Source: Gammaproteobacteria bacterium TMED78
GTDB lineage: Bacteria > Pseudomonadota > Gammaproteobacteria > Steroidobacterales > Rariloculaceae
DNA length: 39,534 nt
Assembly: GCA_002171615.1 (NCBI GenBank)
Contig: NHEF01000025.1
Coordinates: forward strand, 1-39,534
Reading direction: 5' to 3'
The position numbers and the translations under genes were made by a program. Shown here piece after piece: positions 1-39,534 of the stretch (position 1 is the first letter of the stretch; every line of letters begins with the position of its first letter). Below the pieces are notes generated by a model that did not search any database, was not told the origin of the DNA, and worked only from the letters and a program-made list of their open reading frames with translations.

Positions 1-151
1 CTGAGTGAGTTGCAGGAATATCCATAGTTGCTTTATCAGTCTCAATTACTATTAAAGAATCATCTACTTCTACTTTATCGCCAACATTTACAAGGATTTC
101 GATAATATCGACATCTGTAAAATCACCTATATTTGGGACAATTAAATTCAT
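1..151 (-). CDS. aceF: Dihydrolipoyl acetyltransferase (PDH E2), N-terminal lipoyl domain, partial
   Basis: This is the first 50 codons of the E2 component of pyruvate dehydrogenase, cut by the left edge of the window. The reading frame from the ATG at 149-151 gives a lipoyl domain beginning MNLIVPNIGDFTDVDIIEIL, with the lipoylation motif ETDKAT around residue 40, where Lys40 would carry lipoate. It follows aceE by 9 bp on the same strand, so the two are almost certainly co-transcribed, as expected for E1-E2 operons. The rest of the gene (further lipoyl domains, subunit-binding domain, catalytic domain) lies outside the window. A biotinyl or lipoyl domain of another 2-oxoacid dehydrogenase E2 is the only real alternative, and the position behind aceE argues against it. 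Confidence 0.9.
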   Translation of the reverse strand, partial: MNLIVPNIGDFTDVDIIEILVNVGDKVEVDDSLIVIETDKATMDIPATHS

Positions 152-160
152 TTTAATATT

Positions 161-2839
161 TTAAGTATTTAATGGATTAGTTTTATTTTTATCAATATTA
201 TGATCTATAAAAACTTTATCAAGTATTGAATTATCCAATTTTCCTTCATCGACCAATGCCTTGATCGCTGAAAGCAAGATTGAATATCTATCAACTTCAA
301 AAAACTTTCTTAATGCTTCCCTACCATCGCTCCTACCAAATCCATCTGTTCCAAGAACGATATAGCTTCCTGGCACCCACTTTCTAATTTGATCTGCTAC
401 TATTTTCATATAATCACTAGCGGCAATAAAAGGGCCTGCTTCTTGAGAAAAAACTGATGATAAATAGCTTTGTCTTGGTTTTTGACTAGGATGTCTTGTA
501 TTCCAATGATCTACATCTAAAGCCTCTCTCCTTAATTCAGCAAAACTAGTAACACTCCATACATCAGAACCAACACCATAAGTTTTGAGTAATCTTGACG
601 CTTCGATAACTTCTCTAAGAATAGTCCCAGACCCTAATAATTGAATCTTTAGATCTGAGTCAGTACTACTTAATTTGTACATACCCTTAATTATTTTAGA
701 CTCAATGCCTTTTGGCATTGGAGGATGAGTATAATTCTCGTTCATACAAGTTACATAGTAAAAAATATTTTCTTGATCTTCATACATGCGTTTTATCCCA
801 TTTTGAATAATTACGGCAAGTTCATAATTAAAGCAAGGATCATATACCCTACAATTTGGGATAGTAGTAGCTACAAGCTGACTATGGCCATCTTGATGTT
901 GAAGGCCTTCTCCAGCTAAAGTGGTCCTACCTGCAGTTCCCCCAATAAGAAAACCACGAGATTGAAGATCTGCCCCAGCCCATGCAAAATCACCTATACG
1001 CTGAAAGCCAAACATAGAATAAAAAATATAAAAAGGGACCATGGGCATATTATGATTAGAGTAAGAAGTACCAGCTGCTAACCAGGAACAAAAAGCACCT
1101 GCTTCATTTATACCCTCCTGCAATATCTGCCCTTTCATATCTTGCTTATAATAACTAAGCTGATCAGCATCTTGCGGAGTATAAAGTTGCCCAACTGAAG
1201 AATATATCCCAACCTGTCTAAACATTCCTTCCATTCCAAAAGTCCTTCCTTCGTCAGGAATTATTGGAACTATACGATTACCTATATTCTTATCTCTTGC
1301 TAATGTAGATAAAATCCTTACCAAAGACATTGTAGTAGATATTTCTCTATCTCCGGTTCCTTCAACTTGTGACTTAAATGAATTCATTGATGGTGCTTTT
1401 AAGCCATTAGAATTTTTTTTTCTTACTGGAATAAACCCACCCAGGCTTGTCCTTTTATCCATCAGATATTGAAACTCTTTACTCTTCTTGTCAGGCTTGT
1501 AATAAGCTAAATCCTTTATCATCTTATCGTTAATAGGCAAGCTAAAACGATCACGAAATGCCTTTAAATCCTCCTCTTCTAATTTCTTTTTCTGATGAGT
1601 AATATTTTGCCCCTCTCCAGCCTCGCCCATACCGAAACCTTTGACAGTTTTAGCAAGAATTACTGTAGGACCGCCTTTATGATTTACAGCTCTATGATAA
1701 GCAGAATAAACCTTTATAGGATCATGGCCCCCTCTGTTAAGTCTCCATATATCCTCATCAGTCATCTCTGAAACCATTTCTAACATTGATGGGTCTCTCC
1801 CAAAAAAATGTTCTCTAGTATATGCACCATCTTTAGCCTTAAAGTTTTGATATTCACCATCAAGACACTCCTGCATAGTTGCCTTCAACAGTCCATTGTC
1901 ATCTTTTGAGAGCAATGGATCCCACCGTGAGCCCCATATTAGCTTAATAACATTCCATCCAGCGCCACTAAAAACTGATTCTAATTCTTGAATAATTTTT
2001 CCATTACCTCTTACCGGCCCGTCTAAACTTTGCAAGTTGCAATTTATAACAAAAATTAAATTATCTAACTTTTCTCTAACGGGCATAGTAATTGCACCTA
2101 GTGACTCAGCCTCATCCATTTCTCCATCACCTAAAAAACACCAAACCTTTCTATCATCTGTTGACAGTAACTCTCTATGATTAAGGTAGCGCATAAATCT
2201 AGCTTGATAGATAGCCATCATAGGTCCAAGACCCATTGATACAGTTGGGAACTGCCAAAAATCTGGCATCAACTTTGGATGGGGATATGAAGATAAGCCA
2301 TTCCCAGAGATCTCTTGTCTAAAATGATTTAACTGATCCTCAGTAAGCCTGCCCTCTAAAAAAGCTCTAGCATAAATGCCTGGTGAAGAATGTCCCTGAA
2401 AGAAAACTAGATCTCCTTGATTGGCATTATTAGTAGCTTGCCAAAAGTGATTAAAACCTACTTCATATAAAGTAGCTGAGGATGCATAACTAGCAATATG
2501 TCCACCATACTCAGAACTAACTCTATTTGCGCGAATAACCATTGCCATCGCATTCCATCTTATATAGCTCTCTATTCTTTTTTCTAGAGCCTTGTCACCG
2601 GGATAATTAAGCTGATCAGAAACAGGGATAGTATTAATGTAAGGAGTATTTAAGGACTTATTACTAACTAAATCATGAAGCTGAGGATGCTCAAGTAACC
2701 TACTCAGTAAGTATTTAGCGCGATCTTCTCCATGAGTACTTATCACAGAATCTACAGAATCCAACCAATCCTGTGTTTCATCAGGGTCAATATCTTTACT
2801 ATTAATCTGTGGTGATGTTATTTTATCCAAATGAAGCAC
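161..2839 (-). CDS. aceE: Pyruvate dehydrogenase E1 component (homodimeric type)
   Basis: This enzyme catalyses thiamine-diphosphate-dependent decarboxylation of pyruvate and reductive acetylation of E2, feeding acetyl-CoA into the TCA cycle in the cytoplasm. The 892-aa protein is collinear with gammaproteobacterial AceE (about 887 aa). It carries the N-terminal DPDETQDWLDS block, the thiamine-binding GDGE (237-240) through NCN (266-268) motif, and the late blocks FGMEGMFRQVGIYS and LGTDGFGRSDGREALR. The longest frame starts with GTG at 2837-2839. A TTG at 2828-2830 has AGG eight bases upstream of it and may be the real start; both fit the family N-terminus. With the TTG start, the gene would abut the divergent aminopeptidase ATG at 2831 with no gap. 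aceF follows after 9 bp. Confidence 0.97.
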   Translation of the reverse strand: MLHLDKITSPQINSKDIDPDETQDWLDSVDSVISTHGEDRAKYLLSRLLEHPQLHDLVSNKSLNTPYINTIPVSDQLNYPGDKALEKRIESYIRWNAMAMVIRANRVSSEYGGHIASYASSATLYEVGFNHFWQATNNANQGDLVFFQGHSSPGIYARAFLEGRLTEDQLNHFRQEISGNGLSSYPHPKLMPDFWQFPTVSMGLGPMMAIYQARFMRYLNHRELLSTDDRKVWCFLGDGEMDEAESLGAITMPVREKLDNLIFVINCNLQSLDGPVRGNGKIIQELESVFSGAGWNVIKLIWGSRWDPLLSKDDNGLLKATMQECLDGEYQNFKAKDGAYTREHFFGRDPSMLEMVSEMTDEDIWRLNRGGHDPIKVYSAYHRAVNHKGGPTVILAKTVKGFGMGEAGEGQNITHQKKKLEEEDLKAFRDRFSLPINDKMIKDLAYYKPDKKSKEFQYLMDKRTSLGGFIPVRKKNSNGLKAPSMNSFKSQVEGTGDREISTTMSLVRILSTLARDKNIGNRIVPIIPDEGRTFGMEGMFRQVGIYSSVGQLYTPQDADQLSYYKQDMKGQILQEGINEAGAFCSWLAAGTSYSNHNMPMVPFYIFYSMFGFQRIGDFAWAGADLQSRGFLIGGTAGRTTLAGEGLQHQDGHSQLVATTIPNCRVYDPCFNYELAVIIQNGIKRMYEDQENIFYYVTCMNENYTHPPMPKGIESKIIKGMYKLSSTDSDLKIQLLGSGTILREVIEASRLLKTYGVGSDVWSVTSFAELRREALDVDHWNTRHPSQKPRQSYLSSVFSQEAGPFIAASDYMKIVADQIRKWVPGSYIVLGTDGFGRSDGREALRKFFEVDRYSILLSAIKALVDEGKLDNSILDKVFIDHNIDKNKTNPLNT

Positions 2840-4324
2840 CTAATTGAGTCAAAACTAAAAATATACCAAACAAAACGAAAAGCGAATCTTAAGAGTCTGA
2901 ACGCTTTTGATCATGCCTTATATATTATACCAAAGGAATACGATGATAGCGTCCTCAGTAAGATACCACAGGGTTTAAAATTAAAAAAACTACTAAAAAA
3001 TTCTCAAAATAAAGCAAGTTCTAGGCTAAATAATGATAATTTTACAGGCTTGACTTTATCAATATTTGATAAAAAAAATTCTTTTGAAAATCTAACCTGG
3101 GCGAGAAAAACACTAACACACATCATCAGTGAAAATCCAAATAGTGTTGCAATAATAATCTCAGGAATTCCTAAAAAAGAAATAGTGACTATCTTAGAAA
3201 GCTTAGTGGCTGCTACTGAAGCACTAATTTTTAAACCACCAAAATATCAATTAAAAGACAAAAAAGTTAAAAAGATATATAAATTCAAATTTTTTCAAAT
3301 ACCAACTAAAGTGGACTTATCTTTAGTTAGGGCTCAAGCAATAGGAAATAATATAGCTAGATGGTTTACTATTCAGCCACCTAATAAACTAGATGCAAAA
3401 ATCTATCGCTCTGAAATAAAAAAACTAGTCAAACCATTTAATATCAAATATCAATTTTTTGATGAAGTAACATTAAAAAAAATGAATGCTGGAGCTTTTC
3501 TAGCTGTCTCACAAGGTAATAAAGATAGAAATGCCGGTATAGTAAAGCTTAGCTATAGGCCAAATAAAAATACCAAGCCTGAATTAGCTTTGATAGGAAA
3601 GGGAATAATTTTTGATACTGGTGGTACTAATCTTAAACCCTTCTCGAGTATGCTAAATATGCATATGGATATGGAAGGAAGTGCCGTTGCGTTAGGCTCA
3701 CTTATTTCACTAGCTATCCTTAAAGTTCCTTTTCCTATAGATACATGGCTTGCTATAACTGAAAATAGAATATCCTCGACTGCTTACAAAGCTCAAGATA
3801 TTATAAAAGCACATAACGGAAAAACTATTCAAACTATCCATACAGACGCTGAAGGAAGAATGGTTCTAGCAGATGCACTATCAATTGCCTCTAAAGAAAA
3901 GCCAAAATTAATAATTGATTATGCAACATTAACAGGTAGTTGTGTAGCGGCTTTAACGGAAAAATATTCAGGAGTTTTTACTAATAGATCGAAGGCAAAT
4001 AATTTAATGCTAGAAGCTGGTATCCGAAGCGGTGAGAGAGTTTGGCCTTTTCCTATGGATGATGACCTAGAAGAGCCAATTAAAAGTGAGATAGCAGATC
4101 TAAAACAATGTGCTATCTCTGAATATGGAGATCATATTCATGCAGCTAAATTTTTATCGCATTTTGTTCCAAAAAATATACCATGGATACATATTGATCT
4201 TAGCGCTGGAAAAAATAAAGGAGGTTTAGCACATATCCCAACAGATGCTACTGGCTTTGGAGTAAAGCTTACTGTAGAGCTATTTAAGTCTAAAAAGATT
4301 ACTTCTGTGCTAAAAGATCTTTAA
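2831..4324 (+). CDS. M17-family leucyl aminopeptidase
   Basis: This is a cytosolic two-metal aminopeptidase that removes N-terminal residues from peptides. The 497-aa protein has the usual two-part layout: a variable N-terminal domain (about 1-165) and the catalytic domain. The metal and catalytic residues are visible in KGIIFDTGG (Lys257, Asp262), the Asp280 of MDMEGSA, and TDAEGRMVLADAL (Asp339, Glu341, Arg343), followed by YATLTGSCVAAL. It is closer in feel to the PepB-like, lysine-rich marine M17 proteins than to E. coli PepA, so no symbol is given. No in-frame ATG lies near the start other than 2831, and no Shine-Dalgarno is visible before it because that region is aceE coding sequence. 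Its 3' end overlaps the convergent grxD by 26 bp. Confidence 0.92.
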   Translation: MKHLIESKLKIYQTKRKANLKSLNAFDHALYIIPKEYDDSVLSKIPQGLKLKKLLKNSQNKASSRLNNDNFTGLTLSIFDKKNSFENLTWARKTLTHIISENPNSVAIIISGIPKKEIVTILESLVAATEALIFKPPKYQLKDKKVKKIYKFKFFQIPTKVDLSLVRAQAIGNNIARWFTIQPPNKLDAKIYRSEIKKLVKPFNIKYQFFDEVTLKKMNAGAFLAVSQGNKDRNAGIVKLSYRPNKNTKPELALIGKGIIFDTGGTNLKPFSSMLNMHMDMEGSAVALGSLISLAILKVPFPIDTWLAITENRISSTAYKAQDIIKAHNGKTIQTIHTDAEGRMVLADALSIASKEKPKLIIDYATLTGSCVAALTEKYSGVFTNRSKANNLMLEAGIRSGERVWPFPMDDDLEEPIKSEIADLKQCAISEYGDHIHAAKFLSHFVPKNIPWIHIDLSAGKNKGGLAHIPTDATGFGVKLTVELFKSKKITSVLKDL

Positions 4325-4607
4325 GCTCGCCTTTTTCATAAAGCTCCATAATAATATCACAGCCTCCTACTAGCTCTCCATCAACATATAGCTGAGGAAA
4401 GGTAGGCCAATTTGAAAAAACCTTCAAGCCCTCTCTTATCTCTTCATCCTCAAGAATATTGAAGTGGTTAAAATTAGCTTCTACCGCTCTTAGAGCCGCT
4501 ATTGATTGAGCTGAAAAACCACATTGTGGGAAATCAGGTGTACCTTTCATATATAATAAGATACTTGAATCATTAATTTGCTTTTCTATTCTATTTTTTA
4601 CATCCAT
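4299..4607 (-). CDS. grxD: Monothiol glutaredoxin, Grx4 type
   Basis: This is a small cytosolic glutaredoxin that binds and delivers a glutathione-ligated 2Fe-2S cluster, usually with BolA-type partners. The 102-aa sequence contains the diagnostic monothiol active site CGFS at residues 29-32 in GTPDFPQCGFSAQ, the WPTFPQLYVDGELVGGCDI block that binds glutathione, and a normal length for the family. It is transcribed convergently with the M17 aminopeptidase and the last 26 bases of the two genes overlap. It appears monocistronic: the next gene on this side is on the other strand, after an AT-rich gap of about 110 bp. Confidence 0.95.
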   Translation of the reverse strand: MDVKNRIEKQINDSSILLYMKGTPDFPQCGFSAQSIAALRAVEANFNHFNILEDEEIREGLKVFSNWPTFPQLYVDGELVGGCDIIMELYEKGELKDLLAQK

Positions 4608-4717
4608 CTCTTAAAACCTATTTATAATAATATATTTAATTTGATTGTTTTCTTGATACAGGAGTCAGTATAATTAAATACGATGTATAATTTCAATATT
4701 TTCTAGGGGAGAATTGC

Positions 4718-5302
4718 ATGAATCCACTTAATTCTATAAAAGGTACAGTAATAGCCGGTGTTTTACTTTCAATAATCATTGGAGCCCTAACTATGGGAGC
4801 TAGCCTTAATGTTCCAAGCTTAATTGTTTGGATACACGTATTAGCTGGTATTATGTGGATAGGATTGCTCTATTATTTTAATTTTGTTCAAGTACCTGCT
4901 TTAGCAGAAGCAACATCTGATACACAAGGACCTGGTGGTGGTGCAATAACTAAATATGTTGCCCCTAAGGCATTATTCTGGTTTCGTTGGGGGGCCGTAG
5001 TAACTTGGCTTTCAGGTGCTGCGTATTTAGGACATCTAGGTATACTATCAGACGCCTTTCTCTTAAATGGCGCTAGCTTTACTATAGGAATTGGTGCTTG
5101 GCTTGGTACAATAATGCTATTTAACGTTTGGGTTCTAATTTGGCCTAATCAGAAAAAAATACTTGGTATGGTAGAAGCTTCATCCGATGAGATAGCTAAA
5201 GCTAAAAGAATAGCCTTTCTTGCTTCAAGAACAAATACTTTACTCTCAATACCTATGTTGATGAGTATGGTTGGCTATGGTCATGGTGGTTTTTTTATAT
5301 AG
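4718..5302 (+). CDS. PuuD-type (Urate_ox_N) integral membrane protein, stand-alone
   Basis: This is a 194-aa hydrophobic protein matching, by memory, the membrane domain found at the N-terminus of PuuD-type urate hydroxylases (Urate_ox_N/DUF989). The recognisable stretch is WIHVLAGIMWIGLLYYFNFV (about residues 33-55), with further membrane segments near 10-30, 85-105, 118-142 and 172-190. Histidines within or beside the helices (HVLAG, HLGIL, YGHGG) could be haem or metal ligands. The cytochrome c domain present in full PuuD is absent and no other purine-degradation gene lies nearby, so urate oxidation should not be assumed. A strong AGGGGAG ribosome-binding site at 4705-4711 fixes the ATG. 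nadC starts 10 bp after its stop, so the two are probably co-transcribed. Confidence 0.75.
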   Translation: MNPLNSIKGTVIAGVLLSIIIGALTMGASLNVPSLIVWIHVLAGIMWIGLLYYFNFVQVPALAEATSDTQGPGGGAITKYVAPKALFWFRWGAVVTWLSGAAYLGHLGILSDAFLLNGASFTIGIGAWLGTIMLFNVWVLIWPNQKKILGMVEASSDEIAKAKRIAFLASRTNTLLSIPMLMSMVGYGHGGFFI

Positions 5303-5311
5303 AAGATTTGT

Positions 5312-6226
5312 TTGAGCCTCAAAATAGCAGATCAGTATTTTTCTGAAATAAGTGGCGTTGTATCAAGAGCCCTTAATGAAGATATTGGCTCTGGCGATAT
5401 AACTACTAATGTGCTTGGTGATAAAAAAAATAAAAAATTAAGCTCTGCCGTTATATCCAAACAGGAAGGTGTGCTTTGTGGCTCACAATGGTTTGATGAG
5501 GTATACAAACAAATTGACAAAACAATAAAAATCACATGGCACAAAAATGATGGAGATTCCTTCTCTAGTCAAGATACTATATGCGAAGTGTTTGGTCCAA
5601 TTGGATCACTTCTGACCGGCGAAAGAACAGCGCTAAATTTTATACAATTACTATCAGGTGTCTCAACAAAAACGCAGCATTATATTAATGCCTGTAATAG
5701 TAACGTGAAAATCCTTGACTCTAGAAAAACTATACCAGGGCTAAGAATGGCTCAAAAATATGCTGTCCATTGTGGTGGCGGTACTAATCATCGTCTTGGT
5801 CTATTTGATAGCTATTTAATAAAAGAGAACCATATAAATGCTGTAGGAAACATCGAAAAGATAATTGATTTAGCAGGTAAACAAGCTTACGGTGAATTAC
5901 ATAAAGATTCTTTTTCTACACTCGACTTTGAAGAAAGAGGTGGTCACTGCATAATTGTTGAAGTTGAAAATATTGAACAACTAGAGATAGGACTAAAAAA
6001 AGAAGTGGATAGGATCCTCCTTGATAACTTCTCAAAAAAAGAAATTATTAAGGCAGTAAAACTAAGAGATACTTATAAAAATAAATATATCTACTTAGAA
6101 GCTTCTGGAGGAATAACAATTAAAAATATCCACTCAATAAGCTCTACTGGGATAGACTACATATCAGTTGGAGCGCTCACTAAAAATATTGAAGCAATTG
6201 ATTTTACAATGTTAATAAATCCTTAA
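5312..6226 (+). CDS. nadC: Nicotinate-nucleotide pyrophosphorylase (quinolinate phosphoribosyltransferase)
   Basis: This enzyme converts quinolinate and PRPP to nicotinate mononucleotide in de novo NAD synthesis. The 304-aa protein has the family length and all the characteristic blocks: EDIGSGDITT (23-32), LTGERTALNFIQLLSGV (101-117), DSRKT (136-140), HCGGGTNHRLGLFD (153-166), KENH (171-174), and the C-terminal VEVEN, LLDNF and EASGGI segments. The chosen start is TTG at 5312, ten bases after the stop of the PuuD-like membrane gene. No ATG in frame lies closer to the conserved N-terminus. It is convergent with proC, 24 bp away, and no strong terminator hairpin is visible between them. Confidence 0.96.
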   Translation: MSLKIADQYFSEISGVVSRALNEDIGSGDITTNVLGDKKNKKLSSAVISKQEGVLCGSQWFDEVYKQIDKTIKITWHKNDGDSFSSQDTICEVFGPIGSLLTGERTALNFIQLLSGVSTKTQHYINACNSNVKILDSRKTIPGLRMAQKYAVHCGGGTNHRLGLFDSYLIKENHINAVGNIEKIIDLAGKQAYGELHKDSFSTLDFEERGGHCIIVEVENIEQLEIGLKKEVDRILLDNFSKKEIIKAVKLRDTYKNKYIYLEASGGITIKNIHSISSTGIDYISVGALTKNIEAIDFTMLINP

Positions 6227-6250
6227 ACAAAAATAGTAAAAATATCTAGA

Positions 6251-7039
6251 CTAGTTAAGCTCTTCACTCCGTTTTTTTGCTTGGTTAATTGCTAAATTAA
6301 TACAATCTTTAAAGTCACCATTAGTAAGTACTTCTAATGCTGCCTCCGTAGTGCCCCCTGGGCTTGTTACTCTTTTTCTTAATTCTTGTAAATTTTGCTC
6401 AGATTCTAATGCATAATTAGCAGAGCCATAGACGGTCATAATTGCTAATTCTCGAGCGAGATCCTCTTTCATACCGGCTTGTACTGCTGAACCAATTAAA
6501 CACTCAATAAAATAAAATACGTAAGCAGGGCCACTCCCGGAAATAGCTGTGACAATGTCTATCATCGCTTCCTCAAACCAAATAACACTGCCCACTGATT
6601 CAAGTAACTTCTGAGATAACACCTTTTGCTCTTCATTTACCTCATCAGATGCGCATAAGGCAGTGACACCTTTTCCTATAGTAGCTGGTGTATTTGGCAT
6701 AGCTCTTATAATTGGTAAATTTCCTAAGACATCTTGATAAGTTTTAATTTTTTTACCGGCAACGACAGAAATTAAAACCGTATCCTCTAATGAGTTAAGT
6801 GATAAATCGACCAACAAACTATCCAAAGCTTGAGGCTTTACAGCAATCACAATAATATCAATATCTCTAAAATCAAATAAATCTTTTGATTCAATGCCTT
6901 GATTATTTAAAGATATAACTACTGTTGGATCTGAATCAATAAAAAAGATATTATTTTTTTTAAAGCCAGAACTAAGCCAGCCCCTAATAAGAGACTGCCC
7001 CATATTACCAGCACCTATCACTGTTATTTTTTTATTCAT
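6251..7039 (-). CDS. proC: Pyrroline-5-carboxylate reductase
   Basis: This enzyme performs the last step of proline synthesis, NAD(P)H-dependent reduction of pyrroline-5-carboxylate. The 262-aa protein starts directly with the Rossmann motif GAGNMGQSLIRGWL (9-22). It has RAMPNTPA (112-119), the substrate-site SGSGPAYVFYFIE (167-179), and the signature TSPGGTTEAALEVL near the C-terminus. Length and motif spacing are normal. It starts 27 bp after the stop of the upstream symporter gene on the same strand, suggesting a two-gene transcript that couples amino-acid uptake with proline synthesis. That functional link is inference. Confidence 0.96.
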   Translation of the reverse strand: MNKKITVIGAGNMGQSLIRGWLSSGFKKNNIFFIDSDPTVVISLNNQGIESKDLFDFRDIDIIVIAVKPQALDSLLVDLSLNSLEDTVLISVVAGKKIKTYQDVLGNLPIIRAMPNTPATIGKGVTALCASDEVNEEQKVLSQKLLESVGSVIWFEEAMIDIVTAISGSGPAYVFYFIECLIGSAVQAGMKEDLARELAIMTVYGSANYALESEQNLQELRKRVTSPGGTTEAALEVLTNGDFKDCINLAINQAKKRSEELN

Positions 7040-7066
7040 AAACTCATCCTAAAAAATTCTAATAAA

Positions 7067-8284
7067 TTAATATTTATCTTCTGTTTTATCAATAAAGCAT
7101 GTTATAGCCGCATCGCCAAGAATATTGATAGAGGTCCTAAACATATCTAATAACCTGTCAATACCTAGAACAAGGGCAATACCCTCTACTGGTAACCCAA
7201 CTTGTTCAAGCACCATTGCTAACATTATCATCCCTGCACTTGGAACAGCAGCCGTTCCTATAGAGGCCAAGGTGGCAGTAATAATAACCATCAAGTAGTC
7301 AGAAAATACTAAATCGATAGCATACACATTTGCAATAAATACTGTCGCTACACCTTGCATTATTGCTGTTCCATCCATATTAATTGTAGCGCCCAGAGGT
7401 ACTGTAAATGAGGAAATAGATTTCTTTACATGAAGATTTTTTTCAACAGCATCAAGAGTAATAGGTATAGTGGCGCTAGAAGAAGCAGTGCTAAAAGCAA
7501 AAGAAACTGGTGTTCTCATACTATTTAAAAATTTGAAAAAGTCTCTATTACTAAAAAAGAGCAAGGAGCTATACACTAAAGATAGTTGTAATAGCAAACC
7601 AACCATTACGGCAATGCTATAACTTAATAATGGTAAAAATACATCTGCTCCTTGAATAGCGAAAGTCCTAGCTATAAGAGCAAATACTCCTATAGGAGCA
7701 ATACTAATTACAAGAAACACCATTCTTATAATGACTTCATTTAAGTCAATGAAAAAAGATGAAATCTTACTTCCTTTTTCTCCTAATAAGACTAATGCAA
7801 AACCGAATAAAAGTGAAAAAATAATTACCTGCAATATTTCACCATCAGCCATAGCCCTTATTGGATTATCAGGAAACAGGTTTACAATAACATCTCTAAA
7901 TTGAGGTGGAGATTGAGACTGAAATGAATACTCTGCAACTGCAGAAATATTTACTCCAGCTCCAGGAGAGATAATATATGCAACTAGTAACGCTATAATA
8001 ATAGCTAAAGATGTGGTTAACATATAAAGGAGAACTGTTTTTATGGATATCCTTCTAAGAGCATTTAAATTCCCTAAAGAAGAAACGCCACAAATAATAG
8101 AAACAAAAACTAGCGGAATAACCATAAGTTTCAAGAGGGAAATAAATATTGTTCCTACTGGATACAAAATCCCCTCAACTAAGAAATTAATATTAAAATC
8201 CAAGATGCTACTAGAAATATTGAGAATAATTCCAAATAGAACACCTAAAACCATAGAAATAATGATGCGTTGAGTAAAATTCAT
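7067..8284 (-). CDS. Dicarboxylate/amino acid:cation symporter (DAACS, GltP-like)
   Basis: This is a secondary transporter of the glutamate/aspartate/dicarboxylate family in the inner membrane. The 405-aa protein has about eight membrane segments and the two re-entrant signatures: the serine-rich AFSTASSSATIPITLDAV (first hairpin) and NMDGTAIMQGVATVFIANVY (the NMDGT cation-binding motif). These are followed by ASIGTAAVPSAGMIMLAMVL and GIDRLLDMFRTSINILGDA, where the last Asp/Arg/Asn residues normally coordinate substrate and Na+ or H+. The exact substrate cannot be read from the sequence; glutamate, aspartate, succinate or neutral amino acids are all possible. It is upstream of proC in the same orientation, with a 27-bp gap. 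Confidence 0.93.
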   Translation of the reverse strand: MNFTQRIIISMVLGVLFGIILNISSSILDFNINFLVEGILYPVGTIFISLLKLMVIPLVFVSIICGVSSLGNLNALRRISIKTVLLYMLTTSLAIIIALLVAYIISPGAGVNISAVAEYSFQSQSPPQFRDVIVNLFPDNPIRAMADGEILQVIIFSLLFGFALVLLGEKGSKISSFFIDLNEVIIRMVFLVISIAPIGVFALIARTFAIQGADVFLPLLSYSIAVMVGLLLQLSLVYSSLLFFSNRDFFKFLNSMRTPVSFAFSTASSSATIPITLDAVEKNLHVKKSISSFTVPLGATINMDGTAIMQGVATVFIANVYAIDLVFSDYLMVIITATLASIGTAAVPSAGMIMLAMVLEQVGLPVEGIALVLGIDRLLDMFRTSINILGDAAITCFIDKTEDKY

Positions 8285-8364
8285 TTCATATACTTAATTT
8301 TATTATTATAATTTTTCAAGCTAACGTATTAATTAAAAATAATCAAACAATATAAGGACAACTA

Positions 8365-8724
8365 ATGACCAATCAAGAAATGCCAGAAATAAATATAGAA
8401 TCAGATAACTTATATGAACAAGCAACTTATACAGATAGAAAAATGGGAAGTATCCTAAAGCTTATACCTGTTCATAAGGATGGATCTCGAGATGACTCAA
8501 GAAAAATAATTTTTATTGGTCAAACTCAATTGTTGACACCAGCTGGTGCTTTGCCAATAAACTTCCAAATACCTGATAATTCTTTAGAATCATCTGTAGA
8601 ACAATTTGGGCAATATGCTAATAAAGCCTTGGAAGAAGCAATGAAAAAACTTGAGGAAATGAGAAAAGAATCTGAATCTTCAATCATTGTTCCAAATTCT
8701 GGTGAAGGAGCTCCAAGAAATTAA
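8365..8724 (+). CDS. Unrecognised conserved-looking cytosolic protein
   Basis: This is a 119-aa soluble protein with no signal peptide or membrane segment. I do not recognise a named domain. The central part, MGSILKLIPVHKDGSRDD and then IIFIGQTQLLTPAGALPINF, has alternating hydrophobic residues suggesting a small beta-rich fold. Residues about 70-105 are a charged amphipathic helix rich in Glu and Lys (AMKKLEEMRKESE), which may be a coiled coil. The codon use and AT content match the neighbours, the ATG has AAGG nine bases upstream, and the gene sits alone between two minus-strand operons. It is likely a real conserved gene of unknown function. Confidence 0.75.
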   Translation: MTNQEMPEINIESDNLYEQATYTDRKMGSILKLIPVHKDGSRDDSRKIIFIGQTQLLTPAGALPINFQIPDNSLESSVEQFGQYANKALEEAMKKLEEMRKESESSIIVPNSGEGAPRN

Positions 8725-8733
8725 ATTTATGCT

Positions 8734-9168
8734 TTATACCTGTTTAGCAAAATATGCTTTATAGCAAAATAATATTCCAATTATTGATGGAATAGCGCTA
8801 TAAATATGATTTAAATCAGAACGGAGGCTAGGCGCACTTAGCTCTGGCATAAAAGGCATTCCTACCCAGAAAGGGGCATAGAAACCAACTATAAGCACAA
8901 TAGCGGCAAACCAAACTAATGGACTTCTAGTAGATTTAGGAACAAATAGTAAAATAAGTGTGGAGATCATAGCTGCTATAGATACAAAAACTTCTCTAAA
9001 AAAATGATACCAGCCATGGGTAACTACCATCCTACTTTCTGGTTGTAATAAAAAGTTATTATCACCAATATGTCTCCAAGTAAAATAGACTTCCCACTTT
9101 ATAGCAAAATAAAACCCTAGAGCTACCAAAACTCTACCAACATTAAGACAAGTAAAATAAGATTTCAT
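8734..9168 (-). CDS. Small integral membrane protein, unknown function
   Basis: This is a 144-aa protein with four predicted membrane segments (about residues 8-24, 57-75, 83-104 and 122-139). Between the first two lies a soluble loop containing WRHIGDNNFLLQPESRM. I recognise no family. It starts 14 bp downstream of the broken EamA transporter gene on the same strand, so it is probably translated from the same transcript. Its stop lies 10 bp from the stop of the convergent 119-aa gene. Nothing points to an enzyme: there is no conserved Cys pair or obvious metal motif. Confidence 0.65.
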   Translation of the reverse strand: MKSYFTCLNVGRVLVALGFYFAIKWEVYFTWRHIGDNNFLLQPESRMVVTHGWYHFFREVFVSIAAMISTLILLFVPKSTRSPLVWFAAIVLIVGFYAPFWVGMPFMPELSAPSLRSDLNHIYSAIPSIIGILFCYKAYFAKQV

Positions 9169-9182
9169 TATAATATCACTCC

Positions 9183-10074
9183 TTATTTAAGACTATTAGC
9201 ACCCAAAATAACGCCCGTAAAAATAAAAACTGAACCAATAATATGATACAGAAAAAGGTACTCTCCTAAAATAATTATAGCAAAAAAAACTCCGAAAATA
9301 GGAATAAGGTTAAGAAAAAGAGCCGCATTAACAGCGCCTACAGCTTTAATACATATATTCCAAATAAATATACAAACAGTAGTTGCTATAACTCCTAAAT
9401 ATAGAATAGATCCTACAGCTTTACCTGAAAAGGAAAAACCGCCAAAGAGTAAATACTCTACCAAATAAAAAGGAAGGGTAAGAACACATCCCAGCAAAGA
9501 TATAAAAAATAGAAGTAGTGCATTACCAGGCAATGAGTCAGACTTATGTAATACAATAGTATAAGCAGCCCAAGCTAATACTGCTAGTAGCATAATTAAA
9601 TCGCCAATATTCATTGAAAAAAAAAGATAAGAACGAGATGTCACCATGCGATATCATGATTAAAACTCCAAAAAGAGCAATTATAATTGCTAAAGTTTTC
9701 TTTATTGATACTTCATCTCTAATAAAAAATAATGCTATTAATGCTGTAAATATTGGCTGGCTTCCATTGATGAGACTAGCATTAATAGCAGTAGTGAAAT
9801 TTACTGCAATTACAGACATTGTATTCCCAAAAATAATTAAAATTGCAACTAAGCCTATACTTCGCCAAGATTTGATATAAGATTTAATTCTTGAAATATC
9901 ATTTATAACAAATGGAAATATTACAATTAGGGCGGCACACCATCTAAAAAATGTAAGTGCCAAGGGTGGTATTACTTCATACGCACCTCTTGAAACCACT
10001 AAAGCCCCTCCCCATAAAGCCATATTAATTACTAGTAAGATATAAGCAATCGATCTTGATAGGGGTTGAGCCAT
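9183..10074 (-). pseudogene. EamA-family (DMT) transporter, interrupted by a +1 frameshift in a T9 run
   Basis: Two overlapping frames encode the two halves of one ten-helix drug/metabolite transporter. The N-terminal frame (9544-10074, 176 aa) gives the first EamA repeat, from MAQPLSRSIAYILLVINMALWGGALVVSR-type sequence to GVLIMISHGDISFLSF, and then degenerates. The C-terminal frame (stop at 9183) resumes at SMNIGDLIMLLAVLAWAAYT and runs through the second repeat. The switch point is a nine-base homopolymer, A9 on the given strand at 9617-9625 (T9 on the coding strand). Removing one base restores a continuous 296-aa protein, the normal length for the family. A sequencing or assembly error, a real mutation, or an mRNA made functional by polymerase slippage would all look like this. 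Substrate is unknown. Confidence 0.85.
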
Positions 10075-10137
10075 AATAAGCCTTTTAAAATAAATTATTA
10101 TACAATGCTAATAATTAATTTATAGCATAAAGAAATT

Positions 10138-10704
10138 ATGGATGATAACGACTTTTGGAGCTTCTCTAATCAGATTTATAGAAAGAATCATATATCTGAA
10201 GTATGTCTATATTTACAAGATATACATAAATTAAACATAAATCTAATTTTATTCTGCTGTTGGTTTGGAAAAAATTTTGGAGTATTAGATAAGAATTTAT
10301 TCAATAAAATTATTAAAAGGTCATCGTCTTGGGATGTGGTGGTTGTAGCTCCTCTCAGAAAATTAAGAATAGATTTGAAATACTCTAATAAAGCTAATTT
10401 AAATTGGAGTGCTGAAATTCCTTTGTTAAGAGAAAAAATAAAAACTATTGAGCTAGAAGCAGAAAAATTAAATCAATTATACCTTCAGAAAGAGGCGCTT
10501 AAGCTAAAGAAAAATAAAATTTCTACCAAGCAGTTAGACTGCGTAATTAAAAATTTATTTCTTTATTTATCTAATAAAAAAATATGTTTTTCTAAATCTA
10601 ATACTAATCTTTTTAATAATACTATGCTTATCTTAATCGCTATTTTTCCTAATCATAATCAAGAAGAGATTGCTAATAAACTAGACAATCTGAAAGACAA
10701 ATGA
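10138..10704 (+). CDS. DUF2390 / TIGR02444 family protein
   Basis: This is a 188-aa cytosolic protein of the TIGR02444 (DUF2390) family, recognised from the N-terminal pattern FWSFSNQIYRKNHISEVCLYLQD followed by HKLNINLILFCCWFG, which is typical of the gammaproteobacterial family. No biochemical function is established. The remaining sequence is a lysine-rich helical region. Its last four bases (ATGA, 10701-10704) overlap the start of the FAD oxidoreductase gene, indicating translational coupling. No clear Shine-Dalgarno precedes the ATG at 10138. Confidence 0.8.
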   Translation: MDDNDFWSFSNQIYRKNHISEVCLYLQDIHKLNINLILFCCWFGKNFGVLDKNLFNKIIKRSSSWDVVVVAPLRKLRIDLKYSNKANLNWSAEIPLLREKIKTIELEAEKLNQLYLQKEALKLKKNKISTKQLDCVIKNLFLYLSNKKICFSKSNTNLFNNTMLILIAIFPNHNQEEIANKLDNLKDK

Positions 10705-11810
10705 TTAATCAGACTGATATAGTAGTCATAGGAGCAGGAGCTGTTGGTTTAGCTATAACAAAATACCTTTCTAAACTAAATAAAGATGTTCTTTTAATTG
10801 AAAAAAATAATAATATCGGGGAAGAGACCTCATCTAGAAACTCTGAAGTTGTTCATGCCGGTATTTACTACCCAACAAATAGTCTAAAAGCAAAACTTTG
10901 TATAAAAGGAAAAAAACTACTCTATGATTATTGTAAGGAAAAAAAAATATTTTATAAAAAATGTGGAAAATTAATCATATCTCAAGAAAAATCAGATAAG
11001 ACTAAATTAGATATAATTGAAAATCAGGCTAAAAAAAATGGTTTAACTGATCTCAAAAGATTAACCAGTAAAGAAATGTATAAAATAGAGCCTGAAATTG
11101 AGTGCTTAGAGGCGATTTACTCTCCCTCAACAGGTTTTTTTGATAGCACTCATTTTATGCAATCCCTTAGAGAGGATATTGAAAATTCACATGGATCTAT
11201 TTCACTTAATTCAAAAGTAATTGGCGGTACTATTAATAAAAATTATATAGATCTAATAATTGATAAGTCTGGAAAAATTACTAACTTAAAAACAAAGTAT
11301 CTTATTAATGCTGGTGGCCTTTACTCAACAAATATTATTAAAAAATTTATAAATTTTCCAAAAGAATTTATACCAAATATTTTTTATACAAAGGGTACAT
11401 ATTTTAACTATTTAGGAAAAAATCCTTTCAAACATCTCATTTATCCTTTGCCAGAAAAATCAGGTTTAGGAATACACATTACACTTGATAAATATAATAA
11501 AATAAAATTTGGTCCAGATACAGAATTAACAAATATAGTTGAATATGAAGTTAATGAGTATAAATTAGAAAAATTTTACAAATCTATAAAAACTTTTTGG
11601 CCTAATGTTGTAAAAGAAAATATTTTACCTGGATATTGCGGAATTCGACCTAAGCTCTATAAAGAAAATATAAAAGAGAATGATTTTGTTATACAAGGGC
11701 CAATTAATCATCGTATTCAAAGACTAGTTAATCTCTTCGCTATTGAGTCACCAGGCCTTACATCTTCTTTAGCAATAGGAAAATATATAAGGAATTTACT
11801 ATTTAAGTAA
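10701..11810 (+). CDS. FAD-dependent oxidoreductase, L-2-hydroxyglutarate dehydrogenase (LhgO)-like
   Basis: This is a 369-aa DAO-fold flavoprotein. The FAD-binding motif VIGAGAVGLAI is at residues 9-19, followed by the family stretch SSRNSEVVHAGIYYP and SLKAKLCIKGKKLLYDYC, which is very like L-2-hydroxyglutarate oxidase/dehydrogenase (LhgO/L2HGDH). A late GIRPKLY block and the C-terminal ESPGLTSSLAIG segment complete the fold. It would oxidise L-2-hydroxyglutarate or a related 2-hydroxyacid to the 2-oxoacid, passing electrons to the quinone pool; the substrate is inferred from the family. It is coupled to the preceding DUF2390 gene by an ATGA overlap and is convergent with korB, overlapping it by 8 bp. 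Confidence 0.82.
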   Translation: MINQTDIVVIGAGAVGLAITKYLSKLNKDVLLIEKNNNIGEETSSRNSEVVHAGIYYPTNSLKAKLCIKGKKLLYDYCKEKKIFYKKCGKLIISQEKSDKTKLDIIENQAKKNGLTDLKRLTSKEMYKIEPEIECLEAIYSPSTGFFDSTHFMQSLREDIENSHGSISLNSKVIGGTINKNYIDLIIDKSGKITNLKTKYLINAGGLYSTNIIKKFINFPKEFIPNIFYTKGTYFNYLGKNPFKHLIYPLPEKSGLGIHITLDKYNKIKFGPDTELTNIVEYEVNEYKLEKFYKSIKTFWPNVVKENILPGYCGIRPKLYKENIKENDFVIQGPINHRIQRLVNLFAIESPGLTSSLAIGKYIRNLLFK

Positions 11811-12801
11811 TAGTCCAAATATCTCCATTTCTAATTACACTATTTATACTTACTTTTCTTTTCATTTTAGAAGAATGGGATTCATAAAAATTATTCTCAT
11901 AAATTTGCTTTTCTACCTTTCTTATTACGCCTAACGCAACAGGAAACTCTGGTGGCTCCATGCTTAATAATAACTGAGACAAGACAGGATTAGTCTCATC
12001 ATGTATAAGAATATCATCTTTATTATTTTTAGAATCTACTACCTCTAATTCTAAATTATTTCTTATCCTTAAACCTTTTGAATTATCCTTACCAAATAAA
12101 AGTGGTTTACCATTTTCTAAATGAATCTGAAAATCAATTGCATTTTCTTTACTAGTAAAATTAGAAAATACCTTATCGTTATAAACTATACAATTCTGAA
12201 ACACTTCAACCAGAGAAGTCCCTTTATGAAAGTGTGCAGACTCTAGAACCGATCCGAGACCTCTTTTATCTGTATCTATAGCTCTAGCAATAAAAGTACC
12301 TCCAGCACCTAAAGCAAATAAACCAGCATTCACTGCGCTACCTATAGAGCCTTTAGGAGATGAAGGTGACTTAGTACCAATTCTTGAAGTAGGAGAAAAT
12401 TGACCCTTAGTAAGGCCATAAACTTCATTATTAAAAAGAATAATATTGAGATTAAGGTTTCTTCTCAAGGTATGTAAAAGATGATTACCACCTATAGATA
12501 ATGCATCTCCATCACCAGTTATAACCCATATATCTAAATCGGGTTGCGAGATTTTAAGACCAGTAGCAATAGAAGGGGCCCTTCCGTGAATTGTATGAAA
12601 TCCATAGGTTTCTATATAATATGGCATCCTAGATGCACAGCCTATTCCAGACACAAAAACTATATTTTCAGGACTCAGATTAATCTTTGAGAGAGTTTGG
12701 GTCATAGTTTTTAAAACTGCATAATCCCCACAGCCAGGACACCATCTAACCTCTTGGCTTGAAGAAAAATTATGCTCTAATTTATTTTTTTTATTTTTCA
12801 A
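11803..12801 (-). CDS. korB: 2-oxoacid:ferredoxin oxidoreductase, beta subunit
   Basis: This is the thiamine-diphosphate-binding subunit of a KorAB-type 2-oxoglutarate (2-oxoacid):ferredoxin oxidoreductase. The 332-aa protein shows CPGCGDYAV near residues 21-29, SGIGCASRMPYY, HGRAPSIATG, the TPP/Mg motif GDGDALS (96-102) and NNEVYGLT (124-131). The cysteines of CPGCG and the later Cys of the F-Q-N-C segment fit the 4Fe-4S ligands of the family. It starts 5 bp after the korA stop, so the pair is one operon. It supplies reduced ferredoxin and a CoA thioester from the 2-oxoacid. The 2-oxoglutarate assignment rests on overall KorB likeness and is not proven. Confidence 0.92.
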   Translation of the reverse strand: MKNKKNKLEHNFSSSQEVRWCPGCGDYAVLKTMTQTLSKINLSPENIVFVSGIGCASRMPYYIETYGFHTIHGRAPSIATGLKISQPDLDIWVITGDGDALSIGGNHLLHTLRRNLNLNIILFNNEVYGLTKGQFSPTSRIGTKSPSSPKGSIGSAVNAGLFALGAGGTFIARAIDTDKRGLGSVLESAHFHKGTSLVEVFQNCIVYNDKVFSNFTSKENAIDFQIHLENGKPLLFGKDNSKGLRIRNNLELEVVDSKNNKDDILIHDETNPVLSQLLLSMEPPEFPVALGVIRKVEKQIYENNFYESHSSKMKRKVSINSVIRNGDIWTIT

Positions 12802-12806
12802 AATAA

Positions 12807-14645
12807 CTACTCATCTAAACAATAATTTATTTCTTTAATTAACTCAGATACTAAAAACGGCTGTCCTGTAACTTTACAAAATGATATCGGGTTTAAATTT
12901 AATTTATCTTTCAATAAAGCTGAAAGCTGTCCCATATTCATTTCCGGTACCAAAACTTTTTCGAAGCCTTCAAGTAATTTTTTTAAGTTCTTTGGAAAAG
13001 GGCTGATATAATTAATATGTATTTGGCTAACATTCTTATTACTAATAGATCTTAAGCTCTGATTGATTGCACCAAAAGATGATCCCCAGCCTACTACAGC
13101 TAACTTTCCTCTAGCGGGGCCAAAAGACACTTCTTGATTAGGAATAAAATTACTTATATTTTTTATCTTATTAATTCTCAAGTTTGTCATTTTCTGATGA
13201 TTGTCTGGATCATAAGATATATTTCCAGTCTCAAAATCTTTTTCTATTCCACCAATCCGATGAATACCGCCTTTAGTACCAGGAATAATCCATGGCCTTG
13301 CTAGAGTAGACTTATCCCTAAGGAAAATATTTTTAATATCTCTTTTAGGCTGATTGATTGCTATTTTTTTATATTTTTTTATGTCAGGTAAAAGCCAAGG
13401 GTGAGATGAATTATTAATAAATCCATCAGTGAGTAAAATAACTGGCGTCATATGATGAATAGCTATTCTAACGGCCTCAATAGCAATATCAAAACCATCA
13501 CTTGCTGTAGATACAGATAAAACTGGAATAGGCGCATCGGCACTTCTACCATAAACTGCCTGCAATAGATCTGATTGCTCAGTTTTAGTTGGTAAGCCTG
13601 TAGAAGGGCCTCCCCTCTGAGAGTTAATAATAACAAGGGGCAACTCTGTATTTATTGCAAGATTAATAGATTCTGTTTTTAATGAAATGCCGGGGCCTGA
13701 ACTTGAAGTAACGCCTATAGCTCCTCCGTAAGATGCACCAATAGCTGCACATATAGAGGCAATTTCATCCTCAGCTTGAAAAACTCCTATACCAAGCTCC
13801 TCCATTTCAGATAATTTATGTAGTAAAGATGATGCTGGTGTAATTGGATATGAGCAGAACATCATTGGTAAATCTGCTAACTCCGCTGCTGCTGCTAAAC
13901 CATATGCTAGAGCATCACTTCCTTTAACATTCCTATATTCCCCAGACGAAAAATCTGATGGAGGAAAAAAATACTTTGGCAAAGTCGTACTAACTTCATT
14001 TGTCTCACCAAAAAAATAACCGGCTTTTAGAGCAGTCTTATTAGATTCAATTGTGTCTTTATCTATAAATAGCTTATTAATCCAAGAAATCGTTTTTTCG
14101 ATATCATGCCCAAATACCCATAAAATTAATCCTAATGCTAAAAAGTTTTTACATCTAGATGCTTTACTTTTACTTAAACCAAATCTTAAAACGGACTCGC
14201 TAGTTAATTTATCAATATCTAGTTCAACCAATTGAAAGGATGATAAAGCACTAGTAAGTCTTGGATCTTTATCAAACTTCGCTTTTGCAAGATTGCGCTT
14301 AGTAAATGCACCAGTATTAATGATAATAATAGCTCCACTATTCAATAATGGTAAATTAACTTTTAAAGCAGCTGGATTAAAGGCTACTAAAACACTCGGG
14401 CTGTCCCCAGATGTCATTATTTTAGCGGATCCTAAATTAATTTGGTACGAAGAAACGCCAAATTCTGAGCCTGCAGGGGCTCTAATTTCTGCAGGAAAAT
14501 CAGAAAATGTAGCGAAATCATTTCCTTTTAAAGCGGTAGATTTTGCAAATTGCGCTCCCATAAGTTGTATTCCATCACCCGAATCTCCAGCAAAACGAAT
14601 AGTAATAGCTTTTTCATCTATATTTGTTTTTTTCATATTATTCAT
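12807..14645 (-). CDS. korA: 2-oxoacid:ferredoxin oxidoreductase, alpha subunit with fused gamma domain
   Basis: This is the 612-aa large subunit. The N-terminal gamma domain (about 1-210) begins with RFAGDSGDGIQLMG. The alpha domain follows, with the signature CSYPITPAS (264-272), QAEDEIASICAAIGASYGGA, TSSSGPGISLKTE and INSQRGGPSTGLPTKTEQ. These bind the pyrimidine side of thiamine diphosphate and the CoA substrate in the family. The gamma-alpha fusion is the usual bacterial KorA form. Two possible ATGs lie three codons apart at the start. The gene is divergent from the ferredoxin gene across a 54-bp gap, so the enzyme and its probable electron acceptor are likely co-regulated from one intergenic region. 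The protein is oxygen-sensitive in many relatives but functions in aerobes too. Confidence 0.93.
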   Translation of the reverse strand: MNNMKKTNIDEKAITIRFAGDSGDGIQLMGAQFAKSTALKGNDFATFSDFPAEIRAPAGSEFGVSSYQINLGSAKIMTSGDSPSVLVAFNPAALKVNLPLLNSGAIIIINTGAFTKRNLAKAKFDKDPRLTSALSSFQLVELDIDKLTSESVLRFGLSKSKASRCKNFLALGLILWVFGHDIEKTISWINKLFIDKDTIESNKTALKAGYFFGETNEVSTTLPKYFFPPSDFSSGEYRNVKGSDALAYGLAAAAELADLPMMFCSYPITPASSLLHKLSEMEELGIGVFQAEDEIASICAAIGASYGGAIGVTSSSGPGISLKTESINLAINTELPLVIINSQRGGPSTGLPTKTEQSDLLQAVYGRSADAPIPVLSVSTASDGFDIAIEAVRIAIHHMTPVILLTDGFINNSSHPWLLPDIKKYKKIAINQPKRDIKNIFLRDKSTLARPWIIPGTKGGIHRIGGIEKDFETGNISYDPDNHQKMTNLRINKIKNISNFIPNQEVSFGPARGKLAVVGWGSSFGAINQSLRSISNKNVSQIHINYISPFPKNLKKLLEGFEKVLVPEMNMGQLSALLKDKLNLNPISFCKVTGQPFLVSELIKEINYCLDE

Positions 14646-14699
14646 ATTTTGATTATAATTAGAGAATACATCATAAAATAAGAAGTACGAAATATATTA

Positions 14700-15023
14700 A
14701 TGACATTTGTAGTTACCGAAAGCTGTATTAAATGTAAATTCACAGACTGTGTAGAAGTGTGCCCTGTTGACTGCTTCCATGAGGGACCAAACATGCTAGT
14801 TATCAATCCTGAAGAATGTATAGATTGTACACTTTGCGAACCAGAGTGTCCTGAAGAAGCTATTTATGATGAAGAAGAAGTTCCAGAAGATCAAAAGAAT
14901 TTCCTTGAACTAAATGCAGAACTATCCAAAAAATGGCCTACTATTACTGAGGCAAAGGATCCGCCTAAAGATGCTGATGAATGGAGCAACAAGTCAAATA
15001 AAATTCAATATTTAGAAAAATAG
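14700..15023 (+). CDS. fdxA: 7Fe ferredoxin (3Fe-4S/4Fe-4S, FdxA type)
   Basis: This is a 107-aa ferredoxin of the Azotobacter ferredoxin I type, a low-potential electron carrier. Nine cysteines are visible at positions 9, 12, 17, 21, 25, 40, 43, 46 and 50. They are arranged as C-x2-C-x4-C-x3-CP plus an extra Cys25, and C-x2-C-x2-C-x3-CP, the pattern for one 3Fe-4S and one 4Fe-4S cluster. A highly acidic C-terminal extension (about 56-107) follows, which is normal for the family. Its divergent position 54 bp from korA suggests that it accepts electrons from KorAB; this pairing is inference from position. Confidence 0.93.
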
Positions 15024-15033
15024 CACTTATAGT

Positions 15034-17343
15034 TTATGGCTGAAAAAGGTAAGAAAATTTTATAAAAAACTGTTCCCCATCTCTATATAATTCTGGAACT
15101 CTAATCAACTCTCTTCCATTCTCTGTATCTACTACCTGAAAATTACTAGAATTATAATTATAACCAACATAAAAAGCAGACCAAGGATTTATTACGTATC
15201 GGAATAATAAATCGTAATTTATCCCTTTGGTATTTTCTAGTGAAGTCATATTACTCGGCATAGTAATATCTTTCTGAGCAATAAATCTTAAAGAGATCTC
15301 TTTAGAGAATTGATAATTTAATTTGGCTCTCATTATTTCATTATTAAATATCCTAGCATTTGATATTTTATCTTTTAGTGAAGACTGAAGAATGCTTGTA
15401 TCAATATTTAATTGTCCAAATGGTTTCCAAGTTATACCTAGAGTAAACTCATCTGTATCGCCTATTTCTGGCTCTTTACCTTTAGCAGGTAATAAATTAA
15501 TTGCCTCGCCTTGAGCTATATCAAAATTAAAAAATAAATTTGTTAAAAACTTGCTAGAAAAGCTAATCTTGAAATTATTATATTTATAATTTCTTATGCT
15601 CGAAATAGAGTTATGATCTTCTGGCCTTAGGCTTTCTTTGGTATCGTAATAGTCTAATTTAAGCTCTGTATAGCCATCCCACTTCCAAGTAAATGTTCCA
15701 ATAAATTCTTCATATAAATCTAAACTATTTTGGTCAAGTATTTTGTTTACAAAAATCGATGGGCCCCATTGATTAAGAAATCCACTCTCAGGGATAAAAT
15801 TATAAGAAACCCTACTATGCCAAGACTTATTATCAGGTCGATAATTACGAGGCAAAAAGGCTAAATCTGCCACAAAGTCCTCACTAACATTTATGTAGTG
15901 TGTATGAACATTAAGATGGTTACCTTGACGATCAAGTCGGATATTATACATATCACCACTTTTATCTACTGCTTCACTATTCTTTAAACTACTATTTATT
16001 AGCTGTATATCAGTAGACCAATTTTCATTTAAATTAACTCTGCCATCATAACTAAAGACTTTATTTTTCCTTGATCCAAACGTGCGGTCACTCATAAAAA
16101 ATCCTAGTCTATAATCTTCAGAAATATCCTTAAAAATTCTCAAAACTTCTACTTCTGCAGAACTACCAAACAGCTTATTATCTTTAGATACGGAATAGCC
16201 TGGAGCTTGATCATCTACTAACATAGCGCCAACACCCCAACCATTCTCTTGACCAGTAAACCTTAGACCATTGCTTGGATCTTTAATTCTTCGGGTAAAT
16301 AAAAGGGTTGCTTCGGAGTTAAAATAATCAGAATTTTCAATAAAAAATGGTCTTCTCTCAGGAAATAAAACTTCAAATCGTTCATTAACTGTTACTTGAG
16401 GCTCATCTGACTCTACCTGACTAAAATCAGGATTAAAAGTTGTATCTAAGACAAAGCTATCTCGCAAAATAAATTTTGCATCTAAGCCAATTTCACTATC
16501 ATTATTTTTTAGAAAATTGGACCCGCCAATATTTTCTTTATCCAAAATATCGTACTGCCTCGAAAAAAGAAATGGCACTATTTGGATATTTCGACCAGGC
16601 GAAACATCAGAAATACCTGAAAGAAGGGCAGCTTGAATAATACGACTTTTAATATTCCTTGATGATTCAGGCCAGGCATTTAATTCACTTTTCCTTGGAA
16701 TAGATCTAAAGAATTGTATACGCCATAACTGATCGGGTTGCTCAGAAAAACGCAATGTTTTTAAGGGTATAGTCATCTTCACAACATAGCCGTTATCAGT
16801 TAGCTGGCCTTCTGAATGCCATAATGCTTCATAAGAAGAATCAAAACCCGAAGGCTTAGATAGCTCGTTGTAACGACCATCCCATTGAATACCAAGCGGT
16901 GACGATCTAAAGACATATGAAGATCTCAGTGTATTAAAAGTATCTAAATCTAATCCTATCCTATCATCATCCCAGATAGCTTCTCTTGGAGCCATATTTG
17001 CTCTTATTAGCTCTGGATTGCTATCAAAACAAAGAAATATAAAATATAAATTTTCTCTATCGTAAGCAAAATATACCTCGGTACTTTCAGTAGCTGGCTG
17101 TAAATCATTTGGAAACCTCTGCTTAAAATTAGTAGCAAATTGCATCTTTTCTTTAATTTCCATAGATGGAGACATATCTAAAAAATCCTCGATAGCTGGT
17201 GGATTATCGATATAAGGAATTTCTATGTTGGTTATTTCAAAGCTATAAGCAAAATTAAACTTAAGAGATAAAATAAATATACAAAATAATAGAAATGGTT
17301 TTAAATTATTAACAAAACCAAAAGGAAAAAATTGATTTATCAT
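15034..17343 (-). CDS. DUF5916 outer-membrane protein with CBM9-like N-terminal domain
   Basis: This is a 769-aa exported protein. A hydrophobic signal segment (about residues 14-33) is followed by a carbohydrate-binding family 9-like beta-sandwich (about 40-230; TEVYFAYDRENLYFIFLCFD and DDRIGLDLDTF are typical). The DUF5916 region then runs to the C-terminus, with the hallmark DTTFNPDFSQVESDEPQVTV and FEVLFPERRPFFIENSDYF blocks near residue 310, and ends in an aromatic residue-rich beta-barrel-like stretch (FFIKFSYLFQP). The family is probably outer-membrane; its function is not established. A second, distant member lies at 31696-33909. This gene is divergent from soxC with 60 bp between them, so shared regulation is possible but unproven. 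Confidence 0.85.
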   Translation of the reverse strand: MINQFFPFGFVNNLKPFLLFCIFILSLKFNFAYSFEITNIEIPYIDNPPAIEDFLDMSPSMEIKEKMQFATNFKQRFPNDLQPATESTEVYFAYDRENLYFIFLCFDSNPELIRANMAPREAIWDDDRIGLDLDTFNTLRSSYVFRSSPLGIQWDGRYNELSKPSGFDSSYEALWHSEGQLTDNGYVVKMTIPLKTLRFSEQPDQLWRIQFFRSIPRKSELNAWPESSRNIKSRIIQAALLSGISDVSPGRNIQIVPFLFSRQYDILDKENIGGSNFLKNNDSEIGLDAKFILRDSFVLDTTFNPDFSQVESDEPQVTVNERFEVLFPERRPFFIENSDYFNSEATLLFTRRIKDPSNGLRFTGQENGWGVGAMLVDDQAPGYSVSKDNKLFGSSAEVEVLRIFKDISEDYRLGFFMSDRTFGSRKNKVFSYDGRVNLNENWSTDIQLINSSLKNSEAVDKSGDMYNIRLDRQGNHLNVHTHYINVSEDFVADLAFLPRNYRPDNKSWHSRVSYNFIPESGFLNQWGPSIFVNKILDQNSLDLYEEFIGTFTWKWDGYTELKLDYYDTKESLRPEDHNSISSIRNYKYNNFKISFSSKFLTNLFFNFDIAQGEAINLLPAKGKEPEIGDTDEFTLGITWKPFGQLNIDTSILQSSLKDKISNARIFNNEIMRAKLNYQFSKEISLRFIAQKDITMPSNMTSLENTKGINYDLLFRYVINPWSAFYVGYNYNSSNFQVVDTENGRELIRVPELYRDGEQFFIKFSYLFQP

Positions 17344-17403
17344 TTTTTATGGTCTAAGGTCGAAAAAAGCGATTATATCATATTGTAAAAAAAAACCATC
17401 TTT

Positions 17404-18666
17404 ATGAAAAAAAACATAGAATTCGTAGCTGCTAATGGTCTTTTAGATAGAAGATCTTTCTTAAAGGGTGGAGCGATCACTTTTGGCTCAGGTAGCTTAG
17501 GTCTTTTAACTGCTAGTCCTTCAAGTGCTACCGATTGGCCAAACTGGATGACTAAACCAGGAACAGGTTTATCTGAATACAGCCATAGGTCGTCCTATGA
17601 ATCTCATATTTTAAGAAAAACTGCACCTTTGCTTGGGACAGATGGAAGTGGCTCATCTAGAACTCCAATTCAATATCTTCAAGGTACAATTACCCCTAAT
17701 AACTTACATTTTGAAAGGCACCATAGTGGAATACCAGAAATTGATCCGGAGCAGCATAAGTTATTAATACATGGTTTAGTAAAAAAGCCTTTGATTTTTG
17801 ATATGGAACAACTTCATAGGTATCCAATGATTTCTAAAATACAATTTTTAGAGTGTTCAGGTAATAGTCGTCCTAATTTAAGTAAAATACCTCCAAAAGG
17901 GTCCTGTGGAGATATCCATGGAATGATTGCATGTAGTGAATGGACAGGTATTCCATTAAATATACTTTTAGATGAGGCAGGACTAGAAAAAGATGCTAAA
18001 TGGGTTTTGGCTGAAGGGGCAGATGCGGCATCACTAACTAGAAGTGTGCCTCTTGAGAAGGCTATGGATGATGCAATACTTGCTCTTTATCAAAATGGAG
18101 AAAAGATTTATCCCGCTAATGGTTATCCAATAAGACTCTTCTTGCCAGGATATGAAGGTAACATTTCAGTAAAATGGCTAAGACAACTAAAAGTTACTCA
18201 AAAACCAATGATGACAAGAGAAGAGACATCAAAATATACTGATCTAATGCCTAATGGAAAATCATTAATGTTCACATTCAAAATGGGGATAAAATCAGTT
18301 ATTACCTCACCATCTCCTAGTCTAAAACTAGGACCATTAGGTTATTATGAAATATCAGGAATAGCGTGGTCATCTAATGGAAAAGTAAAATCTGTAGAGG
18401 TGTCAGCTGATGGAGGAAGTTCATGGGCTGAAGCAGAATTATCAGAGCCTATTCTCTCTAAATCCTTAACTAGATTTAGAATACCCTGGAAAAGAGATGG
18501 TTCCCCTTCAATAATTATGAGTAGGGCAATTGATGAAAATGGTGAAGTTCAACCTTCAAGAAATCAACTAATTTCAGAAAAAGGCTCTCAAGTCTCTTAC
18601 CACAATAACTCTATTCAAGCATGGTATATTTCTTCTGATGGTGAAGTAGAAAATGTTTACGTCTAA
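17404..18666 (+). CDS. soxC: Sulfite dehydrogenase, molybdenum subunit (SoxC/SorA-like), Tat-exported
   Basis: This is a periplasmic molybdopterin enzyme of the sulfite oxidase family. The N-terminus carries a twin-arginine signal, DRRSFLKGG (15-23), followed by a hydrophobic run. The catalytic domain shows TITPNNLHFERHHSG and IDPEQHKLLIHGLV. Cys151 in FLECSGNSRPN is the expected thiolate ligand to molybdenum, and GADAASLTRSVP and PANGYPIRLFLPGYEG follow. The Mo-co dimerisation domain occupies about 290-420. The 420-aa length and early motifs fit SoxC better than plant-type sulfite oxidase. It overlaps the downstream cytochrome gene by 14 bp, so the two are translated together. It would oxidise sulfite or a SoxY-bound sulfur species, passing electrons to that cytochrome. 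No soxXYZAB genes are seen in the window. Confidence 0.93.
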   Translation: MKKNIEFVAANGLLDRRSFLKGGAITFGSGSLGLLTASPSSATDWPNWMTKPGTGLSEYSHRSSYESHILRKTAPLLGTDGSGSSRTPIQYLQGTITPNNLHFERHHSGIPEIDPEQHKLLIHGLVKKPLIFDMEQLHRYPMISKIQFLECSGNSRPNLSKIPPKGSCGDIHGMIACSEWTGIPLNILLDEAGLEKDAKWVLAEGADAASLTRSVPLEKAMDDAILALYQNGEKIYPANGYPIRLFLPGYEGNISVKWLRQLKVTQKPMMTREETSKYTDLMPNGKSLMFTFKMGIKSVITSPSPSLKLGPLGYYEISGIAWSSNGKVKSVEVSADGGSSWAEAELSEPILSKSLTRFRIPWKRDGSPSIIMSRAIDENGEVQPSRNQLISEKGSQVSYHNNSIQAWYISSDGEVENVYV

Positions 18667-19183
18667 GAAATTACTCCTCTTATTTTCTCTAACTTTCTCC
18701 TGCTCTATAATTACAGCACTTGCCCAAAGTCCTAATCTAGGAATAGTTGCTAATGAGGAATTAATAAAAAACTGGAATACAAGTATTGGAACAGAAGGGG
18801 AGGAACTGCCACCTGGTTTTGGAAATGCTACTAATGGTAGATCAATTTATAACCTTCAATGTATCGCCTGTCATGGACAAGGTGGAGAAGGATTATTAAA
18901 TGATAAGCTTGCTGGAGGTCATGGCTCATTAACCACCAATCAAGCTGTTAAAACAATTGGTAGTTACTGGCCCTATGCAACAACTATATTTGATTATATC
19001 AGGAGAGCAATGCCCTATCTGTCTCCTAAAAGTCTGAGTGATGAAGAAGTATATTCTTTAACTGCATACATGCTCTATATTAATAACATAATTTCTGAAG
19101 ATATGATTATAGATGCTAACACACTTCCAAAAATAGAAATGCCAAATAAGGGAAATTTTATAATCTCTTACCCAAATAACTAG
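18653..19183 (+). CDS. soxD: Mono-haem cytochrome c, sulfite dehydrogenase partner (SoxD/SorB-like)
   Basis: This is a 176-aa secreted cytochrome c. A signal peptide (residues 1-24, ending TALA before QSPN) is followed by a single haem-binding site CIACH at 70-74. Met120 in RRAMPYLSPKS is placed to be the axial ligand. The sequence YNLQCIACHGQGGEG, the GSYWPYATTIFDYIRRAMPY stretch and the direct overlap with soxC mark it as the electron acceptor of the sulfite dehydrogenase. It is much shorter than the two-domain SoxD of Paracoccus and has only one CxxCH, which resembles the SorB arrangement. The symbol is therefore by position and similarity, not by full domain content. Confidence 0.85.
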   Translation: MFTSKKLLLLFSLTFSCSIITALAQSPNLGIVANEELIKNWNTSIGTEGEELPPGFGNATNGRSIYNLQCIACHGQGGEGLLNDKLAGGHGSLTTNQAVKTIGSYWPYATTIFDYIRRAMPYLSPKSLSDEEVYSLTAYMLYINNIISEDMIIDANTLPKIEMPNKGNFIISYPNN

Positions 19184-19215
19184 AATCAAATATTTAGATT
19201 ATTTATAATATTATT

Positions 19216-20247
19216 ATGTTTAGAAAAAACTACCTATCTTATTTTTTTTATTTATCTATATTTTTTATAATAGGTTGTACTGATTCTGAAAAAAATCAAT
19301 CTGAAAGTTTTTTTCAAGGAAAGACAATTACTATATTGGTTGGATCTGGCCCTGGAGGCGTCACAGATACATCCGCAAGGATAATTGGAAGATATCTTGA
19401 AAAGTATATTGATGGATCGCCAACAATAATTGTTAAAAATATGCCTGGTGGGGGAAGTGTTACTATGAGTAACCATATCTTTCGCTCCGCCCCTAAAGAT
19501 GGCCTTGTGCTTGGATATTCTTTACCAGCAGTTCTGAGTGTTCAGTTAATGGAACCAAATAGAGCAAAATATGATGGCAATCAACTTAATTGGATTGGCT
19601 CAATAATAAAAAGTACCAATGCTATCTCAATTAAAGATTCTGAATACAATAATATAGAACAATTAATGAGAAATGGAAGCCTTACTATTGGTGCAACAGG
19701 AAGGGCCTCTCCTACTTATCAATTAACAGCAATGTCAAAAGCTTTGCTAGGTCTTGATATTAATATCATTACTGGATATGAAGGAAGTAGCGATATTACC
19801 TTAGCCATGGATCGTGGGGAAGTTGATGGACAAGGAACAGCTATGGATTACTGGTCAATAGCAAGACCAGAGTGGTTAGATAATGGTACGTTAACACATC
19901 TTGTACATATTGGACCAAGAGATAATATTCGATCCCCAGATTCGCCTCATTTAAAAGACCTAGTTAGCTCTACTAGGGATAAGCAGCTAGTTGATTTTTT
20001 AGAAATAGGTATAAATCTTGGCTGGCCTCTCTTTGCTCCACCTGGGGTGCCAGAAGATAGATTAGTAGTAATTCGTAATGCTTTTGCAAATTTATCAGAA
20101 GATCAAGAAATGCAACAGGCCATTTTCTCCACTATGGGTGCAAAAATTAACTATACCTCTGCTTCAGAACTAACTGAATATACTAAAATAGCACTAAACA
20201 CTGAGCAATCTATTATCAATGAAGCTAAAAATATCCTTGGTCTGTAA
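19216..20247 (+). CDS. Tripartite tricarboxylate transporter-type (TctC/Bug) binding lipoprotein, orphan
   Basis: This is a 343-aa extracytoplasmic solute-binding protein. It has a lipoprotein signal with lipobox IIGC, placing Cys21 at the mature N-terminus. The Bug-family opening FFQGKTITILVGSGPGGVTD is followed by ARIIGRYLEKYI, NMPGGGSVTMSNHIF and GYEGSSDITLAMDRGEVDG, the usual blocks around the carboxylate-binding loops. No TctA or TctB membrane partners lie next to it. It starts 32 bp after the soxD-like gene in the same orientation and could belong to that operon. The ligand is unknown: Bug proteins mostly bind carboxylates, and a role linked to organosulfur compounds is speculation from position only. 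Confidence 0.85.
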   Translation: MFRKNYLSYFFYLSIFFIIGCTDSEKNQSESFFQGKTITILVGSGPGGVTDTSARIIGRYLEKYIDGSPTIIVKNMPGGGSVTMSNHIFRSAPKDGLVLGYSLPAVLSVQLMEPNRAKYDGNQLNWIGSIIKSTNAISIKDSEYNNIEQLMRNGSLTIGATGRASPTYQLTAMSKALLGLDINIITGYEGSSDITLAMDRGEVDGQGTAMDYWSIARPEWLDNGTLTHLVHIGPRDNIRSPDSPHLKDLVSSTRDKQLVDFLEIGINLGWPLFAPPGVPEDRLVVIRNAFANLSEDQEMQQAIFSTMGAKINYTSASELTEYTKIALNTEQSIINEAKNILGL

Positions 20248-20263
20248 AGAATAATATCTATAA

Positions 20264-20845
20264 TTACTTCTTTTTTTTATCAACTAAATCTTTTCCTCTC
20301 TTTTTAGATAATTTCTTTTTATTTTTTTTAGCTAATTTTTTTTTTGAATCATTAATTTCTAAATCATTATTAATAAATGAGTCAACTAAAAATAAAGATG
20401 CTCCTATAGATATAGACGAGTCTGCTACATTAAAAGCTGGAAAGTACCAACCCTCATAGTGAAAACTTAGAAAATCAATTACATATCCATGTAACAACCT
20501 ATCAATGATATTGCCTATTGCTCCTGCTAAAATTAAAAATAATGCGACAATTAAGATATTTCTACCCTTTTCTGGCAAGCTCTTAATCCAATAAATTATG
20601 CCTACAGAAATAATAGTTCCAATTGATAAAAAGAACCAATGCTGCCAACCTGAAGCATCGCTAAGGAAACTAAATGCAGCTCCTCTATTGTGAAGCCTAA
20701 TAAAATCAAAAAAAGGAAAAATATTTATAACCTGAAATTCACTCAAAGAATTTAAAACTATCTTTTTAGTCAGCTGGTCAAAAAGAACTATTATAAAAGC
20801 AATTGCTAACCATGTTCTTTTAGTTGAAACAAAAATAATATTCAT
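20264..20845 (-). CDS. lspA: Lipoprotein signal peptidase (signal peptidase II) with lysine-rich tail
   Basis: This is an inner-membrane aspartyl protease that cleaves the signal peptide of diacylglyceryl-modified prolipoproteins. The 193-aa protein has four membrane segments, DQLTK at 23-27, NRGAAFSFL (53-61) and the two catalytic aspartates Asp115 (GNIIDR) and Asp142 (FNVADS). The enzyme core ends near residue 160. The extra 30-odd residues (163-193) are almost entirely Lys, Asp and Ser, a charged cytoplasmic tail not found in E. coli LspA (164 aa). It is the last gene of murJ-ribF-ileS-lspA, 9 bp after ileS, and is convergent with the TctC-type gene. Confidence 0.95.
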   Translation of the reverse strand: MNIIFVSTKRTWLAIAFIIVLFDQLTKKIVLNSLSEFQVINIFPFFDFIRLHNRGAAFSFLSDASGWQHWFFLSIGTIISVGIIYWIKSLPEKGRNILIVALFLILAGAIGNIIDRLLHGYVIDFLSFHYEGWYFPAFNVADSSISIGASLFLVDSFINNDLEINDSKKKLAKKNKKKLSKKRGKDLVDKKKK

Positions 20846-20854
20846 TTAGCTTCC

Positions 20855-23641
20855 TTATACATAGAGCCTAACCTCTCCCTGTCCTTCAACATTCTGATAG
20901 CACCTTTCACATAATAACTCATGTTGGGATACCTGACCTACATCAGGCCTTCTATGCCAACATCTAACACACTTTTCATAGTCGCACTTAGTAACTCTAA
21001 CCCTTAAACCTGGAATAGCAGTTTCTCTACCCTTATCAGAGCTAATCACTCTAACCTCAGAAGTAATAAAAATAAACCTTAGCTCTTCTGAGAATTTATC
21101 TAATAGACGCTTCAAAGAATCGTTACAATAAAGCTCTAAACTTGCATCTAGAGAAGATCCTATAATTTCATCATTCCTTGCATTCTCAATATGTTTATTA
21201 ACTTCAGATCTAATTTCTAATATCTCATTCCATTCATTATCAGATATCTCTAAATCACCATAATCATGCCATTTCTCAAACCATTCTAATAGATGAACCG
21301 AATCTGAACTATCCTCTAAAAGGAGATATGCTTCTTCTGCGGTAAAGCTAAGTATAGGACTTATCCATCTTAGTAAAGCTTGGAGAATGTTAGAAAGGGC
21401 AGTCTGAGAAGACCTTCTTGCATTAGAATCTCTTTTAGATGTATAAAGCCTATCCTTCAAAATATCTAAATAGAACCCCCCTAAGTCGTTAGCACAAAAG
21501 TTATGTATCTTTTGAAAAGCTTGGTGAAAGTGAAAGTTCTCATAATCTTTCTTTATATTGATCTGAAGATTTTTACATTTATAAATCATCCATTTATCTA
21601 GTTCAGTTAAGTCTACTTTATTAATCGAATCTTCAGAGTCAAAGTCGCTAATATTACCTAATAAAAACCTAATTGTATTTCTTATTCTTCTATAAGAATC
21701 TGAAGCTCTCTTGAGTACATCATCTGAAAGAACAATTTCTTTACTGTAATCAATAGAAGCGATCCATACCCTTAAAACATCTGCACCTAAGGAGTCCCAA
21801 ACCTTCTGGGGTGAAATAGTATTACCAATAGACTTAGACATTTTCTTTCCTTCGCTGTCAACTACAAATCCATGAGTTAATACTGCTTTATATGGTGCCG
21901 TACCATTAATAGCGATACTCGTAAGAAGAGAAGACTGGAACCAACCCCTGTGCTGATCAGAACCCTCTAAGTATAAATCAGCTGGAAAACTTAACTCCTC
22001 TTCATTGTCCAAAACACAAGAGTGTGTTACACCAGAGTCAAACCAAACGTCTAAACAGTCTGTAATTTTTTCATAATTCTCAGCATCTTCAATTAATTCT
22101 GAAATTTCTTCATCATACCAAGCCTGTATCCCTTTCTTCTCAATTAGTGTAGCTATCTTGTCAATAACCTTTTCATTCTCAGGATGTATCTCACCAGTTT
22201 CAGAATGAACTAAGATAGTGATTGGAACACCCCACGTTCTTTGTCTTGATATACACCAATCTGGTCTTCCTTGAAGCATAGAAGCTATTCTCGCTTGCCC
22301 CCAATCAGGCTCCCAATGAATTTTATTTATAGATAAAGAAGCTTTTTTAAGTAATCCCTTATTTTCCATACTTATAAACCATTGTGGTGTAGCTCTAAAC
22401 ATAAGAGGTGTTTTGTGTCTCCAGCAATGTGGATAACTATGCTCATAATCAGTTTTAGAAAGTAAAACACCATTATCATCCAGTATTTCAATCACTTTCT
22501 CATTAGATTTAAAAACAAACATACCTGCTAAAAACTCTACTTCTTCGGAAAAAGTCCCGTTACCTTTTACAGGGTTTAAAACATCTAGATTATTCTCCAT
22601 TGCTACTGAGTAATCTTCCAGACCATGACCAGGCGCAGTATGAACAATTCCTGTCCCAGCATCAGTAGTAACATGATCCCCTGACAATATTACTGAATCT
22701 CTAGAAAGATATGGGTGCTTTGCCTTCAGACCTAGAAGATTAGAGCCTTTAGTCGAGCCTAGAATTTTATAATCTTCGCAATCAATCCTCTTCATTGTAG
22801 GCTCAACCAAATCTTCTGCAATAATAATAGCCTTACATCCTTTTTTATCTATGCTAACTAGTTGATATATAAAATCATGATTAATAGTAAGTGCAAGATT
22901 TCCAGGCAATGTCCAAGGAGTTGTAGTCCAGCTGGCTACATAAACTTTAGAACTAAGCCTAGAAGAGAAGATTTTTTCTATTCTAGAGTCATCTATTGGA
23001 AAAAGAAAATCGATTGAACTCGATATCTTATCCTGATATTCAACCTCAGCCTCAGCTAAAGCAGACTTGCAATCTACACACCAATGAACTGGCTTATAAC
23101 CTCTGTGGAGATGGCCCTCTTTGATAATTTTTCCGAGCGCTCTAACAATATTAGCTTCAAACTTATAGTCCATAGTAACGTAGGAATTGCTCCAATCACC
23201 TTGGACACCTAAGCGCTTAAAATCTTTTTTCTGTATTTCTATCTGAGAAGAAGCGTACTCTCTACAGGCCTCTCTAAATTTAGAAACAGATATTTTTTGC
23301 CCAGCTTTACCAATTTTCTTCTCTACATTTAATTCAATTGGAAGTCCATGGCAGTCCCAACCAGGAACATAAGGTGCATATCTTCCAAATAAAGTTTGAG
23401 ACTTAATTACCATGTCTTTTAAAACTTTATTAACTGCATGCCCCATATGAATCTTACCATTTGCATAAGGAGGACCATCATGAAGAATAAACGTTTTCCT
23501 ACCTGATCTAGATTCTTTAATCTTTTTATATAAATCTATTTTTTCCCAATAATCTAAGATCTTTGGCTCATTAGAAGGTAAGTTTGCCTTCATGGCTAAC
23601 TTAGCTTTAGGTAAATTTAGTGTGTCTTTATAGTCAGTCAT
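20855..23641 (-). CDS. ileS: Isoleucyl-tRNA synthetase
   Basis: This class I aminoacyl-tRNA synthetase charges tRNA-Ile and edits Val-tRNA. The 928-aa length is close to E. coli IleS (938). The HIGH-type motif HMGH is at residues 65-68 within GPPYANGKIHMGH. The editing domain includes SWTTTPWTLPGNLAL and GTGIVHTAPGHGLEDY. The KMSKS motif is at 600-604 and is followed by IGNTISPQKVWDSLGAD. The C-terminal zinc finger shows two Cys pairs, CVRCW and CERCY. It starts 4 bp after the ribF stop, and lspA follows 9 bp later. This ribF-ileS-lspA order is a classic proteobacterial arrangement. Confidence 0.98.
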   Translation of the reverse strand: MTDYKDTLNLPKAKLAMKANLPSNEPKILDYWEKIDLYKKIKESRSGRKTFILHDGPPYANGKIHMGHAVNKVLKDMVIKSQTLFGRYAPYVPGWDCHGLPIELNVEKKIGKAGQKISVSKFREACREYASSQIEIQKKDFKRLGVQGDWSNSYVTMDYKFEANIVRALGKIIKEGHLHRGYKPVHWCVDCKSALAEAEVEYQDKISSSIDFLFPIDDSRIEKIFSSRLSSKVYVASWTTTPWTLPGNLALTINHDFIYQLVSIDKKGCKAIIIAEDLVEPTMKRIDCEDYKILGSTKGSNLLGLKAKHPYLSRDSVILSGDHVTTDAGTGIVHTAPGHGLEDYSVAMENNLDVLNPVKGNGTFSEEVEFLAGMFVFKSNEKVIEILDDNGVLLSKTDYEHSYPHCWRHKTPLMFRATPQWFISMENKGLLKKASLSINKIHWEPDWGQARIASMLQGRPDWCISRQRTWGVPITILVHSETGEIHPENEKVIDKIATLIEKKGIQAWYDEEISELIEDAENYEKITDCLDVWFDSGVTHSCVLDNEEELSFPADLYLEGSDQHRGWFQSSLLTSIAINGTAPYKAVLTHGFVVDSEGKKMSKSIGNTISPQKVWDSLGADVLRVWIASIDYSKEIVLSDDVLKRASDSYRRIRNTIRFLLGNISDFDSEDSINKVDLTELDKWMIYKCKNLQINIKKDYENFHFHQAFQKIHNFCANDLGGFYLDILKDRLYTSKRDSNARRSSQTALSNILQALLRWISPILSFTAEEAYLLLEDSSDSVHLLEWFEKWHDYGDLEISDNEWNEILEIRSEVNKHIENARNDEIIGSSLDASLELYCNDSLKRLLDKFSEELRFIFITSEVRVISSDKGRETAIPGLRVRVTKCDYEKCVRCWHRRPDVGQVSQHELLCERCYQNVEGQGEVRLYV

Positions 23642-23645
23642 AATT

Positions 23646-24581
23646 TCAAATATTATTCGCAGTCAATATAGCCTTAGCCTCAATAGTATCTTTCCTCATT
23701 TGCTCAACTAAAGCATCAAGGTCCATGTATTTAATCTCTTCTCTTATTTTTTTAATAAAAAATATATTAATTACTTTATTATAGATGTCTTTATCAAAAT
23801 CAAAAATATAAACCTCTAATAATTTCTTTTTTCCACCTATCGTAGGCCTACTTCCGATACTAGCAACTCCATTTAACAACCCTTGATTAATACCCCCTAC
23901 CCTTACAGCAAATATGCCATCAATAGGCGTTCTCATTCTATTAAGATTAATATTTGCAGTTGGAAAGCCCAGCTTCTTACCTAAGCCTTGGCCATAAATA
24001 ACTCTCCCAGACATTGAGTAGTCCCTTTCTAGCATATTTTTTGCAGTTTCCAAATCTCCCTTTGCTAGAGCATCCCTAATAAAGGTACTACTAACTCTTT
24101 GATTATTTTTATAAACTGGAGGAATCACATTAACAGAGAAACCATACTTCTTTCCTCCAAAATAAAGATCATCTAATGTTCCAGCTCTTTTTGCAGCAAA
24201 TCTAAAATCATCGCCGATCGTAATACTTTTAACTTTTAGTCCATCAACTAAGATCTCTTTAATAAACTTAGAAGGGGTAAGATGACTTACTGTCTTTAAA
24301 TTAGGACAAAAAAATTCATCAATTTTATAATTTTTGATTAGATTATAGCGCTCTCTAAACTTTGTTAAGCGTGGTGGCGGATTATGTGGAGAAAAGAATT
24401 CCTTAGGAGTAGGCTCGAAAGAAAGAATGAGTGTATTATTGCCCTTTTCTTTGCCATCCTCATAAAGATTTAATAGTATTTTTTTATGCCCTAAATGTAA
24501 GCCATCAAACCCACCTATAGCAATCGATCTTCGTTCATTATTAATCTTCTCTGCTGTAATTAATTCACGGTAAAAAAACAT
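23646..24581 (-). CDS. ribF: Bifunctional riboflavin kinase / FAD synthetase
   Basis: This enzyme makes FMN and FAD from riboflavin. The N-terminal FAD synthetase domain contains the nucleotidyltransferase motif GGFDGLHLGH (23-32) and SSTFIRDAL around 164-172. The C-terminal kinase domain begins at SGRVIYGQGLGKKLGFPTAN (191-210), with GIFAVRV and the IGSRPTIGG block after it. The 311-aa length is normal. It lies between murJ (8 bp upstream) and ileS (4 bp downstream) on the same strand, clearly one operon. Confidence 0.96.
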   Translation of the reverse strand: MFFYRELITAEKINNERRSIAIGGFDGLHLGHKKILLNLYEDGKEKGNNTLILSFEPTPKEFFSPHNPPPRLTKFRERYNLIKNYKIDEFFCPNLKTVSHLTPSKFIKEILVDGLKVKSITIGDDFRFAAKRAGTLDDLYFGGKKYGFSVNVIPPVYKNNQRVSSTFIRDALAKGDLETAKNMLERDYSMSGRVIYGQGLGKKLGFPTANINLNRMRTPIDGIFAVRVGGINQGLLNGVASIGSRPTIGGKKKLLEVYIFDFDKDIYNKVINIFFIKKIREEIKYMDLDALVEQMRKDTIEAKAILTANNI

Positions 24582-24589
24582 AATTATAG

Positions 24590-26206
24590 TTAAAAATTAT
24601 GGTTAGATAAGTTGTGGTTAGACACACGTCTCAAGAAATCTATTTTACGTATCCCTAAAATATAGCAACAAAGAAAATAAATAAACATTCCGCCAAAAAT
24701 ACATACTAATAGATTTATTATAGAGCTAAATGAGCTTAATAAAAACCAATCGCCTACATAACTACTATAACCACATACTGCCAAGCTCATGATGATTGTT
24801 GAAATAATTATTTTTAAAAATAATATTTTCCAATTATAGGGAAGCTCTATCAGTTTAATTGACTTAAGCCCTCTATAAAGCAATAACATATTTATAAAAG
24901 AAGAAATACTCGTAGCAAGAGCTAATCCAGCATGAGGCGCATGATAATTAAACCTTAATAACAAAAAAACAAAAAATATATTAAATACCATATTCAATAT
25001 GACACATATAGTAGCTATCCTTACTGGAGTTTTAGTATCTTGTCTAGAAAAGTAACCTGTTGAAAATATCTTAACAAGGATGAAAAATAATAAGCCAAGT
25101 GAGTAAGCAATTAAAGAGACACTTGCCATCTCTACATCTATTTTTGAAAAAGCCCCTCTATAAAAAAATGTAATTAAAAGTGGCTTTGATAATATTATTA
25201 AGCCTGCTATCGCAGGAGCTATAACAATAATTGTTAGCCTTAGAGCCCAACTTAATGTTAAAGAAAACTCCTCTAAAGATGATTCAGCGCTTTTCTTTGA
25301 TAAAAAAGGAAGTATAACTGTAGCTATCGCAATACCAAAAATAGCAAGTGGAAATTCTACTAAGCGATCTGAGTAGTAAAGCCAACTAATTGTTCCAGCT
25401 GATAGAAATGAAGCGATTAGAGTATCAAACAATAAATTTATTTGAGCAACTGATGATCCAAACATGACTGGAATCATTAATTTAAGAATCCTCTTAACCC
25501 CATGATTATGCCATGACCACTTAGGTCTTGGTAATAATCCTAAGCTAAATAAAAATGGAATTTGAAAAAATAATTGAATAGCCCCTGCTACAAAAACTGC
25601 TACTGCTAGAACAATTCCAGGGTTGCTAGAAGAAGGAGCTATAAATGCTGAGAAAAAAATTAAAGTAGTATTCAGTAATAATGGAGTGAAAGCTGGTACA
25701 CCAAAACGATTATAAGTATTCAAGATGCCCCCAGCAAGAGATGTCAAGGATATAAAAAACAAATAAGGAAAAGTTATCCTTAACATATCTGAAGCTAGAA
25801 CTTGTCTGCCATCTGTTTCAGCAAATCCCGGAGCAAAAATTAAAATTAAAAAAGGAGAGGCTATAGAGCCAATAACTGAAACTATGAAAACAATAGTTGC
25901 AAGAGTACCTGTGACACTATTTATCAACTCCTTTGTCTCTAATTTTGATTTATTTGTTTTATATTCAGAAATTATAGGCACGAATCCAGTTGCAAATGCG
26001 CCCTCTGCAAAAAATCTTCTTAATAGATTTGGTATTTTAAAAGCAACAAAAAAAGCATCCATTACTATACTAGCACCGAATAAATTAGCGAAAACAACAT
26101 CCCTTGCCATGCCGCTCAATCTAGATAAAAAAGTCATGGCGCTAACGAGAGTTGAAGCACCAAGTAATCTCTTAAAAACCTTTTGTTTTTTATTTTTTTT
26201 AGCCAT
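24590..26206 (-). CDS. murJ: Lipid II flippase
   Basis: This MOP-superfamily inner-membrane protein moves lipid II across the membrane for peptidoglycan synthesis. The 538-aa protein has about 14 membrane segments. It shows the MurJ/MviN N-terminal block STLVSAMTFLSRLSGMARDV, then GASIVMDAFFVAFKIPNLLR and RRFFAEGAFATGFVPIISEY; the charged residues in these segments include the Arg and Glu needed for flipping in E. coli. The first ten residues are strongly basic. It is the first gene of the murJ-ribF-ileS-lspA operon and is divergent from rpsT, sharing a 116-bp intergenic region. Confidence 0.96.
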   Translation of the reverse strand: MAKKNKKQKVFKRLLGASTLVSAMTFLSRLSGMARDVVFANLFGASIVMDAFFVAFKIPNLLRRFFAEGAFATGFVPIISEYKTNKSKLETKELINSVTGTLATIVFIVSVIGSIASPFLILIFAPGFAETDGRQVLASDMLRITFPYLFFISLTSLAGGILNTYNRFGVPAFTPLLLNTTLIFFSAFIAPSSSNPGIVLAVAVFVAGAIQLFFQIPFLFSLGLLPRPKWSWHNHGVKRILKLMIPVMFGSSVAQINLLFDTLIASFLSAGTISWLYYSDRLVEFPLAIFGIAIATVILPFLSKKSAESSLEEFSLTLSWALRLTIIVIAPAIAGLIILSKPLLITFFYRGAFSKIDVEMASVSLIAYSLGLLFFILVKIFSTGYFSRQDTKTPVRIATICVILNMVFNIFFVFLLLRFNYHAPHAGLALATSISSFINMLLLYRGLKSIKLIELPYNWKILFLKIIISTIIMSLAVCGYSSYVGDWFLLSSFSSIINLLVCIFGGMFIYFLCCYILGIRKIDFLRRVSNHNLSNHNF

Positions 26207-26241
26207 ATAGCTTCTTTTAACGTCAACTTAAGAGTTTTCTC

Positions 26242-26270
26242 TTGACTTAGACCTGTATGCTATCAATAAT
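26242..26270 (+). promoter_or_regulatory. Candidate sigma70 promoter for rpsT
   Basis: TTGACT at 26242-26247 and AATAAT at 26265-26270 are separated by exactly 17 bases, and are followed by the GC-rich discriminator ACCGCTC. The predicted transcript would start around 26277, about 45 bases before the TTG start codon of rpsT. The arrangement closely matches the rplU promoter candidate at 28545-28573. It is read from the sequence only. Confidence 0.6.
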
Positions 26271-26322
26271 ACCGCTCTTTCAGTTTATATAAAGTAATAA
26301 TAGATTAACCTAAGGAATTATT

Positions 26323-26586
26323 TTGGCAAACATAAAATCTGCAAAAAAAAGAGCTAGGCAAGACATAAAGAAAAGAAATCATAATATGACACTTAGATCT
26401 AGTTTACGAACTATTCTTAAAAAAGTCTTATCAGCTATTAATGAGAAAGATTTAGCTAAAGCTAAAGAAGCTTTCAAATTAGCCGTTCCTCAAATCGATA
26501 AAATGTCTACTAAGGGAATGATTCATAAAAATAGAGCCGCTAAATATAAAAGTAAGCTTAACTCTAAAATTAAATCTCTAAGCTAA
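26323..26586 (+). CDS. rpsT: 30S ribosomal protein S20
   Basis: This primary-binding small-subunit protein of 87 aa has the typical N-terminus ANIKSAKKRARQDIKKR and the basic helical body ending KNRAAKYKSKLNSKIKSL. The start is TTG at 26323, preceded by AAGGAA at 26312-26317. There is no ATG that would keep the conserved N-terminus. E. coli rpsT also uses a UUG start, where it takes part in S20 translational autoregulation, so the same weak start here may be functional. It is divergent from murJ and convergent with obgE. Confidence 0.97.
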   Translation: MANIKSAKKRARQDIKKRNHNMTLRSSLRTILKKVLSAINEKDLAKAKEAFKLAVPQIDKMSTKGMIHKNRAAKYKSKLNSKIKSLS

Positions 26587-26587
26587 T

Positions 26588-27629
<1,042 letters not shown>

Positions 27630-27658
27630 TTATTTCCTTAAAATTTTATCTAGAAAAT

Positions 27659-27681
27659 AAAAAACCCCGAAAAATCGGGGT
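27659..27681 (-). terminator. Intrinsic terminator of the rplU-rpmA operon
   Basis: Read on the minus strand this is ACCCCGA, a four-base loop, TCGGGGT, then a run of six T's. The perfect 7-bp GC-rich stem (27664-27670 with 27675-27681) and the T tract make it the clearest terminator in the window. It lies 30 bp after the rpmA stop and ahead of obgE. Confidence 0.88.
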
Positions 27682-27710
27682 CTATTTATCCGAAAAAAGC
27701 TTTCAGAGAA

Positions 27711-27968
27711 CTATTCTCCAACTACGCTCACAAATGTTCTATTTTTTGGGCCTTTCTTATTAAAGGTAACTTGACCCTCAGCCGTTGCAAAAATTGTATA
27801 ATCTTTACCCAGTCCAACATTAGTACCAGGATGGAATTTAGTGCCTCTTTGGCGAACTATAATATTACCTGGAATCACGTTTTCGCCTCCATAGCGTTTA
27901 ACTCCAAGTCGTTTTGACTCAGAATCACGTCCATTCTTAGAACTCCCCCCAGCTTTTTTATGTGCCAT
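27711..27968 (-). CDS. rpmA: 50S ribosomal protein L27
   Basis: This is an 85-aa large-subunit protein whose N-terminus reaches towards the peptidyl transferase centre. It has the usual start [16 protein letters not shown], then [20 protein letters not shown] and [20 protein letters not shown]. The Met-Ala start means no cleavable N-terminal extension of the Firmicute type. It starts 39 bp after rplU with AAGGAG upstream of the ATG, and is followed by the intrinsic terminator at 27659-27681. Confidence 0.98.
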
Positions 27969-28007
27969 ATATAAACTCCTTTAAGGATTATATTATAAAC
28001 AAAAAAA

Positions 28008-28490
28008 TTATTTTTTGCCTTCTTTCTTGGTTGTTACCTTCTTAGCTACCTTTTTCTTAGTAACTTTTTTCTTAGTAGCTTTTTTCTTAGTAGCTTTTTT
28101 CTTAGTAGCTTTTTTCTTAGTAGCTTTTTTTTTGGCTACTTTTATTTCAGGATCTTTTATAGAAAGCTTAGTTTTGCTCTCATCTAAAATGGAAATAATT
28201 TCAATCTCTGTATAATGTTGTCTATGGCCCTTAGTTCTTCTGTAGTTAGTTCTTCTCTTAAACTTAACTACTTTAATCTTCTTGCCCCTTCCTTGTACAA
28301 GAACTTTAGCAGAAACTTTTACATCTTCTAGAAATGGTGAGCCTACCTTTATTTCAGTGCCCTCTCCAATCAAAAGTACCTGCTCAAAATTAAAAATATT
28401 GCCTTCGGTAACATCTATCTTCTCGATGTGTAATCGATCGCCTATTTTACCACGATATTGTTTGCCGCCTGTTTTAAAAACTGCGTACAT
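28008..28490 (-). CDS. rplU: 50S ribosomal protein L21 with long lysine-rich C-terminal extension
   Basis: This is a large-subunit protein; the first 100 or so residues (MYAVFKTGGKQYRGKIGD through KGHRQHYTEIEII) are ordinary L21. The start is placed at ATG 28488-28490 because the family begins MYAVFKTGGKQ and AAGGAG (28500-28505) sits nine bases upstream; a frame extending further upstream is not supported. The protein is 160 aa instead of about 103. The extra 55-60 residues are repeats of KKATK grading into KKVTK and KKVAK and end in KKEGKK. The repeats are encoded by a 15-bp tandem array. Similar basic tails occur in some marine bacteria, possibly binding rRNA; that role is inference. Confidence 0.96.
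   Translation of the reverse strand: MYAVFKTGGKQYRGKIGDRLHIEKIDVTEGNIFNFEQVLLIGEGTEIKVGSPFLEDVKVSAKVLVQGRGKKIKVVKFKRRTNYRRTKGHRQHYTEIEIISILDESKTKLSIKDPEIKVAKKKATKKKATKKKATKKKATKKKVTKKKVAKKVTTKKEGKK
28056..28130 (-). repeat. 15-bp tandem repeat inside rplU (five units)
   Basis: Five head-to-tail copies of CTTAGTAGCTTTTTT (given strand) begin at 28056, 28071, 28086, 28101 and 28116; the first has one substitution (CTTAGTAAC). Each unit encodes one KKATK or KKVTK pentapeptide on the minus strand. The near identity of the units points to recent slippage or unequal-exchange expansion. Confidence 0.92.
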
Positions 28491-28544
28491 CAGCATTAAC
28501 TCCTTCAAAAAAATACTAAAAATAAGGCTAATAGAAAGCGGTGA

Positions 28545-28573
28545 ATGATAATAAAATTATCTATCTAAGTCAA
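28545..28573 (-). promoter_or_regulatory. Candidate sigma70 promoter for rplU-rpmA
   Basis: On the minus strand TTGACT (28568-28573) and TATCAT (28545-28550) are separated by 17 bases, followed by the discriminator TCACCGCT. The expected start lies about 45 bases before the rplU ATG. The same -35, spacer length and ACCGCT discriminator appear at the rpsT promoter. Confidence 0.6.
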
Positions 28574-28647
28574 TTAGTTAGCTAAATTAATACAATATAG
28601 GCAAAGAATAGTATATTAGCAAACTTTATTCAGGCATTATTAAAAGC

Positions 28648-29646
28648 ATGAATAGAATAGATAATAAGCTAGAGCTAAATTTTCCTCAAAAACTAAGAGA
28701 ATTAGTAGCAAAAGACTGGGAATCAGTAAATAGCCTTATAGCTAGGAAGCTAGGGAGTGATGTTTCTCTGATCAATCAAATTGCACACCATATTATTCAT
28801 GGTGAGGGGAAAAGATTGCGTCCATTGATTACGTTGCTAGCCTCAAAAGCCTGTAATTACAATGGTGATAAGCATATCAATAATGCTGTAATAATTGAAT
28901 TTATTCATACCGCTACCTTGCTACATGATGATGTGGTTGATAATTCTGGACTTAGGAGGGGAGAGAAAACAGCAAATAAAGTTTTCGGAAATCAAGCAAG
29001 TATTCTTGTTGGAGATTTTCTATATTCTAGATCTTTCCAGATGATGATGGAAATAAGAGAGTTAAGAGTGCTAGATGTTTTAGCTAACACAACAAATACA
29101 ATTGCTGAAGGTGAGGTCCTGCAACTGATGCACTGTAAGAATCCAAATACTACTGAAGAAAACTATCTCGAAGTGATTTATAGAAAAACAGCTAAGCTTT
29201 TTGAAGCAGCATCCAGAATTGGAGCTATAATATCAAAGTCAGATGAGCAAGTTGAAAACAGCTTAATTAAATATGGTAGGCATCTTGGGTCAGCATTTCA
29301 GTTAATTGATGATGCTCTTGACTACAATGCAGATCACAATGATTTAGGTAAAAACATTGGTGATGATCTTTCTGAAGGAAAACCAACTCTACCTCTTATC
29401 TATGCACTACAAAATGGAAGTGCTGCTGAAAGGAATATGATTAAAGAAGCTATACAGTCTGGAGGTACACAAAACCTTAAATCAATTCAGCTAGCTATAG
29501 AGTCATCTGGGGGGATAAGATATACTGAAGAAAAAGCTAAAGAGCAGATCGAACTTGCTATAAACTCATTAAATACACTTCCAGAAAATAAATATAAAAA
29601 AGCTCTAATTGAGCTTGCTAATCATTCATTATCTAGGAACTACTAA
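28648..29646 (+). CDS. ispB: Polyprenyl (octaprenyl-type) diphosphate synthase
   Basis: This trans-prenyltransferase makes the isoprenoid side chain of ubiquinone or menaquinone. The 332-aa protein has GEGKRLRPLITLLASKA (53-69), the first aspartate-rich motif DDVVD (94-98) within LLHDDVVDNSGLRRG, and the second DDALD (221-225) within FQLIDDALDY. The small residues before the first motif are typical of long-chain enzymes. The position, divergent from rplU-rpmA-obgE, is the same as ispB in many gammaproteobacteria. The chain length is not readable here. The sulfatase gene follows after only 9 bp and may share its transcript. Confidence 0.95.
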   Translation: MNRIDNKLELNFPQKLRELVAKDWESVNSLIARKLGSDVSLINQIAHHIIHGEGKRLRPLITLLASKACNYNGDKHINNAVIIEFIHTATLLHDDVVDNSGLRRGEKTANKVFGNQASILVGDFLYSRSFQMMMEIRELRVLDVLANTTNTIAEGEVLQLMHCKNPNTTEENYLEVIYRKTAKLFEAASRIGAIISKSDEQVENSLIKYGRHLGSAFQLIDDALDYNADHNDLGKNIGDDLSEGKPTLPLIYALQNGSAAERNMIKEAIQSGGTQNLKSIQLAIESSGGIRYTEEKAKEQIELAINSLNTLPENKYKKALIELANHSLSRNY

Positions 29647-29655
29647 GGGAAAAAT

Positions 29656-31374
29656 ATGAAAATAAAATACACATTTATTATTCTTTTTACTTCTTGTTTT
29701 ATTATGTCATCCTGTTCAGACAATAATAATCCTTCAGGAACATTAGAGGAAGCTACCAGACCTAATATTCTTCTAATTGTAGGTGATGATCTAGGATTTA
29801 CAGATTTAGGCTCATTTGGTGGAGAAATATCTACTCCTAATCTAGATTCACTTGCTTTTGAGGGAGTCCGTTTTACAAATTTTCATGGCGGAAGGGCATG
29901 TCAACAAACTAGAGCAATGCTAATGAGTGGCAGAGGCGTTTCCTCTGTAATGGAAGCGCGTCCAACTAGACCAGATGGTCAAAGAGATAACGTCATAACT
30001 ACAAAAGCCGCTCTTGTATCGGAGTTGCTTCAGGATGCTGGGTACACAAATTTTATAGCCGGAAAATGGGATCTTGGTCTTGAAGCGCCACATACTCCAG
30101 CAACTAGAGGCTTTGATAGAGGTTTTGTTTTACTAGAAGCTGCAAATAGACATTTTAACGTCGGAGAATCATTATGGAATCCACTCTCTTCTGATGGACT
30201 CTCTTCTGATGGAACAGAGTCTCTCTCTTACTACGAAGAAGATGGTGTTCGTCTTGAATTTTCTGATCTGCCAGATAATTTTTACTCAACTAAAAATTAC
30301 ACTGATAAAGTACTTGATTATCTTCAAGCACATAATAACGAATCTCCTTGGTTTACTTTTATTCCCTACACCGCACCACATTGGCCCCTTCAAGTGCCAG
30401 ATGATTGGCTAGATAAATATGAAGGTAAATATGACCAAGGGTACGATATATTAAGGGATCAAAGAATTACCCAAGCATCTTTACTAGGAGTCATACCAAA
30501 TGGGGCTAATTTAAATAATAATTATAAGCGTTCGCTTCCCTGGAGCTCCTTAAGCTCTGAAGAAAAAGCTAGATATGCTCGAGCACAAGAAATTTACGCC
30601 AGCATGATTGAATACATGGATATGAGTATTGGTCGAATAATTGATTATCTAGAATCTAGTAATCAACTTGATAATACTGTAATTATCTTTTTATCCGACC
30701 ATGGCGCCTCATCAGGCGAGCATGGGGTAAATCCTAACTGGCGACAAATTGCAAGCGGTCCTCGGTATGATATAGATAGATTTGATAATAGCTTAGAAAA
30801 CTATGGTAAAAAATATTCTTGGATTGATCATGGAGAGGGTTTTGCAGAAGCTGCAAGCGCACCTTTTAAATATTTTAAGGGTCGTTTAAGCGAAGGTGGT
30901 CTTAGAAGCGCTGGATTTATTTCCTTTCCTAAAGCTATTACCCAACCAAGTATTGATCATACCTTTCTAACTTATATGGATCTCTTTCCAACGCTCCTTG
31001 ATATTGCAGGTACACAACATCCAGGAGCTGGGAATTACAAAGGTAGGGAAATACTCCCAATTATTGGTAAATCTTTTTGGCCATATCTTTTAAATGAAAC
31101 TAATTATGTTCACGATGAAGAAGATGTAGCCGGCTGGTCTGCAAATAGAACTGGTGCAATTACAAGGGGTAACTATAAATTAATTAACCACCCGCCTCCT
31201 GGACTTGGTGGTGGAGAAACAGTTGTTGGTTTTGGCGATTCTGGTGTATCAAATGATATACCTTGGGAGCTATATGATCTTTCTATAGATCCAAGTGAAA
31301 CTAATAATATCGCCTCTGAGAATCCTGAGCTTGTGAGTGAGCTATCTGAAATATGGGAGAGAGATTGGCGGTAA
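29656..31374 (+). CDS. Sulfatase-family lipoprotein with non-canonical active-site motifs
   Basis: This is a 572-aa arylsulfatase-like protein exported as a lipoprotein (lipobox ending at Cys20 in FIMSSC). The fold is clear: PNILLIVGDDLGFTDLGSFG with metal-binding Asp44-Asp45, STPNLDSLAFEGVRFTNFH, APHWPLQVPDDW, FLSDHGASSGEHG and KGRLSEGGLRSAGF. Two usual signatures are altered. The formylglycine motif CxPxR reads CQQTR (82-86), with the proline replaced by Gln. The GKWHLG loop reads GKWDLG (136-141), replacing the catalytic His with Asp. Cys82 itself is kept. It could be an active sulfatase with different maturation, another hydrolase of the alkaline-phosphatase superfamily, or an inactive paralogue. 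It follows ispB by 9 bp with AAGGGA before its ATG. Confidence 0.88.
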   Translation: MKIKYTFIILFTSCFIMSSCSDNNNPSGTLEEATRPNILLIVGDDLGFTDLGSFGGEISTPNLDSLAFEGVRFTNFHGGRACQQTRAMLMSGRGVSSVMEARPTRPDGQRDNVITTKAALVSELLQDAGYTNFIAGKWDLGLEAPHTPATRGFDRGFVLLEAANRHFNVGESLWNPLSSDGLSSDGTESLSYYEEDGVRLEFSDLPDNFYSTKNYTDKVLDYLQAHNNESPWFTFIPYTAPHWPLQVPDDWLDKYEGKYDQGYDILRDQRITQASLLGVIPNGANLNNNYKRSLPWSSLSSEEKARYARAQEIYASMIEYMDMSIGRIIDYLESSNQLDNTVIIFLSDHGASSGEHGVNPNWRQIASGPRYDIDRFDNSLENYGKKYSWIDHGEGFAEAASAPFKYFKGRLSEGGLRSAGFISFPKAITQPSIDHTFLTYMDLFPTLLDIAGTQHPGAGNYKGREILPIIGKSFWPYLLNETNYVHDEEDVAGWSANRTGAITRGNYKLINHPPPGLGGGETVVGFGDSGVSNDIPWELYDLSIDPSETNNIASENPELVSELSEIWERDWR

Positions 31375-31382
31375 TTTAAACC

Positions 31383-31682
31383 CTAATCATCACTAGATTG
31401 AAGTGCACTATAAAGTCTAAGCTGTTCCTCGGTTGCTTTAGGTTGATATTTTTCCTTCCATTCTGAATATGGCATTCCATATATGATCTGTTTAGCAGCA
31501 TCAAGATCAATATCTAAATCCTTCTCTTGTGCTGCTTCAGAATACCACTTACTTAAACAGTTCCTACAGAATTTAGCAAGGATCATTAAATCAATATTTT
31601 GAACCTCTTTATGGCTATCAAGATGGCTCAATAGTTTTTTAAATACAATGGACTCTAATTCTTGCTTATCTTGATTATTCAT
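31383..31682 (-). CDS. DUF1244 family protein
   Basis: This is a small soluble protein, 99 aa from the ATG at 31680-31682, which has GAGGGA just upstream. A longer frame to 31730 would overlap the preceding gene and lacks family support. The stretch LAKFCRNCLSKWYSEAA and the later IIYGMPYSEWKEKYQ are the hallmark of DUF1244, a proteobacterial family with two conserved cysteines (CRNC) and unknown function. It follows the DUF5916 gene by 13 bp on the same strand, so they are probably co-transcribed, and is convergent with the sulfatase gene. Confidence 0.88.
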   Translation of the reverse strand: MNNQDKQELESIVFKKLLSHLDSHKEVQNIDLMILAKFCRNCLSKWYSEAAQEKDLDIDLDAAKQIIYGMPYSEWKEKYQPKATEEQLRLYSALQSSDD

Positions 31683-31695
31683 AAAATCCCTCAAT

Positions 31696-33909
31696 TTATA
31701 GCCTAAAAGTCTGGGTATATTTAATAGCAAATTGTGATTGATCAGATCCTAAATTATCAAATCTATCTAGAGTTTTGAATCCATGGTTTAAAACAACATA
31801 CAAATCTCTTCCAGATCTTGGCGTCCACTGAAGTCGACTATTTATACCTGCAGAATTTGATTCATTATCATATTGAATTAAGTTACGCCAAGACCAGCGA
31901 ACATTAAAAGCATAATTGATTCTCAAGCTTACTTCTTTAGTAGAAAAATCTCCCATAGGCAATGCAATATCATTATATTTGTATGACAAATTTAAATAGA
32001 GATTATCAGATGGGCGCATATTTAATCCAAGGCTGTATTCACTTCTTTTTCCATCATAAAAATCGCCTGTTTCAACCTCTATAGCAGGCGCAAAATCTCT
32101 TTCTTCAGCACCTTCTATTTCTAAAGAAATAGTATTCCAAGTATAGTCACCTGTGAGTATATTTGTATCTTTATAAATATTGAAATTTTCTTCTAAAACA
32201 ACTCTTTCTTGTTTAACCTGAAGATCCATTTCAACGCCTGACCTAGTGACAATTTGGATTGGTGAAAGAAAGAATAAAGAATTTTCAGCTCTTCCGCTTA
32301 TTTTTTCATGGGCAGCAAACTGTAATTGTGAATTCCAAGATGTTAACCAGGAATGGTTAGGCAGAAACTTTCGGTATGCTATTACAGACCTAAGATAATT
32401 GACTCCCTTTCGGTTTGCAAATCCTAATGCTGGATTATAGTTCTCCTGGAATTGGGTAAAATTAACTCCACCTCTAAATCCCTCACGCCTAATTACAGCT
32501 CCCCTTACTCCAAATGCTCCCTGCTTATCGTCTACTCCCTCTGTATCAGATTGCTGTGCCCATAGTCCTCCCGTTAAAGTAGATCCATCTAATATACGGC
32601 TATTAACATAATTAAAATCTAGACCAACTAAAGAATTATCTAAGTTACTATTTGGGTCACCCCGAGTCGTAATAAAACCAACACTAGACTGCTCCAATAC
32701 ATTGGCTGATACTCGAGCAACCAATAAATTTTCATCTACACCATTTATATCTTCTTGTTGAACATTAAGCATGCCAACATTCCATCTACCAATTCTTCCA
32801 CTAATTTTCGCACCCATATCTAAATCTAGCGGAGCTCCTTCCTTGCTAAGTCCAACCCTTCTAGAATAAAAGGGGATGCCATTTCTTCCATTGCCAAACG
32901 CCGAATTCCTATCGGCAAAACTAAATATATCAGTATCTTGGAGAAAAAAATCTCTCTTTTCAGGATAGAATAAAGAAAAACGAGTTAAGTTTACTCTCTG
33001 AGTATCACTCTCAGTTGAGGCAAAATCAGTATTAAAAGTAAGCGCTCCCTTCAAAGAAGGAGAAAAGTTATATGTAATATCTAAAGAAGGCTCTGTATTT
33101 GATGAAGAAGATTCTTTTTCAGCAAAATTTTTATTTCTTAAAGAAACGAAAGATGGAGTAATATCAAGTCCTAGTCCCTGCTCTAAGCCATAAAGACCAC
33201 TAATTGATCCTAAGGTAGTTAAATTTATATTACCGTTAAACGAAGACCAAGCAATTTGCTCAAGATTTCGAGCAACTGTTCTCTCAGCAGAAAAACCCCA
33301 ATCACTAATGTTAGGATTGAAATTTATTGTATCAAGTGGGATAGCCATTTCTGCTACCCATCCACGATCATTTATTGTTGCTCTAGCTTCCCAAATACCT
33401 TCCCAGTTCCTATTAAGCTGTCTGTAATCAGAAAAAACTGCATCTACTGTTGCTCCATTTGGATTTACTTGGAAATAATAACCGCTCCTTCTATTATTGA
33501 AAGGATCCAAATAAATAGTAAATGAATCATCATATTGTAAACTTGCATTCTTAATTAAACTTCTAGCTCTAATCTGGTCAGGCTCACTATCAAGAAGTTC
33601 TGCTGCTACATAAAAATAATTTTCATCGAAAGTGATGTACATAAGTGTTTTTTGGGAGGGCATGATATGATCAAATGGCTCATACTGATGAAAATCCTCA
33701 ACTGGAGAAATCATAGTCCAAGTATCATCATCAAGAATACCGTCAATAACTGGCGAAGAAACTGCCTTACTTATATTTATTCTTTTATTTCTATCTATCT
33801 CAATATTTTGAGAAAAAGATGGAAAAGCCAAAAATAAAGAAAATAACAACAAGCCGTGAACAAACATAGAAAAAAACCTTGCCTGTGCTGGGGTATTAAA
33901 AAAACTCAT
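31696..33909 (-). CDS. DUF5916 outer-membrane protein with CBM9-like domain (second copy)
   Basis: This protein is about 737 aa from the ATG at 33907-33909, chosen because AAGGAA lies upstream and a signal peptide (FVHGLLLFSLFLAFPSFSQ) follows; an alternative ATG 14 codons further in is also possible. The CBM9-like domain begins at KAVSSPVIDGILDDDTWTMI and includes TLMYITFDENYFYVAAELLD and DDSFTIYLDPFNNRRSGYYF. The DUF5916 region carries TFNTDFASTESDTQRVNLTR and FSLFYPEKRDFFLQDTDIF, ending in a barrel-like stretch closing on Phe-Arg-Leu. Its CBM9 domain is more canonical than the one in the 15034-17343 protein, and the two are divergent paralogues. Function is unknown; surface glycan or peptide handling is often supposed. 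Confidence 0.87.
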   Translation of the reverse strand: MSFFNTPAQARFFSMFVHGLLLFSLFLAFPSFSQNIEIDRNKRINISKAVSSPVIDGILDDDTWTMISPVEDFHQYEPFDHIMPSQKTLMYITFDENYFYVAAELLDSEPDQIRARSLIKNASLQYDDSFTIYLDPFNNRRSGYYFQVNPNGATVDAVFSDYRQLNRNWEGIWEARATINDRGWVAEMAIPLDTINFNPNISDWGFSAERTVARNLEQIAWSSFNGNINLTTLGSISGLYGLEQGLGLDITPSFVSLRNKNFAEKESSSSNTEPSLDITYNFSPSLKGALTFNTDFASTESDTQRVNLTRFSLFYPEKRDFFLQDTDIFSFADRNSAFGNGRNGIPFYSRRVGLSKEGAPLDLDMGAKISGRIGRWNVGMLNVQQEDINGVDENLLVARVSANVLEQSSVGFITTRGDPNSNLDNSLVGLDFNYVNSRILDGSTLTGGLWAQQSDTEGVDDKQGAFGVRGAVIRREGFRGGVNFTQFQENYNPALGFANRKGVNYLRSVIAYRKFLPNHSWLTSWNSQLQFAAHEKISGRAENSLFFLSPIQIVTRSGVEMDLQVKQERVVLEENFNIYKDTNILTGDYTWNTISLEIEGAEERDFAPAIEVETGDFYDGKRSEYSLGLNMRPSDNLYLNLSYKYNDIALPMGDFSTKEVSLRINYAFNVRWSWRNLIQYDNESNSAGINSRLQWTPRSGRDLYVVLNHGFKTLDRFDNLGSDQSQFAIKYTQTFRL

Positions 33910-34006
33910 GTAAAGCAAATTCCTTAAATCTATTAGTGATAGCAAAATCAAAAATCAATTGTAACTTATAAACTAGCTAATCAAATAATAATATTAACGT
34001 AGATGG

Positions 34007-34042
34007 ATAAAATAAGTTGACGCCATAAAATAAGTTGACACT
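34007..34042. repeat. Two direct repeats of ATAAAATAAGTTGAC, 18-bp period
   Basis: Identical 15-base units at 34007-34021 and 34025-34039 lie in the non-coding gap (33910-34193) between the divergent DUF5916 gene and the small exported-protein gene. An 18-bp period places both on about the same helical face after almost two turns, which would suit a regulator. A TTGACA that could be a -35 box is formed at the end of the second copy, but no convincing -10 follows. The rest of this gap is AT-rich and includes a tandem ATCACAAAAT pair near 34075-34095. Confidence 0.6.
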
Positions 34043-34193
34043 ATCTGAAACTTTAACTAACTCGTTAATCTTAATCACAAAATATCACAAAATATTTAGA
34101 CATTTTTTTTATAATTTATCTTAAAAAAAGTTTAATTTAGAAAAAAAATTATTGTACAATTGCGGATTCATGGATTTGCTATTTATGGAAATT

Positions 34194-34460
34194 ATGAAAA
34201 AACGGAGCATTCTCTTTATCCTGGGACTTTTTCTTTTCTCAGATATTATTGTACACGAATTCACCGATAAGATTGCAAGTGATGAAGTTAAATGCTGCGC
34301 TATACATGAAAATTCAGATGATTTTACTTTTTCATCAAGCTTCAATAATTTTATCATCTCGAAGAATTTTTCCTATTCAAGCAATTTTAAATCACTAATC
34401 ATTCCTCCACAAAATTATCGTTTTAGCTTCTCAAGGGCGCCCCCTCTTATTAAGTTTTAA
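34194..34460 (+). CDS. Small exported protein preceding the ZnuD-like receptors
   Basis: This is a protein of about 88 aa starting MKKRSILFILGLFLFSDIIV, a basic start plus a hydrophobic signal or anchor segment, then a short domain containing VKCCAIHENSDD and a Ser/Phe-rich stretch ending FSFSRAPPLIKF. The ATG at 34194 is preferred because it opens the signal-like segment; in-frame ATGs at 34170 and 34185 are possible. I recognise no named family. Small secreted proteins with Cys/His and a C-terminal R-x-PP motif are, to my recollection, frequent ahead of metal-transport genes, so a metal-related role fits but is inference. It is 68 bp upstream of the first TonB receptor, with an inverted repeat in between. 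Confidence 0.55.
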   Translation: MKKRSILFILGLFLFSDIIVHEFTDKIASDEVKCCAIHENSDDFTFSSSFNNFIISKNFSYSSNFKSLIIPPQNYRFSFSRAPPLIKF

Positions 34461-34483
34461 ATTATATTTAATATTAATTTAAA

Positions 34484-34502
34484 CCTAGGAAGTATTCCTA
34501 GG
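34484..34502 (+). promoter_or_regulatory. Perfect inverted repeat (CCTAGGAA-GTA-TTCCTAGG) in the receptor leader
   Basis: An 8-bp perfect stem with a three-base loop lies between the small-protein stop and the receptor start, followed eight bases later by six T's (CAACCAATTTTTT) and then the AGGAG ribosome-binding site of the receptor. It could be a leaky terminator or attenuator limiting receptor expression, or an operator for a dimeric regulator. It does not match the Fur or Zur consensus that I know. Confidence 0.6.
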
Positions 34503-34528
34503 CAACCAATTTTTTAGGAGATTTTAAA

Positions 34529-36550
34529 ATGAGTAAGTTTTATTATTTTGTGCTACTACTAGTAGCAAGTTCATTAGTTAATGCACAGCAAGATGATGGT
34601 GTCATTGAAGAAATAGTTGTTAGTAGTGTAGGTCAAAAAACTGCTAATGAAATAATTTCTAGTATAGATATTATTGATCACACATCATTAGATAGGGGCA
34701 TTAATCAAAATATAGGTGAAATATTAGAAAAAACTATTGGGGTTGATAATGCCGCCCTTGGTAGAGCTGTAGGTCAACCAGTTATTAGAGGATTAAGTGG
34801 CTATAGAGTGAAAGTTTTAGAAAATGGCCTATCATCTGGTGATATGTCAGAAAATAGTGGTGATCATCCACATGCTTTAAATGCTCTTGCCATTTCTAGA
34901 GTAGAAGTTCTAAAGGGTCCAGCAGCTTTAAGATATGGTCCATTTTCTAATTCTGGTGTAATTAATATGTTGTCAGAACATCAATTAATAGATGAAAATA
35001 CACAAAGTGGTGGGGACATACTATTTGGAAATAGTTCAGTCGCAAAAGAAAACTCAGTACATTTTCATTCACTACTTAGAAGTGGCAACTGGTTTGTAGG
35101 GCTATCTGGTCATAAAAGAGACGGGAAAGATTATAAAATCCCTGGCTATGAAGAAACAGAAGCTTTACATGCAAAGCATGAAGCTGAAGAGGAAGAAGAG
35201 GAAGAAGAAGGACACCCCCATGAAGAAGAGGTAAGAGTAAAAGGTACTGCAAAAAGTACCGCCCTTGATGAGCAAGGCCTTAACTTCCATACTACTTGGC
35301 TAGGTAATAATAATAAATTCACTGTTTTTCTTAATAGCAGTGAATCATTATTTGGTATTCCAGGTCACGAACATGAAGAAGAGGAAGAAGAAGTGATAAC
35401 TCTTGATATGGAAAGAACAAGATCTGGATTTGAATATGTCCAAGACATAAATGGCTTTTTCAATGAATTTTCATTTAACTCAGCTTTTACAGATTATAAA
35501 CATGGTGAGTTAGAAGGAAAGGAAACAGCATTGTCGTACGCTAACAAAGCTCAAAATATAAGAATGGAGCTTGCATATGGAAGTGATAGCTCTAATGGAG
35601 TGATTGGATATTCTTTTGATGAAGATGATACTACTATAGGTGGTGAAGAAGCAGGTTATATTCCAAGCTCTAAAAAATCTAGCAAAGCTTTATTCATTGT
35701 TCAAAATATTGAAAGAGGCAACCTTCTTGCTGAAGGAGCAATTAGACTTGAAAATAATGAATTAGAAGCTGTAGGCGCTAAATACAGTAAGATTAGCAAA
35801 AATAATAATAGCTTCTCTGTTGGAACTGGACTTAAGCTTACAGAAGAAGCCCTATTAGGCTTTTCACTTGCAAAAAACTCAAGAGCCCCAAGCATTTCTG
35901 AGCTTTATGCAGAGGGTAAACATCTTGATGCAGGAATATACGAAAAAGGAAATGCTTCACTAAAGAATGAAAATTCTACGGCTCTAGAGGTGTATTATCG
36001 CTATTCCAGCGATTCATTTAGTTTAAAGGCTTCATACTTTAATAATGATTTTGATAGCTATATTTATAGACAAACTACTGGCGCTAAAATTAATAAAGTA
36101 CCTGTAATTCAATATAAGCAGCAAGGAGCTAAAATCTCTGGTACTGAAGTTGAATTAAACTTTGCTCCTATGACACTAGGGAATTTTGATATTTCAAATT
36201 CATTCATGATTACTAATATTTCTGGGGAGCTTAATGGTGGCGGATATGTACCACGAATGCCTCCTATGAATTACCAGTATACAGTTGATGCGATGTCAAA
36301 TAACTGGATGTACACACTTAGATATAGGCATAGTGAGAAACAAGATTCACTAGCATTAAATGAGATGTTAACTGATGCTTATAATAGAGTAGATCTTGAA
36401 GTAGTTTATACAACAAATTTTGGTATGACTGTTTCACTACTTGCTAAAAACCTAGGTAATGAAGATATTAGAAACCATACTTCTTGGTTGAAAGATAAGC
36501 TACCAGAGCCTGGTAGAGATTATAATTTATCTGTTCAATATAGTTTCTAA
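34529..36550 (+). CDS. TonB-dependent receptor, ZnuD-like (probable zinc uptake), His/Glu-rich loops
   Basis: This is a 673-aa outer-membrane receptor. A signal peptide ends near residue 19 (SSLVNA|QQ), a TonB-box-like VIEEIVVSS follows at 25-33, then the plug domain with QPVIRGLSGYRVKVLENGLS, GDMSENSGDHPHALN and VEVLKGPAALRYG, and a 22-strand-type barrel ending in Phe. The plug motif D-M-S-x2-S-x-DH is very like Neisseria ZnuD. Two extracellular-type loops are extremely His/Glu-rich: about 212-235 (HAKHEAE, eight Glu, GHPHEEE) and 279-288 (GHEHEEEEEE), consistent with binding Zn2+ or another divalent metal. Metal identity is inference. AGGAG lies 7 bp before the ATG. A tandem paralogue follows. 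Confidence 0.88.
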   Translation: MSKFYYFVLLLVASSLVNAQQDDGVIEEIVVSSVGQKTANEIISSIDIIDHTSLDRGINQNIGEILEKTIGVDNAALGRAVGQPVIRGLSGYRVKVLENGLSSGDMSENSGDHPHALNALAISRVEVLKGPAALRYGPFSNSGVINMLSEHQLIDENTQSGGDILFGNSSVAKENSVHFHSLLRSGNWFVGLSGHKRDGKDYKIPGYEETEALHAKHEAEEEEEEEEGHPHEEEVRVKGTAKSTALDEQGLNFHTTWLGNNNKFTVFLNSSESLFGIPGHEHEEEEEEVITLDMERTRSGFEYVQDINGFFNEFSFNSAFTDYKHGELEGKETALSYANKAQNIRMELAYGSDSSNGVIGYSFDEDDTTIGGEEAGYIPSSKKSSKALFIVQNIERGNLLAEGAIRLENNELEAVGAKYSKISKNNNSFSVGTGLKLTEEALLGFSLAKNSRAPSISELYAEGKHLDAGIYEKGNASLKNENSTALEVYYRYSSDSFSLKASYFNNDFDSYIYRQTTGAKINKVPVIQYKQQGAKISGTEVELNFAPMTLGNFDISNSFMITNISGELNGGGYVPRMPPMNYQYTVDAMSNNWMYTLRYRHSEKQDSLALNEMLTDAYNRVDLEVVYTTNFGMTVSLLAKNLGNEDIRNHTSWLKDKLPEPGRDYNLSVQYSF

Positions 36551-36556
36551 GTTATA
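36471..36556 (+). repeat. 86-bp near-identical receptor 3' end, copy 1
   Basis: This covers the last 27 codons, the stop and six following bases of the first receptor. It matches 38680-38765 with only two mismatches (84 of 86), including a 68-base identical run, although the rest of the two genes is much more divergent at synonymous sites. Confidence 0.95.
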
Positions 36557-36563
36557 AAAAATG

Positions 36564-36602
36564 ATGAAGGTGATCTGTTTTGTCTTAACAGATTGCCTTC
36601 AT
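36564..36602. terminator. Long imperfect hairpin between the two receptor genes
   Basis: ATGAAGGTGATCTGTT (36564-36579) pairs with AACAGATTGCCTTCAT (36587-36602) as a 16-bp stem with two G-U pairs and a seven-base loop. No T tract follows on the plus strand. Read on the minus strand the stem is followed by CATTTTTTATAA. It may protect or end the first receptor transcript, or be a terminator for minus-strand transcription. Confidence 0.65.
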
Positions 36603-36719
36603 TATCAATAGAGGCGCCTATAAATTAATTCTCACTGCCCATCTATTTTTTGAATAATTAAAAGAAACAAGTTGTATTAAAAATAATACTTCTTGGCTTC
36701 GTTATCTATTTTCATTACT

Positions 36720-38759
36720 ATGAAATCGATGAGAAGATTTTATTTTTTTATTCCACTTTTAATTTTATCTGCATCTATCTACGCTCAGGATAGCCATGAT
36801 TTTAGTGAAGAAGTCATTGTTAGTAGCGTAGGTGAAAGACCTGCTAATGAAATAATTTCTAGCACCTATAATGTGCCCCACGAATTACTTGATAGAGCAA
36901 TCAATTCAAATCTTGGCAACATTATTGAAAATGTTGTAGGTGTCAACTCAAGTAATTTTGGAAGAGGTGTTGGCAAGCCACAAATTAGAGGTTTAGGAGA
37001 ATACAGGGTTAAGGTTTTAGAAAATGATCTTGCATCTGGTGATATGGCGGATAATGGTCCAGATCATCCACATGCTTTTAATGTTCTTGCTTTCTCTAGA
37101 ATAGAGGTACTAAAAGGTCCTGCTGCTCTAAGATACGGACCATTCTCTTCTTCTGGTGTTATCAATATGTTATCAGAACATAAATTAATTGATGAAACTA
37201 CACCTAGTTTTGGAGATATCATATATGGAAATAGCTCAGTAGCTGATGAAAACTCAATTCACTTTCATTCATTACTTAGAAGTGGTGACTGGTTCTGGGG
37301 ATTATCTGGTAATAAAAGAGATGGAAAAGACTATAAAATTCCTGGCTTTATGGAAACAAAAGCTCTGCATGCAAAACATGAAGCCGAAGGAGAAACAGAA
37401 ATGGGGGTGGCAGGAGCTGCAAAAAATACAGCGCTTAAAGAAAATGGAGTTAATTTCCATAGCACTTGGTTAGGCAATAATAAAAAATTTACTTATTTTA
37501 TTAATAAAAGTGAGGCAGGATTTGGTATTCCAGGATATGAGCATGAGGAGGAAGAGGGAAAAGAAGAAGTAATGACTCTTGACATGAATAGAACCAGATC
37601 TGGGGTTGAATATACCCAAGATTTAAATGGTATTTTCAATAAATTTTCGTTTAATTCAGCCTTTGTCGACTATAAGCATGCAGAACTAGAAGGGAATAAG
37701 GAAGTCTCTACATTTACCAATGATTCTTATAATGTAAGAATGGAACTTGCTTTTGGCGGTAATAACACCCTCCCTGACCAGAAAGATCATCCGTTATCTT
37801 TTAATGGTATTATTGGATTTTCCAAGGAAAATAATAAAACGATAATAGCTGGAGAAGAAGCGGGCTATATTCCAAGCTTCGACCAATCTAGCGAATCCTT
37901 ATACATTATTCAAAATATAGAACACTCAAACCTTATTTTTGAAGCAGCCGCTCGACTTGAAAAAAATAAATTAAACCCTAAAGTTATTAAGCTTAAAGAG
38001 AAAAATAAAAATAATGGTAATTATTCTATTGGAGGCGGTTTAAAGCTCTCAGATAATGCTTTGATTGGCGTATCAATTTCAAAAAACTCAAGAGCTCCTA
38101 GTATTTCTGAGATTTATGCAGATGGGGTACATCATGATGCTGGAATATACGAAAAAGGAAATAGCTTATTAAAAAATGAAGATTCTATATCTAAAGAAAT
38201 ATACTACAGATATAGCAATGATTTTTTTAATTTAAATGCTGCATATTTTAGAAATGACTTTGATAGCTTCATTTATAGACATATTACTAATATGAAAGTA
38301 GGTAAAATACCTGTAATAGAGTATAGGCAACAAGGATCAAAAATTTATGGTACTGAGCTTGAGATTAGTTTTGATAATATGACTCTAGAAAATTTTATTG
38401 TTTCTCATTCATTCATGATTTCTAAAATTAATGGAAAACTCAATGATGGTGCATATATACCGAGAATGCCCCCTCTAAGCTTTCAATATACGCTTGATGC
38501 AATATCAGATAATTGGCTATATACACTTAGATATAGATATAGTGATAAACAGGATTCACTTGCTTATAATGAAATGCTAACTGATTCTTATAATAGATTA
38601 GATTTTGAAGTTAGTTATAGAGCAAGCGATAACATAGTTGTTTTGCTACTTATGAGAAATATAGGTGATGAAGAGATTAGAAATCATACTTCTTGGTTGA
38701 AAGATAAGCTACCAGAGCCTGGTAGAGATTATAATTTATCTGTTCAATATAGCTTCTAA
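36720..38759 (+). CDS. TonB-dependent receptor, ZnuD-like, second tandem copy
   Basis: This is a 679-aa outer-membrane receptor from the ATG at 36720, just before the signal peptide MKSMRRFYFFIPLLILSA and cleavage near IYA|QD; a TTG nine codons upstream or the ATG at 36729 are alternatives, and no strong Shine-Dalgarno is visible. It is collinear with the upstream receptor: the plug has KPQIRGLGEYRVKVLENDLA, GDMADNGPDHPHAFN and VEVLKGPAALRYG-type sequence, and it ends with the same C-terminus. It lacks the long acidic run of the first loop (HAKHEAEGETEMG) and keeps only GYEHEEEEGKEE in the second, so its metal affinity or ligand may differ. A 12-codon insertion with a DQKDHP segment lies mid-barrel. 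Confidence 0.86.
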   Translation: MKSMRRFYFFIPLLILSASIYAQDSHDFSEEVIVSSVGERPANEIISSTYNVPHELLDRAINSNLGNIIENVVGVNSSNFGRGVGKPQIRGLGEYRVKVLENDLASGDMADNGPDHPHAFNVLAFSRIEVLKGPAALRYGPFSSSGVINMLSEHKLIDETTPSFGDIIYGNSSVADENSIHFHSLLRSGDWFWGLSGNKRDGKDYKIPGFMETKALHAKHEAEGETEMGVAGAAKNTALKENGVNFHSTWLGNNKKFTYFINKSEAGFGIPGYEHEEEEGKEEVMTLDMNRTRSGVEYTQDLNGIFNKFSFNSAFVDYKHAELEGNKEVSTFTNDSYNVRMELAFGGNNTLPDQKDHPLSFNGIIGFSKENNKTIIAGEEAGYIPSFDQSSESLYIIQNIEHSNLIFEAAARLEKNKLNPKVIKLKEKNKNNGNYSIGGGLKLSDNALIGVSISKNSRAPSISEIYADGVHHDAGIYEKGNSLLKNEDSISKEIYYRYSNDFFNLNAAYFRNDFDSFIYRHITNMKVGKIPVIEYRQQGSKIYGTELEISFDNMTLENFIVSHSFMISKINGKLNDGAYIPRMPPLSFQYTLDAISDNWLYTLRYRYSDKQDSLAYNEMLTDSYNRLDFEVSYRASDNIVVLLLMRNIGDEEIRNHTSWLKDKLPEPGRDYNLSVQYSF

Positions 38760-38765
38760 GTTATA
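38680..38765 (+). repeat. 86-bp near-identical receptor 3' end, copy 2
   Basis: This is the partner of 36471-36556: 84 of 86 bases are identical, including synonymous positions, the stop codon and the bases after it. The last 26 residues encoded by the two receptors are identical. Confidence 0.95.
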
Positions 38766-38785
38766 GCAATAATAAAAATTATTCC

Positions 38786-39304
38786 TTATTCCAGAAGATT
38801 GCCTTCATCATCAAGATCTAGGCCAGTCTTTCTTGCCTGATCAAGTACCTCGGAAGGCCAAATAACTCGTCCTGCGTCTGTTCCTCCAACAATTGTCATC
38901 ATCAAGGCATACTCTTTACCAATATTCCTAAAACTTCGCATAACACCAGCAGGTACAGAAACAAGATCAAACGCATTCAACTCAATTCTATGTTCTTCAT
39001 CATCACCCCAAAGTATCTCCCAATTGCCTGACATAGCAAAAAAAACTTCGACCGTATCATGAGAGTGAAGTGATGCGCCTTTTTCTGCATTAGCACCTAT
39101 ATAGGTGACATTGAAACCTTCTACCGCTTTAATTGCTGGGGATAAATTAATATCTTCCGTTACTCCTGATCCAATCACAGTAAAAACATCTCTTTCCATG
39201 CCGGGAATAAGAGAGTCTACAAATGCTTTTTGTGTTGGCTTTAACTCTTCAAAACGAGCTAAACGCTCATCCATTTGCTTAGGTGTAAAAACTTTAGATT
39301 TCAT
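38786..39304 (-). CDS. Cupin-domain protein
   Basis: This is a 172-aa soluble protein with a single cupin barrel. Motif 1 is visible as GASLHSHDTVEVFFAMSG, giving His80, His82 and Glu86 as metal ligands. Motif 2, SVPAGVMRSFRNIG, has Arg123 where the fourth ligand His is normally found, so metal binding may be altered or absent. The N-terminal 45 residues are helical and the C-terminus ends DLDDEGNLLE. Its ATG overlaps the stop of the upstream gene (ATGA, 39301-39304), implying translational coupling. The substrate is unknown. It is convergent with the second receptor gene. Confidence 0.82.
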   Translation of the reverse strand: MKSKVFTPKQMDERLARFEELKPTQKAFVDSLIPGMERDVFTVIGSGVTEDINLSPAIKAVEGFNVTYIGANAEKGASLHSHDTVEVFFAMSGNWEILWGDDEEHRIELNAFDLVSVPAGVMRSFRNIGKEYALMMTIVGGTDAGRVIWPSEVLDQARKTGLDLDDEGNLLE

Positions 39305-39534
39305 CTAATTACATATTCCCAAATATCAGTCGCTTGCTCAAGAATAGCAGGTAAATCAGACTCAAGAAGATATCCCTCCTCGATCAACAGCTTTGCTTCC
39401 TGAGAAAGTAAATCGAGATAGCTTTCTAAACCATCATACCTTTCTTCTATAGAAAGACGAGGGTCATCACTGGATAGTCTAGTCTCCCTATCTTTTGGAA
39501 AGGGTAAAAAAGAGCCCGACATATGAGATACTGT
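39301..39534 (-). CDS. C-terminal fragment of a probable alpha/beta-hydrolase-domain protein, partial at window edge
   Basis: The frame is open to the right edge of the window and ends at the ATGA overlap with the cupin gene. The readable C-terminus, SGSFLPFPKDRETRLSSDDP followed by SIEERYDGLESYLDLL and a helical tail ending in WEYVIR, resembles the end of large secreted alpha/beta-hydrolase-domain (Abhydrolase_10-like) proteins common in proteobacteria. An internal ATG at 39520-39522 is unlikely to be the true start because the frame continues upstream. The family call is from memory of the C-terminal pattern and should be treated as tentative. Confidence 0.55.
   Translation of the reverse strand, partial: TVSHMSGSFLPFPKDRETRLSSDDPRLSIEERYDGLESYLDLLSQEAKLLIEEGYLLESDLPAILEQATDIWEYVIR

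Follow-up and report, generated by a model that had tools for sequence, protein, structure and literature searches.

The window (the whole stretch of 39,534 nucleotides that was analysed) holds a gene for a predicted AtsA-like sulfatase with a non-canonical maturation motif at positions 29,656 to 31,374 of the plus strand. This assignment is based on the list of open reading frames, Pfam and phmmer. The frame encodes 572 amino acids and starts with ATG, 9 bases past the stop codon of the upstream gene. The latter (28,648 to 29,646, plus strand) encodes a polyprenyl diphosphate synthase and is presumably ispB, a name that both the initial annotation and we took from reading the sequence. At the start of the sulfatase gene, positions 29,656 to 29,715 (plus strand) specify a putative signal peptide with a lipobox-like MSS-C20 at its end. 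It was recognised by eye, with no predictor, and the box alone is a weak sign; clearer lipoboxes (LAAC or ISGC type) were seen by eye in some members of the clade described below.

Active site and maturation motif

The product scores 185.5 bits against the Pfam sulfatase profile PF00884 (cut-off 25), which places it in family S1. Its best solved relatives are chains of AtsA from P. aeruginosa (phmmer, E 3.4e-117 for the best chain, residues 34 to 569), and the top PDB match, AtsA, belongs to SulfAtlas subfamily S1_4 (PDB 1hdh and 4cxs). An AlphaFold job on the window protein together with L001 to L003 gave a mean pLDDT of 43.6, and the model is not used for any claim.

The residues of the pocket were paired by counting along the phmmer alignment, and the roles of the AtsA residues are in part taken from literature passages. 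The metal ligands Asp13 and Asp14 of AtsA correspond to Asp44 and Asp45 (29,785 to 29,790). The maturation and nucleophile motif C82-Q-Q-T-R86 (29,899 to 29,913) aligns with CSPTR, so that Cys82 takes the place of formylglycine 51, Gln84 that of Pro53 and Arg86 that of Arg55. In GKWDLG (residues 136 to 141, 30,061 to 30,078), Lys137 equals Lys113 and Asp139 stands where AtsA has His115. Further downstream follow His242 (30,379 to 30,381, His211 in AtsA), the motif SDHG (residues 347 to 350, 30,694 to 30,705), in which Asp348-His349 of the metal site replaces Asp317-Asn318, the motif SWIDHG (30,817 to 30,834), in which Asp391-His392 replaces Trp358-Tyr359, and Lys408 (30,877 to 30,879, Lys375 in AtsA). 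All of these features lie on the plus strand. Overall, alignment and conservation point to equivalents of Asp13, Asp14, Cys51, Arg55, Lys113, His211, Asp317 and Lys375, i.e. the S1 pocket. The window protein differs from AtsA in CSPTR to CQQTR, His115 to Asp, Asn318 to His and Trp358-Tyr359 to Asp-His, and also in its lipoprotein-like signal.

The initial annotation had already read CQQTR and GKWDLG in this frame, and both are borne out by the sequence and by the AtsA alignment. With Gln at both +1 and +2, CQQTR departs from the C-x-[PA]-x-R motif, in which +1 is a small residue. In passages of PMC5066984, the core of an updated PS00523-type pattern is given as [CS]-[STACGMV]-[PA]-[STAGF]-R. 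According to the same passages, His115 is found in 81% and Pro53 in 87% of 4058 sequences, the Pro being mostly replaced by Ala. Literature passages describe His115 as the elimination base. The His115 base of FGly-dependent sulfatases is replaced by Asp139 in the window protein, and by Asp in all 26 rows of the clade.

A conserved clade of AtsA-like sulfatases

In a protein search of 58 related genomes, 21 homologues besides the window gene exceed 500 bits. All 21 carry GKWD and 19 lack the Pro, whereas the homologues below 500 bits mostly have CxPxR and GKWH. With a profile built from 19 sequences, 22 loci score at least 849 bits; they are spread over 13 of the 22 genomes of the same family, and the next match falls to 582 bits. 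At the level of the order (396 genomes), a profile search adds four clade loci in two genomes of another family, one of which has the same sequence as the Woeseiaceae record L003. In the class (369 genomes) and phylum (398 genomes), no clade member beyond the two of the own genome was found at the thresholds used. The class, order and phylum searches scored at most three candidates per genome, so further paralogues are possible. Altogether, the clade comprises 26 rows in 15 genomes, the window included.

With the motif columns omitted, the clade branch has an SH-aLRT of 100 in both trees, where it unites 23 of 84 rows and 26 of 154 rows, respectively. Duplicates, frames below 350 or 300 aa (depending on the set) and matches below 120 bits had been dropped, and the second tree left out 12 distant or long-branch rows. 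The 25 other clade members share the Asp at position 139 and 22 of them lack the Pro at +2, so the substitutions are not due to chance. The predicted enzyme is thus placed, by sequence, in a conserved sulfatase subfamily related to AtsA, as the initial annotation had considered. The search that it had proposed, for proteins with the same two substitutions, leads to this clade. Three clade members carry the Pro. Outside the bacterial genomes, 63 pattern matches on viral contigs include no relative, and the 116 plasmid records all stay below 60% identity (39% at best), nine of the 15 listed ones being annotated as arylsulfatase or atsA. A description of the clade was not recognised in the literature, as covered by titles and abstract openings with little from subscription journals or preprints.

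These members also bear on the simplest alternative, namely a sequence error or a decaying single copy. A second clade copy lies in the own genome (contig C15), and the members in 14 further genomes have no internal stop, although the copy of L003 ends at a contig edge. Error and decay are ruled out by this distribution; no point in their support was found, and their probability is negligible. The relatives with CxPxR and GKWHLG that would have marked such a case are not the nearest ones, which share the changes, and close pairs are under purifying selection. For seven clade pairs from other genomes, without the window gene, dN/dS is 0.11 to 0.25 (Nei-Gojobori), one pair having a dS of 1.8. 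The eighth pair, the window gene and its nearest relative, is saturated. The clade evolves under purifying selection.

Within the clade, Asp44, Cys82, Arg86, Lys137, Asp139, Asp348, Asp391 and Lys408 are invariant (26 of 26 rows), and Asp45 and His242 are each found in 25 of the 26. Residue 82 is always Cys and never Ser or Thr. At +1 the clade has Gln (17), Arg (7), Thr (1) or Leu (1), whereas 139 of the 140 rows outside it have Ala, Ser, Gly, Thr or Cys, and one has Glu. At +2 there are Gln (12), Glu, Pro and Ala (3 each), Thr (2), Asp, Arg and Ser (1 each); Pro thus occurs in 3 of 26 rows, compared to 125 of 140 outside. Position 349 is His in 21 and Asn in 5 clade rows, but Asn in 140 of 140 outside rows. 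Position 391 is Asp throughout the clade and in 2 of the 140 others. From these counts by position, the maturation motif has lost its constraint at +2 but not at the catalytic Cys and Arg, and the pocket has gained fixed residues of its own. It had been claimed that the metal-binding DD and DHG motifs are kept. Asp44 and Asp45 are in place, but for DHG the claim is misleading: judged from the alignment, His349 is a derived change, with which the metal site is altered as well (Asn to His).

The loss of His115 and that of the Pro could be suspected to be coupled. This was rejected because each occurs without the other. Outside the clade, GKWD is found in 25 of 140 rows, GKWN in five and GKWQ in two. 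All 25 GKWD rows keep CxPxR, and some of them are in genomes with an FGE match. Conversely, the 15 outside rows without Pro have GKWH (12) or GKWN (3), GKWH being seen with CxVxR or CxQxR. On the tree, residue 139 must have changed at least nine times, and no fewer than 14 switches between Pro and other residues are needed. Some of the GKWN, GKWQ and GKWD rows are AtsA-like sister groups from the same bacterial family, in which His115 is replaced as in the clade. In the tree, one supported set of 45 rows unites these groups, the clade and some of the GKWH rows. In contrast to the clade, the sister groups keep DNG and a small +1 residue, mostly have Pro at +2 and lack Asp391.

Could the protein be a catalytically dead pseudo-sulfatase that is kept as a binding lipoprotein? 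Two textbook positions of active site and maturation are indeed altered. However, the remaining catalytic residues vary little or not at all, and the close pairs are under purifying selection. The outside rows that combine GKWD with CxPxR indicate that the loss of His115 alone is no sign of a dead enzyme. A changed lipoprotein without activity, which the initial annotation had entertained, is therefore quite improbable.

An alternative that is somewhat less improbable, yet still unlikely, is that the enzyme is not a sulfatase but has moved to another substrate of the alkaline phosphatase superfamily (a phosphodiester, a phosphonate or another ester), with the Asp-His site and the changed pocket reflecting this shift. 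The substitution of Asn by His at 349, Asp391, His392 and Gln or Arg at +1 are clade-specific or nearly so. An Asp-His metal site as in the window protein is found in choline sulfatase, RlPMH and SpAS1. RlPMH and SpAS1 retain CxPxR. The same is reported for choline sulfatase, unlike the window protein, and a form of that enzyme without formylglycine is on record as active (passages of PMC6189696). Passages of PMC5870055 describe the DH metal site of choline sulfatase, with Mn as the suggested preferred metal, and a pocket that equals that of SpAS1 in full and shares 9 of 11 residues with that of RlPMH, a phosphonate hydrolase. On the other hand, DH also occurs in true sulfatases, and all five of the best solved matches to the window protein are AtsA-type arylsulfatase chains. 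The window protein also stays far below the NCBIfam cut-offs for PehA (NF045661, 94.2 bits versus 900) and choline sulfatase (TIGR03417, 87.1 versus 433.45); for the Mn arylsulfatase (NF052527) it reaches 46 bits, below the cut-off of 850.

Gene neighbourhood

The position behind ispB had been regarded as unusual. Instead, it recurs: at 8 of the 22 clade loci of the family the sulfatase gene is immediately preceded by ispB in the same orientation, with gaps (from first-ATG starts) of 9 to 91 bases at five loci and 786 at three. At some other clade loci, such as L207, the nearness of the contig end leaves the adjacency unreadable. The ispB-linked members are scattered over the clade, which makes it probable that the gene has long held this position.

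A dedicated maturase, for which a look near relatives had been advised, does not appear: no FGE or radical SAM protein is among the best 25 of 85 neighbour families. The scan covered 112 of the 158 listed neighbours, the other 46 including four neighbours of L003. The recurring families among the best 25 are DUF6152, sulfatases, NHL, DUF5916, PQQ dehydrogenase, transporters, phosphodiester glycosidase and sulfotransferase.

Three further observations concern the surroundings. The window encodes a DUF5916-type protein at 31,696 to 33,951 (minus strand), relatives of which lie near other clade sulfatases at five loci. At 34,529 to 36,550 an open reading frame reads as TonB-dependent receptor-like, with His/Glu-rich loops (HPHEEE, EEEEEEEGHPHEEE), and is possibly a metal receptor. 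In two other genomes (L205 and L208, in G012 and G021), a sulfotransferase-like gene lies near a clade sulfatase, and PF00685 was detected in two of the scanned neighbours.

Maturases and the state of Cys82

Different maturation had been suggested from the motif, and this suggestion gains from the genomes: neither the own genome nor most others that carry the clade yielded one of the known maturases. The own genome measures 1.57 Mb and is 98.77% complete. FGE carries two catalytic Cys, and its bis-thiolate Cu(I) site is described in the abstract of PMC12123546. The single PF03781 match of the own genome is a protein of 806 aa. The RGSSW...GFR region of its C-terminal domain, in which FGE has its Cys pair, is free of Cys, and no two-Cys FGE was found in the own genome. 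By reading, this gene (G000:C4:3647-6067; L229, 148-2568) combines PEGA-like repeats with an FGE-like domain that lacks the catalytic Cys pair, and it is followed by a MotA/ExbB-like gene. FGE-like matches in open frames of about 800 to 900 residues recur across many of the sampled genomes. It is possible that an FGE gene was missed in the own genome; most genomes of the sample are draft assemblies, and the absence of FGE leans on completeness and on its repetition across the family.

Among the FGE-like loci that were first read, a C-x4-C signature occurs in five, from five genomes, of which only G017 belongs to the family of the window. As a query, the FGE of G017 scores 768 bits in G017 itself and does not exceed 84.5 bits in any of the 21 remaining family genomes; several genomes outside the family reach 135 to 425 bits. 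By score, a two-Cys FGE is thus present in one of 22 family genomes, which the Cys regions that were read bear out. Among the 15 clade-bearing genomes, one was seen to have a two-Cys FGE (G017 in both cases). The strict Cys pattern misses some likely FGEs. A looser pattern was applied to 45 loci that cover a subset of the weak matches. It caught the eight strong-scoring FGE loci among them, two of which (L083 and L230) are one gene. It caught nothing in the remaining 37, among which are FGE-like loci from the other clade-bearing genomes, 14 in number. In the two clade-bearing genomes of another family, only the Cys-free FGE-like type of 811 to 832 residues was seen.

For anSME, the sole TIGR03942 match of the own genome reaches 23.6 bits (cut-off 349) and is MoaA-like by reading. 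None of the same-family genomes has an anSME above this cut-off; among the clade-bearing genomes, the search covered those of this family, not G627 and G631 of the other one. In two clade-bearing genomes, radical-SAM proteins of about 398 residues (L116 and L117, at G007:C40 and G020:C70) score 144 and 136.5 bits against the anSME model. They lie far above the MoaA-like level, and might be anSME-like enzymes.

The own genome contains nine further sulfatases, with the motifs CAPTR (four), CSPTR (two), CNPAR, CGPSR and CIASR. As neither FGE nor anSME was found, some route, or none, must serve these enzymes too. The CIASR protein (G000:C18:5000-8000; L226, L011), with Ala at +2 and GKWH, has ambiguous bases in its sequence. 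Three same-family genomes (G016, G019 and G020) are sulfatase-rich, with at least 70 sulfatase-profile matches each (matches, not genes); no two-Cys FGE was seen in them and no anSME scored above the cut-off.

The order sample of 396 genomes extends this picture. An AtsA-like match at E ≤ 1e-100 was found in 97 genomes and an FGE match in 40, FGE presence being defined here as E ≤ 1e-30 to one FGE protein and not by the Cys motif. On the assumption that both lists stem from one draw, our own count gives 22 genomes among the 97 with both matches. A lack of FGE is therefore common in sulfatase-bearing genomes and not specific to the clade. A general tracking of Pro loss with FGE loss did not reach significance: outside the clade, non-Pro motifs occur in 2 of 40 rows from FGE-bearing genomes and in 13 of 97 from FGE-lacking ones (Fisher p = 0.23). 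This comparison left out L001 and L002 (no genome assigned) and L191 (Ser-type), and its genome labels were entered by hand.

We favour, at a probability of roughly 0.42, an AtsA-type sulfohydrolase that represents a distinct subfamily, is exported and is probably anchored by a lipid. Its Cys82 would be converted to formylglycine by a route other than FGE and anSME, for which the Pro at +2 would be dispensable. Judged from alignment and conservation, Cys82, Arg86, Lys137, His242 and Lys408 form the usual sulfatase pocket with the metal site of Asp44, Asp45, Asp348 and His349. The enzyme would hydrolyse a sulfate ester. Asp139 would replace His115 as the base that releases the sulfate, and Asp391-His392 would be added, clade-specific residues. 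A comparable case is the third maturation activity of E. coli, where sulfatases mature without FGE (Benjdia 2007, as cited in passages of PMC6189696). In the same passages, E. coli is said to convert CxPxR sulfatases to varying degrees by machinery that was not identified as of 2015. A route of this type would also serve the CxPxR sulfatases of the own genome. Several points count against this reading. The CxPxR paralogues in the same genomes keep their Pro, which suggests that the Pro still matters to their maturation, and the non-Pro motifs outside the clade show no clear link to a lack of FGE. G017, although clade-bearing, encodes a two-Cys FGE, and G007 and G020 may have an anSME-like enzyme in their radical-SAM proteins.

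The main rival, which we consider rather unlikely, is an active hydrolase that uses an unmodified Cys82 (or a metal-bound thiolate). Freed from recognition by a maturase, positions +1 to +3 would drift while Cys and Arg stay for catalysis, and Asp139 and Asp391-His392 would supply the base that hydrolyses an enzyme-sulfate intermediate. The eight residues accepted at +2, next to an invariant Cys82 and Arg86, are in line with this, as are the 14 of 15 clade-bearing genomes in which a two-Cys FGE was not seen. Moreover, passages of PMC6189696 report that the choline sulfatase of E. meliloti turns over with a wholly unmodified Cys54 (kcat of 0.27 per s). However, the same passages expect formylglycine to raise kcat 5- to 2500-fold, judging from similar enzymes. 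Ser is one mutation away, yet the clade shows no Ser or Thr at this position, and the CxPxR paralogues of the same genomes lack the maturases equally. A bolder suggestion, of rather low probability, is that the clade, in a sulfatase-rich lineage mostly without FGE and anSME, represents either a formylglycine-independent S1 sulfatase with a cysteine nucleophile and an Asp base, which would have dropped the recognition motif because its Cys is never converted, or the natural client of a third maturation system with a looser C-x-x-x-R rule.

To our knowledge, formylglycine maturation is treated as the entry ticket to family S1, and FGE and anSME are the two known enzymes for it. Here, a conserved and mostly Pro-less branch occurs in a bacterial family with several sulfatase-rich genomes, of whose 22 genomes 21 show no FGE by score and all lack an anSME that exceeds the cut-off. 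Annotation that relies on the C-x-[PA]-x-R pattern to recognise sulfatases will overlook branches of this kind. Such a family is natural material in which to find a third route or to show the evolution of S1 away from formylglycine. If Cys82 is never converted, the branch would represent a formylglycine-independent mechanism within family S1.
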